From Ideonella dechloratans (GTDB lineage Bacteria; Pseudomonadota; Gammaproteobacteria; Burkholderiales; Burkholderiaceae_C), in assembly GCF_021049305.1 (NCBI RefSeq), contig NZ_CP088081.1:3596001-3660000 (forward strand): a stretch of 64,000 bases of DNA, written 5' to 3'. Under the pieces are notes generated by a model. It was given only the letters and a program-made list of their open reading frames with translations. It had not been told where the DNA came from and searched no databases. The translations under genes were made by a program, and so were the position numbers. How positions within the stretch are numbered: position 1 is the first letter of the stretch; each line of letters opens with the position of its first letter. Of the stretch, positions 1-64,000 are shown in pieces.

Positions 1-336
1 GAGGTACAGGAGCTTCACCCGCACCTCGTTGGCAAGTTCCGCGTACAGCTCGGGATGCACGAAGTAGGTCTCACCCTCGTCCTTCAGCGACAGGGTCAGC
101 GCCTGCATGCTCCACTCCGCGCCGGCCCGCACGCGGAAGAACTGCTGGGGGCTGGGCTTGCGGACAGGGACGGTGGTGATGATGCGCTTGACGCCCGCGA
201 GCTGCGTGAAGTTCTGGGTCAAGGCCAGCTTGGTCAGGTCGAGGTCGTTCCCGTAGCCGCTGGCGGGGGCGTTGAAGTGCGGCATGTCGCCTGCGTTGGC
301 GAAGGTCGGGGTGGTGTTGGCGTTGGTGTCGGACAT
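1..336 (-). CDS. Mobile-element-associated hypothetical protein (3' end outside window)
   Basis: An open frame of 112 codons runs from an ATG at 336 leftwards off the window, so only the N-terminal part is present. The ATG is preceded by GGAG. The product begins MSDTNANTTPTFANAG and contains VPVRKPSPQQFFRV at about residues 58-71, then alternating hydrophobic segments. I recall this VPVRKP..F.RV signature from a family of uncharacterised proteins common on integrative elements and plasmids. No biochemical function is known to me and no catalytic motif is visible. Its position inside the low-G+C island supports a mobile-element origin. The frame is clear; the family link is from memory and moderate in certainty. 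Confidence 0.7.
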   Translation of the reverse strand, partial: MSDTNANTTPTFANAGDMPHFNAPASGYGNDLDLTKLALTQNFTQLAGVKRIITTVPVRKPSPQQFFRVRAGAEWSMQALTLSLKDEGETYFVHPELYAELANEVRVKLLYL

Positions 337-533
337 ACAGGTCTCCATGAAGGGTGGGATCCAGCGAGGCTGGGGTTCAACAGGTCTGCGACGGGTGTTG
401 CTCCTCGGCGCAGGTGGCTGTTGAGACCTGTAGCGACAGGATGTTCTCTGCGATTTTTCGAGGCCATGCCGACCACCTCCCGTTGACGCAAGGTGTGCGC
501 ACGGACCTGTTGCGCCGCGCCACAGCGACCTGT
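337..533. repeat. Cluster of five GACCTGT heptamers in the 337-669 spacer
   Basis: The divergent spacer 337-669 holds no convincing gene. Five exact copies of GACCTGT lie in its first 197 bases: three on the plus strand (425-431, 504-510, 527-533) and two on the minus strand (337-343, 380-386). Two are parts of longer inverted repeats: CCTGT-N4-ACAGG at 427-440 and CCACAG-N4-CTGTGG at 520-535. Such a cluster between divergent genes could be a repressor operator array or an iteron-like region. Function is inference only. From 534 to 669 I see nothing specific. Confidence 0.45.
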
Positions 534-669
534 GGCGGTGCGCCGCACCTGATCCATCTAGTCAATAGCTCTATGAACGAAAATGGAGGGAGGCCATGTG
601 GCCCACGTTCCAACCACTTCGGCTACAGCACTCGGATCCGGCCGCGTGTGCGGCCAGATCGCTCATCCG

Positions 670-1452
670 ATGCTCAGAGTCATTTCCGCCAACCTGAACG
701 GCGTTCGTTCCGCTTCAACGAAGGGGTTCTTCGACTGGATGGCCCAGCAGGATGCCGACTTCGTTTGCGTGCAGGAGCTCAAGGCGCAGGAGTCCGACAT
801 GGCGCCGGGCATGCTGGCGCCGACCGGCTACCAGGGCTACTTCCACTACGCCGAGAAGAAGGGTTACAGCGGCGTCGGCATCTACGCGCGGCATCCGCCT
901 CTGAAGGTGGTGGTCGGCTTGGGCGTTCCGGAGATCGACGCCGAGGGGCGCTACATCGAGTTGGTGTACGACCGCCTCTCGGTGGTGTCGGTCTACCTGC
1001 CGTCCGGATCCAGCGGCGAACACCGTCAGGCCGCCAAGTTCGACTTCATGGAGCACTTCTATCGGCACTTGGGCGGCCTGGTCGCATGCGGGCGCGAGGT
1101 GGTGATCTGCGGCGACTGGAACATCGCGCACAAGGAAGCTGACCTGAAGAACTGGAAGGGCAACCTGAAGAACTCGGGCTTCCTCCCGGAGGAGCGGGCT
1201 TGGCTGACGCGGGTGTTCGACGAACTTGGCTGGGTGGACACGTATCGTCGGCTAGAACCTGACGCAACTGAGTCCGGATACACATGGTGGAGCAATCGCG
1301 GGCAGGCTTGGGCGAAGAACGTTGGATGGCGAATCGACTATCAGATTTGTTCCAGACCGCTAGCCTATTGCGCGCGGAGTGCTTCAATCTACAAGACGGA
1401 GCGGTTTAGTGACCACGCTCCGCTCATTATTGAATACGACTTCAGTTTCTAA
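670..1452 (+). CDS. xth: Exodeoxyribonuclease III, complete island-borne copy
   Basis: Predicted 260-residue exonuclease III / AP endonuclease of base excision repair, close to the usual 255-270 residues. Family motifs are visible: N-terminal ANLNGVRSA, VQELKAQ with the metal-binding Glu, GDWNIAHKE (Asp and Asn of the active site), GWRIDYQ (Asp223) and the C-terminal SDHAP (Asp248-His249). The ATG at 670 matches the normal N-terminus; an in-frame upstream ATG at 583 would add 29 unrelated residues. By eye it is strongly similar to the truncated chromosomal copy at 3933-4616 but lies in the opposite orientation, and its last ~130 bases are much more A+T-rich. It probably supplies the function lost from the interrupted host gene, which is an inference. 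Confidence 0.9.
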   Translation: MLRVISANLNGVRSASTKGFFDWMAQQDADFVCVQELKAQESDMAPGMLAPTGYQGYFHYAEKKGYSGVGIYARHPPLKVVVGLGVPEIDAEGRYIELVYDRLSVVSVYLPSGSSGEHRQAAKFDFMEHFYRHLGGLVACGREVVICGDWNIAHKEADLKNWKGNLKNSGFLPEERAWLTRVFDELGWVDTYRRLEPDATESGYTWWSNRGQAWAKNVGWRIDYQICSRPLAYCARSASIYKTERFSDHAPLIIEYDFSF

Positions 1453-1472
1453 TTTTTCGCCACCTTCCCGCG

Positions 1473-2147
1473 TCACATGTCAATGATCTTGCGAAGCCTA
1501 TCTAGAACGATCGGCTTCCGGTGAGATTCACCACCAAGAAGCCAGTCGAGACGGTCATCAAATGTCTGATCCAGTGATATGGCCTCAAACTCGTCTGCAA
1601 CGTATTCGCGTAATTCAAGTGGGGCGAGCCTGACCTCTTCGCAGATTCCCGGCCTGCCATCCAGAACAGTAACAATATCTTCCATGTCATGGTGGAGATA
1701 ATCGCCCGCACCGCGTGATTTGAATGACTCCAGTTTAGTGGCGATGAATACTGGAGCGCTAATCACCCGAATGCTTCTGCCGCTTGGTAGTAGATGTCGT
1801 TCGGCTTGTCTTGCCGCCATCTCGTACCAACTGTTTGAAAAACCAAGCACTTGAGGGTCGGTTGTCATCACATCTAGCTTGATCTCACCCCTCTTCCAGC
1901 GACAGATGACTTCGTCGGACTCCACAAAGCCGCGCAATTTGAGCTCCTCACAGAACTCATAGTAGGAGGATCTGGGTGTTACTTCTGTTAGTAGATCGAT
2001 GTCACCAGTCGCCCTAACAGGTGGGCGAGACATGTCGGTAATGAGAAGCCCTACGGCACAGCCTCCGACCAAAACCAGCTCGTCCATAAGGCTGTCGAGA
2101 ACGCTTGCGACGAGTTCCACGCCCGCGACATTTGGATCCTTGATCAT
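1473..2147 (-). CDS. Nucleotidyltransferase (AbiEii/MNT-like), putative toxin
   Basis: 224 residues with the DNA-polymerase-beta-type nucleotidyltransferase signature: Gly28-Gly29 in LVLVGGCAVG, Asp49-Ile-Asp51 in TGDIDLLTE, and a later acidic strand IKLDVMTTD. These residues normally hold the two metals. Enzymes of this group transfer nucleotides to tRNA or proteins, and several are toxins of AbiE- or MNT/HEPN-type toxin-antitoxin systems. It begins with an ATG that overlaps the stop of the upstream gene (ATGA, 2144-2147), so translation is probably coupled. G+C is lower than in the chromosome. It could alternatively be a non-toxic modifying enzyme; the toxin role is inferred from the fold and gene pairing. 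Confidence 0.75.
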   Translation of the reverse strand: MIKDPNVAGVELVASVLDSLMDELVLVGGCAVGLLITDMSRPPVRATGDIDLLTEVTPRSSYYEFCEELKLRGFVESDEVICRWKRGEIKLDVMTTDPQVLGFSNSWYEMAARQAERHLLPSGRSIRVISAPVFIATKLESFKSRGAGDYLHHDMEDIVTVLDGRPGICEEVRLAPLELREYVADEFEAISLDQTFDDRLDWLLGGESHRKPIVLDRLRKIIDM

Positions 2148-2668
2148 CGGATATATCCCTGCAATTCGCTTCTTGCAATCTCTCGCTCTCTGGCGCTCCC
2201 TGCACGTATTGCGTCGAGTATTGCGGCGACCTCATAGAAGCGAGGGTTTCTTTTCGCCGCTGTCGGGATGGATGGGTAAAGCGGGCACAGCGACATTCCG
2301 CGATCGGTACCTTCTGGGTCAGGCCAGACTATTGGGGGGGTGTCGCTTGTGGGGAAGTGCGTTTCCAGCGGTCCTGTGAAGGCACTCGTGCGCATACCTT
2401 GGGCTATTTGCCCAAATATGGGTGGATACACGTATCGTATTCCATGTGTCACAAACTCCATGATGGCTGATCTATTTGGCTGGAGTTCGCCAAAATCCTT
2501 ATTAATCAGTCCGCAAAGCATGCATCGCTGCACTGCCGCGTGAGCTTCGGATGTAGATATGGCGAGTGCTTGAGAAAACCTAGCAAACGAGAACCCAATA
2601 GGATCATCTGTACACGCCAGCCAAACTGACGCGACCACATCTTGCGGCTTGAGTGATATTTGGCGCAT
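2144..2668 (-). CDS. Winged-helix-like partner protein of the nucleotidyltransferase, putative antitoxin
   Basis: 174 residues from the ATG at 2668, which has AAGG eight bases upstream. The open frame extends to 2878, but the extra N-terminus has no good ribosome binding site. The N-terminal third (MRQISLKPQDVVASVWLA, later ALAISTSEAHAAVQRCMLCG) reads as a helix-turn-helix. The C-terminal part has conserved-looking VTHGIRYVYPP, WPDPEGTDRG and LCPLYPSIP blocks. I recognise this as a widespread uncharacterised family usually encoded directly before a nucleotidyltransferase. Translational coupling through ATGA with the next gene supports an antitoxin or autoregulator role, but this is not shown by the sequence alone. 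Confidence 0.65.
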   Translation of the reverse strand: MRQISLKPQDVVASVWLACTDDPIGFSFARFSQALAISTSEAHAAVQRCMLCGLINKDFGELQPNRSAIMEFVTHGIRYVYPPIFGQIAQGMRTSAFTGPLETHFPTSDTPPIVWPDPEGTDRGMSLCPLYPSIPTAAKRNPRFYEVAAILDAIRAGSAREREIARSELQGYIR

Positions 2669-3095
2669 GAGATGTACCTTCTGCTGCTGTTCTTCGTTCG
2701 GGAATGGAGAATACCCCATCTTTATGAAGACTGTGTGGAAGAGGGACGTACCTCCGTTGGTGTGCACTGGTCCACCCAGGTGGATCATGGAGGCATACAG
2801 ATCCAGCATTCGGGAACCGCGAATTCTGCGCAAGACTTTAGGCACGATGGGCGTAGGCCGGGATGCAAGGTGACACATTGAGGCAACACGTAGACCTCTA
2901 GGTGAGTAGCAGTTGATCTTTCTGATGCGCCACTGTTGTTCGTCATTCGAGGATAGCGAACACGCAGATAGAAGCGATGGCAGATGCGTTTGCAGTCAAT
3001 GACTTAGCCGGCTATCCGTTCATGACGTCGCATACGAAGCTATACGCATGTGGTAAGCTCCTGCTGAACGTAAGCTTGAGGTGTCGGGAGCACAG
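2669..3095. other. Divergent intergenic region of the island
   Basis: No convincing gene; G+C is clearly below that of the chromosome. A possible promoter for the rightward gene is TTCATG (3019-3024) and TATACG (3041-3046) with a 16-base spacer, about 50 bases before the start at 3096. A TAGCCGGCTA palindrome lies just upstream, at 3005-3014. On the minus strand the segment up to 2878 continues the open frame of the HTH gene, and I regard that as leader sequence. Confidence 0.3.
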
Positions 3096-3893
3096 ATGGA
3101 TGTTGTCCGTAAGAAGAGCCCGCGAGCTCCGTCGATCGCGCTCGACGAGGCGCTCAATCGCGCGCTGCTGGCCTATGACAAGGATCGAACCCACGCTGCG
3201 CCTGCGGAGGTCGTTGCTCAGAACCTAGGCTACAAGTCTGCCAACAACGGCAGCGCCTTGGCTGCCATGGCGAGCCTTCGCTACTATGGGCTGCTAGAGC
3301 GCCCGAGGGAGGGCATGCTGGCGGTAGCGAAGGCTGTTGAGCAGTACAAGTTCGCTCCAGATGAGTCACAGCGCAAAGCGCTTCTGCGCAAATTTCTGCT
3401 AGCGCCAAACGTGTTTGCGGAGCTCCTCGAGCTCTACCGTGATGGCTTACCGTCAGACGCAACGATCCGGTACGAGCTCATCAACCGTGGCTTCTTGCCA
3501 GCGCCTGCCGAGACATGTGCGGCAGTGTTCCGAAAGTCAGTCGACTTCGTGGACTACTTTGGCCAGCCAGGCGCGCTTGAGCCTACTGATGCGGACGACG
3601 AAGGCGCGAACATAGAAGATGGTCCTCGCTCCAGGGCGTCAAACTTGGACGAATCCGACGAGGCAGTGCAACAGCCAACGGTCGCGAGCTTCCGCAGCGC
3701 GACACCAAGACAGAGTGCTTCGCCTTTACCACCACTCGGCGGCGAAGATGTGGACAGCATTCCCGTTCGCTTGACAGGAGGGCGACGAGCTTGGCTAGTC
3801 GTCCCGCATCGGCTGTACGACGCGGACAAGGTTCGCCTGAAAGCACAAATTGATCTACTGCTCACGGTAGAAGAGGAACACGGCAATAGCTAG
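3096..3893 (+). CDS. Hypothetical protein next to the island junction
   Basis: 265 residues of unknown function. I chose the ATG at 3096 because GGGAG lies five bases before it; a GTG at 3081 would add five residues. The N-terminal ~140 residues are helical and resemble a winged-helix module (SIALDEALNRALLAY, then GSALAAMASLRYYGLLERP). This is followed by an acidic, Ser/Pro-rich linker (about residues 160-215) and a short C-terminal block, RLTGGRRAWLVVPHRLYDAD. No catalytic motif is seen. It ends 40 bases before the truncated xth gene, so it is the outermost gene of the island here. A regulatory or DNA-binding role is only a guess. Confidence 0.65.
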   Translation: MDVVRKKSPRAPSIALDEALNRALLAYDKDRTHAAPAEVVAQNLGYKSANNGSALAAMASLRYYGLLERPREGMLAVAKAVEQYKFAPDESQRKALLRKFLLAPNVFAELLELYRDGLPSDATIRYELINRGFLPAPAETCAAVFRKSVDFVDYFGQPGALEPTDADDEGANIEDGPRSRASNLDESDEAVQQPTVASFRSATPRQSASPLPPLGGEDVDSIPVRLTGGRRAWLVVPHRLYDADKVRLKAQIDLLLTVEEEHGNS

Positions 3894-3929
3894 CGTTTCG
3901 CGACGTCTTGTGTAGGTTTTTTGTGCAAG

Positions 3930-3950
3930 TGGCTAGTCCAGGCGCCAGCC
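3930..3950. other. Island-chromosome junction inside xth (candidate attachment site)
   Basis: Read on the minus strand, xth coding sequence runs normally through GGCTGGCGCCTGGAC and then meets TAG and unrelated, A+T-richer sequence with an A6 run. Intact family members continue Asp-Tyr-Gln at this point, as the island copy does. The break therefore marks the island end, with GACTA as a possible part of the crossover core. The matching repeat would lie to the left of the window. No integrase gene is visible in this part. Confidence 0.55.
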
Positions 3951-4616
3951 CACGTTCTTCGCGTAGGCCTGGCCGCGGTTGCTCCACCAGGTGTAGGCCT
4001 CGCCGGTGGTCTCGGGGTGCAGGCGACGGTAGACGTCCACCACCCCGACCTCGTCCAGCAGCCGGGTCATCCAGGCCCGTTCCTCGGGCAGGAAACCGCT
4101 GTTCTTCTGGTTGCCCTTCCAGTTCTTCAGGTCGATTTCCTTGTGGGCGATGTTCACGTCGCCGACCAGGATGAACTCGCGCTGGCCCTTGAGCGCGTGC
4201 AGGTGCGGGTAGACCACGTCCAGGAAGCGGAACTTGGCCTGCTGGCGCTCCTCGCCCGAAGAGCCGCTGGGGAAGTAGCAGCTGATGATGCTGAGTTGGC
4301 GTCCGGGCTTGTCGAAGCGCAACTCGACATAGCGGCCTTCGGCATCGAACTCCGGCTCGCCCAGGCCGATGACCACGTCGCTGGGCTCGTGGCGGCTGTA
4401 CACCCCGACACCGGAGTAGCCCTTCTTCTCGGCATAGTGGAAGTGCCCCGCCATGCCGGCGACCCTGTCGTATTTCCCCTGCACGTCGGGCGCCTGGGCC
4501 TTGACTTCCTGCACCCCCATACAATCGGGCGCGATACTCTCCGTCCAGGGCATGAAGCCCTTGCTGGCCGCCGATCGGATGCCGTTCAGGTTGAGTGTGA
4601 CCAGTCTGAATCCCAT
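3933..4616 (-). pseudogene. xth: Chromosomal exodeoxyribonuclease III truncated at its 3' end
   Basis: 227 residues that match exonuclease III from the N-terminus (MGFRLVTLNLNGIRSA) through VQEVKAQ, YFHYAEKKGYSG, GDVNIAHKE and NRGQAYAKNVGWRLD. A TAG then ends the frame. About 35 residues are missing, including the C-terminal SDHAP segment whose His is the catalytic base in this family, so the product should be inactive. The gene is divergent from pyrE with only 13 bases between starts, the usual chromosomal arrangement in related bacteria, so this is the native copy. The truncation coincides with the island junction. A complete homolog sits at 670-1452. Confidence 0.85.
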
Positions 4617-4629
4617 TGAAGTCCCTTCC

Positions 4630-5304
4630 ATGACGAACACCACCCACACCGACCCGCTGGCCCAGGACTTCGTGAAGTTCTCGGTGGACGCGGGGGTGCT
4701 GCGCTTCGGCGAGTTCACGACCAAGGCCGGCCGGAAGTCGCCGTACTTCTTCAACACGGGCCTGTTCGACGACGGCGCCAAGCTGATGCGGCTGGGTGAA
4801 TTCTATGCACGCCGCCTGCTGGCCTCGGGGCTGGAATTCGACATGCTGTTCGGCCCGGCCTACAAGGGCATCACCCTGGCCGCCGCGGTGGCCATCGGCC
4901 TGGCCAAGGAGGGCCGCAGCGTGCCCTACGCCTACAACCGCAAGGAAGCCAAGGACCACGGCGAAGGCGGCACCCTGGTGGGCGCCCCGGTCCAGGGCCG
5001 GGTGCTGATCATCGACGACGTGATCACCGACGGTGCCTCCAAACGCGAGGCGGCCGACATGATCCGCGCGGCCGGCGCCACCCCCGTGGGCGTGGCCATC
5101 ACGATGGACCGCCAGGAGCGCGCCAGCGACGACCCGGCCAACCCGCGCTCGGGCGTGCAGTACGTCGAGCAGGAGCTGGGGCTGAAGGTGCTGTCCATCG
5201 CCACGCTGGCCGACCTGATGCAGTTCCTGGACACCACCGGCGACCCGGCCCTGGCCGCCAACCGCGACAAGGTGTCGGCCTACCGCCAGCGCTACGGAGT
5301 GTGA
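4630..5304 (+). CDS. pyrE: Orotate phosphoribosyltransferase
   Basis: 224 residues. It converts orotate and PRPP to orotidine 5'-phosphate in pyrimidine synthesis. Visible features are the N-terminal GEFTTKAGRKSPYFFNTG, GPAYKGI, the catalytic-loop region YNRKEAKDHGEGG and the PRPP-binding motif VLIIDDVITDGAS. Length and motifs are typical. The ATG at 4630 is chosen because the protein then starts shortly before the conserved core; an upstream in-frame ATG at 4453 lies within xth on the other strand. Its promoter must lie within the 5' part of the divergent xth gene. Confidence 0.97.
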   Translation: MTNTTHTDPLAQDFVKFSVDAGVLRFGEFTTKAGRKSPYFFNTGLFDDGAKLMRLGEFYARRLLASGLEFDMLFGPAYKGITLAAAVAIGLAKEGRSVPYAYNRKEAKDHGEGGTLVGAPVQGRVLIIDDVITDGASKREAADMIRAAGATPVGVAITMDRQERASDDPANPRSGVQYVEQELGLKVLSIATLADLMQFLDTTGDPALAANRDKVSAYRQRYGV

Positions 5305-5306
5305 CG

Positions 5307-6041
5307 ATGAAGCGACCGACCCTGTGGAACACCCGCCCCGGGTGGGCACGGTCGGTTCTTGTCGTGGCCGGCCTGGCCGCCGGCCTGCCGGTGCTGCCGG
5401 CCCGGGCCGCCCCGCCGGCCAAGGATGGCGCATCCGCCCCCATCTACTCCTGCGTGGACGCCAACGGCCGGCGCCTGAGTTCGGACCGCCCCATCCCGGA
5501 ATGCCTGAGCCAGGAGCAGAACATGCTGGGCAAGGACGGCACGGTGCGCAAGAAGATGCCGCCGCTGCTCTCCCCGGAACAACAGGCCCGAAAGGACGCC
5601 GAGCGCGCCGCCCAGGCCCGGGCCGAGGCCGCCCGCATGGAGCAGGTGCGCAACGACCGGCTGCTGCTGTCCCGCTACCCCACCCTGGCCGCCCATGACC
5701 AGGCACGCCAGCGGGCGCTGGAATCCACCCAGAAGGCGATCGACACGATCCAGGTGCGCATCGCGCAGCTGGAAACCGAGCGGGTGGTGCTGGCCAACGA
5801 GCGGGCGGGCCTGGGCTTCAAGGCCGTGCCTGAAGACCTGAAGATACGCACCAACTCCAACGAAGGCAGCCTGGAGGCCCAGCGCACCCTGCTGCGCAGC
5901 ATGGAAGCCGAGCGCGCGCGCATCAACCTGCAGTACGACAACGAACGCCAGCGCCTGGCCCTGCTGCTGGCGGGCCTGCCACCGGGGGCCCAGGTGGATG
6001 CGGGCCAGCCGTCGCCATCCGTGGTACCCGCGGCGCGCTGA
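5307..6041 (+). CDS. Secreted DUF4124-like coiled-coil protein
   Basis: 244 residues with a signal peptide (basic N-terminus, then VVAGLAAGLPVLPARAA). A short DUF4124-like segment follows (IYSCVDANGRRLSSDRPIPE, about residues 47-66), then a long charged helix from about residue 90 to 210 predicted to be coiled coil, and a Pro-rich tail. DUF4124 modules are common in betaproteobacterial periplasmic proteins of unknown role. The start ATG at 5307 has ACGGAG seven bases upstream and lies three bases after the pyrE stop, so it is probably cotranscribed with pyrE. No enzymatic motif is visible. Confidence 0.8.
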   Translation: MKRPTLWNTRPGWARSVLVVAGLAAGLPVLPARAAPPAKDGASAPIYSCVDANGRRLSSDRPIPECLSQEQNMLGKDGTVRKKMPPLLSPEQQARKDAERAAQARAEAARMEQVRNDRLLLSRYPTLAAHDQARQRALESTQKAIDTIQVRIAQLETERVVLANERAGLGFKAVPEDLKIRTNSNEGSLEAQRTLLRSMEAERARINLQYDNERQRLALLLAGLPPGAQVDAGQPSPSVVPAAR

Positions 6042-6061
6042 AGATCGACCCACATTCCGGA

Positions 6062-6430
6062 ATGCGCCTGAAGATCTTGCCGTCTCTGATCCCCGCCCTC
6101 GGTCTGGGCCTGTTGCTGGTCGGCGCAGCCGCCTGGGCCGGCCCCACCGACTACCGCTGCCCGGCCTCGCACACCCTGCGCGCCGCCTTCACACCGCGGG
6201 ACGCCATCGTCACCTTCGATGGCCAGAACTACACGCTGCGCCGCGTGCGTGACAGCCGGGAGGCCCGTTTCGCCAACCCCCAGCAGGGCGTGAGCCTGGC
6301 CCTGTCGGGCAGCAACGCCACCTGGCAGCGCAAGGGCGAGGACGATCTGGTCTGCCGCAAGGTGATCGCCTCGCTGGAACCCGAGGCCCTCGAGGGCCGG
6401 CGGGCGGCTCCCTCGGCACCCGCCCGCTGA
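6062..6430 (+). CDS. MliC-like small exported protein
   Basis: 122 residues with an N-terminal signal sequence (LPSLIPALGLGLLLVGAAAWA). The mature part has YRCPASHTLRAAF, a beta-rich middle, ATWQRKGEDDLVCRK and two cysteines in positions like those of membrane-bound lysozyme inhibitor MliC domains. MliC proteins inhibit C-type lysozyme in the periplasm. There is no lipobox, so it is probably soluble. It follows the DUF4124-like gene by 20 bases and is likely in the same transcript. The MliC assignment rests on short motifs and is tentative. Confidence 0.6.
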   Translation: MRLKILPSLIPALGLGLLLVGAAAWAGPTDYRCPASHTLRAAFTPRDAIVTFDGQNYTLRRVRDSREARFANPQQGVSLALSGSNATWQRKGEDDLVCRKVIASLEPEALEGRRAAPSAPAR

Positions 6431-6435
6431 GCGGC

Positions 6436-6455
6436 GCGGCCCTTCCCAGGGCCGC
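6436..6455. terminator. Hairpin between convergent genes
   Basis: A perfect 8-bp stem (GCGGCCCT / AGGGCCGC) with a TCCC loop lies between the MliC-like gene and the convergent gatB. No T-tract follows on either strand, so it is at best a weak or Rho-assisted bidirectional stop. Confidence 0.4.
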
Positions 6456-6473
6456 CCGCCACGCTGCCCGGCC

Positions 6474-7925
6474 TCAGCCGAGCTTCTTCTTCAGCAGTTC
6501 GGTGGCCTGGGCCGGGTTGGCCTTGCCCTTGGACGCCTTCATCACCTGGCCGACCAGGGCGTTGAAGGCCTTGTCCTTGCCGGACTTGTACTCCTCGACC
6601 GACTTGGCGTTGGCCGCGATCACCTCGTCGACGATCTTCTCCAGCGCGCCGCTGTCGTTCATCTGCTTGAGGCCCTTGGCCTCGATGACCGCGTCCACCT
6701 CGCTGCCGGCGCCGGTCCACAGGGCGTCGAAGACCTGACGGGCGGCGTTGTTGGAGATGGTGCCGTCCTGGATGCGGCCGATCAGCTGCGCCAGCAGGGC
6801 CGGGCTGACCGGCGCATCCTGGAGCTCGCGCTCCTCGGCGTTCAGGCGCTTGCTCACCTCGCCCATCAGCCAGTTGGCCACCAGCTTGGGCTGGCCGCAG
6901 GCGTCGCGCGCGGCCTCATAGTAGCGGGCGAAGGCCAGCGACTGGGTCATCATCGTCGCGTCGTAGGCCGGCAGACCGTCGGCCTGCTGGAAGCGCTCGG
7001 CCATCGCGCGCGGCAGCTCGGGCATCTCGCCCTTCACGCGCTCGACCCACTCAGGGGCGATGACCAGCGGCGGCAGGTCCGGGTCGGGGAAGTAGCGGTA
7101 GTCGGCCGAGTCTTCCTTGCTGCGCATGGCCCGGGTCTCGCCCTTGTCGGGGTTGTAGAGCACCGTGGCCTGCTGGATGGTGAAGCCGTCCTCCAGCTGG
7201 TCGATCTGCCAGTTCACCTCGTAGTTCACCGCGTCCACCAGGTAGCGGAAGCTGTTGAGGTTCTTGATCTCGCGGCGGGTGCCGAAGGGCTCGCCGGGCT
7301 TGCGCACCGAGACGTTGACGTCGCAGCGGAAGGAGCCTTCCTGCATGTTGCCGTCGCAGATGCCCAGCCACATGACCAGCGCATGCAGGGTCTTGGCGTA
7401 TTCGACGGCCTCCTGGGCCGAGCGCATGTCGGGCTCGGAGACGATCTCCAGCAGCGGCGTGCCGGCGCGGTTCAGGTCGATACCCGACTGGCCGTGGAAG
7501 TCCTCGTGCAGGCTCTTGCCGGCATCTTCCTCCAGGTGGGCGCGGGTGAGTTGCACCACCTTCTGGCGGTCACCGACGAAGAACGCCACGCTGCCGCCCT
7601 GCACCACCGGGATCTCGAACTGCGAGATCTGGTAGCCCTTGGGCAGATCCGGGTAGAAGTAGTTCTTGCGGGCGAAGATGGACAGCGGCGCCACCTTGGC
7701 GCCCACGGCCAGGCCGAAGCGGATGGCCCGCTCCACCGCGGCGCGGTTGAGCACCGGCAGCGTGCCCGGCAGGGCCAGGTCCACCGGGCAGGCCTGGGTG
7801 TTGGGCGCCGCGCCGAAGGCGGTCGAGGCGCCGCTGAAGATCTTGGACCGGGTGGAGAGCTGGACGTGGTTTTCCAGGCCGATCACGACCTCGTAACCAC
7901 GCACGAGTTGGGGTTGGCTGCTCAT
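6474..7925 (-). CDS. gatB: Asp-tRNA(Asn)/Glu-tRNA(Gln) amidotransferase subunit B
   Basis: 483 residues. GatB binds misacylated Glu-tRNA(Gln) or Asp-tRNA(Asn) and phosphorylates the acyl group before amidation with ammonia from GatA. The N-terminal [16 protein letters not shown] is the family signature, followed by [15 protein letters not shown] and later [12 protein letters not shown]. The C-terminal YqeY-like tail ends TELLKKKLG. The ATG at 7925 begins [13 protein letters not shown], one base after the gatA stop, in the order gatC-gatA-gatB. The ATG at 7979 would overlap gatA by 53 bases and was not used. Confidence 0.97.
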
Positions 7926-7926
7926 C

Positions 7927-9413
<1,487 letters not shown>

Positions 9414-9417
<4 letters not shown>

Positions 9418-9713
9418 TCGATCACCTTGGGCACGAGGAACAGGCCGCCATCGACGGCCGGGGCGCTGCGCTGGTTGCGCTCGCGGTCGTTGCCTTCGGT
9501 GACGGCGTCCTCGCGCAGGCGCAGCTGCACGTCCATCACCGCCGACAGCGGGGTGTACAGGGGTTCGACACCGCTGGTGTCGACGGCGCTCATCTGCTCG
9601 ACGATGCCGAAGAAGTCGTTGAGCTGGGCCAGCATCGCGTCGGCCTCGGCACCGGAAAGCTCCAGGCGCGCCAGCTCGGCGATGCGGCTCACGTCCGCAG
9701 GGGTCAGGGCCAT
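9414..9713 (-). CDS. gatC: Asp-tRNA(Asn)/Glu-tRNA(Gln) amidotransferase subunit C
   Basis: 99 residues. Small structural subunit that wraps around GatA and stabilises it against Gat[20 protein letters not shown] at the N-terminus and [20 protein letters not shown] near the C-terminus are characteristic. The ATG at 9713 gives the normal N-terminus; an upstream ATG at 9764 would add 17 unlikely residues. It is the first gene of the gatCAB operon, divergent from mreB. Confidence 0.95.
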
Positions 9714-11116
<1,403 letters not shown>

Positions 11117-11155
11117 GACTTCGGCGGGCGCCTGGCGCGCCCCGGGACGACACCC

Positions 11156-12106
11156 ATGCCGCTCGGCACGCTCGACCGCAACCCGCCGCCGTTCTTCCAC
11201 CAGGGCCCCTCGGCCCTGTCGAGGCTGCTGCTGGCTGCCGCCCTGGCCATCTTCCTGATGGCCGCGGACCACCGCTTCGCGCTCATCCAGCCCCTGCGCA
11301 ACGCCCTGGCCACCGGCCTGCTGCCGGCGGTGCGTGTGCTCGGCCTGCCCGTGGCCCTGGTGGGCGGCAGTGCCGACTACATCGGCGGCCTGGACCAGGC
11401 CCTGGCCCGCAACCAGGCGCTGCAGCGCCAGCTGACCGCGCAGGCCGAGCAGACCAGCCGGGCCGAACGCCTGACCCAGGAGAACGCCCAGCTGCGCGGC
11501 CTGCTGGGCCTGCGCCCGGCCACCCCGCCCCGCAGCCAGGTGGCCGAAGTGCTCTACGAGGCCCCGGACCCCTACGTGCACAAGCTCTTCATCGACCGCG
11601 GCACGCAGCAAGGCGTGACCGAAGGCATGCCCGTGATGAACGAGCACGGCATCCTGGGCCAGGTGACCCGGGCCTACCTGCTGTCGTCCGAGGTGACGCT
11701 GCTGGCCGACCGCGACGCCACCATCCCGGTGCTCAACGCCCGCACCCAGCACCGCGCCGCCGCCTTCGGCTCCGGTGACGAGGGCCAGATGGAGCTGCGC
11801 TTCGTGGCCGCCAACGACGACGTGAAGGTGGGCGACACCCTGCTGACCAGCGGCGTGGATGGCATCTACCCGGCCGGCGTGCCGGTGGCCACGGTCACCT
11901 CCGTGAACCGCCAGGGCGAGGGCGGCTTCGCCCACATCGGCCTCAGCCCGGTGGCCAAGACCGGCGGCCTGCGCTTCGTGCTGCTGGTGGGGCCGGTGGA
12001 CAAGCAGGCCGACACCGCGGTGGCCGCGGCCGTGGCCGCCGCCAGTGCCGCGGCATCCGCCGCCTCGGCCGCCAGCGCCAACGAGTTCGGGAGTGCGCCG
12101 CGATGA
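11156..12106 (+). CDS. mreC: Rod-shape-determining protein MreC
   Basis: 316 residues. Periplasmic scaffold that links MreB and MreD to PBP2 and RodA. It has an N-terminal cytoplasmic segment, one membrane helix (LLLAAALAIFLMAAD, about residues 23-37), a coiled coil (about 80-118) and a beta-barrel domain with VLYEAPDPYVHKLFIDRG. The C-terminus is Ala/Ser-rich low complexity. It starts 39 bases after mreB and overlaps mreD by four bases (ATGA). Confidence 0.95.
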   Translation: MPLGTLDRNPPPFFHQGPSALSRLLLAAALAIFLMAADHRFALIQPLRNALATGLLPAVRVLGLPVALVGGSADYIGGLDQALARNQALQRQLTAQAEQTSRAERLTQENAQLRGLLGLRPATPPRSQVAEVLYEAPDPYVHKLFIDRGTQQGVTEGMPVMNEHGILGQVTRAYLLSSEVTLLADRDATIPVLNARTQHRAAAFGSGDEGQMELRFVAANDDVKVGDTLLTSGVDGIYPAGVPVATVTSVNRQGEGGFAHIGLSPVAKTGGLRFVLLVGPVDKQADTAVAAAVAAASAAASAASAASANEFGSAPR

Positions 12107-12627
12107 GCATCATGCCGCGGGGCGCGGACCAGTTGCTGCTGCCGGTCAACCCCTGGTTCCTGTGGGCCTCGATGCTGCTGGCGCTGGCTCTGAACCTGGT
12201 GCCCCTGGGCCCCACGCCCTGGATGCCCGACTTCGTGGCCCTGGTGCTGGTGTTCTGGAGCGTGCACCAGCCGCGCCGGGTGGGCATCACCACCGCCTTC
12301 TTCTTCGGCCTGCTGATGGACGTGCACCACGGCTCGCTGCTGGGCCAGCATGCGCTGGCCTACAGCCTGCTGGGCTTCTTCGGCATCGCCATCCACCGCC
12401 GGGTGCTGTGGTTCGGCCTGTCCGGCCAGATGGCCCAGGTGGCGCCCGCCTTCTTCGCAGCCACCCTGCTGACCCTGCTGGTGCGCGCGGTGGCGGGCGA
12501 CGGCTGGCCGGGCTGGAGCATGCTGGTCGCGCCGCTGGCCGAGACCTTGCTGTGGCCGGTGGCCAGCCTGGTGCTGCTGGCACCGCAGCGCCGCCCACCC
12601 GATCCCGACAAGAACCGCCCCCTGTGA
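12103..12627 (+). CDS. mreD: Rod-shape-determining membrane protein MreD
   Basis: 174 residues with five to six predicted membrane segments, starting MSIMPRGADQLLLPVNPWF. It contains the family-typical PDFVALVLVFW and a FFFGLLMDVHHGSLLGQHAL block. MreD sits in the inner membrane and connects MreC to the peptidoglycan synthases. Its start overlaps the mreC stop by four bases, and mrdA follows after 13 bases. Sequence conservation in this family is low; position and topology are the strongest evidence. Confidence 0.93.
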   Translation: MSIMPRGADQLLLPVNPWFLWASMLLALALNLVPLGPTPWMPDFVALVLVFWSVHQPRRVGITTAFFFGLLMDVHHGSLLGQHALAYSLLGFFGIAIHRRVLWFGLSGQMAQVAPAFFAATLLTLLVRAVAGDGWPGWSMLVAPLAETLLWPVASLVLLAPQRRPPDPDKNRPL

Positions 12628-12640
12628 GCCGGGTGCCCAC

Positions 12641-14767
12641 ATGACCGAGTTGCGCAACATCCAGCGGGAACTGGAGCGCTTCCGCTTCCGCCTGATCGCG
12701 GCGGCGGCCTTCGTGCTGCTGGGCTTCGGGCTGCTGATCGCCCGGCTGGTGGTGCTGCAGGTGGCCCGCCACGACGAACTCTCCACCCGGGCCGAGGCCA
12801 ACCGCATCGCGGTGCTGCCCATCGTGCCGCAGCGCGGCCGCATCCTGGACCGCAACGGCGTGGTGCTGGCCACCAACTACACCGCCTACACGCTGGAGAT
12901 CACCCCGTCCAAGGTCGGCAACCTGGAGCAGACCATCGACCAGCTGGCCCAGCTGATCGACATCCAGCCGCGCGATCGCAAGCGCTTCAAGCGGCAGATG
13001 GAGGAGAGCAAGAGCTTCGAGAGCCTGCCCATCCGCACCAAGCTGACCGACGAGGAGATGGCCCGCTTCCTCGCCCAGCGCTTCCGCTTCCCCGGCGTGG
13101 ACATCAAGGCGCGTCTGTTCCGCAACTACCCGCTGGGCGACACCGCCAGCCACCTGCTGGGCTACATCGGCCGCATCAACCAGGCCGAGAAGACCGCGAT
13201 GGAGGACTGGGACGAGGATCGCCAGGCGAATTACCGCGGCACCGAATACATCGGCAAGCTGGGGCTGGAGCAGAGCTACGAGGCCGAGCTGCACGGTCGC
13301 ACCGGCTATGAAGAGGTCGAGACCGCCGCCAGCGGCCGCGCGGTACGTCGTCTGAACAGCCACCCGCCCACCCCCGGCAACGAGCTGCACCTGTCGATCG
13401 ACATCAAGCTGCAGAACCTGGTGGAGCGGCTCTACGGGGACCGCCGCGGCGCCCTGGTGGCCATCGACCCGCGCAACGGCGAGGTGCTGGCCTTCGTTTC
13501 CAAGCCCACCTTCGACCCCAACCTCTTCGTCGACGGCATCGACTTCGACAGCTGGCGCGAGCTCAACGAGTCGATCGACAAGCCCCTGCTCAACCGGGCG
13601 CTGCGCGGCACCTACCCGCCGGGCTCCACCTTCAAGCCCTACATGGCGATGGCCGCGCTGGCCACCGGCAAGCGCGACCCCCACCTGGTCATCCAGGACA
13701 ACCTGAGCTACACCTTCGGCGGGCACACCTTCGGCAGCCCGGAAACCGACCGGGCCGGCCCCAAGGACATGCGGCTGGCCATCATCACCTCGTCCAACGT
13801 CTACTTCTACAGCCTGGCCGTGGAGATGGGCGTGGACCTGATCCACGACCAGCTCGAACCCTTCGGTTTCGGCCGCAAGACCGGCATCGACCTGGAGGGC
13901 GAAGTCACCGGCGTGCTGCCCTCCACCGAGTGGAAGCGGCGCACCTACAAGCGCCCCGAGCAGAAGCGGTGGTACCCGGGCGAGACGGTCTCGCTGGGCA
14001 TCGGCCAGGGCTACAACAACTTCACCATGACCCAGCTGGCCACGGCCATGGCCACGCTGAGCTCGGGCGGCCAGCGCTTCCAGCCCCGGCTGGTGCGCGA
14101 GGTCGAGGACGTGGTCTCCCGCGAGAAGCGCATCGTCTCCTCCGACGCACTGCCACCGCTGCCGCTCAAGCCGCAGGATGTGTCGCTGGTGCTCGACGCC
14201 ATGGTGGGCGTGGCCCAGCAGGGCACCTCCTCGCGCGTCTTTGCGGGCGCCCCCTATGTCAGCGGCGGCAAGACCGGCACGGCCCAGGCGGTGACCATGC
14301 GCGCCAACGAAAAGTACAGCGCAGCCCGGCTGGCCGAGCACCAGCGCGACCATTCGCTCTACATCGCCTTCGCGCCGCGCGACAACCCCCGGGTGGCACT
14401 GGCCGCCATCGTCGAGAACGCCGGCTGGGGATCGGCCGCCGCGGCGCCGATCGCCCGGCGCGTGCTGGATTACCTGCTGGCCGACCAGTACCCCAGCGAG
14501 GAAGACATCGCCCTGGTGCGCGAGGGCAAGTCCAGCGGGCCGCCGGTGGGCACCCCGCGCCGGGTGGAGGATGTGCCGCTGCCCAGCCAGACCCCGGTGG
14601 ACCTGCCGCTGGGACTGGTGCCCATGCCGGCTGCGGCTGCCAGCGGCGCATCCGTGGCAGCGCCTGCCTCTGCCGCCGTCTCCGGCACGGCGCCCCGTGC
14701 CGCCGCCTCCCACGCCGCGGCAGGCAGCGCCCCTGTCCGCGCAGCCGCACCAGGAGCCTCCCGATGA
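12641..14767 (+). CDS. mrdA: Penicillin-binding protein 2 (peptidoglycan transpeptidase)
   Basis: 708 residues. Class B PBP that crosslinks peptidoglycan for cell elongation with RodA. It has one N-terminal membrane helix, a dimerisation/pedestal domain (RGRILDRNGVVLATN), then the transpeptidase domain with the Ser nucleophile in PPGSTFKPYM, SSN (SxN) and SGGKTGTAQ (KTG). The last ~70 residues are an Ala/Pro/Ser-rich tail beyond the usual end, which makes it longer than E. coli PBP2 (633). It overlaps rodA by four bases (ATGA), so translation is coupled. Confidence 0.97.
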   Translation: MTELRNIQRELERFRFRLIAAAAFVLLGFGLLIARLVVLQVARHDELSTRAEANRIAVLPIVPQRGRILDRNGVVLATNYTAYTLEITPSKVGNLEQTIDQLAQLIDIQPRDRKRFKRQMEESKSFESLPIRTKLTDEEMARFLAQRFRFPGVDIKARLFRNYPLGDTASHLLGYIGRINQAEKTAMEDWDEDRQANYRGTEYIGKLGLEQSYEAELHGRTGYEEVETAASGRAVRRLNSHPPTPGNELHLSIDIKLQNLVERLYGDRRGALVAIDPRNGEVLAFVSKPTFDPNLFVDGIDFDSWRELNESIDKPLLNRALRGTYPPGSTFKPYMAMAALATGKRDPHLVIQDNLSYTFGGHTFGSPETDRAGPKDMRLAIITSSNVYFYSLAVEMGVDLIHDQLEPFGFGRKTGIDLEGEVTGVLPSTEWKRRTYKRPEQKRWYPGETVSLGIGQGYNNFTMTQLATAMATLSSGGQRFQPRLVREVEDVVSREKRIVSSDALPPLPLKPQDVSLVLDAMVGVAQQGTSSRVFAGAPYVSGGKTGTAQAVTMRANEKYSAARLAEHQRDHSLYIAFAPRDNPRVALAAIVENAGWGSAAAAPIARRVLDYLLADQYPSEEDIALVREGKSSGPPVGTPRRVEDVPLPSQTPVDLPLGLVPMPAAAASGASVAAPASAAVSGTAPRAAASHAAAGSAPVRAAAPGASR

Positions 14768-15918
14768 GCGTCGTGTTCGAACGTCCCTCGCTGTGGCGCC
14801 GCCTGCAGCCCATCTTCAGCGGCTTCGACCTGCCCTTGCTGGCGGGGCTGGTGGTGCTGGGCGTGATGGGCCTGATCACGATGTATTCGGCCGGTTACGA
14901 CAACGGCAGCCGCTTCGCCGACCACGGCCGCAACATGCTGCTGGGGCTGGGTATCCTGTTCGTGGTGGCCCAGGTGCCGCCGCAGCGCCTGGCCCAGTTG
15001 GCCGTGCCGCTGTATTCGCTGGGCGTGGCCCTGCTGCTGGCCACCGCCCTGTTCGGGATCACCAAGAAGGGCGCCACCCGCTGGCTCAATGTCGGGGTGG
15101 TCATCCAGCCCAGCGAACTGATGAAGATCGCCATGCCGCTGATGCTGGCCTGGTGGTTCCAGAAGCGCGAAGGCCAGCTGCGGGCCCTGGACTTCGCCGC
15201 CGCCGCCCTGCTGCTGCTGGTGCCGGTGGGGCTGGTGGTCAAGCAGCCGGACCTGGGCACGGCCATCCTGATCCTCTCGGGCGGGCTCTACATCATCTAC
15301 TTCGCCGGCCTGTCCTGGAAGCTGATCCTGCCCGTGCTGCTGGCTGGCGCGGTGGCGGTCACGGCCATCGTGCTGTCGGCCGACCGCATCTGCCAGGACG
15401 ACGTGACCTGGCCGCTGCTGCGCGAATACCAGAAACACCGGGTCTGCACCCTGCTGGATCCGACCACCGATCCGCTGGGCAAGGGCTTCCACATCATCCA
15501 GGGCATGATCGCGATCGGTTCCGGCGGCGTCACCGGCAAGGGCTTCATGCAGGGCACCCAGACCCACCTGGAATTCATTCCCGAACGCACGACCGACTTC
15601 GTGTTCGCCGCCTTCGCCGAGGAGTTCGGCCTGATCGGCGCGCTGGCCCTGATCACCGCCTTCACCTTCGTACTCGCGCGCGGCCTGCTGATCGCCAATT
15701 CAGCACCCACCGTCTTCTCGCGCCTGCTGGCCGGGGCGCTGACGATGAGCTTCTTCACCTATGCGATGGTGAACATGGGCATGGTCAGCGGCATCCTGCC
15801 AGTGGTGGGCATTCCGCTGCCCTTCATCAGCTATGGCGGCACCGCCATGGTGACGCTGGGCCTCGCCCTGGGCATGCTGATGTCCATCGCCAAGAGCCGG
15901 CGGCTGATCCAGACCTGA
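14764..15918 (+). CDS. rodA: Peptidoglycan glycosyltransferase RodA
   Basis: 384 residues, SEDS family, with about ten membrane segments. RodA polymerises lipid II into glycan strands together with PBP2. Visible are the conserved KQPDLGTAI and GGVTGKGFMQGTQTHLEFIPE regions (the latter includes the catalytic loop) and the C-terminal ISYGGTAMVTLGLALGML. The ATG at 14764 overlaps the mrdA stop. It is the last gene of the cluster, followed by a hairpin at 15933. Confidence 0.97.
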   Translation: MSVVFERPSLWRRLQPIFSGFDLPLLAGLVVLGVMGLITMYSAGYDNGSRFADHGRNMLLGLGILFVVAQVPPQRLAQLAVPLYSLGVALLLATALFGITKKGATRWLNVGVVIQPSELMKIAMPLMLAWWFQKREGQLRALDFAAAALLLLVPVGLVVKQPDLGTAILILSGGLYIIYFAGLSWKLILPVLLAGAVAVTAIVLSADRICQDDVTWPLLREYQKHRVCTLLDPTTDPLGKGFHIIQGMIAIGSGGVTGKGFMQGTQTHLEFIPERTTDFVFAAFAEEFGLIGALALITAFTFVLARGLLIANSAPTVFSRLLAGALTMSFFTYAMVNMGMVSGILPVVGIPLPFISYGGTAMVTLGLALGMLMSIAKSRRLIQT

Positions 15919-15932
15919 GCCCGGATGGAAAA

Positions 15933-15952
15933 AGGGCTCCCGCGGGAGCCCT
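15933..15952. terminator. Hairpin terminator between rodA and a convergent gene
   Basis: The 8-bp stem AGGGCTCC / GGAGCCCT with a CGCG loop is preceded by an A-run (a T-run on the minus strand) and followed by GCTTCG. It fits a terminator best for the minus-strand gene ending at 15974, and possibly also for rodA. Confidence 0.55.
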
Positions 15953-15973
15953 GCTTCGACCCATGGCCGGCCT

Positions 15974-16753
15974 TCAGTTGCTGTGCTGACAGCCCGGCGC
16001 GGAAGTCGATGCCGCCAGCATGTTCTCCAGCAGCGGCTTGGCGTCCCAGCCGTGGTCCCAGGCGTACTCCAGCGTCAGGCCGCTGGCGATCACGCGCCCC
16101 TGCTTCCAGCAGTAGTCCACGAGGGTCGAGTTCCCCACGGTGTCGGTCAGGATGGTCTTGATCGGCGGCTGGACCATCAGGGCGTTCTGGCTGGCCGCGC
16201 TGCCGTTGATGGTGGAGGGCACCCCCTTCATCAGCGGCCACTTGGGGCGAACGGCCACGTCCAGATCGTCACGCGCGTTGAACGAGGCCACCATCTTGGG
16301 CAACACCCCGGTGAACCGCCCGTTGTTCCAGCCGTGGTCGGCCACATGGAACTCGAGGGTGCGAGGCCCGGTCTTCACCCAGTGGTTGATCCGGCCCATC
16401 TGCGCCTTCAAGGTGTCGTAGAAGGACTGCGGCTGATCACTGGCGACGATGATCACCGAATACTGGTCCAGCCCGATGTCGGACATCGCAGCCAGCGCGT
16501 CGGCGGTGGCGGTGGCAAAAGCCACACCCAGGTTGTTGAGGATGGTCTCATTGGCCACCGACCCCCAGGGCTGCGTTTCCTGCAGCAACAGCACGGTGGG
16601 GGGCGTCAGCTGGGCCGCCGTGGAAACCACGGGAGCAGCGCGCAAGGCATCCGCCTGAGGCGGGCGCTGCGTGGTGACGGCCGCCGATGCAGCAAGAACC
16701 GGCGTCGACAAGATCAGGGCCAACAGACTGCGGCGAACTCTGGCGTTCTTCAT
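15974..16753 (-). CDS. Secreted protein of unknown function, tandem paralog A
   Basis: 259 residues with a cleavable signal peptide (RRSLLALILSTPVLAASA). The mature part alternates strands and helices and looks like a class I glutamine-amidotransferase-like Rossmann fold: PPTVLLLQE, ILNNLGVAFA, YSVIIVASDQPQ, LEFHVADHGWNNG, LVDYCWKQGRVIASG. The canonical amidotransferase triad is not evident. Two cysteines (YCW and APGCQH at the C-terminus) could form a disulfide. By eye it is about 60% identical to the next gene upstream (17147-17932), so this is a tandem duplication. The ATG at 16753 has AGAGGA upstream. Function unknown. Confidence 0.75.
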   Translation of the reverse strand: MKNARVRRSLLALILSTPVLAASAAVTTQRPPQADALRAAPVVSTAAQLTPPTVLLLQETQPWGSVANETILNNLGVAFATATADALAAMSDIGLDQYSVIIVASDQPQSFYDTLKAQMGRINHWVKTGPRTLEFHVADHGWNNGRFTGVLPKMVASFNARDDLDVAVRPKWPLMKGVPSTINGSAASQNALMVQPPIKTILTDTVGNSTLVDYCWKQGRVIASGLTLEYAWDHGWDAKPLLENMLAASTSAPGCQHSN

Positions 16754-17146
16754 GAGGAGATCCTCTGGCGGGGAAAGCGTGATCCAAGGGAGCCATCTGA
16801 CTGCAGACGGACTCTCGTTCACCCTTGAACCGTCAGCAATCGTAGAAATCCCCCCCTGAACCGGCCATCCCTACAAGGGAGGAGCCGTCCACTGACGATG
16901 GGAGCCTGCACAACCGAAAGCCGGGCCCCCCGGCAAACGCCAGCGGCCCGGATGATCCTGCACGCATTCCTCATGCGTCAGCCTGCCGGAGACGTGAGTC
17001 AGCCGCATACCCATAGGGGAATCTCCCCCGACTCGGAACAGATCACCGCCCGGCTGTGTCGGGCAAGGCGCCCGCACACGCCTGGCATTCTCCTCCGAGC
17101 GCGCCCCCGACCTGTCCTTCTTGCACAGGCAGGCGGGCGCTGTGGC
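16754..17146. other. Spacer between the two secreted paralogs
   Basis: No gene is supported in these 393 bases. The segment is long enough for each paralog to have its own promoter. I see no clear terminator or conserved box. Confidence 0.3.
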
Positions 17147-17932
17147 TCACTGCGGGTCCTTGTGCTGACAACCCGGCGCCGAGGTCGATGCGGCAATCAG
17201 GTTCTCGAGCACCTTGGCGGCATCCCAGCCGAGGTCGTGGGCGATCTCCAGGGTCAGCCCGGTGGCGATCACACGACCCTGCTTCCAGCAGTAGTCCACC
17301 AGGGTCGGGTTGCCCGCCGTGTCGGTGACGATGGTCTTGATCGGGGCCTCGACATTCAGGCCCTTGTGGCTGGCCCAGCTGCCGCTCAGGGTGGTGGGCA
17401 CGCCCTTCATCAGGGACCACTTCGGACGCACCACCATGTTGGTGAGGTCATGGGCGTCGTAGGTCGTCACGCCCTTGGGCAGGGTGCCGGAGAAGGTTCC
17501 CCCGTTCCAGCCGTTGTCCGCCGCATGGAATTCCAGCGTGCGCGCACCCGTCTTGACCCACTTGCCCAGCTTGCCCATCTGGTCCTTCAGGACGTCATAG
17601 AAGGCCTGCGGCTGATCGCTGGAGACGATCACCACGGCGTACGGATCCAGGGCCTCGGCGGGCATGGCCGCCAGCTCCGCAGACGAGACCGTCGCGAAGG
17701 CCACGCCCAGGTTGTTCAGGATGGTCTCGTTGGCCGAGCTGTCCCAGGGCGCCACGTCTTGCAGCAGCATCACCGTGGGGGTCGCGAACTGGGCAGCGCT
17801 GGAAGCCGCCGGCTGGGCCCGCAGGGCATCGGGGTGCACCGGACGCTGGGTCGAGGTGGCGGCCAGGGCGCTCGCGCCGATCATGGCCAGGGTCATTGCC
17901 GACAGCGCGCCGCGGAAGACTGCTTTGTTCAT
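17147..17932 (-). CDS. Secreted protein of unknown function, tandem paralog B
   Basis: 261 residues, paralog of the product of 15974-16753, with a signal peptide (ALSAMTLAMIGASALAA) and the same landmarks: STQRP just after the cleavage site, ANETILNNLGVAFAT, YAVVIVSSDQPQ, LEFHAADNGWNGG, TLVDYCWKQGRVIATG and a C-terminal STSAPGCQH. The main differences are in the loop after the HGWN/NGWN block and in YAWDHGWD versus IAHDLGWD. The start at 17932 has a purine-rich AAAGG stretch upstream. It lies downstream of a two-component system on the same strand, with a 169-base gap. No function is known to me. Confidence 0.75.
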   Translation of the reverse strand: MNKAVFRGALSAMTLAMIGASALAATSTQRPVHPDALRAQPAASSAAQFATPTVMLLQDVAPWDSSANETILNNLGVAFATVSSAELAAMPAEALDPYAVVIVSSDQPQAFYDVLKDQMGKLGKWVKTGARTLEFHAADNGWNGGTFSGTLPKGVTTYDAHDLTNMVVRPKWSLMKGVPTTLSGSWASHKGLNVEAPIKTIVTDTAGNPTLVDYCWKQGRVIATGLTLEIAHDLGWDAAKVLENLIAASTSAPGCQHKDPQ

Positions 17933-18101
17933 GGGGAGTTCCTTTTTTTTGGTTGTGGTGTGCACGCATGCCCCTCGCCTCCTCGAGAGAGGGGCCCGCA
18001 TGCGCGGCGGCGATGATCTCCTCCACGCTTCTTCGGCGTCATCCTCCTCACAGATGAACGCCCCTTCGGCAGGGCGCAAGGCAAGGCGCCCCAGCGCGAG
18101 C

Positions 18102-19592
18102 TCAACCTTCCCTGGCGGCAGTGAAGCGCACGGTGAACACCGTGCCGGGGCGCTCACCCGGGGGCACCGGCCCGCCACTCCAGGCATTCTCGATGTCCAC
18201 CGTCGCGCCATGGCGCTCGGCAATCTCCTTGACGATGGCCAGTCCCAGGCCGCTGCCGTCGACATCGGTGCCCAGGGCCCGGTAGAAGGGCTGGAAGACC
18301 TGCTCTCGCTCGGCCGACGGGATGCCCGGCCCGTTGTCCTCCACCTGCAGCGCCACCACCTGCCCGAAGGGATCGGGCACCACCCGCACCGTCACCGTGC
18401 CCTCGGCCGGCGTGTACTGCAAGGCGTTGTCCACCAGGTTGCGCACCATCTCGCGCACCAGCAGCGGCTGGCCCATCAGCCGAGGCATGGGGTCACCCGG
18501 GGCCGGCCCCTCATAGCCCAGGTCGATGCGCTTGTCCAAGGCCTTGGGCACGAAGTCCTGCACCGTTTCGGTGGCGATGTCGGCCAGATCGAAGGGCAGC
18601 TGCCGGCGCGACTGCTCCTCGTCCTCGGCCCGGGCCATGGACAGCAGCTGGTTGACCATGTGGGCCGCCCGCTGGCTGGACAGGGCGATCTGGGCCAGGC
18701 TGCGGCGCACGGTCTGGGCGTCGCCGCCGGCGTCGATCTCGCGCTGCGCCAGTTCGGCCTGCATGCGCAGCCCGGCCAGCGGCGTCTTGAGCTGGTGGGC
18801 CGCGTCGGCCAGGAAGTGCTTCTGCGCCCCCACCGACTGGTCCAGCCGGCCCAGCAGGTCGTTGATGGAGCGCACCAGCGGGGCCACCTCTTCGGGCGCC
18901 TCCAGTTCGTCGATGGGGCTGAGGTCGTGGCTCTCGCGGCGGCGGATGCGCTGCTGCAACTCGTTGAGCGGCGCGATGCCGCGTGCCAGCGCAAACCACA
19001 CCAGCAGCACCGCCACCGGCAGGATCACGAACTGGGGCAGGATCACCCCCTTGATGATCTCGGTGGCCAGCCGTGAGCGCTTGCCCTGCGTCTCGGCCAC
19101 CTGCACCAGCGCGATCGGCGAGCTGCCACCGGCCTCTGCCGCAGGCCGCAGCATGGCCACCCGCACTGGCTCGCTGAACACCTCGGCATCGCGCCAGACC
19201 ACCTCGCCCACCGGCAGAGACTCGTCGACCGGTACGGGGATCTCACCGTCGCCGGCCAGCAGACGCCCCTGCCCGTCCATCACCTGGAAATAGACCTTGT
19301 CCACCTCGTCGCCGCGCAGCAGCACTGCCGTGGGCTCCGGCAGGGGCACCGGCAGATCGGTGGGGTGGTCCGCCAACTCCAGCGCCACCTGGCGCGAGAT
19401 CACCCGCGCCAGCTGGGCCAGGTCGCGGTCATAGGGACGCGCTGCGATGTTCTGCGCCACCAACCAGGTCAGGGCCACGCTCATCGGCCACAGCAGCAGC
19501 AAGGGCGCCAGCATCCAGTCCAGGATCTCGCCGAACAGCGAGCGCTGCTCGCGCGGAGCACTGGAGCGGCGAACGGACGAAAGCAGCCTCAT
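18102..19592 (-). CDS. Sensor histidine kinase, TctE/QseC-like
   Basis: 496 residues. Membrane sensor with two helices (about residues 28-48 and 200-220) that flank a periplasmic 2CSK_N-type domain. A HAMP-like stretch follows, then the phosphoacceptor motif FLADAAHQLKTPLAGL and the ATPase motifs NLVDNALQYTP, DNGPGIP and GSGLGLAIVKEIAERHGA. It should autophosphorylate on His and pass phosphate to the regulator encoded just upstream (gap 62 bases, same strand). TctE homologs sense tricarboxylates; the true ligand here is unknown, since no transporter gene is adjacent. Confidence 0.9.
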   Translation of the reverse strand: MRLLSSVRRSSAPREQRSLFGEILDWMLAPLLLLWPMSVALTWLVAQNIAARPYDRDLAQLARVISRQVALELADHPTDLPVPLPEPTAVLLRGDEVDKVYFQVMDGQGRLLAGDGEIPVPVDESLPVGEVVWRDAEVFSEPVRVAMLRPAAEAGGSSPIALVQVAETQGKRSRLATEIIKGVILPQFVILPVAVLLVWFALARGIAPLNELQQRIRRRESHDLSPIDELEAPEEVAPLVRSINDLLGRLDQSVGAQKHFLADAAHQLKTPLAGLRMQAELAQREIDAGGDAQTVRRSLAQIALSSQRAAHMVNQLLSMARAEDEEQSRRQLPFDLADIATETVQDFVPKALDKRIDLGYEGPAPGDPMPRLMGQPLLVREMVRNLVDNALQYTPAEGTVTVRVVPDPFGQVVALQVEDNGPGIPSAEREQVFQPFYRALGTDVDGSGLGLAIVKEIAERHGATVDIENAWSGGPVPPGERPGTVFTVRFTAAREG

Positions 19593-19654
19593 GGTGCGAG
19601 CAGCCTAGGCCAGGCGCCTGACGCCGTGCTGGCGCAGCGCGCCCGCGCCCGCCC

Positions 19655-20326
19655 TCAACCGGGAATCTTTTCCAGGCAATAGCCCAGCCCGCGCACCGTG
19701 GCAATGCGCACCGGGCCGTGCTCGATCTTCTTGCGCAGCCGGTGGATGTAGACCTCGATGGCGTTGTTGCTGACCTCTTCGCCCCATTCGCACAGCCGGG
19801 CCACCAGCTGGTCCTTGCTGACCAGGCGACCGGCGCGCTGCAGCAGCACCTCCAGCAGGCTGATCTCCCGCGCGGAGAGGTCGATCATCTGGTCATTCAG
19901 ATAGGCCACCCGCCCCGTGGCGTCGAAGCTCAGCGGCCCATGCTTGATCACGCTGGAGGCGGTGCCCAGGCCGCGCCGGGTGAGGGCCCGCACCCGCGCC
20001 TCGAGCTCCTGCAGGGAGAAGGGTTTGGCCATGAAGTCGTCGGCCCCCAGGTCCAGGCCCTTGACCCGCTGCTCGACCGAATCGGCGGCGGTGAGGATCA
20101 GCACTGGCGTGACGCAACCGCGGGCACGCATGCGCCGCAGCACCTCCAGGCCATGCAGCTTGGGCAGACCCAGGTCCAGGATCACCAGATCGAACTCATG
20201 GGCCGCCAGCGCGGCATCGGCTTCGGAGCCGGTGCCCACCTGATCGACCGCATAGCCCGTCCCGCGCAGCGAACGCAGCAAACCGTCCGCCAGCACCTGG
20301 TCATCTTCGGCAATCAGGATACGCAT
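19655..20326 (-). CDS. OmpR-family response regulator, TctD/QseB-like
   Basis: 223 residues. The receiver domain has the acidic pair AEDD, the phosphoacceptor Asp51 in VILDLGLPK, a switch Thr in ILTAAD and the Lys of MAKPF. The C-terminal winged helix has [21 protein letters not shown] and [15 protein letters not shown]. It is a DNA-binding transcription regulator and the first gene of the pair with the histidine kinase. Target genes are not evident; the secreted paralogs downstream on the same strand are candidates by position only. Confidence 0.92.
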
Positions 20327-20412
20327 GCTCTCTCTCCTGGGAGGGGATTCTAGGCAGTCGCCGGTGCGGTCCCGCGACGAACCGCTCGGCTCATCCAGTT
20401 CTCCTCAAAAAA

Positions 20413-20432
20413 TACTGTACGAATATCCAGCC
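20413..20432 (+). promoter_or_regulatory. LexA (SOS) box-like operator in the recA promoter
   Basis: TACTGTACGAATATCCAGCC fits CTGT-N8-ACAG with one mismatch (CCAG for ACAG). It lies 34-53 bases before the recA ATG and is followed by a CATAAT -10-like hexamer at 20438-20443. This places LexA repression over the promoter, as expected for recA. Confidence 0.65.
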
Positions 20433-20465
20433 TCTGCCATAATGGCCCGAACTGAGGAGAACCGC

Positions 20466-21521
20466 ATGAACGCCCCTGTCACCAACCTGAACCCCGACAA
20501 GGCCAAGGCCCTGCAGGCTGCGCTGTCGCAGATCGAAAAGCAGTTCGGCAAGGGCTCCATCATGCGCCTGGGGGTGGATGAGCAACCCGAGGACATCCAG
20601 GTGGTGTCCACCGGTTCGCTGGGCCTGGATGTGGCCCTGGGCGTCGGCGGCCTGCCCCGCGGCCGCGTGATCGAGATCTACGGCCCGGAATCCTCCGGCA
20701 AGACCACCCTGACCCTGCAGGTCGTGGCCGAGATGCAGAAGCTCGGCGGCGTGGCCGCCTTCATCGACGCCGAACATGCCCTGGACGTGCAGTACGCCCA
20801 GAAGCTGGGCGTCAACCTGCAGGACCTGCTGATCAGCCAGCCCGACACCGGCGAGCAGGCACTGGAGATCGTCGATTCCCTGGTGCGCTCCGGCGCGGTG
20901 GATCTGGTCGTCATCGACTCGGTGGCCGCGCTGACACCCAAGGCCGAAATCGAAGGCGAGATGGGCGACCAGCTGCCCGGCCTGCAGGCCCGCCTGATGA
21001 GCCAGGCCCTGCGCAAGCTCACCGCCACCATCAAGAAGTCCAACTGCACGGTCATCTTCATCAACCAGATCCGCATGAAGATCGGCGTGATGTTCGGCAG
21101 CCCGGAGACCACCACCGGCGGCAACGCGCTGAAGTTCTACGCCTCGGTGCGTTTGGACATCCGCCGCATCGGCTCGATCAAGCGTGGCGAGGAAGTCGTC
21201 GGCAACGAGACCCGCGTCAAGGTCGTCAAGAACAAGGTCAGCCCGCCTTTCCGCGAGGCCGAGTTCGACATCCTCTACGGCGAGGGCGTCAGCCGCGAGG
21301 GCGAGATCATCGACCTGGGCGTGCAGGCCAAGGTGGTGGACAAATCCGGTGCCTGGTACGCCTACAACGGCGAGAAGATCGGCCAGGGCAAGGACAACTG
21401 CCGCGAATTCCTGCGCGAGAACCCCGAGCTGGCCCGCGAGATCGAGAACAAGGTGCGCGAGGCCCTGGGCGTGCGCCAGCTGAACCCGGTGGCCGGCGGC
21501 GCGGCCGAAGCCGGCGAGTAA
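20466..21521 (+). CDS. recA: Recombinase RecA
   Basis: 351 residues. RecA forms ATP-dependent filaments on single-stranded DNA, carries out strand exchange and stimulates LexA autocleavage. Walker A is [13 protein letters not shown] and Walker [13 protein letters not shown]; loop regions [20 protein letters not shown] and [20 protein letters not shown] are typical. The ATG at 20466 is chosen because MNAPVTNLN precedes the conserved core and a LexA-like box sits just upstream. recX follows in the same direction. Confidence 0.98.
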
Positions 21522-21550
21522 GCCGGCGGTCACGCACACGCCTCAGCGAT

Positions 21551-21572
21551 CCGGGCGGCCTTGGCCGCCCGG
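21551..21572 (+). terminator. Hairpin between recA and recX
   Basis: CCGGGCGGCC-TT-GGCCGCCCGG is a perfect inverted repeat followed by only three T residues, ending 15 bases before the recX start. It may reduce recX expression relative to recA, as a leaky terminator does in E. coli. Confidence 0.55.
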
Positions 21573-21587
21573 TTTCACATCCAGCCC

Positions 21588-22199
21588 ATGAAACGTGCCC
21601 CGCTCAGCCTGAAGGCGCAAGCCCTGGCCCTGCTGGCCCGGCGTGAACACAGCCGGGCCGAACTGCGGACCAAGCTGCTGGCCCACGCACGAAAGCGCGC
21701 CGCCCATGACGCCGCCGAGGCCTCCGGCACACCGAGCGCGGACGCCGGCCACAACGGCTGGGGCAGCGGCTGGGAAGGCGACCCCTTCGGTGAGTCCGCC
21801 ACCTCCGCGCCCCCGGTCGCCCCGGCGCACAGGGTCGAGCCCGACCCCGACGCCCTGGCCGCCGAGGTGGACGAGGTGCTGGACTGGCTGCAGGCTCAGC
21901 GCTACCAGAGCGACGAGCGCTTCATCGAAAGCCGGCTGAACAGCCGGGCGCCCCGCCTGGGCCTGTCGCGCATCCGCCAGGAGCTCTCTCGCCACGGCGT
22001 GGAGCTGGACAGCGAGACGGTGCGCACCCTGCGCCAGAACGAGGTCCAAAGGGCCCGGGAGGTCTGGCGCAAGCGCTTCGGCCAACCGCCGGCCGACCCG
22101 CGGGAACGGGCCAGGCAGATGCGCTTTCTCGCGGCCCGGGGCTTCAGCGGCGAGGTGGTGCGCCAGGTGCTGGGTGGTGGCGACGAGGCATCTGACTGA
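21588..22199 (+). CDS. recX: Regulatory protein RecX
   Basis: 203 residues. RecX binds RecA filaments and limits their activity. Three-helix repeats are visible: SLKAQALALLARREHSRAEL at the N-terminus, LDWLQAQRYQSDERFIESRL in the middle and the C-terminal FLAARGFSGEVVRQVL. Between the first two repeats there is an unusually long Gly/Pro/Asp-rich insertion of about 50 residues (about 37-85), which makes the protein longer than the common ~150 residues. The ATG at 21588 is used; the upstream TTG at 21561 falls inside the hairpin. Confidence 0.9.
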   Translation: MKRAPLSLKAQALALLARREHSRAELRTKLLAHARKRAAHDAAEASGTPSADAGHNGWGSGWEGDPFGESATSAPPVAPAHRVEPDPDALAAEVDEVLDWLQAQRYQSDERFIESRLNSRAPRLGLSRIRQELSRHGVELDSETVRTLRQNEVQRAREVWRKRFGQPPADPRERARQMRFLAARGFSGEVVRQVLGGGDEASD

Positions 22200-22493
22200 G
22201 CCAGTCCGGCGCAATCGTGCCGCACATGGCACAGGGTTTCCCCTCTGCTGCACCGCAACATCGCATGCTACGGTGCACGACTTTCCGGGAAAACGCTGAG
22301 CCTCCGTTGACAGCAATGTCAGTCGATTGCAAGCGCCAGCCCTGATCCTGCGGGAAATTCTGGGGTTTCGTCAGGTAAAAGCGCCTCCTGAACTGCAAAA
22401 TGCGGCCCCTGAAGATGCCGTCAGCCCTTCGTCGATGTGCTGGCCGCGGATTCCGCTCCTCTCTTTCGTCCTGAACTCACGAAAAGACCTCCC

Positions 22494-23654
<1,161 letters not shown>

Positions 23655-23677
23655 GCACGCCCAGAAGGAATCCAGTC

Positions 23678-24571
<894 letters not shown>

Positions 24572-24592
24572 GCACGGGCCACAGCCATCCCC

Positions 24593-24617
24593 AAGGCCGC
24601 CTTCGGGCGGCCTTTTT
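24593..24617 (+). terminator. Rho-independent terminator of sucCD
   Basis: AAGGCCGCC-TTCG-GGCGGCCTT followed by TTTC, immediately after sucD. The UUCG tetraloop and T-run make it a textbook intrinsic terminator. Confidence 0.9.
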
Positions 24618-24667
24618 CATGGGCCTACACTGGCGGGTGATCCCCACACAAAGACCGACAAGAACCC

Positions 24668-25408
24668 ATGGAACTGGACTCCCTGCTGCACCTGCCCTTC
24701 TGGCTGGGTGTGGGCCAGATCATCCTGATCGACATCCTGCTGGGCGGCGACAACGCCGTCGTCATCGCCCTGGCCTGCCGCAAGCTGCCGGAGAACCAGC
24801 GGCTCAAGGGCATCCTGTGGGGCACGGCTGGCGCCATCGCCTTGCGCGTGGTGCTGATCTTCTTTGCCCTCACCCTGCTGTCCATTCCCTACCTGAAGCT
24901 GGCCGGTGCGGCCCTGCTGGTGTGGATCGGCGTCAAGCTGCTGGCCCCCGACGACGAGGACGAGCACGGCAAGATCGAGGGCAGCGACAAGCTCTGGGGG
25001 GCGGTCAAGACCGTCATCGTGGCCGACCTGGTGATGAGCGTGGACAACGTCATCGCCATTGCCGGCGCTGCCCAGGCCGCCGGCGGTTCCCATCAGATGC
25101 CGCTGGTCATCTTCGGCCTGCTCGTGAGCATCCCCATCATCGTCGGTGGCAGCCAGCTGGTGATCAAGCTGATGGACCGCTTTCCGCTGGTCATCACGCT
25201 GGGCGGCATGCTGCTGGGCTGGATTGCCGGCAGCATGGCCGTGACCGACCCGGCCCTGCTGCACCTGCTGCCCACGCAGCCGGCCACGCACGCCGGTGCC
25301 ACCGTGGAGGTGGTCCCGGCCGTGCACTACGCTGCCGCCGCCATTGGCGCGCTGATGGTGCTGGTGATCGGCCGCGCCGTGGTGACGCTCAAAGCCCGCG
25401 GCCAGTGA
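24668..25408 (+). CDS. TerC-family integral membrane protein (first copy)
   Basis: 246 residues with seven or more membrane helices. TerC-type signatures are LLGGDNAVVIALACRKLP near the N-terminus and VIVADLVMSVDNVIAIAGAA in the second half; the acidic residues inside the helices probably bind metal. Family members (Alx, YkoY, MeeF/MeeY) export manganese or metallate secreted proteins. The C-terminal extension has a periplasmic or cytoplasmic loop (HLLPTQPATHAGATVEV) and a last helix. It is followed by a riboswitch and a second TerC gene in tandem. Confidence 0.88.
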   Translation: MELDSLLHLPFWLGVGQIILIDILLGGDNAVVIALACRKLPENQRLKGILWGTAGAIALRVVLIFFALTLLSIPYLKLAGAALLVWIGVKLLAPDDEDEHGKIEGSDKLWGAVKTVIVADLVMSVDNVIAIAGAAQAAGGSHQMPLVIFGLLVSIPIIVGGSQLVIKLMDRFPLVITLGGMLLGWIAGSMAVTDPALLHLLPTQPATHAGATVEVVPAVHYAAAAIGALMVLVIGRAVVTLKARGQ

Positions 25409-25440
25409 GGCCCCGGCCCGCCCATGCCATAATCTCGGCG

Positions 25441-25567
25441 ATTGAAGGGGAGTAGCTCACTTCCGGTCGGGTCGTCAGTACGAGGTGCAAGCCTCCGGCC
25501 CGCCAGCCACCATCCGGTGGCCGAGCCAGACCTTCGACCCCCGCCACCAAGGCGGGCGGCTCGAAGG
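25441..25567 (+). promoter_or_regulatory. yybP-ykoY manganese riboswitch with a possible alternative hairpin
   Basis: The 5' part has GGGGAGTAGC (25447-25456) and the 3' part GAGCCAGACCTTC (25523-25535), the two conserved sides of the yybP-ykoY aptamer. GAAGG (25444-25448) pairs with CCTTC (25531-25535) as P1. CCTTCGA (25531-25537) is also perfectly complementary to TCGAAGG (25561-25567), with CCCGCC/GGCGGG nested inside, so the two folds exclude each other. It lies directly upstream of the second terC gene. Mn2+ sensing is known for this class; the switching model is inference. Confidence 0.85.
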
Positions 25568-25639
25568 CGGCCCCATCCGGCATGTCCCGTCCGTCCGCCG
25601 TGGTGTTCACCGACCCACGTGAGACCTCGAAAGACCGAC

Positions 25640-26329
25640 ATGCCGCTCTTCTCCCCCGAATGGTTCTCGGCCCTGCTGGCCATTGTCCTGATCGACCTGA
25701 TCCTGGCCGGCGACAACGCCATCGTCATCGCCCTGGCCGCCCGCAGCCTGCCCGCCCACCTGCAACGCAAGGCCATCGTCTGGGGCACCGTCGGCGCCAT
25801 CGGCATCCGCGCGCTGATGACGCTGGTGGTGGTCTGGCTGCTCAAGATCCCCGGCCTGATGCTGGTCGGCGGTCTGGGCCTGGTCTGGATCGCCTACAAG
25901 CTGCTGGCCCCCGGCGAGAGCAGTGACAGCCACGAGGGCGGCGGCGCCACCACGCTGTGGGGCGCGCTCAAGACCATCATCGTGGCCGACGCCCTGATGG
26001 GCGTGGACAACGTGCTGGGCGTGGCCGGTGCCGCTCACGGCGCCTTCGACCTGGTGGTCATCGGTCTGCTGATCAGCGTGCCCATCGTGGTCTGGGGCAG
26101 CAGCGTGGTGCTGAAGCTGGTGGACCGCTTCCCGTCCATCACCTACCTCGGCGCCGGCGTGCTGGCCTGGACGGCCGCCAAGATGATGGTGGGCGAGCCC
26201 GCCCTGCGCGACGTCTTCACCGCCCACCCCTGGACAAGCTGGGTGCTGCAGGCCGGGGTGGTGGCCGGCGTGCTGGCCGCCGGTGGTTGGGCAGGCCGCA
26301 AGCTTCGCGACAAGACCTTGGCCGCCTGA
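25640..26329 (+). CDS. TerC-family membrane protein (YkoY/Alx type) under riboswitch control
   Basis: 229 residues with about seven membrane helices. Signature segments are LILAGDNAIVIALAARSLP and IIVADALMGVDNVLGVAGAA. It is clearly related to the TerC protein encoded 230 bases upstream. The yybP-ykoY riboswitch in its leader implies induction by Mn2+ and hence a role in manganese efflux or metallation of exported enzymes. The ATG at 25640 is chosen because MPLFSPEWFSALLAIVLI begins the first helix; the frame is open further upstream but runs through the aptamer. Confidence 0.9.
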   Translation: MPLFSPEWFSALLAIVLIDLILAGDNAIVIALAARSLPAHLQRKAIVWGTVGAIGIRALMTLVVVWLLKIPGLMLVGGLGLVWIAYKLLAPGESSDSHEGGGATTLWGALKTIIVADALMGVDNVLGVAGAAHGAFDLVVIGLLISVPIVVWGSSVVLKLVDRFPSITYLGAGVLAWTAAKMMVGEPALRDVFTAHPWTSWVLQAGVVAGVLAAGGWAGRKLRDKTLAA

Positions 26330-26400
26330 GTCAAGGGCCCGGCAGCCCCCCTGTGGTAATGTGTTGCAACACCACCCGGGGGGATGCTCTAGGCACCAAG

Positions 26401-27435
26401 ATGGCCGGCCGCTCGCGTTTCTGGCACACGATTCTGCGCCGACAGCCGCCGCTTTCTGCGCCGGCTGGCCGCGCCGTGCCCACGCCCAGCACGCAGCCGG
26501 CCTCGTCGCTGATCGACAGTTCCGCGCTGCCGGTCGAGACCGAGGGCTTTCACATCGTCCGCCTGTGCGCGCAAAGCCCGCACAGCGAGCTCTACGAGGC
26601 CCGTGTGGCCGGCACCGACGAGGCCGTGGCCTTGAAGGTGGTGCGCTTCGGCGCGCAGGCGGAAGCCCCGGAGCGCTTCCTGCGCGAAGCCACCGCCGCC
26701 GGCCGACTGCAACACCCGGCCATCGTCCGCACCCTGGGGGCGGGCATCGTCAACCAGGACGGCCAGCCCTGCGGCTGGCTGGCCATGGAATGGGTGCCCG
26801 GCAGCGACCTGAGCCGCTATGCCCAACCCGGCCGGCTGCTGCCCGAGGAACTGGTGCTGCGCATCGGCGCCGTCACCGCCGAGGCCCTGGCCCATGCGCA
26901 CGCCCAAGGCGTGGTGCACCGCGACCTCAAGCCCGGCAACCTGCTGTTCAACCCGGCCGCCGGCGGCGTGCTGAAGGTGGGCGACTTCGGCAGCGCCCGT
27001 CTGCTGGACCAGATCAACAGCCGCAGCGGCCTGATGGTGGGCACCCCCTGCTACATGGCGCCCGAACAGCTCAGCGGCGTGCCGCTGGATGGCCGCTGCG
27101 ACCTCTACGCCCTGGGCGTGGTGCTGTTTGAGTTGCTGACCGGGCAGCGCCCCTTCGACCGCAGTTCCATGGGCGAAACCCTGGCAGCCATTGCCGGCGA
27201 AACCCCGCCCCCCTTGCTGGCACGCCGCCCCGAACTGCCGGCGGTGCTGGGGGATGTGCTGAGCCGGCTGCTGGCCAAGTCGCCGGGCGACCGCCACGCC
27301 GACGGGCACACGCTGGCGCGTGAATTGCGCCTCATTGCCCGGCTTTGTGAAGCCAACAGGGCCGTGGAGGACGGCCACAATGGATCCATCCACAAGAACA
27401 ACAGCAGGATAGAACCCCGTGCCACTGCGCCTTGA
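26401..27435 (+). CDS. Serine/threonine protein kinase (Hanks type)
   Basis: 344 residues, cytoplasmic, without membrane or PASTA segments. The kinase domain spans about residues 45-325: VALKVVRF (catalytic Lys), HRDLKPGNLLF (catalytic loop), KVGDFGSAR (DFG), CYMAPEQL (APE) and LYALGVVLFELLTG. The glycine-rich loop is degenerate (LCAQSPHSELYEARV). The ATG at 26401 is used; an in-frame ATG at 26359 has no ribosome binding site. It overlaps the PP2C gene by 17 bases. Kinase, phosphatase and FHA reader form a typical signalling set; the substrates are unknown. Confidence 0.9.
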   Translation: MAGRSRFWHTILRRQPPLSAPAGRAVPTPSTQPASSLIDSSALPVETEGFHIVRLCAQSPHSELYEARVAGTDEAVALKVVRFGAQAEAPERFLREATAAGRLQHPAIVRTLGAGIVNQDGQPCGWLAMEWVPGSDLSRYAQPGRLLPEELVLRIGAVTAEALAHAHAQGVVHRDLKPGNLLFNPAAGGVLKVGDFGSARLLDQINSRSGLMVGTPCYMAPEQLSGVPLDGRCDLYALGVVLFELLTGQRPFDRSSMGETLAAIAGETPPPLLARRPELPAVLGDVLSRLLAKSPGDRHADGHTLARELRLIARLCEANRAVEDGHNGSIHKNNSRIEPRATAP

Positions 27436-28165
27436 ATACAGCAGCGCGCTCGACGTCGGCCGCGCGCGCCACAACAACGAAGACGCTGTCCTGATCGATC
27501 CCAGCCTGGGCCTGTGCATCCTGGCCGATGGCATGGGCGGCTACAACGCGGGCGAGGTCGCCAGCGACATGGCGACCAAGGCCATGCGCGACACCTTCCG
27601 CCAATGGCTGCTGGGCCTGACCCAGGCGCCGGCCGAGGCCGAGGTCGCCCAGGCCCTGGTGGCCGCCGCCCAGGAGGCCAACCGTCAGGTCTTCACCGCC
27701 GCCAACACGGTGGCCGCCTATGCCGGCATGGGCACCACCCTGGTGGCCGCCGTCTTCGAGCGCCAGCACGTCTGGATCGGGCACCTGGGGGACTCGCGGG
27801 CGTATCGCCTGCGCAACGGTCGCCTGGGCCAGCTGACCCGCGACCACTCCCTGCTGCAGGAGCAGGTCGATGCCGGCCTGCTGACCCAGGAGGAAGCGGC
27901 CTATGCGCTGCACCGCAACCTCGTGACCCGGGCCATAGGGGTCGAACCTCAGGTGGTTCTCGAGGTGCACCCGCATGATGTGAAGGCGGGCGACACCATC
28001 CTGCTGTGCTCCGACGGGCTCTCCGACATGCTGTCGGACACGCAGATCGCCCAGGTCCTGCAGATCAACAACTCACTGGACGAGCAGGCCGCAGCGCTGG
28101 TGGAAGCCGCCAACGCCGCAGGCGGACGGGATAACATCTCCGTCATCCTGGCCAAATTGCATTAA
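27419..28165 (+). CDS. PP2C-family Ser/Thr protein phosphatase
   Basis: 248 residues. Metal-dependent phosphatase with the expected blocks: RARHNNEDA, LCILADGMGGYNAGEVAS (metal-binding Asp-Gly), GMGTTLVAAVF, IGHLGDSRAYRLRNG, LTRDHSLLQ, LLCSDGLSDML and GGRDNISVIL. It starts at GTG 27419 inside the end of the kinase gene. It should reverse phosphorylation by that kinase. It has no membrane segments. Confidence 0.93.
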   Translation: MPLRLEYSSALDVGRARHNNEDAVLIDPSLGLCILADGMGGYNAGEVASDMATKAMRDTFRQWLLGLTQAPAEAEVAQALVAAAQEANRQVFTAANTVAAYAGMGTTLVAAVFERQHVWIGHLGDSRAYRLRNGRLGQLTRDHSLLQEQVDAGLLTQEEAAYALHRNLVTRAIGVEPQVVLEVHPHDVKAGDTILLCSDGLSDMLSDTQIAQVLQINNSLDEQAAALVEAANAAGGRDNISVILAKLH

Positions 28166-28253
28166 CGCGAACGCGCAACAACAGGACTCGCGGCAGGCAC
28201 GGCAGGGCACGCCGAGAAGAAAACGCCCCGCGCACGGGCAACACGAGGCATTC

Positions 28254-28883
28254 ATGGGCAAGCTGGTCGTTTCACTCGACAACGTGGTTCTCAAGGAAGT
28301 GGTGATCCAGAAGGAGCGCACCACACTGGGCCGGCGCCCCTACAACGACATCGTGATCGACAACCTGGCGGTCAGCGGTGAGCACGCGGTGCTGCTGTCG
28401 GTGGGCGAAGACGTCTTCATCGAGGATCTGAACAGCACCAACGGCACTTACATCAACGGCAAGGCCATCAAGAAGCAGCTGCTGTCCAACGGCGACGTCA
28501 TCGAGATCGGCAAGTACCGCATCAAGTACATCGGCGCGGAAGTGGCCGATTACGAGAAGACCATGGTGCTGCGTCCGGGCAGCCTGCCCCCGCCGGCCCC
28601 ACCCCTGCCCACCGTGCAGATGCTGCCGGCCTCCATCAAGGTGCTCAACGGCGGCGCCGCCGGCCGTGAGGTGCTGCTGACCAAGGCCGTCACCACCGTG
28701 GGCAAGCCCGGCACCCAGGTGGCCTCCATCGCCAAACGCCCCACCGGCTATGTGCTGGCCCATGTCGAGGGCGACCAGCGCCCCACCGTCAACGGCAGCC
28801 CGCTGGGTGAAGGCGTGGTGCCCTTGAAGAACGGCGACATCATCGAGCTGGCCGGCACCCAGATGCAATTCATCCAGGGCTGA
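28254..28883 (+). CDS. FHA-domain protein
   Basis: 209 residues. The N-terminal FHA domain (about residues 20-95) has LGRRPYNDIVIDNLAVSGEH and LNSTNGTYINGKAI, which contain the Arg, Ser and Asn that read phosphothreonine. After a Pro-rich linker (about 112-122) a second, weaker FHA-like domain follows (TTVGKPGTQVASIAKRPTG, PTVNGSPLGEGVVPLKNGD) that lacks the clear Ser-x-x-His block. It probably binds substrates of the adjacent kinase or passes the signal to the adenylate cyclase encoded seven bases downstream. Confidence 0.9.
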   Translation: MGKLVVSLDNVVLKEVVIQKERTTLGRRPYNDIVIDNLAVSGEHAVLLSVGEDVFIEDLNSTNGTYINGKAIKKQLLSNGDVIEIGKYRIKYIGAEVADYEKTMVLRPGSLPPPAPPLPTVQMLPASIKVLNGGAAGREVLLTKAVTTVGKPGTQVASIAKRPTGYVLAHVEGDQRPTVNGSPLGEGVVPLKNGDIIELAGTQMQFIQG

Positions 28884-28890
28884 GCGCCCG

Positions 28891-31062
28891 ATGGCCCTGC
28901 CGCGGCCCGGCGCTGCGTTCTGGGCGGGCCTGGGCCTGGCCGGATTGGGCCTCTGGCACGCCCTGCTGGCCCCACTGCCCCTGCTGGCCCGGCTGGAGCA
29001 GGTCACCGAGGACTGGCGCCAGCAACTGCGCAGTCAGCCGGTCACACCCCACCCCGACATCGCCATCGTCGATCTGGACGAGTCCAGCCTGCAGGCCCTG
29101 GGGCACTGGCCCTGGCCCCGCGAACGCCTGGCCGCCCTGAGCGACGAGCTGCTGCAGCGCCAGCAGGTGGCCGCCCTGGGCGTGGACCTGGTCTTCCCCG
29201 AGCCCACCCCCGGTGACCCCGCCCTCGCCCGCGCCTGGCAGGGCCGGCCGGTGCTCACCGGCTTCTACCTGAGCGCCGACCGCGGTGGCCTGCGCAGCGG
29301 GCAGCCTCCTCAACCCCTCTTTGCCCTGCCGGGCCCCCGACCCTCGGGCCTGCCGCCCTGGAACGGGCTGGCGGCCAACACCCCCACCCTGGCGGCCGCC
29401 GCGCCACGCGGAGGCTTCTTCAACGTGGTGCCCGACACCGACGGCCTGGTGCGCTCGGTGCCCGGCGTGGCGGTGCTGGACGGCCAGGCCTGGCCCTCGC
29501 TGGCCCTGGCCATGGCCCTGCAGGCCGCCGGCCAGCCCGCGGTGCAACCCGAGCTGCAAGCCGCCGGCGCCGGCCGGGCGCCGCTGCTGGAGGCCCTGCG
29601 CGTGCTGCCGGCCGGCCAGGCTGCGCAGCGCCTGGCCCTGGACGAGCACGGCCAGTGGCGCGTGCCCTTCCAGGGGCCGGGCGGGCCTGGGGGCGGCAGC
29701 TTCCGCTACCTCAGCGCCGCCGAGGTGCTGGCCGGCCACCTGCCGGCGGGCAGCCTGCGTGGCCAGCTGGTGCTGCTGGGCAGCTCGGCGCCCGGTCTGG
29801 CCGATCTGCGGGCCACCCCCGTCAACCCGGCCCTGCCCGGCGTGGAGATCCACGCCCTGATGCTGGCCGGCCTGCTCGGTGGCCACCTGGCCCAGCGGCC
29901 CGCCTGGGCCCCCGGCTACGAAGCCGGGCTCATCCTGCTGACACTGACCGCCACCGCCTGGGCCGTGCGCCGGCGCAGCCCGGCCCGGGCCCTGACCGCC
30001 TTGGCCGGCGTGGGCGCGGCCGTGGTGGGCCAGGCCCTGGCTTGGCAGCAGGCCGACCGCGTGCTGCCGCTGGCCAGCGCGCTGCTGCTGGGCGGGCTGT
30101 ATGCGGCCGCCCTGCTCACCCGCGGCCTGATGCATGAATGGCAGCAGCGCCGCACCCTCCAGCGGCTCTTCGAACAGTACCTGCCCCCCGCCCGGGCCCG
30201 CGCGCTGGCGGCCCGGGGCGACACCCAGGCCCTGGAGGCCAGCAACCGCGAGCTCACCATCCTCTTCTGCGACCTGCGCGGCTTCACCACCCTGAGCGAG
30301 CACCTGCCGCCGCAAGCCCTGCGCGACTTGCTCAACCGCTACTTCGGCACCGTCACCGACATCGTCCACCGCCATGGCGGCACGCTGGACAAGTTCATCG
30401 GCGACGCGGCCATGGCCTTCTGGAACGCCCCCATCGCCCAGCCGGACCACGCGGTGCGCGCCGTCCGCGCCGCACTGGATCTGGCCCAGGCCGCCGGCCC
30501 GCTCAGCGCCCAACTGCGCGCCCAGGGCCTGCCCGGCGTGCGCTTCGGCATCGGCCTGGCCACCGGCACCGTGTGCGTGGGCGACCTGGGCACGCCCCAG
30601 CGCCGCACCTACACCGCCGTGGGCGATGCGGTGAACCTGGCCGCCCGGCTGGAAGCCCTCACCCGCGAACTGGACGTGGCACTGCTGGTGGCCGACAGCA
30701 CCCGCGCCGCCTGCGGCCAGCAGCTCGACGCCGCGGTGGACTGGCTGGAGGTGGACGAATGCCAGGTCAAGGGGCGCCAGCAGAGTGTGACCGTCTTCAC
30801 AGTGCTGCCCGCTTCCTCCCCAAACCGGTCGACGCAGCAGGCGCAAGTGCAGAATTGGGTGCTTGCGTTGCGGGCCGCCCGAGGGGACGATGCCCGAACC
30901 GCCCGCGCCCTCCTGGCGTCCCTGCAACAGAGTCTCATGCCCGACGCCGCCGCTTTGTCCACCGCCCCGTCTCACGCCACGGCGCCCGCCCCCTGGGCCG
31001 CCCTGTGCGCGCGCCTGAGCGCCCGGCTGGCGCAGGCCCCCGAAGCGGACGGTACCCCATGA
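28891..31062 (+). CDS. CHASE2-domain adenylate cyclase (class III)
   Basis: 723 residues. One N-terminal membrane helix, an extracytoplasmic CHASE2 sensor (about 30-330; PHPDIAIVDLDESSLQALG, VDLVFPEP), three more helices (about 340-415) and a cytoplasmic class III cyclase domain (about 440-620). Metal-binding Asp residues are in FCDLRGFT and KFIGDAAMAFWNAP. The Lys in DKFIGD and the TYTAVGDAVNLAARLE block favour ATP over GTP, so cAMP is the likely product. The C-terminal ~90 residues are Ala-rich without a known domain. Its stop overlaps the next start (ATGA), which encodes a cAMP phosphodiesterase. Confidence 0.9.
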   Translation: MALPRPGAAFWAGLGLAGLGLWHALLAPLPLLARLEQVTEDWRQQLRSQPVTPHPDIAIVDLDESSLQALGHWPWPRERLAALSDELLQRQQVAALGVDLVFPEPTPGDPALARAWQGRPVLTGFYLSADRGGLRSGQPPQPLFALPGPRPSGLPPWNGLAANTPTLAAAAPRGGFFNVVPDTDGLVRSVPGVAVLDGQAWPSLALAMALQAAGQPAVQPELQAAGAGRAPLLEALRVLPAGQAAQRLALDEHGQWRVPFQGPGGPGGGSFRYLSAAEVLAGHLPAGSLRGQLVLLGSSAPGLADLRATPVNPALPGVEIHALMLAGLLGGHLAQRPAWAPGYEAGLILLTLTATAWAVRRRSPARALTALAGVGAAVVGQALAWQQADRVLPLASALLLGGLYAAALLTRGLMHEWQQRRTLQRLFEQYLPPARARALAARGDTQALEASNRELTILFCDLRGFTTLSEHLPPQALRDLLNRYFGTVTDIVHRHGGTLDKFIGDAAMAFWNAPIAQPDHAVRAVRAALDLAQAAGPLSAQLRAQGLPGVRFGIGLATGTVCVGDLGTPQRRTYTAVGDAVNLAARLEALTRELDVALLVADSTRAACGQQLDAAVDWLEVDECQVKGRQQSVTVFTVLPASSPNRSTQQAQVQNWVLALRAARGDDARTARALLASLQQSLMPDAAALSTAPSHATAPAPWAALCARLSARLAQAPEADGTP

Positions 31063-31835
31063 GCCTGCGCGTCCTCGGCTGCTCCGGCTCGATCGCGGCG
31101 GGCTGCCGCACCACCTCGTTCTTGGTGGACGAGGACATCCTGATCGACGCCGGCACCGGCGTGGGCGACCTGCCCCTGGACGAACTGGCCCGCATCGACC
31201 ACATCCTGCTGAGCCACTCGCACCTGGACCATGTGCTGGGCCTGCCCCTGCTGGCCGACAGCGTGATGCGCCGCCGCGCCGGCCAGCCGCCCATCCAGGT
31301 CCATGCCTTGCCGGCCACCCTGGCCGTGCTGCGCGAGCATGTGTTCAACAACCTGCTCTGGCCGGATTTCACCCGCCTGCCGCACCCGCGCCACCCCGTC
31401 CTGAGCCTGCACGAGATCAGCACCGGCCAGCACCTGGTGCTGGGCCGGCGCGAGCGCCACATCGAGGTGCTGCCCGCCCGCCACAGCGTGCCGGCCGTGG
31501 GCTTCGGCGTGGAGGGCGCGCAGGGCTGGTGGATCTACACCGGCGACACCGGCCCCAACCCCGCCCTGCACCCGCTGCTGGCCAACCGCCCGGTGCAGCA
31601 CCTGGTCATCGAGATCGCCTTCTCCGAAGCCGAGCGCAGCGTGGCGGCCGACAGCCTGCACCACTGCCCCTCCACGCTGGCGGCCGAACTGGCCCATGTG
31701 CCGGCCGGCGCCCGGGTGCACCTCACCCACATCAAGCCCGGCGAAATGCCCGCCGTGCTGGGCGACTTGACCGAGCGCCTGCCCGGCCTGGCGCTGCACC
31801 CGCTCACCGCAGGCGACCGGCTGGACTGGGATTGA
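31059..31835 (+). CDS. Class II 3',5'-cyclic-AMP phosphodiesterase
   Basis: 258 residues of the metallo-beta-lactamase-like class II phosphodiesterase family (CpdP/PDE1 type). Metal ligands are visible in HILLSHSHLDHVLGLP, then YTGDTG, and a late His in VHLTHIKPGE. No signal peptide. It is translationally coupled to the adenylate cyclase by a four-base overlap, so synthesis and breakdown of cAMP are encoded as one unit. A role in shaping cAMP pulses is inferred. Confidence 0.87.
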   Translation: MSLRVLGCSGSIAAGCRTTSFLVDEDILIDAGTGVGDLPLDELARIDHILLSHSHLDHVLGLPLLADSVMRRRAGQPPIQVHALPATLAVLREHVFNNLLWPDFTRLPHPRHPVLSLHEISTGQHLVLGRRERHIEVLPARHSVPAVGFGVEGAQGWWIYTGDTGPNPALHPLLANRPVQHLVIEIAFSEAERSVAADSLHHCPSTLAAELAHVPAGARVHLTHIKPGEMPAVLGDLTERLPGLALHPLTAGDRLDWD

Positions 31836-31952
31836 GCCTCGCGCCGCGTTGGCCGTGCGTACCCGCAGGCCGTCACCGCAACATCTCCTCACAATCAGGC
31901 TGACAAAACGCGGCAGCCGCGAAGGGGATGTGCGCGGATGGGCACCCTGCAC

Positions 31953-31967
31953 TGACAAGAAATGTCA
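31953..31967. promoter_or_regulatory. Inverted repeat TGACA-N5-TGTCA, possible PilR-type enhancer site
   Basis: The repeat lies about 43-57 bases upstream of the -24 element of the pilA promoter. TGTC-containing sites bind PilR in Pseudomonas. Position and sequence are suggestive only. Confidence 0.35.
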
Positions 31968-32007
31968 CTCTGCCGGCCAGGATGTGCGGTTTGGCACGGT
32001 TTGCGGG

Positions 32008-32024
32008 CTGGCACGGGATTCGCT
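32008..32024 (+). promoter_or_regulatory. Sigma-54 promoter of pilA
   Basis: CTGGCACGGGATTCGCT matches the sigma-54 consensus with GG (32010-32011) and GC (32022-32023) exactly ten bases apart; the only departure in the -12 element is TCGC for TTGC. Transcription would start near 32035, giving a ~50-base leader for pilA. Confidence 0.75.
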
Positions 32025-32087
32025 GAATGTCTCCCGTACCAACCCACCCGGCACCTTCCCGCCGGAATTGCTTTCAGGAGTCTCCCC

Positions 32088-32528
32088 ATGAAGCGTGTCC
32101 AACAAGGTTTCACCCTCATCGAACTGATGATCGTCGTGGCGATCATCGGCATTCTGGCCGCCGTCGCCCTGCCGGCTTACCAGGACTATCTGGCCCGTTC
32201 CCAAATGACCGAGGCCCTGTCGCTGGCTGACGGCCAAAAGACCGCCGTGGCCGAGATCTACGGTCAAACGGGTGCCTGCCCCACCAATGGCAACGATGGT
32301 GTCGCCGCTGCTACCGACATCAAGGGCCAGTATGTCGCCCAAGTGGAAGTGGGTGGTACGGCTCCTGACTGCACGATCGTTGCCACGATGGCCGCAACGG
32401 GTATTGCTGCCGGCCTTCAAAGCAAGACCCTGACCATGACCATGACCGACAACGCGGGCTCGATCAGCTGGACCTGCACTTCCAGTGCCGACCAAAAGTA
32501 TCTGCCGAAGTCGTGCACACACGCTTAA
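32088..32528 (+). CDS. pilA: Type IV pilin, major subunit PilA
   Basis: 146 residues. The short leader MKRVQQG ends at Gly7, where prepilin peptidase should cleave. The mature N-terminus FTLIELMIVVAIIGILAAVA is typical and includes Glu5. The globular part has four cysteines, two of them near the C-terminus (WTCTSS, KSCTHA) as in the D-loop of type IVa pilins. CAGGAG lies upstream of the ATG, and a sigma-54 promoter and a strong terminator flank the gene. The next gene encodes a PglL-type ligase, so the pilin is probably O-glycosylated. Confidence 0.95.
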   Translation: MKRVQQGFTLIELMIVVAIIGILAAVALPAYQDYLARSQMTEALSLADGQKTAVAEIYGQTGACPTNGNDGVAAATDIKGQYVAQVEVGGTAPDCTIVATMAATGIAAGLQSKTLTMTMTDNAGSISWTCTSSADQKYLPKSCTHA

Positions 32529-32548
32529 GCCAGATTCGCCCCCTGAAG

Positions 32549-32572
32549 AAGCTCCCAATGGGAGCTTTTTTT
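32549..32572 (+). terminator. Rho-independent terminator of pilA
   Basis: AAGCTCCC-AAT-GGGAGCTT followed by a T-run, 21 bases after the pilA stop. Confidence 0.9.
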
Positions 32573-32693
32573 ATTTGTCATCCCGGCACTACCGGGATTG
32601 CCTCTGCCGTCAACGAGTGACAACACGAAACCGATAAATCAGCCCACAGACCTCCAACGGAGACAATAGCGCTTTTTGGCTCCGACGGCGCCC

Positions 32694-34493
32694 ATGCAGA
32701 CGACCCGCCTCACACTGCACATGCAGTTCACGGCCCTCCTCGCCCTCACCGCCCCCTCCCTCCTCGCCGTCAACGTCAGCCCCTCCACCACGCTGCTCAA
32801 CCAGTTGCTGGCCGTGGGGGGATGGGGCGCGTTGATCGCCTGTCTGCCGGTTCGACCGGGGCGGGGGGCCTGGAGCGCAGTGACCATGCCCTTGACGGTG
32901 CTGGCGGTGCTGGTGGTCGAGGCGCTCTGGTCCTGGCACAGCGGCCTGCCCTCGTCGCTGGCGCTGTCGGCCATCGCGATGATGGTTTGCGCCGGCACGG
33001 TCTTGTGGGCGGCCCAGGCGAGCGTGCGCCAGGACGGGCCTGAGGCGCGTGGCGCCAACTCGGACGTGGACGCAGAAGCGGATGGCGCTGGCGGCCCGCT
33101 GCTGCAGCCGGTGCTGGCCGCCCTGCTGATGGCCGGCGTGCTCAGCAGTGTCATTGCGCTGCTGCAGGTCTTCGCCCCCCAGTGGACGGACGGCGAGTGG
33201 ATCGCCCGATCCGGCCTGCCGGGCCGGGCGGTGGGCAATCTGCGGCAACCCAACCACCTCAGCACGCTGATCCTCTTCGGCCTGATCGCGCTGGTGCCGC
33301 TGGTCGAAGCCGGGCGGGTGTGGGGTCTGCGGCTGCACCGCGGCCTGGCGCTGGCCCTGGGCCTGCTGATGATCGAGGCGGTGGTGCTGACGGCCTCGCG
33401 CACCGGCATGGTGGCCACGCTGTTGCTGGCCGGCTGGGGTCTGCTGGACAAGGGTCTGTCGCGCCGCACCCGCATCGCCCTGGTGGCGGTGCCGGTGGTG
33501 TATGGGCTGTGCTGGCTGGGCATGGCCGGCTGGGCGCGCGAAAGCAGCCATGTCTTCGGTGGCGAAGCCCGGCTGGCCGAGAAGGACCTGTCCTCCTCCC
33601 GTGGGGCCATCTGGAAGAACACGGTGTCACTGATCGCGGCCCAGCCCTGGACGGGCGTGGGCTGGGGCGAGTTCAATTTCGCCTGGACGCTGACGGCCTT
33701 CCCCGACCGGCCGGTGGCCTTCTTCGACCACACCCACAACCTGCTGCTGCAGTTCGCGGTGGAACTGGGCTTGCCCGTGGCGGCCCTGCTGAGCACGCTG
33801 CTGGTGGCCACCCTGGTGCTGGCGCTGCGGCGCAGCCGCGCCCAGCCGGCCGAAGCCGGTGTGGCGGCGCGCGCCGCGCTGGTGATGGTGCTGCTGGCCG
33901 GCCTGCACAGCCTGCTGGAGTACCCGCTGTGGTATGCCTACTTCCTGCTGCCCACCGCCTGGGCGCTGGGCCACGCGTTGCGCCGCCCGCCCGTGCTTCG
34001 GCAGGAGGTGCTGTCCGTCACGCCGCCCTCGGCCTGGGCTCCGCGCCTGGCGGGCGCGCTGATGACGGCCGGCGCCCTGTTCGCGCTGCAGGACTACTAC
34101 CGCGTGGTGCTGATCTACCAACCGGGCGATGCCACCACCTCGCTGGCCGAGCGCATCCGCGACGGGCAGCACAGCGTGTTCTTCAGCTACCAGGCCGACT
34201 ATGCGCTGGCCACCACCACCGAGCCGCCGGCACAGGCGCTGGGCGCCTTCGAAACCGCCACCCACGCCTTGCTGGACACCCGCCTGATGATGGCCTGGGC
34301 GCGGGCCCTGGATGGTTCCGGCCACCCGGACGAGGCCCGCACGCTGGCGCAGCGCCTGCGCGAGTTCCGCAACCCGGCGGCGGACGACTTCTTCGCCGTC
34401 TGCGAGGACGAGACGCAGATCCCCCGCCCCTTCCAGTGCGAAGCGCCAGCGCATGTCGTGCCCTGGCGCGGCTTCATGCCGGCCAAGGACTGA
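32694..34493 (+). CDS. PglL-type O-oligosaccharyltransferase (pilin glycosylation ligase)
   Basis: 599 residues, about ten to twelve membrane helices. It has the Wzy_C/PglL signature: GNLRQPNHLSTLILFG (PglL_A segment, about residues 182-197), ASRTGMVATLLL, and the periplasmic loop with TGVGWGEFNFAW and FDHTHNLLLQFAVELG, whose His is essential in O-antigen ligases. The C-terminal ~130 residues are a soluble tail. Such enzymes transfer lipid-linked glycans to Ser/Thr of pilins. Adjacency to pilA suggests pilin-specific use (TfpO/ComP-like); a general role cannot be excluded. ATG 32694 was chosen over an in-frame TTG at 32676. Confidence 0.88.
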   Translation: MQTTRLTLHMQFTALLALTAPSLLAVNVSPSTTLLNQLLAVGGWGALIACLPVRPGRGAWSAVTMPLTVLAVLVVEALWSWHSGLPSSLALSAIAMMVCAGTVLWAAQASVRQDGPEARGANSDVDAEADGAGGPLLQPVLAALLMAGVLSSVIALLQVFAPQWTDGEWIARSGLPGRAVGNLRQPNHLSTLILFGLIALVPLVEAGRVWGLRLHRGLALALGLLMIEAVVLTASRTGMVATLLLAGWGLLDKGLSRRTRIALVAVPVVYGLCWLGMAGWARESSHVFGGEARLAEKDLSSSRGAIWKNTVSLIAAQPWTGVGWGEFNFAWTLTAFPDRPVAFFDHTHNLLLQFAVELGLPVAALLSTLLVATLVLALRRSRAQPAEAGVAARAALVMVLLAGLHSLLEYPLWYAYFLLPTAWALGHALRRPPVLRQEVLSVTPPSAWAPRLAGALMTAGALFALQDYYRVVLIYQPGDATTSLAERIRDGQHSVFFSYQADYALATTTEPPAQALGAFETATHALLDTRLMMAWARALDGSGHPDEARTLAQRLREFRNPAADDFFAVCEDETQIPRPFQCEAPAHVVPWRGFMPAKD

Positions 34494-34511
34494 ACCGGGA
34501 CGGGCGCAGGC

Positions 34512-35000
34512 TCAGGCCGGGTCGCCGGCCACCCAGTGGCCGCTCTTGCCACCGCGCTTTTCCAGCAGACGGATGTCGCCCATCACCATGCCGCGGTCCA
34601 CGGCCTTCAACATGTCGTAGATGGTCAGCAGGCCCACCTGCACGGCGGTCAGGGCCTCCATCTCGACGCCGGTGCGGCCCAGGGTTTCGGCCTGCACGGT
34701 GATGTGCACGGCACTGGCCGACTCGTCCAGCGCGAAGTCCACCGCCACGCGGGTGAGTGGCAGCGGGTGGCACAGCGGAACCAATTCGGCGGTGCGCTTG
34801 CTGGCCTGGATGGCCGCGATGCGGGCAATGCCCAGCACGTCGCCCTTCTTGGCCGTGCCGCTGGCCACCAGGGCCAGGGTGGCTGGCAGCATGCGGATGC
34901 TGCCGCAGGCCCGGGCCACGCGGTGGGTCTCGCTCTTGGCCGCCACATCCACCATGTGGGCCTGGCCTTCGGCGTCGAAATGGGTGAGGGGCTGGGTCAT
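34512..35000 (-). CDS. moaC: Cyclic pyranopterin monophosphate synthase MoaC
   Basis: 162 residues. MoaC converts 3',8-cyclo-7,8-dihydro-GTP to cyclic pyranopterin monophosphate in molybdenum cofactor synthesis. Motifs: [44 protein letters not shown] and [20 protein letters not shown], then [13 protein letters not shown]. Length is typical. The ATG at 35000 starts [12 protein letters not shown]. It is alone on the minus strand, convergent with the pglL-type gene; no other mo genes are nearby. Confidence 0.97.
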
Positions 35001-35136
35001 CGGCGGGCCTGTGCAAAGAAGAGAAACGCGGGCGCAACCGTGGGTGAGCCCGGGGGTGCGATGATAGCGAGGCGAACTTTTGCGAAGCGCGCCGGTCTGT
35101 GAAAGACCCGGGGCCTCCGCCCCCAAGGAACCGGAT

Positions 35137-36723
35137 TTGTCCAAGAACGCTTTCCCGGCGCGGCGTCTGATGCGCCCTGGCACCCTCGCCCTGGCCCTGG
35201 CCGCGGCACTGGCCACCGCCGAGGCCCCCGTCGCCCGGGCCCAGGTCAACCTGCCCGCGCTGGGCGATTCGGTGTCCGAGGACCTGGACATCAATGCCGA
35301 GAACCGGCTGGGCGAGCGGATCATGATGGAGATCCGCCAGGACCCGGACTACCTGGACGATCCGGTGCTGAGCGACTACATCCGCTCGATCTGGCAGCCG
35401 CTGGTGCAGGCCGCCCAGGATGCGGGTTACCTGGAGCCCGACCGCGCCCGGCTCTTCGCCTGGGAAACCTTCGAGGTGCGCGAGAAATCGATCAACGCCT
35501 TCGCCCTGCCCGGCGGCCATGTGGGCGTGCACCTGGGCCTGATCGCCATGACCGGCAGCAGCGACGAACTGGCCTCGGTGCTGGGCCACGAGCTCACCCA
35601 CGTGGTGCAGCGGCACATTGCCCGCAGCATGGCGGCGCAGAAGCGCCAGAGCATGCTGTCCATGGCCGGCATGGTGCTGGGCCTGATCGCCGCGACCCAC
35701 AGCCGCAACGTCGACGCGGCCAATGCGGTGGTGATGGGCAGCCAGGCCGCGGCCATCCAGAGCCAGCTGAACTTCTCGCGCGAGATGGAGCGCGAGGCCG
35801 ACCACATCGGCCTGCAGCTGATGGAGCGGGCGGGCTTCGCCTCTTCGGGCATGGCGCAGATGTTCCAGAAGCTCGAAGCCAGTTCGCGCCTGAACGACAG
35901 CAACCAGTACCCCTACCTGCGCAGCCACCCGCTGACGATCGAGCGCATCAGCGACGCCCGCCTGCGCATGAACGACTCCCCCTCGCACCGCCCGCCCAGC
36001 GTGGCCGTGCACGCCCTGATGCAGGCGCGTGCGCGGGTGCTGATGGACACCGGCGAGATGTCGCTGCGGCGGCTGCAGCAGCAGGCGCAGCCGGGCTCCC
36101 CGGCCATCGACACCGCGCGCCTGGGCGCGCTCTACGCCGGCGCATTGGCCTCGATGAAGCTGCGCGAATTCGAACAGGCCCGCCGCATCGCCGACAACGC
36201 CCTGAGCCTGGCGCGCGAGCACTTCGCCGACGAGGCCGCGGCGGTGCGCGACCTGAACCTGCTGAACCTGGAGATCGAGGTGGCGATGAACCGCCCCGAT
36301 CAGCCCCTGGCCACCGCGCTGGCCCCGCTGGCCAAGGACGACTCGCGCCCGGTGCTGCTGGCCCGGGCCGACGCAGCCCTGGCCTGGCAGCGCGCGGGAG
36401 ATGCGGCGGCGCCGGCCGAGGTGCGTCGCGCCATGGAGGCCCTGCAGACCTGGGTGACCGAGCACAAGAACGACACCCTGGCCTGGCAGGCCCTGTCCCT
36501 GTGCGCCGAGGCCCAGGGCCTGCGGCTGCGCTCGCTGCGCGCGGCCGCCGAGGTGGCCGCCACCCAGGGCGACACCGCGGGTGCGGTGGACCGCTTCCGC
36601 ACGGCCCAGCGCCTGGCCAAGCAGGACCCCAACGCCGACTACGTGGAAATGGCCATCATCCAATCGCGCCTGCGCGAGATGGAAGCCGAGAAGCGCCGCG
36701 AGCAGGACGAGGACAGGAACTGA
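35137..36723 (+). CDS. M48-family metalloprotease with TPR region, BepA-like
   Basis: 528 residues. A signal peptide ([21 protein letters not shown]) directs it to the periplasm. The peptidase domain has the zinc motif [12 protein letters not shown] and the third ligand in [11 protein letters not shown]. The C-terminal ~250 residues are helical repeats of TPR type. This layout matches BepA/YfgC, which assists or degrades outer-membrane proteins such as LptD. I chose the TTG at 35137 because AAGGA lies seven bases upstream; an ATG at 35170 would still give a signal peptide. Confidence 0.88.
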
Positions 36724-36741
36724 CGCGGCGCAGGCGGCGAC

Positions 36742-37098
36742 TCAATCCTGCGGGAAGAGCCGCTCCATCGCGATGTCGATGACCAGGCCGCACAGGCTGT
36801 AGAGCAGCGAACCGACCAGGGCCGCGCCGAAGCCGGTGACGCCGAAGCCATCGAGCAGGCCGGCGGCCCAGTAGAACATCAGCGCATTGATCACGAAGAG
36901 GAACAGGCCCAGCGTGACCAGCGTGACCGGCAGGGTGAGCAGCACCAGCAGCGGCCGCACCAGCGTGTTGAACAGCCCCAGCACCAGCGCCGCGACCATC
37001 GCGCTGCCGAAACTGGCCACCATGACCCCGCTGTAGAGGTTGGCCACCAGACCCAGTGCCGCGGCCAGCAGCACCCAGCGAACGAGGAGTTTGATCAA
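36742..37098 (-). CDS. YvlD-type small membrane protein (phage holin superfamily IV)
   Basis: 118 residues with four predicted membrane helices. NTLVRPLLVLLTLPVTLVTLG with the following LFLFVINALMFY is the hallmark of the PF04020 family (YvlD-like, also called phage holin family IV). Members are chromosomal and not known to act in phage lysis; some are part of membrane-stress regulons. The AAGGAGG-like ribosome binding site just upstream of 37098 supports the start. The function here is unknown. Confidence 0.85.
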   Translation of the reverse strand: MIKLLVRWVLLAAALGLVANLYSGVMVASFGSAMVAALVLGLFNTLVRPLLVLLTLPVTLVTLGLFLFVINALMFYWAAGLLDGFGVTGFGAALVGSLLYSLCGLVIDIAMERLFPQD

Positions 37099-37357
37099 GC
37101 TCGGCCTCCTTGGAAGGGATGCGGCGATTGTGCCGCGCAGGCCCGGCAGACCGCGAATGCGCCCCTCCTGCGTTGCTGGGCGGCAAAAAAACGCTGTTTC
37201 AGAGGGAGCGCGGGGGGTTTTACGAGGGAAAACGGCTTCTCAGCCCCCAGTGCAAGCATTACCATTGGCTCCGCTGCGGATATGCAGAGAAGCGAGAGTT
37301 CATGCAGCTGTCGCCCGCGCCCGGCACATCAACATTTCTTTGATGGAGAGATTCCAA

Positions 37358-37765
37358 ATGGCAACTGCGAAGAAGGCGGCTCCGGCCAAGAAGGCGGCGC
37401 CGGCCAAGAAGGCTGCAGCCCCCGCGAAGAAGGCGGCCGCTCCGGCCAAGAAGGCTGCGGCTCCGGCTGCGAAGAAGGCTGCGCCCGCCAAGAAGGCGGC
37501 CGCCCCGGCCAAGAAGCGCACCCCCAACGCCGCCTTCATGAAGGAGATGACCCCCAGCCCGCTGCTGGCCGCCATCATCGGTGACAAGGCCCTGCCGCGC
37601 ACCGAGGTGACCAAGAAGGTCTGGGAGTACATCAAGAAGCACGGTCTGCAGGACGCTGCCCAGAAGACCATGATCAACGCCGACGCCAAGCTGAAGGAAA
37701 TCTTCAAGAAGGCCCAGGTCTCGATGTTCGAGATGACCAAGCTGATCAACAGCCACCTGAAGTGA
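37358..37765 (+). CDS. Histone-H1-like SWIB-domain protein
   Basis: 135 residues in two parts. Residues 2-52 are a basic, low-complexity tail made of repeated AKKAAP units like the C-terminal tails of histone H1 (the DNA repeat covers about 37361-37515). Residues 58-135 are a SWIB/MDM2 domain: MKEMTPSPLLAAIIGDKALP, EVTKKVWEYIKKHGLQDAA and a C-terminal MFEMTKLINSHLK. It is probably a nucleoid-associated DNA-binding protein. The ATG has GGAGAG upstream and an intrinsic terminator follows. The repeat array could vary in length between strains. Confidence 0.9.
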   Translation: MATAKKAAPAKKAAPAKKAAAPAKKAAAPAKKAAAPAAKKAAPAKKAAAPAKKRTPNAAFMKEMTPSPLLAAIIGDKALPRTEVTKKVWEYIKKHGLQDAAQKTMINADAKLKEIFKKAQVSMFEMTKLINSHLK

Positions 37766-37800
37766 TGCTCGCGGGCCTGGTGCCCGTCAGCCCACTCGCG

Positions 37801-37825
37801 AAGCCGGCCTTGTGCCGGCTTTTTT
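37801..37825 (+). terminator. Rho-independent terminator of the SWIB gene
   Basis: AAGCCGGC-CTTGT-GCCGGCTT followed by a T-run. Confidence 0.9.
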
Positions 37826-37871
37826 CATGCCCCGCTCGGAGTGCGCAACCCCGGGCGCGGGGCTGGGCCGA

Positions 37872-40811
<2,940 letters not shown>

Positions 40812-41049
40812 GGGCGGTCCTGCAGGCAACCCGTCATGATAACCAGGGGCGTGCCGCCCGGGCGAGCGCCCCGGACTGTGGCGGGCCTGCCGCAGGGACT
40901 GCACGGGTCACCGGGCCGGGATGTGTGTATTTGTTGCAAATCCAGGTTTCCCCGTGTCATCCTGTCTGGGACCTGTCGCGTTAGACAGGCTGACCGGACC
41001 CCGGAAGTGTCCTGAGAGGCCCGGCACACCACAACCCGCCCTGACCGAC

Positions 41050-41211
41050 ATGCAGAAATCCGCCCAACCGCCCAAGTCGCCCTCACGCAGCCAGCGCGAC
41101 GGCTTTGAACCCCTGGCCGACAAGGCCCACAAGTCCGAACCCTTCTGGATGGCCGCGCTGGGCAGCCCCCGCAGCCACGCCCGCCTGCAGAAGGCCGATC
41201 AGAAGCGCTGA
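41050..41211 (+). CDS. Small basic protein of unknown function
   Basis: 53 residues starting MQKSAQPPKSPSRSQRDGFE and ending SHARLQKADQKR; very basic, no membrane segment. It lies 51 bases upstream of the FNR-type regulator and may share its transcript. Its stop codon lies in a GATCAG-N5-CTGATC inverted repeat (41197-41213). The codon pattern fits the genome, but the gene is short and I know no family for it. Confidence 0.5.
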   Translation: MQKSAQPPKSPSRSQRDGFEPLADKAHKSEPFWMAALGSPRSHARLQKADQKR

Positions 41212-41262
41212 TCCCCTCCTCCCGCGCATGAAAGCCCAGGCGCGCGGGGCATACTCGGGGCC

Positions 41263-42009
41263 ATGAGCGCGCCCGAAGTCATCCCTCTCCAACCGGCGTT
41301 CTACAACCCCCAGGCCCGCTTGTGCGCGGAATGCCGGGTGCGCCGGTTCGCCCTGTTCGGCGCCCTGGACGAGGCGGCGCTGGAGCACATCCACGGCCAG
41401 ATCGCCGAGATCCGGCTGGCGCCGGGCGAATCGCTCTACCGCATGCAGCAGGCCGGTCAGGCCGCCTACACGGTGCGCTCGGGCGTGGTGCGGCTGGAAC
41501 GCACCAACGAGCGCGGCGAGCGCCGCATCCTGCGCCTGGCCGGGCGCAGCGACACCGTGGGCATGGAAGCCATGCTGGGCCAGAGCTATGCCGCCGACGC
41601 GGTGGCCTGCACCGAGGTGATGGTCTGCCGCCTGCCGCGCCACCTGCTGGACGAACTGACCCGCGACCAACCCGCCCTGCTGCGCGACATGATGAAGCGC
41701 TGGCAGCGCGCCCTGGACGACGCCGATGAGTGGCTGACCGAGCTGTGCACCGGTCCGGCCCGGCGCCGGGTGCTGCGCCTCTTGCTCAAGCTCAGCGAAT
41801 TCGCCGAGCATGACGAGGAGCCCGTCTGGCTGCCGGCCCGCCAGGAAATGAGCGCCATGCTGGACATGACGGTGGAAACCGCCAGCCGGCTGATCTCCCA
41901 GCTCAAGCGCGAGGGCGTGCTGACCGCCCACGGCCAGCGCAGCGCCACCCTGCACATGGACGCCCTGCTGCAGACCCTGCGCGACGAGAACTTGGACGCC
42001 GGGGCCTGA
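41263..42009 (+). CDS. Crp/Fnr-family transcription regulator, FNR-type DNA specificity
   Basis: 248 residues. Cyclic-nucleotide-binding-like domain (about 30-150), dimerisation helix and a C-terminal helix-turn-helix. The recognition helix VETASRLISQLKREGVLT keeps the Glu-x-x-Ser-Arg pattern that reads TTGAT half-sites. Cysteines are at 21 and 24 (LCAEC), 116 and 122. FNR of E. coli uses 20, 23, 29 and 122, so the third N-terminal cysteine is missing and an iron-sulfur cluster, if present, must be ligated differently. It probably controls the adjacent cluster, which contains a perfect FNR box at 45733. Confidence 0.85.
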   Translation: MSAPEVIPLQPAFYNPQARLCAECRVRRFALFGALDEAALEHIHGQIAEIRLAPGESLYRMQQAGQAAYTVRSGVVRLERTNERGERRILRLAGRSDTVGMEAMLGQSYAADAVACTEVMVCRLPRHLLDELTRDQPALLRDMMKRWQRALDDADEWLTELCTGPARRRVLRLLLKLSEFAEHDEEPVWLPARQEMSAMLDMTVETASRLISQLKREGVLTAHGQRSATLHMDALLQTLRDENLDAGA

Positions 42010-42016
42010 GCCGACC

Positions 42017-43618
42017 TCAGCCCGCCCGCGCCCGCAGCACCGCCAGCCGGGCCAGCAGCTCGGCCGGGGCCTCGCGCTCGGTGCGGGCCGCGCCCATCAG
42101 CACCCAGCCGCGGTGGCCGTCCAGGGTCAGCAGTTCACCCTCGTCCACCGCCACCTCGCCCGCCGGGGTGTGGAAGTGCAGCTGGCGCCGCGCCGGGTCG
42201 ATCTGCAGCGCGGCGCAGCCCACCAGGCAGACCTTGCCCAGCTGACGCGCCACCACCGCCGCGTGCGAGGTGCGCGCCCCACGTTCGGTCAGCAGGCCCA
42301 CCGACTGCTCCAGCGCGGCGATGTCCGAAGTCTCCGCGTCCTGCCGCACCAGCAGCACCGGCGCGCCCTGGTCCGCCAGGCGGCGCACCGCGGCTTCATC
42401 CAGTGCCACTCGGCCCACCGCCACGCCGTGGGCGGCACTCATGGCCTCGGCCAGCGGGGCGCTGCCATCGCCGCCCACCACCCGCTCCACGCTCAGGGCG
42501 GACGGGTCCAGCCCGGCGGTGCGGCGGCGGGCCTCGGCGGCGTCAATCACGCCCTCGTCGCACAGGTCCAGCGCGATGCGGGCCTGGGCCTGCGGCGTGC
42601 GCTTGCCGTCACGGGTCTGCAGCAGCCAGAGCTGGCCGTTCTCGACGGTGAACTCGAAGTCCTGCATGTCGCCCAGCGCCCGCTCCACCTGGCGGGTGGC
42701 GGCCAGGAGCTGGTCCCACACCCTTGGCGCCACCGCCGCCAGCTGGGCATGGCCGTGGGCGCTGCGGCGGCCGGAGACCACGTCCTCGCCCTGGGCGTTG
42801 AAGAGAAAGTCCACCCAGGGCTGGGGCTCGCCGGTGCTGGGGTGGCGGGTGAAGCCCACGCCCGCGCCGGAGGTGCCGCCCGCATTGCCGAACACCATGC
42901 GCTGCACCGTCACCGCGGTGCCCAGGCTGTCGGGCAGCTCCTTGAGGCGGCGATAGTCCACCGCCTTGGGCGCCTGCCAGCTGGCCAGCACCGCGCCGAT
43001 GGCGGCCTGCAGCTGGGCCTGCGGGTCCTGCGGGAAGGCCTGGCCGGCGGCACGCCGGACGCTGGCCAGGTGAGCGCGGGTGAGCGCCCTCAGCTCGGCG
43101 AAGTCCAGGTCGCGCTCGTCGCGCCCGCCGGTGGCGGCCTGCAGGTCGGCCTCGAAGACGGCCGCGGGCACCCCCATCACCGTCTCGCCGAAGCCGGCCA
43201 CCAGGCGGCGGTAGGCGTCCCACACCAGGCGCGGGTTGCCGGTCAGGCGCAGCAGGCCGGGCACGGTGGCGTCGCACAGGCCGATGTTGAGCAGCGTCTC
43301 CATCATGCCGGGCATGGACACCGGCGCGCCCGAGCGCACCGACAGCAGCAGGGGCCGCCGGTCGTCGCCGAAGCGCACGCCGCTGGCCTGCTCCAGCGCG
43401 GCCAGGGCCGCCTGCCAGACGGCGGGCCCGGGCGGCTGCGGCGCCGCGCACCAGGCCGTGCCCAACACGAAGGCCGGCGGCACCGGCAGGCCCAGCGCCG
43501 CCATGCGGGCCAGGTTGTGGGCCTTGTTGCCCAGCTGCTCGGGGCCGGGCAGCGGGGTCTCGGCCGGAGGCTGGCCGCAGCCGATGAGCCAGGGGGTGTG
43601 GGGGTCGAAGTCGGGCAT
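42017..43618 (-). CDS. PPDK-like protein without the PEP/pyruvate-binding domain
   Basis: 533 residues. It aligns with pyruvate phosphate dikinase up to and including the phosphohistidine domain: SVRSGAPVSMPGMMETLLNI (ATP-grasp), FGNAGGTSGAGVGFTRHPST, FLFNAQGEDVVSG, MQDFEFTVENGQLWLLQTRD and the catalytic RTSHAAVVARQLGK with His452. PPDK is about 870-900 residues; here the C-terminal PEP/pyruvate barrel is absent and the protein ends soon after the swivelling domain. It should therefore phosphorylate its own His from ATP and pass phosphate to an unknown acceptor. It follows the PhoU-like gene by 17 bases and converges on the regulator gene. No clear ribosome binding site is seen. Confidence 0.85.
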   Translation of the reverse strand: MPDFDPHTPWLIGCGQPPAETPLPGPEQLGNKAHNLARMAALGLPVPPAFVLGTAWCAAPQPPGPAVWQAALAALEQASGVRFGDDRRPLLLSVRSGAPVSMPGMMETLLNIGLCDATVPGLLRLTGNPRLVWDAYRRLVAGFGETVMGVPAAVFEADLQAATGGRDERDLDFAELRALTRAHLASVRRAAGQAFPQDPQAQLQAAIGAVLASWQAPKAVDYRRLKELPDSLGTAVTVQRMVFGNAGGTSGAGVGFTRHPSTGEPQPWVDFLFNAQGEDVVSGRRSAHGHAQLAAVAPRVWDQLLAATRQVERALGDMQDFEFTVENGQLWLLQTRDGKRTPQAQARIALDLCDEGVIDAAEARRRTAGLDPSALSVERVVGGDGSAPLAEAMSAAHGVAVGRVALDEAAVRRLADQGAPVLLVRQDAETSDIAALEQSVGLLTERGARTSHAAVVARQLGKVCLVGCAALQIDPARRQLHFHTPAGEVAVDEGELLTLDGHRGWVLMGAARTEREAPAELLARLAVLRARAG

Positions 43619-43635
43619 GGGGCGGAGAGAGGAGA

Positions 43636-45639
43636 TCAGGCGTTGCCTGGGTCCAGACGCTGGAAGACGCGCTCGCGCAGGCCGTAGCCCAACGACAGCA
43701 GGGCGTCGCTGGCCAGCTCCAGCGCGGCGGCCAGCTCGTTGCCCAGGGTCAGGGCCACCGGGTCGGGGTCGCTGCGGGCGGCCTGGGCCAGGGCCCGGCG
43801 GGCGGTGCGCAGCAGCTCGTCGGCATGGCGCTCGGCCTGCAGCACCCGCCAGGAGGCGCCCAGGAATTCGTCGCGGTCGGCCGCGTCGCTGCGCTGGCCC
43901 AGGGTGGCGGCCACCGTCAGGGCCTTGAGGTGGTCCTGCACGGCCCCCAGCACGCAGTCGGCCAGGGCCTGCAGGGCGTCGCGCACGGCGGCCGGGGCGC
44001 TGCCGGCCTGCTCGGCCCGCAGGCCCAGCACGAAGCAGGCTTCCTCCAGCGCGTCGGCCACGTCGTCGCTCTGTTCCAGCAGGCGCAGCAGCGGTTGCCA
44101 CTGCGGGTAGCGCTCGGCCTGGCTGCGCGCGCGCATCACCAGGTGGTCGGCCTGGCGTTCCCAGGTCTTGGCGCGGGCGGCCAGGTGGGCGGCGGCCGCG
44201 GCGTCGCGGTCGTGCCCATGCGCCAGGGCATCGCGCAGGCCCTGGGCCATGGCGTGGCACAGGCCGGCATGCTCGGCCAGGTCCTCGAAGCCGCCATGGC
44301 GCCCCTGCAGGCGCTGGGCCAGCAGAGTGCGCACCTGGTCGGCCACCAGGGCCGGCGGCTGGGCCTGTGCCCGGGCGCGGTCGGCCAGGGCCAGGGCCTC
44401 GACCAGGAAGGCCGCGGCGGCGTCTTCGCCCATCACCTCGTCCAGGCGGTCGCCCAGGCGGAAGGCACTGGGGCCCTGGGCGGCCATGGCGTTCCAGATC
44501 AGGCGCTCGCCGCCCAGCGTGAGCCAGGCCAGGTGCCCCACGCGCTGGCGGGCGGTGGCGTCCAGCACCGCCACCGCGGCGGCCTTGTCGACGAAGGGCA
44601 GCAGGCGCTTGCGGGCCCGGTTCCAGTCGATCAGGAAGACGATGCGCTCGCCGATGCCCTCGAGCATGAGCTGCAGGGCTGCCTCGTCGGCCGGCGCGAA
44701 GCGGGCGCTGCCCACGTGGTAGGCCTCGCCGGCGTTCAGGCCCGGGGTCTGGCGGCTCTGGGTCGGGCCCCACTGCGCGCCCACCTCGGCCAAGAGGCGC
44801 TGGAAGAAGGCGAAGCGCTGGCGGTGCAGGTCCGAGTAGGTCAGGCTGATGCTGGGCGCGGCGCCGCCGGTGTCCACCTGCAGCACGATGACATGGGCGT
44901 CGTTGGTGCCGATGTCGTTCTGGATCATCAGGCGCGCCCCCTCGCGGGTGGCCGCGGTGTCCAGGCCCGGGTGCTCGCCCTTGAGCGCGCGGGTGCGTGC
45001 CAGGCCGCGCATGAAGGCCTCGACGCGGGGGCGGTCGCTGCCATCGGCGGCCAGGTCCCAGGCATGGGCGCCGGCCACGTTGTCGCTGGCCAGGCGGGCG
45101 GCCAGGCGGTTGAGGGCCTTGTGCAGGTCCATCACCAGGCGGTGCAGGCTGTCGCCGGCCTCGGGCTGGCCGCTGGTCAGGTCGCGCAGCAGGGCCTCGT
45201 CCAGCAGGGAAGCCCCCTCCGCCAGGGCCTGGAGCCGGGCCTGCCAGTCGCCCACCCGCTCGGCCAGGGCCGGGTCGGCATCGGCCTGGGCCAGCAGCGG
45301 GCGGGCCATCTGACCCAGGTCCTCGCGCAGTTGCGCCGCCAGCCGGGGCAGCTCGGGCAAACGCACCGCCTCGCCCTCCAGCGCGGCGGTGGCCGGCAGG
45401 TCGTGCAGCCACTCGGCCTGCTCGCGCACGCCGATGCCGGCCGCGGCGATCTCGCGGGCCAGGTCCAGCAGGGCCTGGTGGGGGGCGTGGGCATGGGCGG
45501 CCGCGGCCTGCAGCACGCTGAGGTAGAGCTTGAGGCGGTCGTTGGCGCACAGCGCCGCCCGCAGGCGGGCCGGCTGCAGCAGCGAGGACCAGCCCGGCGC
45601 GGAGGCGCCCAGCTGGTTGACGGCTTCATCCTTGTTCAT
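43636..45639 (-). CDS. Uncharacterised protein with PhoU/DUF47-like C-terminal region
   Basis: 667 residues, cytoplasmic, mostly helical. The N-terminal ~200 residues form helical bundles. A middle part contains GARLMIQNDIGTNDAHVIVLQVD and SISLTYSDLHRQRFAFFQRL, which I do not recognise. The C-terminal ~220 residues (KTWERQADHLVMRARSQAE, LLEQSDDVADALEEACFVLG) resemble PhoU/DUF47 bundles that bind metals or phosphate. It starts at ATG 45639 and is the first gene of a pair with the PPDK-like gene. An FNR box lies ~100 bases upstream. A phospho-acceptor or regulator role for its partner is a hypothesis. Confidence 0.75.
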   Translation of the reverse strand: MNKDEAVNQLGASAPGWSSLLQPARLRAALCANDRLKLYLSVLQAAAAHAHAPHQALLDLAREIAAAGIGVREQAEWLHDLPATAALEGEAVRLPELPRLAAQLREDLGQMARPLLAQADADPALAERVGDWQARLQALAEGASLLDEALLRDLTSGQPEAGDSLHRLVMDLHKALNRLAARLASDNVAGAHAWDLAADGSDRPRVEAFMRGLARTRALKGEHPGLDTAATREGARLMIQNDIGTNDAHVIVLQVDTGGAAPSISLTYSDLHRQRFAFFQRLLAEVGAQWGPTQSRQTPGLNAGEAYHVGSARFAPADEAALQLMLEGIGERIVFLIDWNRARKRLLPFVDKAAAVAVLDATARQRVGHLAWLTLGGERLIWNAMAAQGPSAFRLGDRLDEVMGEDAAAAFLVEALALADRARAQAQPPALVADQVRTLLAQRLQGRHGGFEDLAEHAGLCHAMAQGLRDALAHGHDRDAAAAAHLAARAKTWERQADHLVMRARSQAERYPQWQPLLRLLEQSDDVADALEEACFVLGLRAEQAGSAPAAVRDALQALADCVLGAVQDHLKALTVAATLGQRSDAADRDEFLGASWRVLQAERHADELLRTARRALAQAARSDPDPVALTLGNELAAALELASDALLSLGYGLRERVFQRLDPGNA

Positions 45640-45732
45640 CGCGGACTCCCGGATTCGGTCGGGCGCAGTCTTGGCGGCCGCCGTGACGTGGCGGTGACAG
45701 GGCCCCTGCCGGCGGGACAGAGCACCTTTCGC

Positions 45733-45746
45733 TTGATGTGAATCAA
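45733..45746. promoter_or_regulatory. Perfect FNR/ANR box
   Basis: TTGAT-GTGA-ATCAA is an exact match to the FNR consensus TTGAT-N4-ATCAA. It lies in the divergent spacer, ~100 bases upstream of the PhoU-like gene and ~115 bases upstream of fabI, so it could activate either or both. It is the best evidence that the cluster responds to oxygen. Confidence 0.85.
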
Positions 45747-45854
45747 TCAAGCCCCTGTTGCCGGCGAAGCTGAGCACTTCTTTCACAAAGCCATTGCCGC
45801 AGTGCAGCAAACTACCACCCATCGTTGCCTGATCTGCCGCAAGGAGTGCCCGCC

Positions 45855-46640
45855 ATGAGCGATTCAGAGCCGCCCATCCACCGCCCGCTGGAAGGCCTGC
45901 GCGGTCTGGTGCTGGGCGTGGCCAACGAGCACAGCATCGCCTGGGGCTGCGCCCGGGTGCTGGCCGAGCGCGGTGCCCGGGTGGTGCTGACCTGCCTGAA
46001 CGAGAAGGCCGTGCCCTATGTGGCCCCGCTGGCCGAGCGCATCGGCGCGCCACTGCTGCGCTGCAATGTGGAGGAGCCGGGCGAGCTGCAGGCCGCGGTG
46101 AACGCGGCGGCCGAACACCTGGGGGGCCTGGACTTCGGCGTCCACTCGATCGCCTGGGCGCCCAAGGACGACCTGCACGGCCGGGTGGTGGACAGCACGG
46201 CCGAGGGCTTCAACCAGGCGGTGCGGGTGTCCTGCCATTCCTTTGCCGAGATGGCGCGGCTGATGGAGCCGCACCTGGGCGACGGCGGCGCGCTGGTGAC
46301 CATGAGCTATATCGGCGCCGACGAGGCGGTGCCGCACTACGGCCTGATGGGGCCGGTGAAGGCCGCACTGGAGTCCCTGGTGCGCTACATGGCGGTGGAG
46401 CTGGGGCCCAAGAATGTGCGGGTGCATGCCGTCTCGCCCGGGCCGGTGCCCACCCGGGCGGCCTCGGGCCTGCTGGCCTTCGACGAGCTGATGACCCGCA
46501 GCGCCCAGACCGCACCGCTGCGCCGCCTGGTGACACTCGACGAGATCGGCCGCTGCGTGGCCTTTCTGGTGGGGCCGGACGCCAGCGGCATGACCGGTCA
46601 GACCCTGTATGTGGATGCCGGCGACCATGCGGTACGCTGA
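45855..46640 (+). CDS. fabI: Enoyl-ACP reductase FabI
   Basis: 261 residues, SDR fold. It reduces enoyl-ACP with NAD(P)H in the last step of fatty acid elongation. Visible are LRGLVLGVANEHSIAWGCA (nucleotide site, FabI-type), the DFGVHSIAWAPKDDL block and the catalytic Tyr-x6-Lys in YGLMGPVKAALE. The ATG at 45855 has AAGGAG upstream. It heads a run of genes for the MaoC-Pta fusion, AckA, patatin and PhaC behind an FNR box, so this may be an oxygen-regulated copy of FabI in addition to a housekeeping one. Confidence 0.93.
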   Translation: MSDSEPPIHRPLEGLRGLVLGVANEHSIAWGCARVLAERGARVVLTCLNEKAVPYVAPLAERIGAPLLRCNVEEPGELQAAVNAAAEHLGGLDFGVHSIAWAPKDDLHGRVVDSTAEGFNQAVRVSCHSFAEMARLMEPHLGDGGALVTMSYIGADEAVPHYGLMGPVKAALESLVRYMAVELGPKNVRVHAVSPGPVPTRAASGLLAFDELMTRSAQTAPLRRLVTLDEIGRCVAFLVGPDASGMTGQTLYVDAGDHAVR

Positions 46641-46688
46641 GGCCGGCGCCGTTCCCCGTTCCTTCCCCTCTTCTGCACGGATGTGTCC

Positions 46689-48092
46689 ATGAGCGAGAGC
46701 CTGCACGACAGCGACCTGATCGAGAACGTGACCTACGACGAGCTGCAGGTCGGCCAGAGTGCCACGCTGCGGCGCACCCTGACCAACGCCGACATCCAGG
46801 CCTTCGCCCTGGTCTCGGGCGATGTGAACCCGGCCCATGTGGACCCGGCCTATGCCGAGGGCACCCGCTTTCACGGGGTGATCGTGCACGGCATGTTCGC
46901 CGGTGCGCTGATCTCCACCGTGCTGGGCACCGAGTTCCCCGGCCCGGGCACCATCTACATGTCGCAGACGCTGAAGTTCGAGCGCCCGGTGCGGGTGGGC
47001 GACACGCTGACGGTGACGCTGACCGTGCGCAGCAAGGACGACGCCCACCACAACGTCGTGCTGGACTGCGTGGTGAACAACCAGGCCGGCGAGGAGGTGG
47101 TGTCCGGCGAGGCCCTGGTGAAGGCGCCCAAGGACAAGGTGGTGCGCCCGCGTGCGGCCCTGCCGACGCTGCATCTGTTCGACCCCGAGGCCCGGCTGCA
47201 GGCCTGGATCGCCAGCCTGGCCGGCGGCGCGCCGGTGCGCTGCGCGGTGGTGCACCCCTGCGACGACGGCTCGCTGCGCGGCGCGCTGGAGGCGGCCCAG
47301 CACGGCCTGATCGTGCCGGTGCTGGTGGGCCCGCGCGCGCGCATCGAAGCGGTGGCGGCGGCCGGCGGCCTCTCGCTGGACGGCGTGGAACTGCGCGACA
47401 CCGCCCACAGCCACGACAGCGCGGCCCAGGCCGTGGCCCTGGCCGCCGACGGCCAGGTGGCCATGCTGATGAAAGGCAGCCTGCACACCGATGAGCTGAT
47501 GGAGGCGGTGCTGGCCGAGCGCCGGCTGCGCACCGAGCGCCGCATGTCGCACGTCTTCCGCTTCGAGGTGCCGGCCTATCCCAAGCCCCTGCTGGTGACC
47601 GATGCGGCGCTGAACATCACGCCGGACCTGAGCGCCAAGGCCGACATCGTGCGCAACGCGGTGGACCTGGCCCGCGCGCTGGGCGTGGCCCAGCCCAAGG
47701 TGGCCATCCTGTCGGCGGTCGAGACGGTGACCCCGCGCATTCCCTCCACCGTCGAGGCCGCGGCCCTGTGCAAGATGGCCGACCGCGGCCAGATCGCCGG
47801 CGCCGTGCTGGACGGCCCGCTGGCCTTCGACAACGCCATCTCGGCCGAGGCGGCGCGCATCAAGGGCATCAGCTCGCCGGTGGCCGGCCAGGCCGACATC
47901 CTGATGGTGCCCGACCTGGAGGCCGGCAACATGCTGGCCAAGCAGCTCGAGTACCTGGCCGGCGCCGCCAGCTGCGGCGTGGTGCTGGGCGCGCGCGTGC
48001 CCATCGCGCTGACCAGCCGGGCCGACACCGCGGCCTCGCGCATGGCCTCGGCGGCGCTGGCCATGCTGGCCGCCCGGGGACCCCAGGCATGA
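46689..48092 (+). CDS. Bifunctional enoyl-CoA hydratase / phosphate acetyltransferase
   Basis: 467 residues in two domains. The N-terminal ~140 residues are a MaoC-type hot-dog hydratase (FALVSGDVNPAHVDPAYAEG, GVIVHGMFAGALISTVLGTE) with the Asp-His dyad of (R)-specific enoyl-CoA hydratases. From about residue 165 it is a PTA/PTB phosphotransacylase (VLVGPRARIEAVAAAGG, LMKGSLHTDELMEAVL, PSTVEAAALCKMADRG). It should convert acetyl-CoA to acetyl phosphate for AckA and may provide (R)-3-hydroxyacyl-CoA for PHA. The ATG at 46689 is preferred over GTG 46683. The stop overlaps ackA by four bases. Confidence 0.92.
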   Translation: MSESLHDSDLIENVTYDELQVGQSATLRRTLTNADIQAFALVSGDVNPAHVDPAYAEGTRFHGVIVHGMFAGALISTVLGTEFPGPGTIYMSQTLKFERPVRVGDTLTVTLTVRSKDDAHHNVVLDCVVNNQAGEEVVSGEALVKAPKDKVVRPRAALPTLHLFDPEARLQAWIASLAGGAPVRCAVVHPCDDGSLRGALEAAQHGLIVPVLVGPRARIEAVAAAGGLSLDGVELRDTAHSHDSAAQAVALAADGQVAMLMKGSLHTDELMEAVLAERRLRTERRMSHVFRFEVPAYPKPLLVTDAALNITPDLSAKADIVRNAVDLARALGVAQPKVAILSAVETVTPRIPSTVEAAALCKMADRGQIAGAVLDGPLAFDNAISAEAARIKGISSPVAGQADILMVPDLEAGNMLAKQLEYLAGAASCGVVLGARVPIALTSRADTAASRMASAALAMLAARGPQA

Positions 48093-49321
48093 ACGCCGCC
48101 GACGCCCTGGCCCTGCCACCCGGCCTGAACCGGGTGCTGCGCGGGCACGCGGCGGTGCTCTCGGTCAACGCCGGCTCGTCCTCGCTGAAGTTCGGCGTCT
48201 ATGCCGAGCACGGCCCGGCCGTCTGGTCGGGCGAGTTCCAGGGCCTGGAGCCCGGTGGCCAGCCCCGGCTGTGCGTGGGCGGGCACGATGCCCTTCCGCT
48301 GCCCCCGCGCGACAGCCTGGGCCGCTTCGAGCTGGCCCTGACCCTGCTGGTCGAGACCCTGGGCCGGGCCGGCATCCGCCTCAAGGGCGTGGCCCACCGC
48401 ATCGTCCATGGCGGCCAACGCTTCGTCGAGCCCTGCCTGCTGGACGAGCCCACGCTCGCCGCGCTGGCCGAACTCAACCCGCTGGCCCCGCTGCACCAGC
48501 CGCACAACCTGGCCGGCGTGCGCTCGCTGCAGAAGGCCCTGCCGGACCTGCCCCAGGTGGGCTGCTTCGACACCGCCTTCCACGCCGGCATGCCGGCGGT
48601 GGAACACCGCCTGCCGATCGACCGCAGCCTGTGGGACCAGGGCGTGCAGCGCTACGGCTTCCACGGCCTGTCCTACCAGTTCGTCATGCGCGAGCTGCAG
48701 CGCCGCACGCCGCGCGCTGCGGGCCGCGTGCTGATGGCCCACCTGGGCAACGGCGCCAGCCTGTGCGCGGCCCTGAACGGCGCCTCGGTGGCCACCACCA
48801 TGGGCTTCTCGGCGCTGGACGGGCTGATGATGGGCACCCGCAGCGGCAGCGTGGACCCCGGCGTGCTGCTGCACCTGTGGCGGCAGGGCCAGACGGTGGA
48901 CGAGGTCGAAACCCTGCTCTACAAGCGCTCGGGCCTGAAAGGCGTCTCGGGCCTGTCGGCCGACATGCGCACCCTGCGCGCCAGCGAGGCGCCCGCCGCC
49001 CGCGAGGCCATCGAGCTCTTCACCTACCGTCTGCTGCGCGAGGCCGGCGCCCTGCTGGCCGTGCTGGGCGGGGTGGACGTGATCGCCTTCACCGGCGGCA
49101 TCGGCGAGCACGACGCCCAGCTGCGCGAGGACCTGCTGACCCGCCTGACCTGGCTGGGCACCCGGCCCGATGCCGCGGCCAACCACGATGCCCGCGGCGA
49201 CCGCGTCGCCCCCATCCACGCCGCCGGCAGCCCGGTGGAGGTGTGGGTGGTGCCCACCGACGAGGGCCGCGTGGCGGCCCGCGCCACCTTTGCCCTGCTG
49301 CGCCAGCAGGGCCTGGCCTGA
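48089..49321 (+). CDS. ackA: Acetate kinase
   Basis: 410 residues. It converts acetyl phosphate and ADP to acetate and ATP. VLSVNAGSSSLKFGVY is the N-terminal ASKHA phosphate motif. GVAHRIVHGGQRF, YGFHGLSYQFV, LMAHLGNGASLCA and DVIAFTGGIGEHD complete the family signatures. It is translationally coupled to the MaoC-Pta gene (ATGA), which makes a complete Pta-AckA pathway for ATP formation under oxygen limitation. Confidence 0.97.
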   Translation: MNAADALALPPGLNRVLRGHAAVLSVNAGSSSLKFGVYAEHGPAVWSGEFQGLEPGGQPRLCVGGHDALPLPPRDSLGRFELALTLLVETLGRAGIRLKGVAHRIVHGGQRFVEPCLLDEPTLAALAELNPLAPLHQPHNLAGVRSLQKALPDLPQVGCFDTAFHAGMPAVEHRLPIDRSLWDQGVQRYGFHGLSYQFVMRELQRRTPRAAGRVLMAHLGNGASLCAALNGASVATTMGFSALDGLMMGTRSGSVDPGVLLHLWRQGQTVDEVETLLYKRSGLKGVSGLSADMRTLRASEAPAAREAIELFTYRLLREAGALLAVLGGVDVIAFTGGIGEHDAQLREDLLTRLTWLGTRPDAAANHDARGDRVAPIHAAGSPVEVWVVPTDEGRVAARATFALLRQQGLA

Positions 49322-49335
49322 AGGAGTCCCGCACC

Positions 49336-50409
49336 ATGGCCACCGCCTCACCGCTGCCCGTCAACCTGGCCCTGCAGGGCGGCGGCGCCCACGGCGCCTT
49401 CACCTGGGGCGTGCTGGACGCCCTGCTGGAGGACGGCCGCATCCGGCCGGTGGCCATCAGCGGCACCAGCGCCGGCGCGATGAACGCGGTGGCCCTGGCC
49501 CAGGGCCTGCTGGACGATGGGGCCGAAGGCGCCCGTGCCAGCCTGCGGCGCTTCTGGACCGCCGTGGCCGACAGCGTGCCGGCCCTGGTGGGCATGCTGC
49601 CCATGCAGAACCCGAGCACCGGCGCCGTGCCCTGGCTGACCCTGGCCCTGGACTGGACCCGCCACCTGGGCCCGGCCAACTTCAACCCGCTGGACATCAA
49701 CCCGCTGCGCGAGGTGGTGCAGGCGCAGTTCAATTTCGAGCGCCTGCGGTGCGAGGCGCCGGTGCACCTGCTGGTGGCCACCACCGAAGCCGACAGCGGC
49801 CGCACCCGCCTGTTCACCGAAGAGGAGCTGAGCTGCGAGGTGCTGCTGGCCTCGGCCTGCCTACCCACGCTGTTCCACCCCGTGCGGATCGACGGCGTGG
49901 CCTACTGGGATGGCGGCTACAGCGCCAACCCGGCGGTGCTGCCCCTGGTGTCGCAGGGCCGCGCGCGCGACACCCTGCTGGTGCTGCTCAACCCGCTGCA
50001 GTACGCCCAGACCCCGCACACCGGAGCCGAGATCCAGGCCCGGCTCAGCGCCATGGGCGTGCAGGCCGGCTTCCTGCGCGAGATGCAGCTGCTGGCCCAG
50101 GCCCAGCAGCGGGCCCGGCACCGCTGGTGGCCGGCCGACCGGCTGGACCGGCTGCTGGCGCGCAGCCGCTTTCACCTGCTCGATGGCGGCGCCCTGCTGG
50201 GCGAGCTGTCCACCGAGAGCAAGATGATGGTGCAGCGCGACTTCCTGCTGACCCTGTTCGAGCAGGGTCGCGCCCTGGCCACCCAGTGGCTGGCCCGGCA
50301 CGGCCCCCAGCTGGGCCAGGCCGCCACGGTCGACCTCTCCCGTGTCTTCACCGCCTGCGGTGCGGCCCTGCCCCTGCCGGCCCTGCCCGCCCCCGGGCAC
50401 CCCGCCTGA
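49336..50409 (+). CDS. Patatin-like phospholipase family protein
   Basis: 357 residues. Cytoplasmic patatin-type lipid acyl hydrolase: oxyanion motif LQGGGAHGAFTWGVLDAL, nucleophile SGTSAGAMNAVAL (GxSxG) and catalytic Asp in WDGGYSANP. No signal peptide. Its start is 14 bases after ackA and phaC follows within about 20 bases. Patatin-like proteins are often found in PHA and FNR-dependent clusters and may release fatty acids from membrane lipids or act on PHA; the substrate is not predictable here. Confidence 0.9.
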   Translation: MATASPLPVNLALQGGGAHGAFTWGVLDALLEDGRIRPVAISGTSAGAMNAVALAQGLLDDGAEGARASLRRFWTAVADSVPALVGMLPMQNPSTGAVPWLTLALDWTRHLGPANFNPLDINPLREVVQAQFNFERLRCEAPVHLLVATTEADSGRTRLFTEEELSCEVLLASACLPTLFHPVRIDGVAYWDGGYSANPAVLPLVSQGRARDTLLVLLNPLQYAQTPHTGAEIQARLSAMGVQAGFLREMQLLAQAQQRARHRWWPADRLDRLLARSRFHLLDGGALLGELSTESKMMVQRDFLLTLFEQGRALATQWLARHGPQLGQAATVDLSRVFTACGAALPLPALPAPGHPA

Positions 50410-50429
50410 ATGCCCCCATGAAGGTCCCC

Positions 50430-52190
50430 ATGAAAGACAACGTCACCCCCGCGATCTCCGCCGAGGAGCACGCCCGCCGCACCGCCACCCAGTTCGACAG
50501 CCGGCTGCACGCGGCCCTGGCCAAGGCCAGCAGCGGGCTGTCGCCCATCTCGCTGGCCCTGGCCGGCATGGACTGGGCCCTGCATCTGGCCAGCCAGCCC
50601 GCCCAGGTCGCCCGCCTGGCCACCGCGGCCCAGCAGAGCGCGCTGCACTGGTGGGCCGACACCCTGCACAACCGGCCCGAGGACGACAACGACCCGCGCT
50701 TCCTGCATCCGGGCTGGAAGCACTGGCCCTGGGCCCCGGTGGTGCACGCCTACCACGAGGCCGAGGCCTGGTGGGACGATGCCACCCGGCTGCGCGGCAT
50801 GGAGCCGCACCACCAGGAGATGGCGCGCTTCTACGCCCGCCAGTGGCTGGACATGCTCTCGCCCAGCAACACCGGGCTCTGGGGCAACCCGGAGGTGCGC
50901 GAGCGCACCCGCGAGACCCTGGGCAGCAACCTGGTCAACGGCTGGATCAATGCGCTGGACAACTGGCGCCAGCAGCACGGCCTGGCCCCGGTGCGTCCCA
51001 GCGAACACGAGTACCGGCCCGGGCGCGACGTGGCCATCACCCCCGGCCGGGTGGTGCACCGCAACCACCTGACGGAGCTGCTGCAGTTCTCGCCCACCAC
51101 GGCGTCGGTGCAGCGCGAGCCGGTCTTCATCGTCCCCTCGTGGATCATGAAGTACTACATCCTGGACCTTTCGCCCCAGAACTCCTTCGTCAAGTGGCTG
51201 ACCGACCAGGGCCACACGGTGTTCATCCTGAGCTGGCGCAACCCGGACGAAACCGACGCGCTGCTGGACATGGCCGACTACCTGCACGAGGGGGTGTTCG
51301 ACAACCTGGCCGCGATCAAGGCCCTGGTGCCCGACGCCGAGGCGGTGCATGCCTGCGGCTACTGCCTGGGCGGCACCCTGCTGTCCATCGCGGCGGCCGC
51401 GCTCTCGCGCCCGGGCCAGATCGAACAGGCCCACCTGTTGCCGGCCCTGAAGACGGTGACGCTGCTGGCCGCCGAGACCGACTTCACCGAACCCGGCGAG
51501 ATGGGCGTGCTGATCGACGAGTCGCAGGTCTCGCTGCTGGAAGACATGATGGCCGAGCGCGGCTTCCTCAGCGGGCCGCAGATGGGCGGCGCCTTCCAGT
51601 ACCTGCACTCGCGCGAGCTGGTGTGGTCGCAGGCCCTGCGCGAGCTGTGGCTGGGCGAGAACGAGCATCCCAACGACCTGATGGCCTGGAACAGCGACAC
51701 CACCCGCATGCCGGCGGTGATGCACAGCGAGTACCTGCGGCGCTGCTACCTGCGCAACGAACTGGCCGAAGGCCGCTTTCCGGTGGAGGGCCGGGCCGTC
51801 TCGCTGGCCGACATCCGGGTGCCGATGTTCGTCGTGGGCACCGAGAAGGACCACGTCTCGCCCTGGAAGTCGGTCTACAAGATCCACCGCCTGGCCGACA
51901 CCGAGATCACCTTCGTGCTGACCAGCGGCGGCCACAACGCCGGCATCGTCAGCGAACCCGGTCACCCCAACCGCCACTACGCCATGCTGACCCGCCCCGC
52001 CGACGGTCCCTGGCTGACCTGCGGCGACTGGCAGGCCCAGGCCATGCCGCAGGACGGCTCCTGGTGGACGGCCTGGCACCAATGGCTGATCGGCCACGGC
52101 AGCGGCACGGTGCCGGGTCGTCTGCCGCTGGAGGATGAAGCCCTGGGCCCGGCACCGGGCCACTACGTGCACCAGCATTACCTGGACTGA
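50430..52190 (+). CDS. phaC: Class I polyhydroxyalkanoate synthase
   Basis: 586 residues. It polymerises (R)-3-hydroxyacyl-CoA into PHA granules. The alpha/beta-hydrolase core has the lipase-like box HACGYCLGGTLL with the Cys nucleophile, Asp in VGTEKDHVSPWKS and His in TSGGHNAGIVSEPG. N-terminal region NPEVRERTRETLGSNLVNG and FIVPSWIMKYYILDLSPQNS are typical of class I. I use ATG 50430 because AAGG precedes it; ATG 50418 in frame adds four residues but has no ribosome binding site. No phaA, phaB or phasin gene is adjacent; substrate may come from the neighbouring MaoC domain. Confidence 0.93.
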   Translation: MKDNVTPAISAEEHARRTATQFDSRLHAALAKASSGLSPISLALAGMDWALHLASQPAQVARLATAAQQSALHWWADTLHNRPEDDNDPRFLHPGWKHWPWAPVVHAYHEAEAWWDDATRLRGMEPHHQEMARFYARQWLDMLSPSNTGLWGNPEVRERTRETLGSNLVNGWINALDNWRQQHGLAPVRPSEHEYRPGRDVAITPGRVVHRNHLTELLQFSPTTASVQREPVFIVPSWIMKYYILDLSPQNSFVKWLTDQGHTVFILSWRNPDETDALLDMADYLHEGVFDNLAAIKALVPDAEAVHACGYCLGGTLLSIAAAALSRPGQIEQAHLLPALKTVTLLAAETDFTEPGEMGVLIDESQVSLLEDMMAERGFLSGPQMGGAFQYLHSRELVWSQALRELWLGENEHPNDLMAWNSDTTRMPAVMHSEYLRRCYLRNELAEGRFPVEGRAVSLADIRVPMFVVGTEKDHVSPWKSVYKIHRLADTEITFVLTSGGHNAGIVSEPGHPNRHYAMLTRPADGPWLTCGDWQAQAMPQDGSWWTAWHQWLIGHGSGTVPGRLPLEDEALGPAPGHYVHQHYLD

Positions 52191-52209
52191 GCCCGCGCCG
52201 TCTCTGCCC

Positions 52210-54906
52210 ATGGCCCAGGCCCCGGCCCGTCCCCGCGGCGGCTTTGCCCACTTCCTGCACCGCCAGCACGGCAGCCACCGCTTCCGCCGCCTGGCCTGGT
52301 GGGGCCATGCGGTGGGCGGGGCATCGCACCGCCATGCGGCGGCCCAGGTGGGCGGCGCCCTGCGGGCGGCCACCCGGCTCTCGCCCGAGGCGGCCCTGGC
52401 GCACTGGCACAGCAGCACGGAGGGCCTGAGCGAAGCCCAGGCCCAGCGGGTGCGCCGCCACGCGGGCCCCAACCAGGTCGGCACCGAGAAGCCGCTGCCC
52501 TGGCCGCTGCACCTCTGGCAGGCCTACCGCAGCCCCTTCAGCCTGCTGCTCACCGCCCTGGCCGGCGTGTCCTGGCTGACGCAGGACCTGCGCTCGGCCA
52601 CCGTCATCCTGGCCATGGTGGCCCTGGCCACCGGCATGCGCTTCGTGCAGGAGCGGCGCAGCAACCGGGCCGCCGACGCGCTCAAGGCCCTGGTGAGCAG
52701 CCAGGCCAGCGTGCTGCGGCCCGGCCAGGCGCCCCGCGAGGAGCCGATGGCCCGGCTGGTGCCCGGCGACGTGGTGGCGCTGTCGGCCGGCGACATGGTG
52801 CCGGCCGATGCGCGGGTGCTGAGCGCCAAGGACCTGTTCGTCAACCAGGCGGCCATGACCGGCGAGAGCCTGCCGGTGGAAAAGCATGCCCGGGCGCTGG
52901 CGGCCGTCGCCGACCCGCTGGCGGCGGACAACCTGGTCTTCATGGGCACCAACGTGGTCTCCGGCTCGGCCACGGTGCTGGTGGTGGCCACCGGGCCGCA
53001 CACCTTCTTCGGCGCCCTGGCCGGCCACGCCGCCAGCACCGAACGCCCGCCGACCCAGTTCGAGGCCGGCATCAACCAGGTCAGCCGCCTGCTGCTGCGC
53101 TGGATGGCGGTGATGGTGCCCGCAGTGCTGCTGTTCAACGGCTGGGGCCACGGCCACTGGCTGGAGGCCTTCCTGTTCGCGTTGTCGGTGGCCGTCGGGC
53201 TCACGCCCGAGATGCTGCCGATGATCGTCACCAGCACCCTGGCCAAGGGCGCGGTGGCCATGGCCCGGCGGCAGGTGATCGTCAAGCGGCTGGACGCCAT
53301 CCAGAACCTGGGCGCGATGGACGTGCTGTGCACCGACAAGACGGGCACGCTGACGCAGGACCACATCGCGCTGTCGCATGCCACCGATGCCTGGGGCCGG
53401 CCCGACGAGGGCGCGCTGCGCTGGGCCTGGCTCAACAGCCAGCACCAGACCGGGCTGAAGAACCCGATGGACCGCGCGCTGCTGGCCCGCGGCGACCTGG
53501 CCGGCCCCTGTGCCGGCTGGACCAAGCTCGACGAGGTGCCCTTCGATTTCCAGCGCCGGCGCATGTCGGTGGTGCTGCAGCCGCCCGGTGGCGGCGCGGC
53601 GCGGCTGGTCTGCAAGGGCGCGGTGGAGGAGGTGCTGGCCTGCTGCACCCAGGTGAGCGAGACGGGCCAGGTGCAGCCGCTCACGCCCGAGCGCCTGCAG
53701 GCCATCCGCGCTGCGGCCGCCCAGCTCAGTGCCGAGGGCCTGCGCGTGGTGGCGGTGGCCTGGCGGGAGATGCCGGCCCAGGCCGCCTGGCATGTGGCTG
53801 ACGAGGCGGCCCTGACGCTGGCGGGCTTCGTCGCCTTCCTGGACCCGCCCAAGGACAGCACCGCCCCCGCCCTGCAGGCCCTGGCCGGGCACGGCGTCAC
53901 GGTCAAGGTGCTGACGGGCGACGGCGACGCGGTCACGCGCCAGGTCTGCCAGCAGGTCGGCCTGCCAGTGAGCGGCGTGCTGCTGGGCCCCCAGGTGGCG
54001 GCCCTGGACGACGCGGCCCTGCAGACCGCGGTGCGCGAGGTCAATGTCTTCGCCAAGCTGGCCCCGCAGGACAAGGAACGCATCGTCCGTGCCTTGCGGG
54101 CCCAGGGCCATGTGGTGGGCTTCATGGGCGACGGCATCAACGACGCGCCGGCCCTGCACGCCGCCGACGTCGGCATCTCGGTCGACACCGGGGTCGACAT
54201 CGCCAAGGAAGTGGCCGACATCATCCTGCTGGAAAAGAGCCTGCTGGTGCTGGACGCCGGCGTGACCGAAGGCCGCAAGACCTTCGCCAACATGCTCAAG
54301 TACATCAAGATGGCCGCCAGCAGCAACTTCGGCAACGTGCTGTCGGTGCTGGTGGCCAGCCTGCTGCTGCCCTTCCTGCCCATGCTGCCCATGCACCTGC
54401 TGGTGCAGAACCTGCTGTACGACTTCAGCCAGGCGGCCGTGCCCTTCGACCGGGTGGACGACGATCTGCTGACCCAACCGCAGCGCTGGAACCCGGACGA
54501 CCTCGGCCGCTTCATGCTGACCTTCGGGCCGATCAGCTCGATCTTCGATCTGGCCACCTTCGCCCTGATGTGGTGGGGCTACGGCGCCCAGAGCCCGGCG
54601 CAGCAGACGCTGTTCCAGAGCGGCTGGTTCGTCGAAAGCCTGCTGACCCAGACCCTGGTGGTGCACCTGATCCGCAGCCCGCGCCTGCCCTTCGTCGGCA
54701 GCCGGGCCGCGCCGGCCCTGCTGGCCACCACCGGCGCCCTGGCCGCCCTGGCCCTGTGGCTGCCCCAGGGGCCGCTGGCCTCCTGGCTGAAGCTGCAGGC
54801 CCTGCCCGCCAGCTACTTCACGCTGCTGCCGCTGCTGCTGCTGGGCTACATGGCCTGCGTGCAGTGGGCCAAACGCGCCTGGGTGCGCCGCCACGGCTGG
54901 CAGTGA
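52210..54906 (+). CDS. mgtA: Magnesium-translocating P-type ATPase, MgtA-like
   Basis: 898 residues, P3B-type. Landmarks: LPWPLHLWQAYRSPFSLLLT before the first helices, AAMTGESLPVEK (actuator), VGLTPEMLPMIVTSTLAKG, the phosphorylation motif CTDKTGTLTQD, KGAVEEVL and GFMGDGINDAPALHAADVGI. Ten membrane helices are expected. The N-terminal ~60 residues before the core are Arg/His/Gln-rich. It follows phaC by 19 bases and may belong to the same FNR-linked operon, which is unusual for a Mg2+ importer; no PhoP box or mgtA-type leader is visible. Confidence 0.9.
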   Translation: MAQAPARPRGGFAHFLHRQHGSHRFRRLAWWGHAVGGASHRHAAAQVGGALRAATRLSPEAALAHWHSSTEGLSEAQAQRVRRHAGPNQVGTEKPLPWPLHLWQAYRSPFSLLLTALAGVSWLTQDLRSATVILAMVALATGMRFVQERRSNRAADALKALVSSQASVLRPGQAPREEPMARLVPGDVVALSAGDMVPADARVLSAKDLFVNQAAMTGESLPVEKHARALAAVADPLAADNLVFMGTNVVSGSATVLVVATGPHTFFGALAGHAASTERPPTQFEAGINQVSRLLLRWMAVMVPAVLLFNGWGHGHWLEAFLFALSVAVGLTPEMLPMIVTSTLAKGAVAMARRQVIVKRLDAIQNLGAMDVLCTDKTGTLTQDHIALSHATDAWGRPDEGALRWAWLNSQHQTGLKNPMDRALLARGDLAGPCAGWTKLDEVPFDFQRRRMSVVLQPPGGGAARLVCKGAVEEVLACCTQVSETGQVQPLTPERLQAIRAAAAQLSAEGLRVVAVAWREMPAQAAWHVADEAALTLAGFVAFLDPPKDSTAPALQALAGHGVTVKVLTGDGDAVTRQVCQQVGLPVSGVLLGPQVAALDDAALQTAVREVNVFAKLAPQDKERIVRALRAQGHVVGFMGDGINDAPALHAADVGISVDTGVDIAKEVADIILLEKSLLVLDAGVTEGRKTFANMLKYIKMAASSNFGNVLSVLVASLLLPFLPMLPMHLLVQNLLYDFSQAAVPFDRVDDDLLTQPQRWNPDDLGRFMLTFGPISSIFDLATFALMWWGYGAQSPAQQTLFQSGWFVESLLTQTLVVHLIRSPRLPFVGSRAAPALLATTGALAALALWLPQGPLASWLKLQALPASYFTLLPLLLLGYMACVQWAKRAWVRRHGWQ

Positions 54907-55012
54907 GCCGGCCATCGCCCGCACATCCTCAGGGCTGAGGTTGCCGCAGCGGCGCATCGCCCCAAGACTGTCCTTCAAACAGAGGACGGCAGACCGAGGG
55001 AGAAACAAGGAC

Positions 55013-55501
55013 ATGGACCTGATCCAGGCCCTGTGCCGAGGCCCGCAGCAATGGCGGGGCCTGGGACGCAACCACGAGGACGAGGAGTTCACCGGACGGC
55101 TGGAGCTGCAGCCCCTGGTGGAGGAGCGCGGCGTGCTGCTGCGCTACCGGGCGCTGCGGCTGCCGGACGGTCGCCTGGTGCACGAGGAGGCCACGCTGCT
55201 GGCCCGTGACGCCGAGGGGCAGCTGTGCCTGTGGCCGGTGATGAGCGAGCTGCCCGACATCTGGTGCCACCGCATCGTGCTGCCCGCGGGGAGGCATGAC
55301 GCGGCCCCGGACACGCAGGGCCGCTGGGAGGTCTGCTTCACCACCGGGCCGAGCGAGGAAGCCGCACACTTTCGCGAACAGATCCGGCTGGTGCTGGACC
55401 CGGCGGGCGAGCTGCACTACGCCCACGCCTGGGGCCTGCCCGGCGGGGTGTTCGCCGAGCGCTCGGCGTGTGCGATGCGGGCCTTGCCCGCATCGCGCTG
55501 A
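55013..55501 (+). CDS. Hypothetical protein, small FABP-like beta-rich protein
   Basis: 162 residues, cytoplasmic (MDLIQALCRGPQQWRGLGRN). The sequence alternates short strands (LRYRALRLPDGRLVHEEATL, GQLCLWPVMSELPDIWCHR, GRWEVCFTTG, IRLVLDPAGELHYAHAWGLP), which suggests a beta-barrel fold such as the FABP-like or DUF1579 type. No catalytic motif. The ATG has an AGGGAG stretch upstream at about 54998. It stands between mgtA and a convergent gene pair; its presence in this cluster hints at a lipid or polymer link, but the function is unknown. Confidence 0.7.
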   Translation: MDLIQALCRGPQQWRGLGRNHEDEEFTGRLELQPLVEERGVLLRYRALRLPDGRLVHEEATLLARDAEGQLCLWPVMSELPDIWCHRIVLPAGRHDAAPDTQGRWEVCFTTGPSEEAAHFREQIRLVLDPAGELHYAHAWGLPGGVFAERSACAMRALPASR

Positions 55502-55511
55502 GCGAAGGCCC

Positions 55512-56489
55512 TCACACCACGCGCAGCACCACCAGGGTCTGGTTGAGCAGCTGGTAGCCGATCTCGCCGAAGGTGACCGGCCCCTGCACGCCGCCGATGG
55601 CCTTGCCTTCCAGCTCGCCGAACAGGAAGTTCAGGATGCAGTTGCAGGACATCACCGCACCATCCAGCTGGCGCCCGGCCAGGGCCGCGCGGAAGGCGGC
55701 CGCGTAGTCGTCCACCGGCTTGGCGACGTGGTAGTCCACCCCCGGGAACACCGGGGCGTAGAGGCTCACGCTGTCCTCGCCCACGGTCTGCAGCGACACG
55801 TTGATGTGCGCGCCGGCGAAATCGCCCACCAGCGGCAGGCGTCCATGGGCCAGGCCACGGCTGCGGATGTAGTCGGCCAGGCGCACGGTCTCGCCGTTGA
55901 CCAGGCAGGTCTGGACCCGGTCCCCGACCTCGCCGAAGCGGAGCACGTCGCCGCCGTCGGGCTCGAAGAGGTTGACGATCTCGACCAGGGCCAGCCGGCC
56001 TTCGGACAGGGCCAGATGGGCCACCACCGCGCGGTCCTCGTACTTCTGACCGGTGCTGCCGTCATAGACCTTGGGCGTGACACGGCCCAGCTCGCTGAGG
56101 TGCACCCCGGCGATCCAGCCCACGGTGGGCTTGACGAAAGCTTCCTCGTAGCCGGCGGCCTCGGCCGCGAAGCGGCGCAGCGTGGGGCTGGCCGCCGGGA
56201 TGATGGTCAGCGACACGCCGTTGTCCGGCGCCTCGCCGCTGATGCGGGCCAGCTCGTCCGGGCCGTAGCTGCCCATGCGCACCTGGCCCAGGCCGGACAG
56301 GTCGGTGACGAAGAGGCGTTCGTCCTGCACCACCACGCCGCCCTCCTCGACCATGAAGTAGGGAATGGTGCCGCCGATCCACTGCCCCTGGGGCAGGCGG
56401 TCCAGCACGGCTTCGGGGCCCGCCACGCTCAGGGGCAGACCGCGGCGGATCATCTCGCTGGCGGCCTCGATGGACATCAGTTGGTTCAT
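55512..56489 (-). CDS. DUF6976-like protein of unknown function
   Basis: 325 residues. N-terminal MNQLMSIEAASEMIRRGLPL, then QWIGGTIPYFMVEEGGVV, SYGPDELARISGEAPDNGVS, TVGWIAGVHLSELG and a C-terminal DGAVMSCNCILNFLFGELEG. I recognise the GGTIPYFM and SCNCILN...GELEG blocks from an uncharacterised bacterial family (DUF6976, name from memory). The C-terminal CxC resembles FIST_C domains. Cytoplasmic. It is the second gene of a pair with the 71-residue gene upstream (gap eight bases). A small-ligand-sensing role would fit a FIST-like fold but is speculative. Confidence 0.75.
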   Translation of the reverse strand: MNQLMSIEAASEMIRRGLPLSVAGPEAVLDRLPQGQWIGGTIPYFMVEEGGVVVQDERLFVTDLSGLGQVRMGSYGPDELARISGEAPDNGVSLTIIPAASPTLRRFAAEAAGYEEAFVKPTVGWIAGVHLSELGRVTPKVYDGSTGQKYEDRAVVAHLALSEGRLALVEIVNLFEPDGGDVLRFGEVGDRVQTCLVNGETVRLADYIRSRGLAHGRLPLVGDFAGAHINVSLQTVGEDSVSLYAPVFPGVDYHVAKPVDDYAAAFRAALAGRQLDGAVMSCNCILNFLFGELEGKAIGGVQGPVTFGEIGYQLLNQTLVVLRVV

Positions 56490-56497
56490 GGTGTGCC

Positions 56498-56713
56498 TCA
56501 CAGGGTGGCCAGTTGCTGGACTTCGTTGGCGAGGATGCGCTCCCACTTGGTGAAGAACGCGTGGAGCTCGGCCGCCTTGGCCGGAACGGGGTCCGCGCTG
56601 CGCTCCAGGCGCTTGAGCAGCAGTTGGGTGCCCAGGTGCTGGGTCTTGAGCTTCTGCGTGCCGCTGGTGGCCAGGCGCTGCCAGCAGGGGTGGTTGGCGG
56701 CAGGAAGGGTCAT
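56498..56713 (-). CDS. Small protein encoded before the DUF6976-like gene
   Basis: 71 residues: MTLPAANHPCWQRLATSGTQ at the N-terminus, then KTQHLGTQLLLKRL and AAELHAFFTKWERILANEVQ. No membrane segment; helical. ATG 56713 is chosen because GGAG lies eight bases upstream; ATG 56719 adds two residues. Tight spacing to the next gene suggests a functional pair. The upstream spacer has a GTCAG-N6-CTGAC inverted repeat (56815-56830) that could be an operator. Function unknown. Confidence 0.7.
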   Translation of the reverse strand: MTLPAANHPCWQRLATSGTQKLKTQHLGTQLLLKRLERSADPVPAKAAELHAFFTKWERILANEVQQLATL

Positions 56714-56875
56714 GGTCATGTCTCCGATCAGGGTCTGCACCGCCGTGTCGACGGCGCACCGCTCCCGCATCGACCCGCCTCCCGACCGATGAAGCAGGCA
56801 AATCCGCTTCAAACGTCAGATTCGCCTGACATGCCAAAAACTGCACACCTTGGGGGACGGCCCCCCCTGCCCGCG

Positions 56876-58762
56876 TCACTGGGGCTGTTCGTCCAGCACC
56901 CGCAGGATCTGGCGGCCGTAGGCCTCCAGCTTCTTGGCGCCCACGCCGCTGACCTGGCCCAGTTCGGTGAGAGAGGTCGGGGCCTGCTCGGCCATCTGGC
57001 GCAGCGTGGCGTCGGTGAAGACGATGTAGGCCGGCAGGTTGTGCTCGCGCGCCACCTCGGCCCGCCAGGCCTTGAGGGCGGCGAAGCGGGCCTGGCCTTC
57101 GGCGTCCAGCGTGGCCAGCACTGGCGCGGCCGTGCTGCGGCTGCTGCCGGCGCCGCTGCGCGAGCGGCGGCCGCGTGGCGTCGGTGCCTTGGGCTCGCGC
57201 AGCTCGATCTTTACCTCGCCGCGCAGCACGGCGCGGGCGCTCTCGCCCAGTGCCAGGGTGTTGTACTCGCCCTCGCTGAGCACATGGCCCAGGGCGATCA
57301 GCTGGCGGATGACGCCGCGCCACTGGGCCTCGCTGAGGTCGCGGCCGATGCCCCAGGTGGAGAGCTGCTCGTGGCCGCGCTGGCGCGTTTTCTCGGTGGA
57401 CTGGCCACGCAGCACGTCGATCAGGTGGCCCGATCCGAAGCCGAAACCCGAGTGCTGGTGGCAGCGGTAGATGCAGGACAGGGCCATGCGCGCCGCCTCG
57501 GTGGCGTCCCAGCGGGCCGGCTGCTCCAGGCAGTTGTCGCAGTTCATGCAGCGCCAGCCCTCGGGGCGTTCCTCGCCGAAGTACTGCAGGAGGCGCACGC
57601 GCCGGCAGTCCAGGCTTTCGCACAGCGCCAGCAGGGCGTCGAGCTTGCCGCGCTGCAGGCGCTTGAACTCGTCCTCGGCCGTGCTCTCGTCGATCATGCG
57701 GCGCTGGTTGACCACGTCGGCCAAGCCATAGGCCATCCAGGCCTGGGCCGGCTCGCCATCACGGCCGGCGCGGCCGGTCTCCTGGTAGTAGCCCTCGATG
57801 TTCTTGGGCAGGTCCAGGTGGGCCACGAAGCGCACGTCGGGCTTGTCGATGCCCATGCCGAAGGCCACCGTGGCCACCATCACCAGCGCGTCCTCGCGCA
57901 GGAAGCGGTCCTGGTGGCGCCGGCGCACCTCGGCGTCCAGCCCGGCGTGGTAGGGCAGCGCGGCAATGCCCTGGTCCTGCAGCCACTCGGCCGTCTCCTC
58001 CACCTTGCGCCGGCTCTGGCAGTAGACGATGCCGGCCTCGCCGGCATGCTCGTCCTGCAGCCAGCGCAGCAGTTGGGCCCGCGCGTTGTCCTTCTCGACG
58101 ATGGTGTAGCGGATGTTGGGCCGGTCGAAGCTGCTGATGAAGGTCTGCGCCGTGTGCAGCGCCAGGCGCTCGACGATGTCGGCCCGGGTGTGCTCGTCGG
58201 CGGTGGCCGTCAGCGCGATGCGCGGCACGCCGGGGTAGCGTTCGGCCAGCAGGCCCAGCTGCAGGTATTCCTCGCGGAAGTCGTGGCCCCACTGGCTCAC
58301 GCAATGCGCCTCGTCGATGGCGAACAGGCTCAGCTTGCCACGCTCCTGCAGCGAGTCGAGCATGGCCAGGAAGCGCGGGTGGGTGATGCGCTCGGGCGCG
58401 GCATAGAGCGTCACCAGACGGCCGGACAGCAACTCGCGCTCGACGTGCTGCACGCCCTCCAGGTCCAGCGAGGAGTTCAGGAAGGCCGCGTGCACCCCGG
58501 CCTCTTCCAGCGCGCCGACCTGGTCCTGCATCAGCGCGATCAGCGGGCTGACCACCACGGCCACGCCCAGGCCGGCGCGGTGGCGGGCGATGGCGGGAAT
58601 CTGGTAGCACAGGCTCTTGCCGCCACCGGTGGGCATCAGCACGAGCGCGTCGCCGCCGTCGATCACCTGCTGCACGATGGCGGCCTGGTGGCCGCGGAAG
58701 GCGGTGTAGCCGAAGACTTCCTGCAGGATGTCGAGGGGAGCGGACGAGAGCGGGGCGGGCAT
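56876..58762 (-). CDS. recQ: ATP-dependent DNA helicase RecQ
   Basis: 628 residues. 3'-5' helicase in recombination and replication-fork repair. Helicase motifs: [36 protein letters not shown] (Walker A), [16 protein letters not shown] (DEAH plus aromatic loop) and [13 protein letters not shown] (motif VI). The zinc site is in [20 protein letters not shown], the winged-helix RQC follows, and a C-terminal HRDC domain (about 545-620) contains [13 protein letters not shown]. Length and domains match full RecQ. The basic linker [14 protein letters not shown] precedes HRDC. Confidence 0.96.
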
Positions 58763-58834
58763 CGCCCGTCATGGTACCTGCTGCGCCCCGGCCGCCTGCG
58801 GACTATGCTGGCCAGCCTCTCACCAGGAGACGCC

Positions 58835-59329
58835 ATGGATGCCACCACCCTGCGCCAGCGCCTGATCCGCGCCATCGACGACGCCCTGGCCGGCCCCGCC
58901 GCCCAGACCCTGTCGCGCCCGCCGCTGTATGCGTCGCGCTACGCCAGCCTGTCGGACGGCACGGCCGCGCAACAGCTGGGCTGCGGCGTGGACGTGGTGC
59001 CCCCGGGCCAGCGCAGCTGCCCCTACCACCTGCACCACGCCCAGGAGGAGATGTTCGTGATCCTCGAAGGCCAGGGCACGCTGCGGGTGGCCGGCGAACA
59101 GCTGCCGGTGACAGCCGGCGACGTGATCTTCATCCCCGCCGGCCCCGAGTACCCGCACCACCTGCTCAACACCTCGGACGCGCCGCTGAAGTACCTGTCC
59201 ATCAGCACCCGGCAACGACCCGAGCTGTGCGAATACCCCGACTCCGGCAAGGTGATGGCCTGGGCGCCCGGCGTGAAGGTGCTGCAGCGCCCGGCCGACG
59301 CGCTGGATTACTGGGACGGCGAGCCCTGA
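58835..59329 (+). CDS. Cupin-domain protein
   Basis: 164 residues. A single cupin beta-barrel: motif 1 is CPYHLHHAQEEMFVILEGQG (His-x-His, Glu) and motif 2 is PAGPEYPHHLLNTS. These His/Glu residues bind a metal. The C-terminal segment (SGKVMAWAPGVKVLQRPADA) is like that of cupins related to sugar or small-molecule metabolism. The ATG at 58835 has AGGAGA upstream. It is divergent from recQ with a 72-base spacer. The precise reaction cannot be told. Confidence 0.85.
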   Translation: MDATTLRQRLIRAIDDALAGPAAQTLSRPPLYASRYASLSDGTAAQQLGCGVDVVPPGQRSCPYHLHHAQEEMFVILEGQGTLRVAGEQLPVTAGDVIFIPAGPEYPHHLLNTSDAPLKYLSISTRQRPELCEYPDSGKVMAWAPGVKVLQRPADALDYWDGEP

Positions 59330-59733
59330 CGGACCGATGCCCCGCCGCCGGCAACGCACTGGCCGATGGCGAAGTCGCAGCGCGCGCCCGGGTCGACCAG
59401 CATCTCGCAGGTGGACATGCGGCCGGACGCGGCATTGCGGGCCTTTTCCTGCGCGGTCACCTGGGCCGCCAGCGCCTTCAGTTCCTCCTCGCGATTCACC
59501 AGGGTGGACCAGACCAGGTAGCGCGAGGGCCCGCCGCAGGCCCGCGCGCCCACCGGCAGGGTGCGGCAATGCATGTCGGCGCTGCAGCGCGGTGTGCTGG
59601 TCAGCTCCTGCAACTGAAGCAGCGGTGGCTCGGGCGCAGCGCTGCTGCAGCCTGCCAGGACGGCGATGCCCAGCGCGCAGGCCAGGCGGAACAGGGCAGG
59701 ACGGTGCGGGAAGCGCAAGGGCAGGGGTGACAT
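59308..59733 (-). CDS. Putative lipoprotein of unknown function
   Basis: 141 residues with an N-terminal signal peptide ending in the lipobox VLAGCSS (Cys about 30), so the mature protein should be membrane-anchored. The mature part contains five more cysteines and a helical, charged centre (VNREEELKALAAQVTAQEKA). It overlaps the 3' end of the convergent cupin gene by 22 bases. No known domain is recognised. ATG 59733 is chosen because it starts right before the basic region of the signal peptide. Confidence 0.75.
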   Translation of the reverse strand: MSPLPLRFPHRPALFRLACALGIAVLAGCSSAAPEPPLLQLQELTSTPRCSADMHCRTLPVGARACGGPSRYLVWSTLVNREEELKALAAQVTAQEKARNAASGRMSTCEMLVDPGARCDFAIGQCVAGGGASVRQGSPSQ

Positions 59734-59824
59734 GGGCGGCGCAGGCGGGGATGGGCGGCCGCCGGCGGCGGCCTGTCCCCGGCACTGTAGCCGGGGATCG
59801 CGTCCCCCGGTGTGTCCCGCGGGG

Positions 59825-60916
59825 TCAGGCGCCCAGCAGTTCGGCGCCCCGCACCAGCAGGGCACCGCCGACCACCAGCCAGGCCCACAGCAGGGTGCCC
59901 AGGGCCAGCGGCCGCAGCCCGGCCGCCCGCACGCCCGACCAGCGGGTGTTCAGGCCCAGGGCGGCCATGGCCATGGCCAGCATCACGGTGCCGGCCTGGC
60001 TGGCCCCGGCCTCCAGCGCGGCCGGCAGCCAGCCGGTGGAATGCAGCCCCACCATGGCCAGGAAGCCCCAGGCGAACCAGGGGGTGTGGCCGCCGCGGCG
60101 GCCCGTCGCCGCGCCGCCCTCACCACGGGCCAGCCAGCGCGAGGACAGAACGAGCAGGAAGGGCGCCAGCAGCATCACCCGCACCATCTTCTCGATCACC
60201 GCCACGCTGGCCACGTCCGTCCCCATGGACCGGCCGGCGGCCACCACCTGGGCCACCTCGTGCACGGTGGCGCCCAGGTACAGGCCCAGGCCGGTGGCGC
60301 CCTGCGGCAGGGCCGCCCAGTGCGCCGCCATCTCGCCCAGCCACGGATAGAGGAAGACCGAGAAGGTGCCGAACAGCACCACGGTGCTGACCGCCACCGT
60401 GGCCTCGCCGTTGCGGGCCCGCACCACCGGCTCGGTGGCGATGACGGCCGCGGCCCCGCAGATGGCGCTGCCCGCGCCGATCAGCAGCGCCGTGGGCCGG
60501 TCCAGGCCCAGCCAGCGCGGGCCGGCCCAGGCCGCCAGGGCGAAGGTGGAGGCCAGCATGACCGCCGCCAGCAGCACGCCGGTGAGGCCCACATGGGCCA
60601 GGTCCTGCACCGTCAGCCCCAGGCCGAACAGCATCACCCCGGCGCGCAGCAGGCGCTGGCGCGACAGGGCCGCGCCGTGCTCGGCCGGGCCCAGCCAACG
60701 CTGCGGCAGCCCGTTGCCCGCCACGATGCCCAGCAGCAGGGCCAGGGTCAGCGTGCCGATGCCGTGGTGGTCGAACACCGCCCAGTGGCCCAGGGCCTGG
60801 GCGGCCACGGCCAGGGCGGCGCACAGGGCCAGGCCGGCCGCGTGGCGGCCCAGCCAGCGGCGACCGTGGTGCAGACGCCCGGGCGACAGCGGCAGGGTGG
60901 AAGAGGGGGAGGACAT
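59825..60916 (-). CDS. YeiH-family putative sulfate exporter (UPF0324)
   Basis: 363 residues with about ten membrane helices. Family-typical segments: LLLGIVAGNGLPQ, LLRAGVMLFGLGLTVQDL, TALLIGAGSAICGAAAVIA and the conserved YLGATVHEVAQVVAAG. The family has been proposed to export sulfate or related anions; evidence is limited. It is divergently transcribed from a LysR gene, the same arrangement as yeiH/yeiE, which supports regulation by that protein. Confidence 0.88.
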   Translation of the reverse strand: MSSPSSTLPLSPGRLHHGRRWLGRHAAGLALCAALAVAAQALGHWAVFDHHGIGTLTLALLLGIVAGNGLPQRWLGPAEHGAALSRQRLLRAGVMLFGLGLTVQDLAHVGLTGVLLAAVMLASTFALAAWAGPRWLGLDRPTALLIGAGSAICGAAAVIATEPVVRARNGEATVAVSTVVLFGTFSVFLYPWLGEMAAHWAALPQGATGLGLYLGATVHEVAQVVAAGRSMGTDVASVAVIEKMVRVMLLAPFLLVLSSRWLARGEGGAATGRRGGHTPWFAWGFLAMVGLHSTGWLPAALEAGASQAGTVMLAMAMAALGLNTRWSGVRAAGLRPLALGTLLWAWLVVGGALLVRGAELLGA

Positions 60917-60978
60917 GGCGATCTCCGGTTCGGTGAAGCGATGCGCCAGTGTTCCGGGGCCAGATCAACCCGTCCAAC

Positions 60979-60998
60979 TGATAGTTTTAGTCATATCA
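60979..60998. promoter_or_regulatory. LysR-type operator candidate between yeiH-like gene and its regulator
   Basis: TGATA-N10-TATCA is an interrupted palindrome of the T-N11-A type bound by LysR regulators. It lies in an A+T-rich patch of the 110-base divergent spacer, with a TATAAA-like hexamer at 61013-61018. Confidence 0.5.
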
Positions 60999-61026
60999 AT
61001 CGATTAAATCGTTATAAAGTGCGGCC

Positions 61027-61947
61027 ATGGACGTGCTGCACCTCACCCTGCGCCAGCTGCAGATCTTCGTGGCCGTGGCCCGCAGCGGCAGCACGACCGC
61101 GGCGGCCGAGGCCATCGCCCTGTCGCAGTCGGCCACCAGCGCCGCACTGCAGGAGCTGGAGCGGCTGCTGTCGCTGCGCCTGTTCGACCGGGTGGGCAAG
61201 CGCCTGCTGCTCAACGACAACGGCCGCGCCCTGCTGCCCCGGGCCGAGGCCCTGCTGGCCGGCGCGGGCGACATCGAGCGCCTGGCCCAGGACAGCGACG
61301 CCCAGCGCGCCGCGCTGCGCATCGGCGCCAGCCTGACGGTGGCCGACCACGGCGTGCCGGCGGTGCTGGCCGCCTTCCTGGGCGATCGGCCCCGTGCCGC
61401 GCCGCACTGGCAGACCACGGTGACCGTGGGCAACACCGCGCAGATCTGCGGCCTGGTGGCCGCCCACGCACTGGACATCGGCCTGATCGAGGGCCCGCAC
61501 CACGACGCCAGCCTGGTGGCCCAGCCCTGGCTGGAGGACGAGCTGGTGGTGGTGGGCACGCCCGCCGTGGCCACCACCCAGGGCAGCACGCTGGCCGACC
61601 TGGCCGAGGCCGTGTGGTTGCTGCGCGAAACCGGCTCGGCCACCCGGGAGATCAGCGACCAGGCCCTGGCACCGCGCATCGGCCCCTACCGGCGGCGCAT
61701 CGAACTGGGCAGCAACGCCGCACTGCGCCAGGCCGCGCTGGCCGGCCTGGGCCTGGCCTGCCTGTCGCGCCGGGTGGTGGCCGAGGACCTGGCCCGCGGC
61801 CAGCTGCAGACCGTGGCCGCCCCGCTGCCGCGCATCAGCCGCCAGTGGCACTGGGTGCTGCAGGCCGGGCGCCAGCCCACGCCCGCGCTGGCCGCGCTGA
61901 TCGCCCTGCTGCCCACCCTGGCCCAGACCGACGGCCCTCCCCCCTGA
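61027..61947 (+). CDS. LysR-family transcription regulator (YeiE/CysB-like pair with yeiH)
   Basis: 306 residues. The N-terminal winged helix ([40 protein letters not shown]) is followed by a periplasmic-binding-protein-like effector domain ([40 protein letters not shown]). It probably controls the divergent yeiH-like gene and itself. The inducer is unknown; YeiE of E. coli has been linked to sulfite or iron responses. Confidence 0.92.
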
Positions 61948-62056
61948 CAGGGGTGGCCGGCCGGGCCGATCGGCGATAATCTTGCCCCTTCAGCGACGGG
62001 AATTCCGGGGTGCCAGCACGCCCTGCCCGTGCCCGTCCCCACAGGAGAGCCCCACC

Positions 62057-62578
62057 TTGGCCAGCGTCAACAAAGTCATCATCATCGGCAATCTGGGCCG
62101 CGACCCGGAAGTGCGCTACACCCCCAGCGGCGCCGCCGTCTGCAACCTGCGCCTGGCCACCACCCGCAACTGGAAGAACCGCGAGAGCGGCGAGCGCCAG
62201 GAAGAGACCGAATGGCACTCGGTGGTGCTGTACGACCGCCAGGCCGAGATCGCCGGCGAGTACCTGAAGAAGGGCCGCCCGGTCTACATCGAAGGCCGCC
62301 TGAAGACCCGCAAGTGGCAGGACAAGGACGGCAACGACCGCTACACCACCGAGATCGTGGCCGAGACCATGCAGCTGCTGGGCGGCCGCGAGAGCATGGG
62401 CGGCGGCGACGGTGGTGGCATGGACGAGGAGATGGGTGGCGGCAGTGGCGGTGGCGGCGGCTACAGCCGTCCGGCCGCCCGCCCGGCCGCCCCGCCGCGG
62501 GCCCCGGCTCCCGCCCCCCGTCCCGCGCCGAAGTCGTCCACCGGCTTCGACGACATGGACGACGACATTCCGTTCTGA
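62057..62578 (+). CDS. ssb: Single-stranded DNA-binding protein
   Basis: 173 residues from a TTG start at 62057, chosen because AGGAG lies nine bases upstream and [20 protein letters not shown] is the standard N-terminus; no ATG is available there. The OB fold covers residues 1-110, followed by a Gly/Pro/Ala-rich linker and the acidic tip DDMDDDIPF, which binds repair and replication partners. SSB protects single-stranded DNA and recruits RecQ, RecO and others. A GATAAT -10-like hexamer lies at 61975-61980. Confidence 0.96.
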
Positions 62579-62626
62579 CCGTTCCGGACACACCGGCCTG
62601 ATGTCTCCGCGGCTCCTGCGCGCGCG

Positions 62627-64000
62627 ATGAGTTCCGACGCGGCCCTGCGCCAGCAGGCCGAACGCCACGCGGACCGCCAGGAGTGGGCGCAGGCCACGGC
62701 CTGCTTCGAGGCACTGCGGGCCCGCCACCCCGGCGATGCGGACGTGCTGCTGCAGCTGTCCTACATCGCCTCGCTGGCCGGCCGCCACCGGGACGCCCAC
62801 GCCCACGCACTGGCCGCCGCTCAGGCCGCCCCCACCCGGCCGGACGAGGTGGCCCAGCTGGTCTCCCGGCTGCGCACCTTCAACGAGGTGCCCGCGCTGC
62901 GCGCCTGCTTGGCCCGCCTGGGGCCGCCCGCGCGGGTGCCGGTGCCGCTGCTGCTGGCCTTCGCCGGCCAGCACAGCCACCTCAACCTGCACGAAGAGGC
63001 GCTGGCCCTGCTGGACGAGGCCCGGCGCCGCGAGCCCGGCCACCCCTCGGTGCTCGTCGCCCGGGGCCAGGCCCTGGTCTACCTGGGCCGTTTTGCCGAG
63101 GCCGAAGCCGAGCTGCGGGCCTGCGTGGCCCGGGCCCCGCAGGTTTCGCGCGCCTGGTGGCTGCTGGCCGGCCTGAAGACCCAGACGCCCGAGGCCAACG
63201 ACCTCGCCGCCATCCACGCCCAGCTGACCCGGCCGCAAGTGCCGCGCGAGACGGCCATCGAGCTGGCCTTTGCGCTGCACAAGGTGCTGGACGACCTGGG
63301 CCGCCACGACGAGGCCTGGCAGGCCCTGATGCTGGCCTGCCGCGCCAAGCGCGCCCTGCTGGATTACCGCCCCGAGGACAGTGTGGCCCTGGTGGATGCG
63401 CTGATGGCCCTGCCCATCCCCGACGCTGCGGCCTCGGTGCGGCCGGCCGACGGTCCGGTGCCCATCTTCATCGTCGGCATGCACCGCTCGGGCACCACGC
63501 TGCTGGAGCAGCTGCTGCACGGCCACCCGCAGGTGCAGGGCCTGGGCGAGCTCTACGACTTCACGGTGGCCATGCGTGAGGCCACCGACCACCCCTGCCG
63601 CGGCCCCATCGACCTGACGCTGGTGCAGCGCGCCGCCGCCGGGGTGGACTTTGCCGCGGTGGGCCGCCATTACCTGGACGGCCTGGCCTGGCGCCTGGGC
63701 CCCGAGGCCTGCTTCACCGACAAGCTGCCCTCGAACTTCCTGAACATCGGTTTCATCGCCCAGGCCCTGCCGCAGGCCCGCATCCTGCACCTGCGGCGCG
63801 ATGCGATGGAGGTGGGCTTTTCCAACCTGCGCGAGCTGTTCCACGAAGCGGCGCCCTATTCCTACGATCTGCAGGAACTGGGCGGCTTCTACCGCCAGTA
63901 CGAACGGCTGATGGCCCACTGGCAGCGGGTGCTGCCCGGGCGCATCCTGGACGTGGACTATGCGGCCCTGGTGCGCCGGCCCGAGGCGGTGCTGCGCGAG
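62627..64000 (+). CDS. TPR-repeat sulfotransferase family protein (3' end outside window)
   Basis: 458 codons are open from ATG 62627 to the window edge without a stop, so the gene is partial. Residues 1-270 are helical TPR-like repeats (LLDEARRREPGHPSVLVARG, YLGRFAEAEAELRACVARAP). A sulfotransferase-type domain follows, with the 5'-phosphosulfate loop FIVGMHRSGTTLLEQLL and a 3'-phosphate-like segment LHLRRDAMEVGFSNLRELFH, seen in proteins that sulfate sugars or tyrosine. Acceptor unknown. It starts 48 bases after ssb. The fold assignment is good; the substrate is not known. Confidence 0.85.
   Translation, partial: MSSDAALRQQAERHADRQEWAQATACFEALRARHPGDADVLLQLSYIASLAGRHRDAHAHALAAAQAAPTRPDEVAQLVSRLRTFNEVPALRACLARLGPPARVPVPLLLAFAGQHSHLNLHEEALALLDEARRREPGHPSVLVARGQALVYLGRFAEAEAELRACVARAPQVSRAWWLLAGLKTQTPEANDLAAIHAQLTRPQVPRETAIELAFALHKVLDDLGRHDEAWQALMLACRAKRALLDYRPEDSVALVDALMALPIPDAAASVRPADGPVPIFIVGMHRSGTTLLEQLLHGHPQVQGLGELYDFTVAMREATDHPCRGPIDLTLVQRAAAGVDFAAVGRHYLDGLAWRLGPEACFTDKLPSNFLNIGFIAQALPQARILHLRRDAMEVGFSNLRELFHEAAPYSYDLQELGGFYRQYERLMAHWQRVLPGRILDVDYAALVRRPEAVLRE

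Follow-up and report, generated by a model that had tools for sequence, protein, structure and literature searches.

A family of large serine recombinase elements that splits the exonuclease III gene and carries a complete second xth

Introduction

According to the available sections of PMC5704250, most IMEs that use a tyrosine recombinase keep their target intact by means of a repeat, and those that use a serine recombinase disrupt genes that are dispensable for the host. In the islands described in the accessible part of PMC4482086, island sequence replaces the 5′ end of dusA. Durrant et al. 2022 (PMC10083194) reported, in the portion of the article available, that many clusters of large serine recombinases (LSRs) each use a single conserved gene as their target.

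The element described here, which lies in the exonuclease III gene (xth) of Ideonella dechloratans, belongs to a set of 13 that resemble the serine-recombinase IMEs, as portrayed in those sections of PMC5704250, in having an LSR, a short shared core and an insertion point within a protein-coding gene; the MobA/MobL relaxase of three of them adds to the likeness. Unlike those IMEs, again as far as the same sections describe them, the xth elements hit a conserved repair gene and bring a full copy of it. With the islands of dusA (PMC4482086) and of tRNA genes (PMC4383910), judged from the available parts of both articles, they share a conserved site and, presumably in the case of xth, no net loss of function; however, those islands restore one gene at the junction, whereas the xth elements leave the host gene broken and add a separate, diverged gene. 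The xth LSR family also has one conserved target gene, like the clusters in the available portion of PMC10083194, the main text of which, as distinct from its supplements, contains no match for ‘exonuclease’, ‘exodeoxyribonuclease’ or ‘xth’. Synthetic Cleave-and-Rescue gene drives, in the descriptions available, likewise combine a broken host gene with a rescue copy on the element, but they are engineered nuclease drives, whereas the xth elements are natural bacterial insertions in which recoding of the rescue copy is at most suggestive. Among the matches listed in a literature search of titles and abstract beginnings (subscription papers, preprints and supplements aside), there was no xth serving as LSR target and no element with a full copy of its target; within the titles and abstract beginnings of these matches, we found no description in print of an xth-targeting LSR family.

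Results

The analysed window is a stretch of 64,000 nucleotides of the I. dechloratans genome (G000:C1:3596001-3660000); coordinates without a contig prefix refer to it. The 5′ fragment of the host xth (exodeoxyribonuclease III/AP endonuclease) occupies 3933–4616 on the minus strand. It encodes 227 aa, ends in ...NVGWRLD followed by TAG, and lacks the C-terminal SDHAP segment, which we take to include the catalytic histidine. The initial annotation had noted that the chromosomal gene stops after Arg-Leu-Asp without this segment, as is confirmed here, and had interpreted the break as the boundary of an island inserted in xth. The latter interpretation is borne out by the lost 3′ end of the gene, which tblastn placed about 10.6 kb leftward (G000:C1:3589321-3589208) in a 206-kb target made up of the first 6 kb of the window and the 200 kb to its left, and by relatives in which xth is contiguous. 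The proposal to look leftward for an integrase as well as for the missing fragment also proved fruitful: an LSR of 549 aa (G000:C1:3589352-3591001, outside the window) was found adjoining the 3′ fragment. The positions of fragment and LSR, some 10.6 kb left of the break, give an element of about that size, the right-hand part of which fills 1–3933; the rest, including the LSR and the other end (at about G000:C1:3589317), is situated to the left of the window. The end inside the host xth is a hybrid attachment site (3908–3961), at a position identical in 13/13 elements, with an inferred crossover dinucleotide TA at 3934–3935 around which the attP arms form a dyad. A direct repeat of the GGCTGGCGCCTGGAC region had been anticipated but is absent, the two ends of the element having just TAGTC in common.

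The insertion splits xth at active-site codons, GWR[L/I]D^Y. The site is empty, with a contiguous single xth, in three genomes (G008, G010 and G004; 97, 96 and 94% identity to G000, respectively), and each of the 15 other genomes of the genus contains a single strong match to xth at E ≤ 1e-117. Both empty and occupied sites are present among the genomes compared. A sequencing or assembly error at 3933 is very unlikely, since the same codon pair is split in 12 further elements.

A complete xth, hereafter the spare, is located at 670–1452 on the plus strand, its direction of transcription pointing to the element end at 3934. Its product of 260 aa is 62% identical to the host enzyme over the part that they share; both match Exo_endo_phos. 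The spare is a TIGR00633 exodeoxyribonuclease III (248 bits against a cut-off of 99) and retains seven motifs (NLNG, QE.KAQ, PSGSS, GD.NIAH, WWSNRG, GWR.D and SDHAP), in agreement with the earlier description of a complete, related xth with its active-site residues at this position. The same motifs are present in 13/13 spares, and we assume that the catalytic residues fall within them. By sequence, the nearest solved structure is 2jc5, which we take to be the Neisseria NApe enzyme. A distant Exo_endo_phos paralogue of 29% identity (G000:C1:2533463-2534101), which we presume may be NExo-like, was found in 15/16 genomes of the genus, and its persistence in the host implies that loss of xth may be tolerable.

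A candidate anti-phage pair, PDC-M21A/B (1473–2878), sits between the spare and the element end. It is made up of matches to the candidate defence models PDC-M21B (1473–2147, minus strand, with a sub-threshold match to AbiEii) and PDC-M21A (2144–2878, minus strand). An ORF of 270 aa with no family found (3081–3893, plus strand) has a relative in element G418; the 5′ part of a 215-aa ORF, also with no family found (1–348, minus strand), has one in element G411. Left of the window the element encodes a PolA-like DNA polymerase (L043:5956-7839, equivalent to G000:C1:3593956-3595839, minus strand), which has a relative in G411 and matches PADLOC RTasPolA (7.5e-28) and phage DNA polymerases; DUF6573 is present on the element as well. 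Among the 10 proteins of the G000 element that were scanned there was neither a structural PHROG, as would be looked for in a prophage, nor a relaxase family.

In the other elements, a scan of ten chosen proteins (two without a Pfam family) revealed a MobA/MobL relaxase in G414, G416 and G418, an ArdC-type anti-restriction protein in G410, cytosine methylases in G399 and G413, a D5-type primase in G412 and a helicase with a Snf2-like domain in G411; an ORF pair of G399 can be read as a putative type III restriction system.

The recombinase itself is of the large serine type, with Resolvase, Recombinase and zinc-ribbon domains in one protein of about 500 aa: PF00239 and PF07508 exceed their cut-offs, and PF13408 falls slightly under it (25.1 bits, cut-off 25.3). 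In 399 genomes of the bacterial family, relatives at E ≤ 1e-60 occur in five, namely G000, G399 (68% identity) and three genomes at 38–40%. A protein search in which 8,000 candidates were scored returned 162 relatives, and the best 120 of these show a gap in identity between 47% and 40%, with about 114 relatives at 47% or above. A search of 84,980 species genomes with a 38-row alignment via two peptide patterns, a non-exhaustive procedure that gives a minimum of 12 loci, yielded 12, one of which is that of G399; together with G000 this makes 13 elements. In a class-wide sample of 369 genomes the LSR family was seen only in G000. The other hosts are Hydrogenophaga, Rhodoferax (2), Curvibacter (G399), Pseudogulbenkiania, Sulfuritalea, Propionivibrio, Acidovorax (3), Paracidovorax and Dechloromonas; the four hosts whose orders were checked are betaproteobacterial (Neisseriales, Rhodocyclales, Nitrosomonadales and Burkholderiales).

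The possibility that the LSR resides on phages or plasmids was considered and rejected: phages and plasmids gave no match at E ≤ 1e-50, viral contigs gave none with a single-protein query, and with the alignment as query they gave only distant LSRs of 27–39% identity. In the LSR tree the G000 protein groups with those of G399 and G409–G411 (support 86/98, with a long-branch warning); it is 70–71% identical to three of these, versus 58% to that of G412. Three outgroup LSRs in the same bacterial family (L054, L055 and L056; 37–38% identity) have targets other than xth; at L054, inspection of the ORFs of the locus did not lead to recognition of the target gene.

The LSR of G399 borders on an xth that is interrupted at the codon used in G000, and the element, of 24.6 kb, ends at the lost xth 3′ fragment, with a complete xth immediately before that fragment. 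The LSR adjoins an xth fragment broken at this place in 12/12 loci, and the splitting of the same codon pair together with a second, intact xth is seen in 13/13 elements, which represent one recombinase family and not 13 independent trials. Accordingly, a truncated and a complete close xth occur together in each of G000, G399 and the 11 new genomes. The initial annotation had asked if a second xth accompanies every split locus; the answer is yes for all 13, with the qualification that eight elements are not complete on one contig (the complete ones being G000, G399, G414, G416 and G419). Its suggestion that carrying a full replacement copy is a strategy unlike restoration of the 3′ end holds in all 13 elements of the LSR family. 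The spare lies on the element side of an end in 12 of the 13 cases and on the LSR’s contig in G411. From the coordinates, all 13 spares read toward the LSR-distal end, from which they are separated by about 20–130 bp in six elements, 1.0–3.3 kb in five and 11.7 kb in G409.

When ORFs of at least 120 codons were clustered, the LSR and xth were the only families common to all 13 elements, the next family being present in six; since eight of the 13 are incomplete on one contig, another universal gene could be missed there. In all five complete elements, likewise, only these two families are shared. Across the bacterial family, xth was found at E ≤ 1e-60 in 381/399 genomes, with two copies in five. 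Outside the genomes with this LSR, a second close xth occurs in 3/397: the second copy of G335 is cut by a contig end, both copies of G193 are partial, and in G287 (L144, L147), whose assembly shows 4% contamination, both genes are complete, a pair that represents either contamination or another element.

The attachment core was located by a script with patterns that require TA, and the elements split xth at GA[CT]-TA in 13/13 cases. All elements have TA in common between attP and attB, some of them together with as many as three adjacent bases, and we infer that TA is the crossover dinucleotide. The reconstructed attP has strong dyad symmetry about TA (15.4/20 half-site matches; shuffles, mean 5.7 and maximum 7.4), whereas attB is not symmetric (6.2/20 versus 6.7 in shuffles). 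All 13 attP/attB pairs are of the LSR type, with a short shared core, a partly symmetric attP and a hybrid site at each end. Nine elements are inserted in one orientation and four in the other, and the sister LSRs of G409 and G410 have opposite orientations; no tracking of the LSR tree by orientation was seen, 196 of 500 shuffles being as low. The use of both orientations would follow from the palindromic nature of the TA core. The host xth fragment stops at the core in 11/13 elements and reads on in G415 and G417 into unrelated sequence without the SDHAP segment; in-frame rebuilding of xth by element sequence, as expected of elements that restore the end of their target, is absent. In G413, G414 and G419 the last codons and the stop of the spare lie inside the attP arm (L143:4915-4950, L066:19320-19355 and L112:5785-5820, respectively).

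In a tree of 47 xth proteins the spares fall into three clades, one of eight (96/97), one of G413, G414 and G419 (99/97) and one of G000 with G412 (100/95). That a spare is a recent duplicate of its own host’s xth is unsupported by this tree, the host gene being sister to the spare in 0/13 cases; the nearest case is the G412 host gene, which is sister to the G000 and G412 spare pair (96/86). For G000, then, the LSR is placed beside those of G399 and G409–G411 but the spare beside the one from G412 (Pseudogulbenkiania), so element lineages may have exchanged their spares.

The arginine codon inside the attachment site is AGR in 8/13 spares and CGN in 13/13 hosts and 39/39 references, and at the other eight conserved arginine columns of the spares AGR occurs in at most 2/13; on the tree, owing to kinship, the eight AGR cases need at least two changes. 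In the spares of G414 and G419, leucine replaces tyrosine and the TA core is gone. Recoding of the window around the site as a whole was not established: the fraction of codon differences at identical residues is 0.58 there against a mean of 0.55, and 51/652, 82/622 and 24/592 windows (widths 20, 26 and 32) are equally diverged. Recoding of the spare’s attachment site is, on these alignments, suggestive.

Between spares, dN/dS is 0.04–0.08 in four pairs, three of which have dS of 1.4–2.0, near saturation, two further pairs being saturated. The truncated host xth shows no clear decay (dN/dS 0.09–0.18 versus 0.12–0.15 among its relatives), which implies either that the insertion is recent or that the test is weak. 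Endonuclease IV (nfo; TIGR00587, E ≤ 1e-20) was found in 0/13 element genomes and 0/150 family genomes, with 6/14 control genomes positive. Since this enzyme was not found, xth is probably the main AP endonuclease of these hosts, though in G000 the 29%-identical paralogue remains. Very probably the spare is expressed and stands in for the host's own enzyme.

Discussion

We regard it as very likely that these are ‘insert-and-replace’ elements, in which an LSR-family element splits xth and the full, diverged spare is a core module that takes over its function. The LSR would integrate at the active-site codons GWR[L/I]D^Y; integration would cut xth and remove its C-terminal SDHAP segment; and the element-borne xth, read toward the LSR-distal end, would then supply the AP-endonuclease function. 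The benefit would presumably be that a highly conserved attB becomes available to the element while the host is harmed little.

The spare might instead be general cargo that aids the element itself, through repair during transfer or replication, its match with the target being secondary. Such a role would fit the DNA-processing genes that the elements carry (the PolA-like polymerase of G000, MobA/MobL in three and the D5-type primase of G412). Nevertheless, the rarity of a second close xth in family genomes that lack the LSR (3/397) means that xth is not common cargo there, and xth is absent from the 20-kb stretches around the three nearest outgroup LSR loci, three loci only; we consider this explanation improbable. 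Slightly less probable still is that an ancestor acquired the spare on a single occasion as a chance duplicate, which has merely been passed on since. The small number of spare clades would agree with a single capture, which might also leave a stop codon within the attP arm, as in G413, G414 and G419. Yet the LSR and spare trees seem discordant while none of the 13 spares is missing or broken, and the low dN/dS of the spares also speaks against mere inheritance of a chance passenger.

The initial annotation suggested that the spare may be a selectable anti-loss device; in this (addiction) proposal the host would become dependent on the element’s AP endonuclease so that imprecise deletion is selected against. 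It accords with the observation that, once inserted, the element carries the sole intact close xth, and that no nfo was found. Precise excision, however, rejoins the host xth, so that loss by the element’s own route is unpenalized and the spare could penalize only imprecise deletion or its own loss. We hold this proposal to be rather unlikely; it is compatible with insert-and-replace and does not exclude it. Somewhat less doubtful, and still tentative, is the idea of a natural ‘insert-and-rescue’ selfish element, whose LSR would destroy the only close xth of the host and whose rescue copy would be recoded against attack. The AGR codons and the loss of the TA core from two spares speak for it; the unexceptional divergence of the wider window, and the kinship that reduces the eight AGR cases to at least two changes, speak against it. 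If this were true, a nearly universal target would become usable, hosts would depend on the element and a second insertion would be excluded.

In the available parts of PMC5704250 and PMC4482086, the known ways to limit the harm of insertion are the use of dispensable target genes and the rebuilding of the end of the entered gene. Returning to the insert-and-replace reading, the breaking of a conserved repair gene together with a whole replacement beside the recombinase would be a third solution. The search rule that it suggests is to look for islands with an intact homologue of the gene that they split. The family also yields a set of LSRs with mapped attP and attB sites, and the palindromic core of these sites leads one to expect integration either way round. 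Such a solution would extend the target sites usable by these elements to the active-site codons of conserved genes, and the dependence of the host on the element would become testable.
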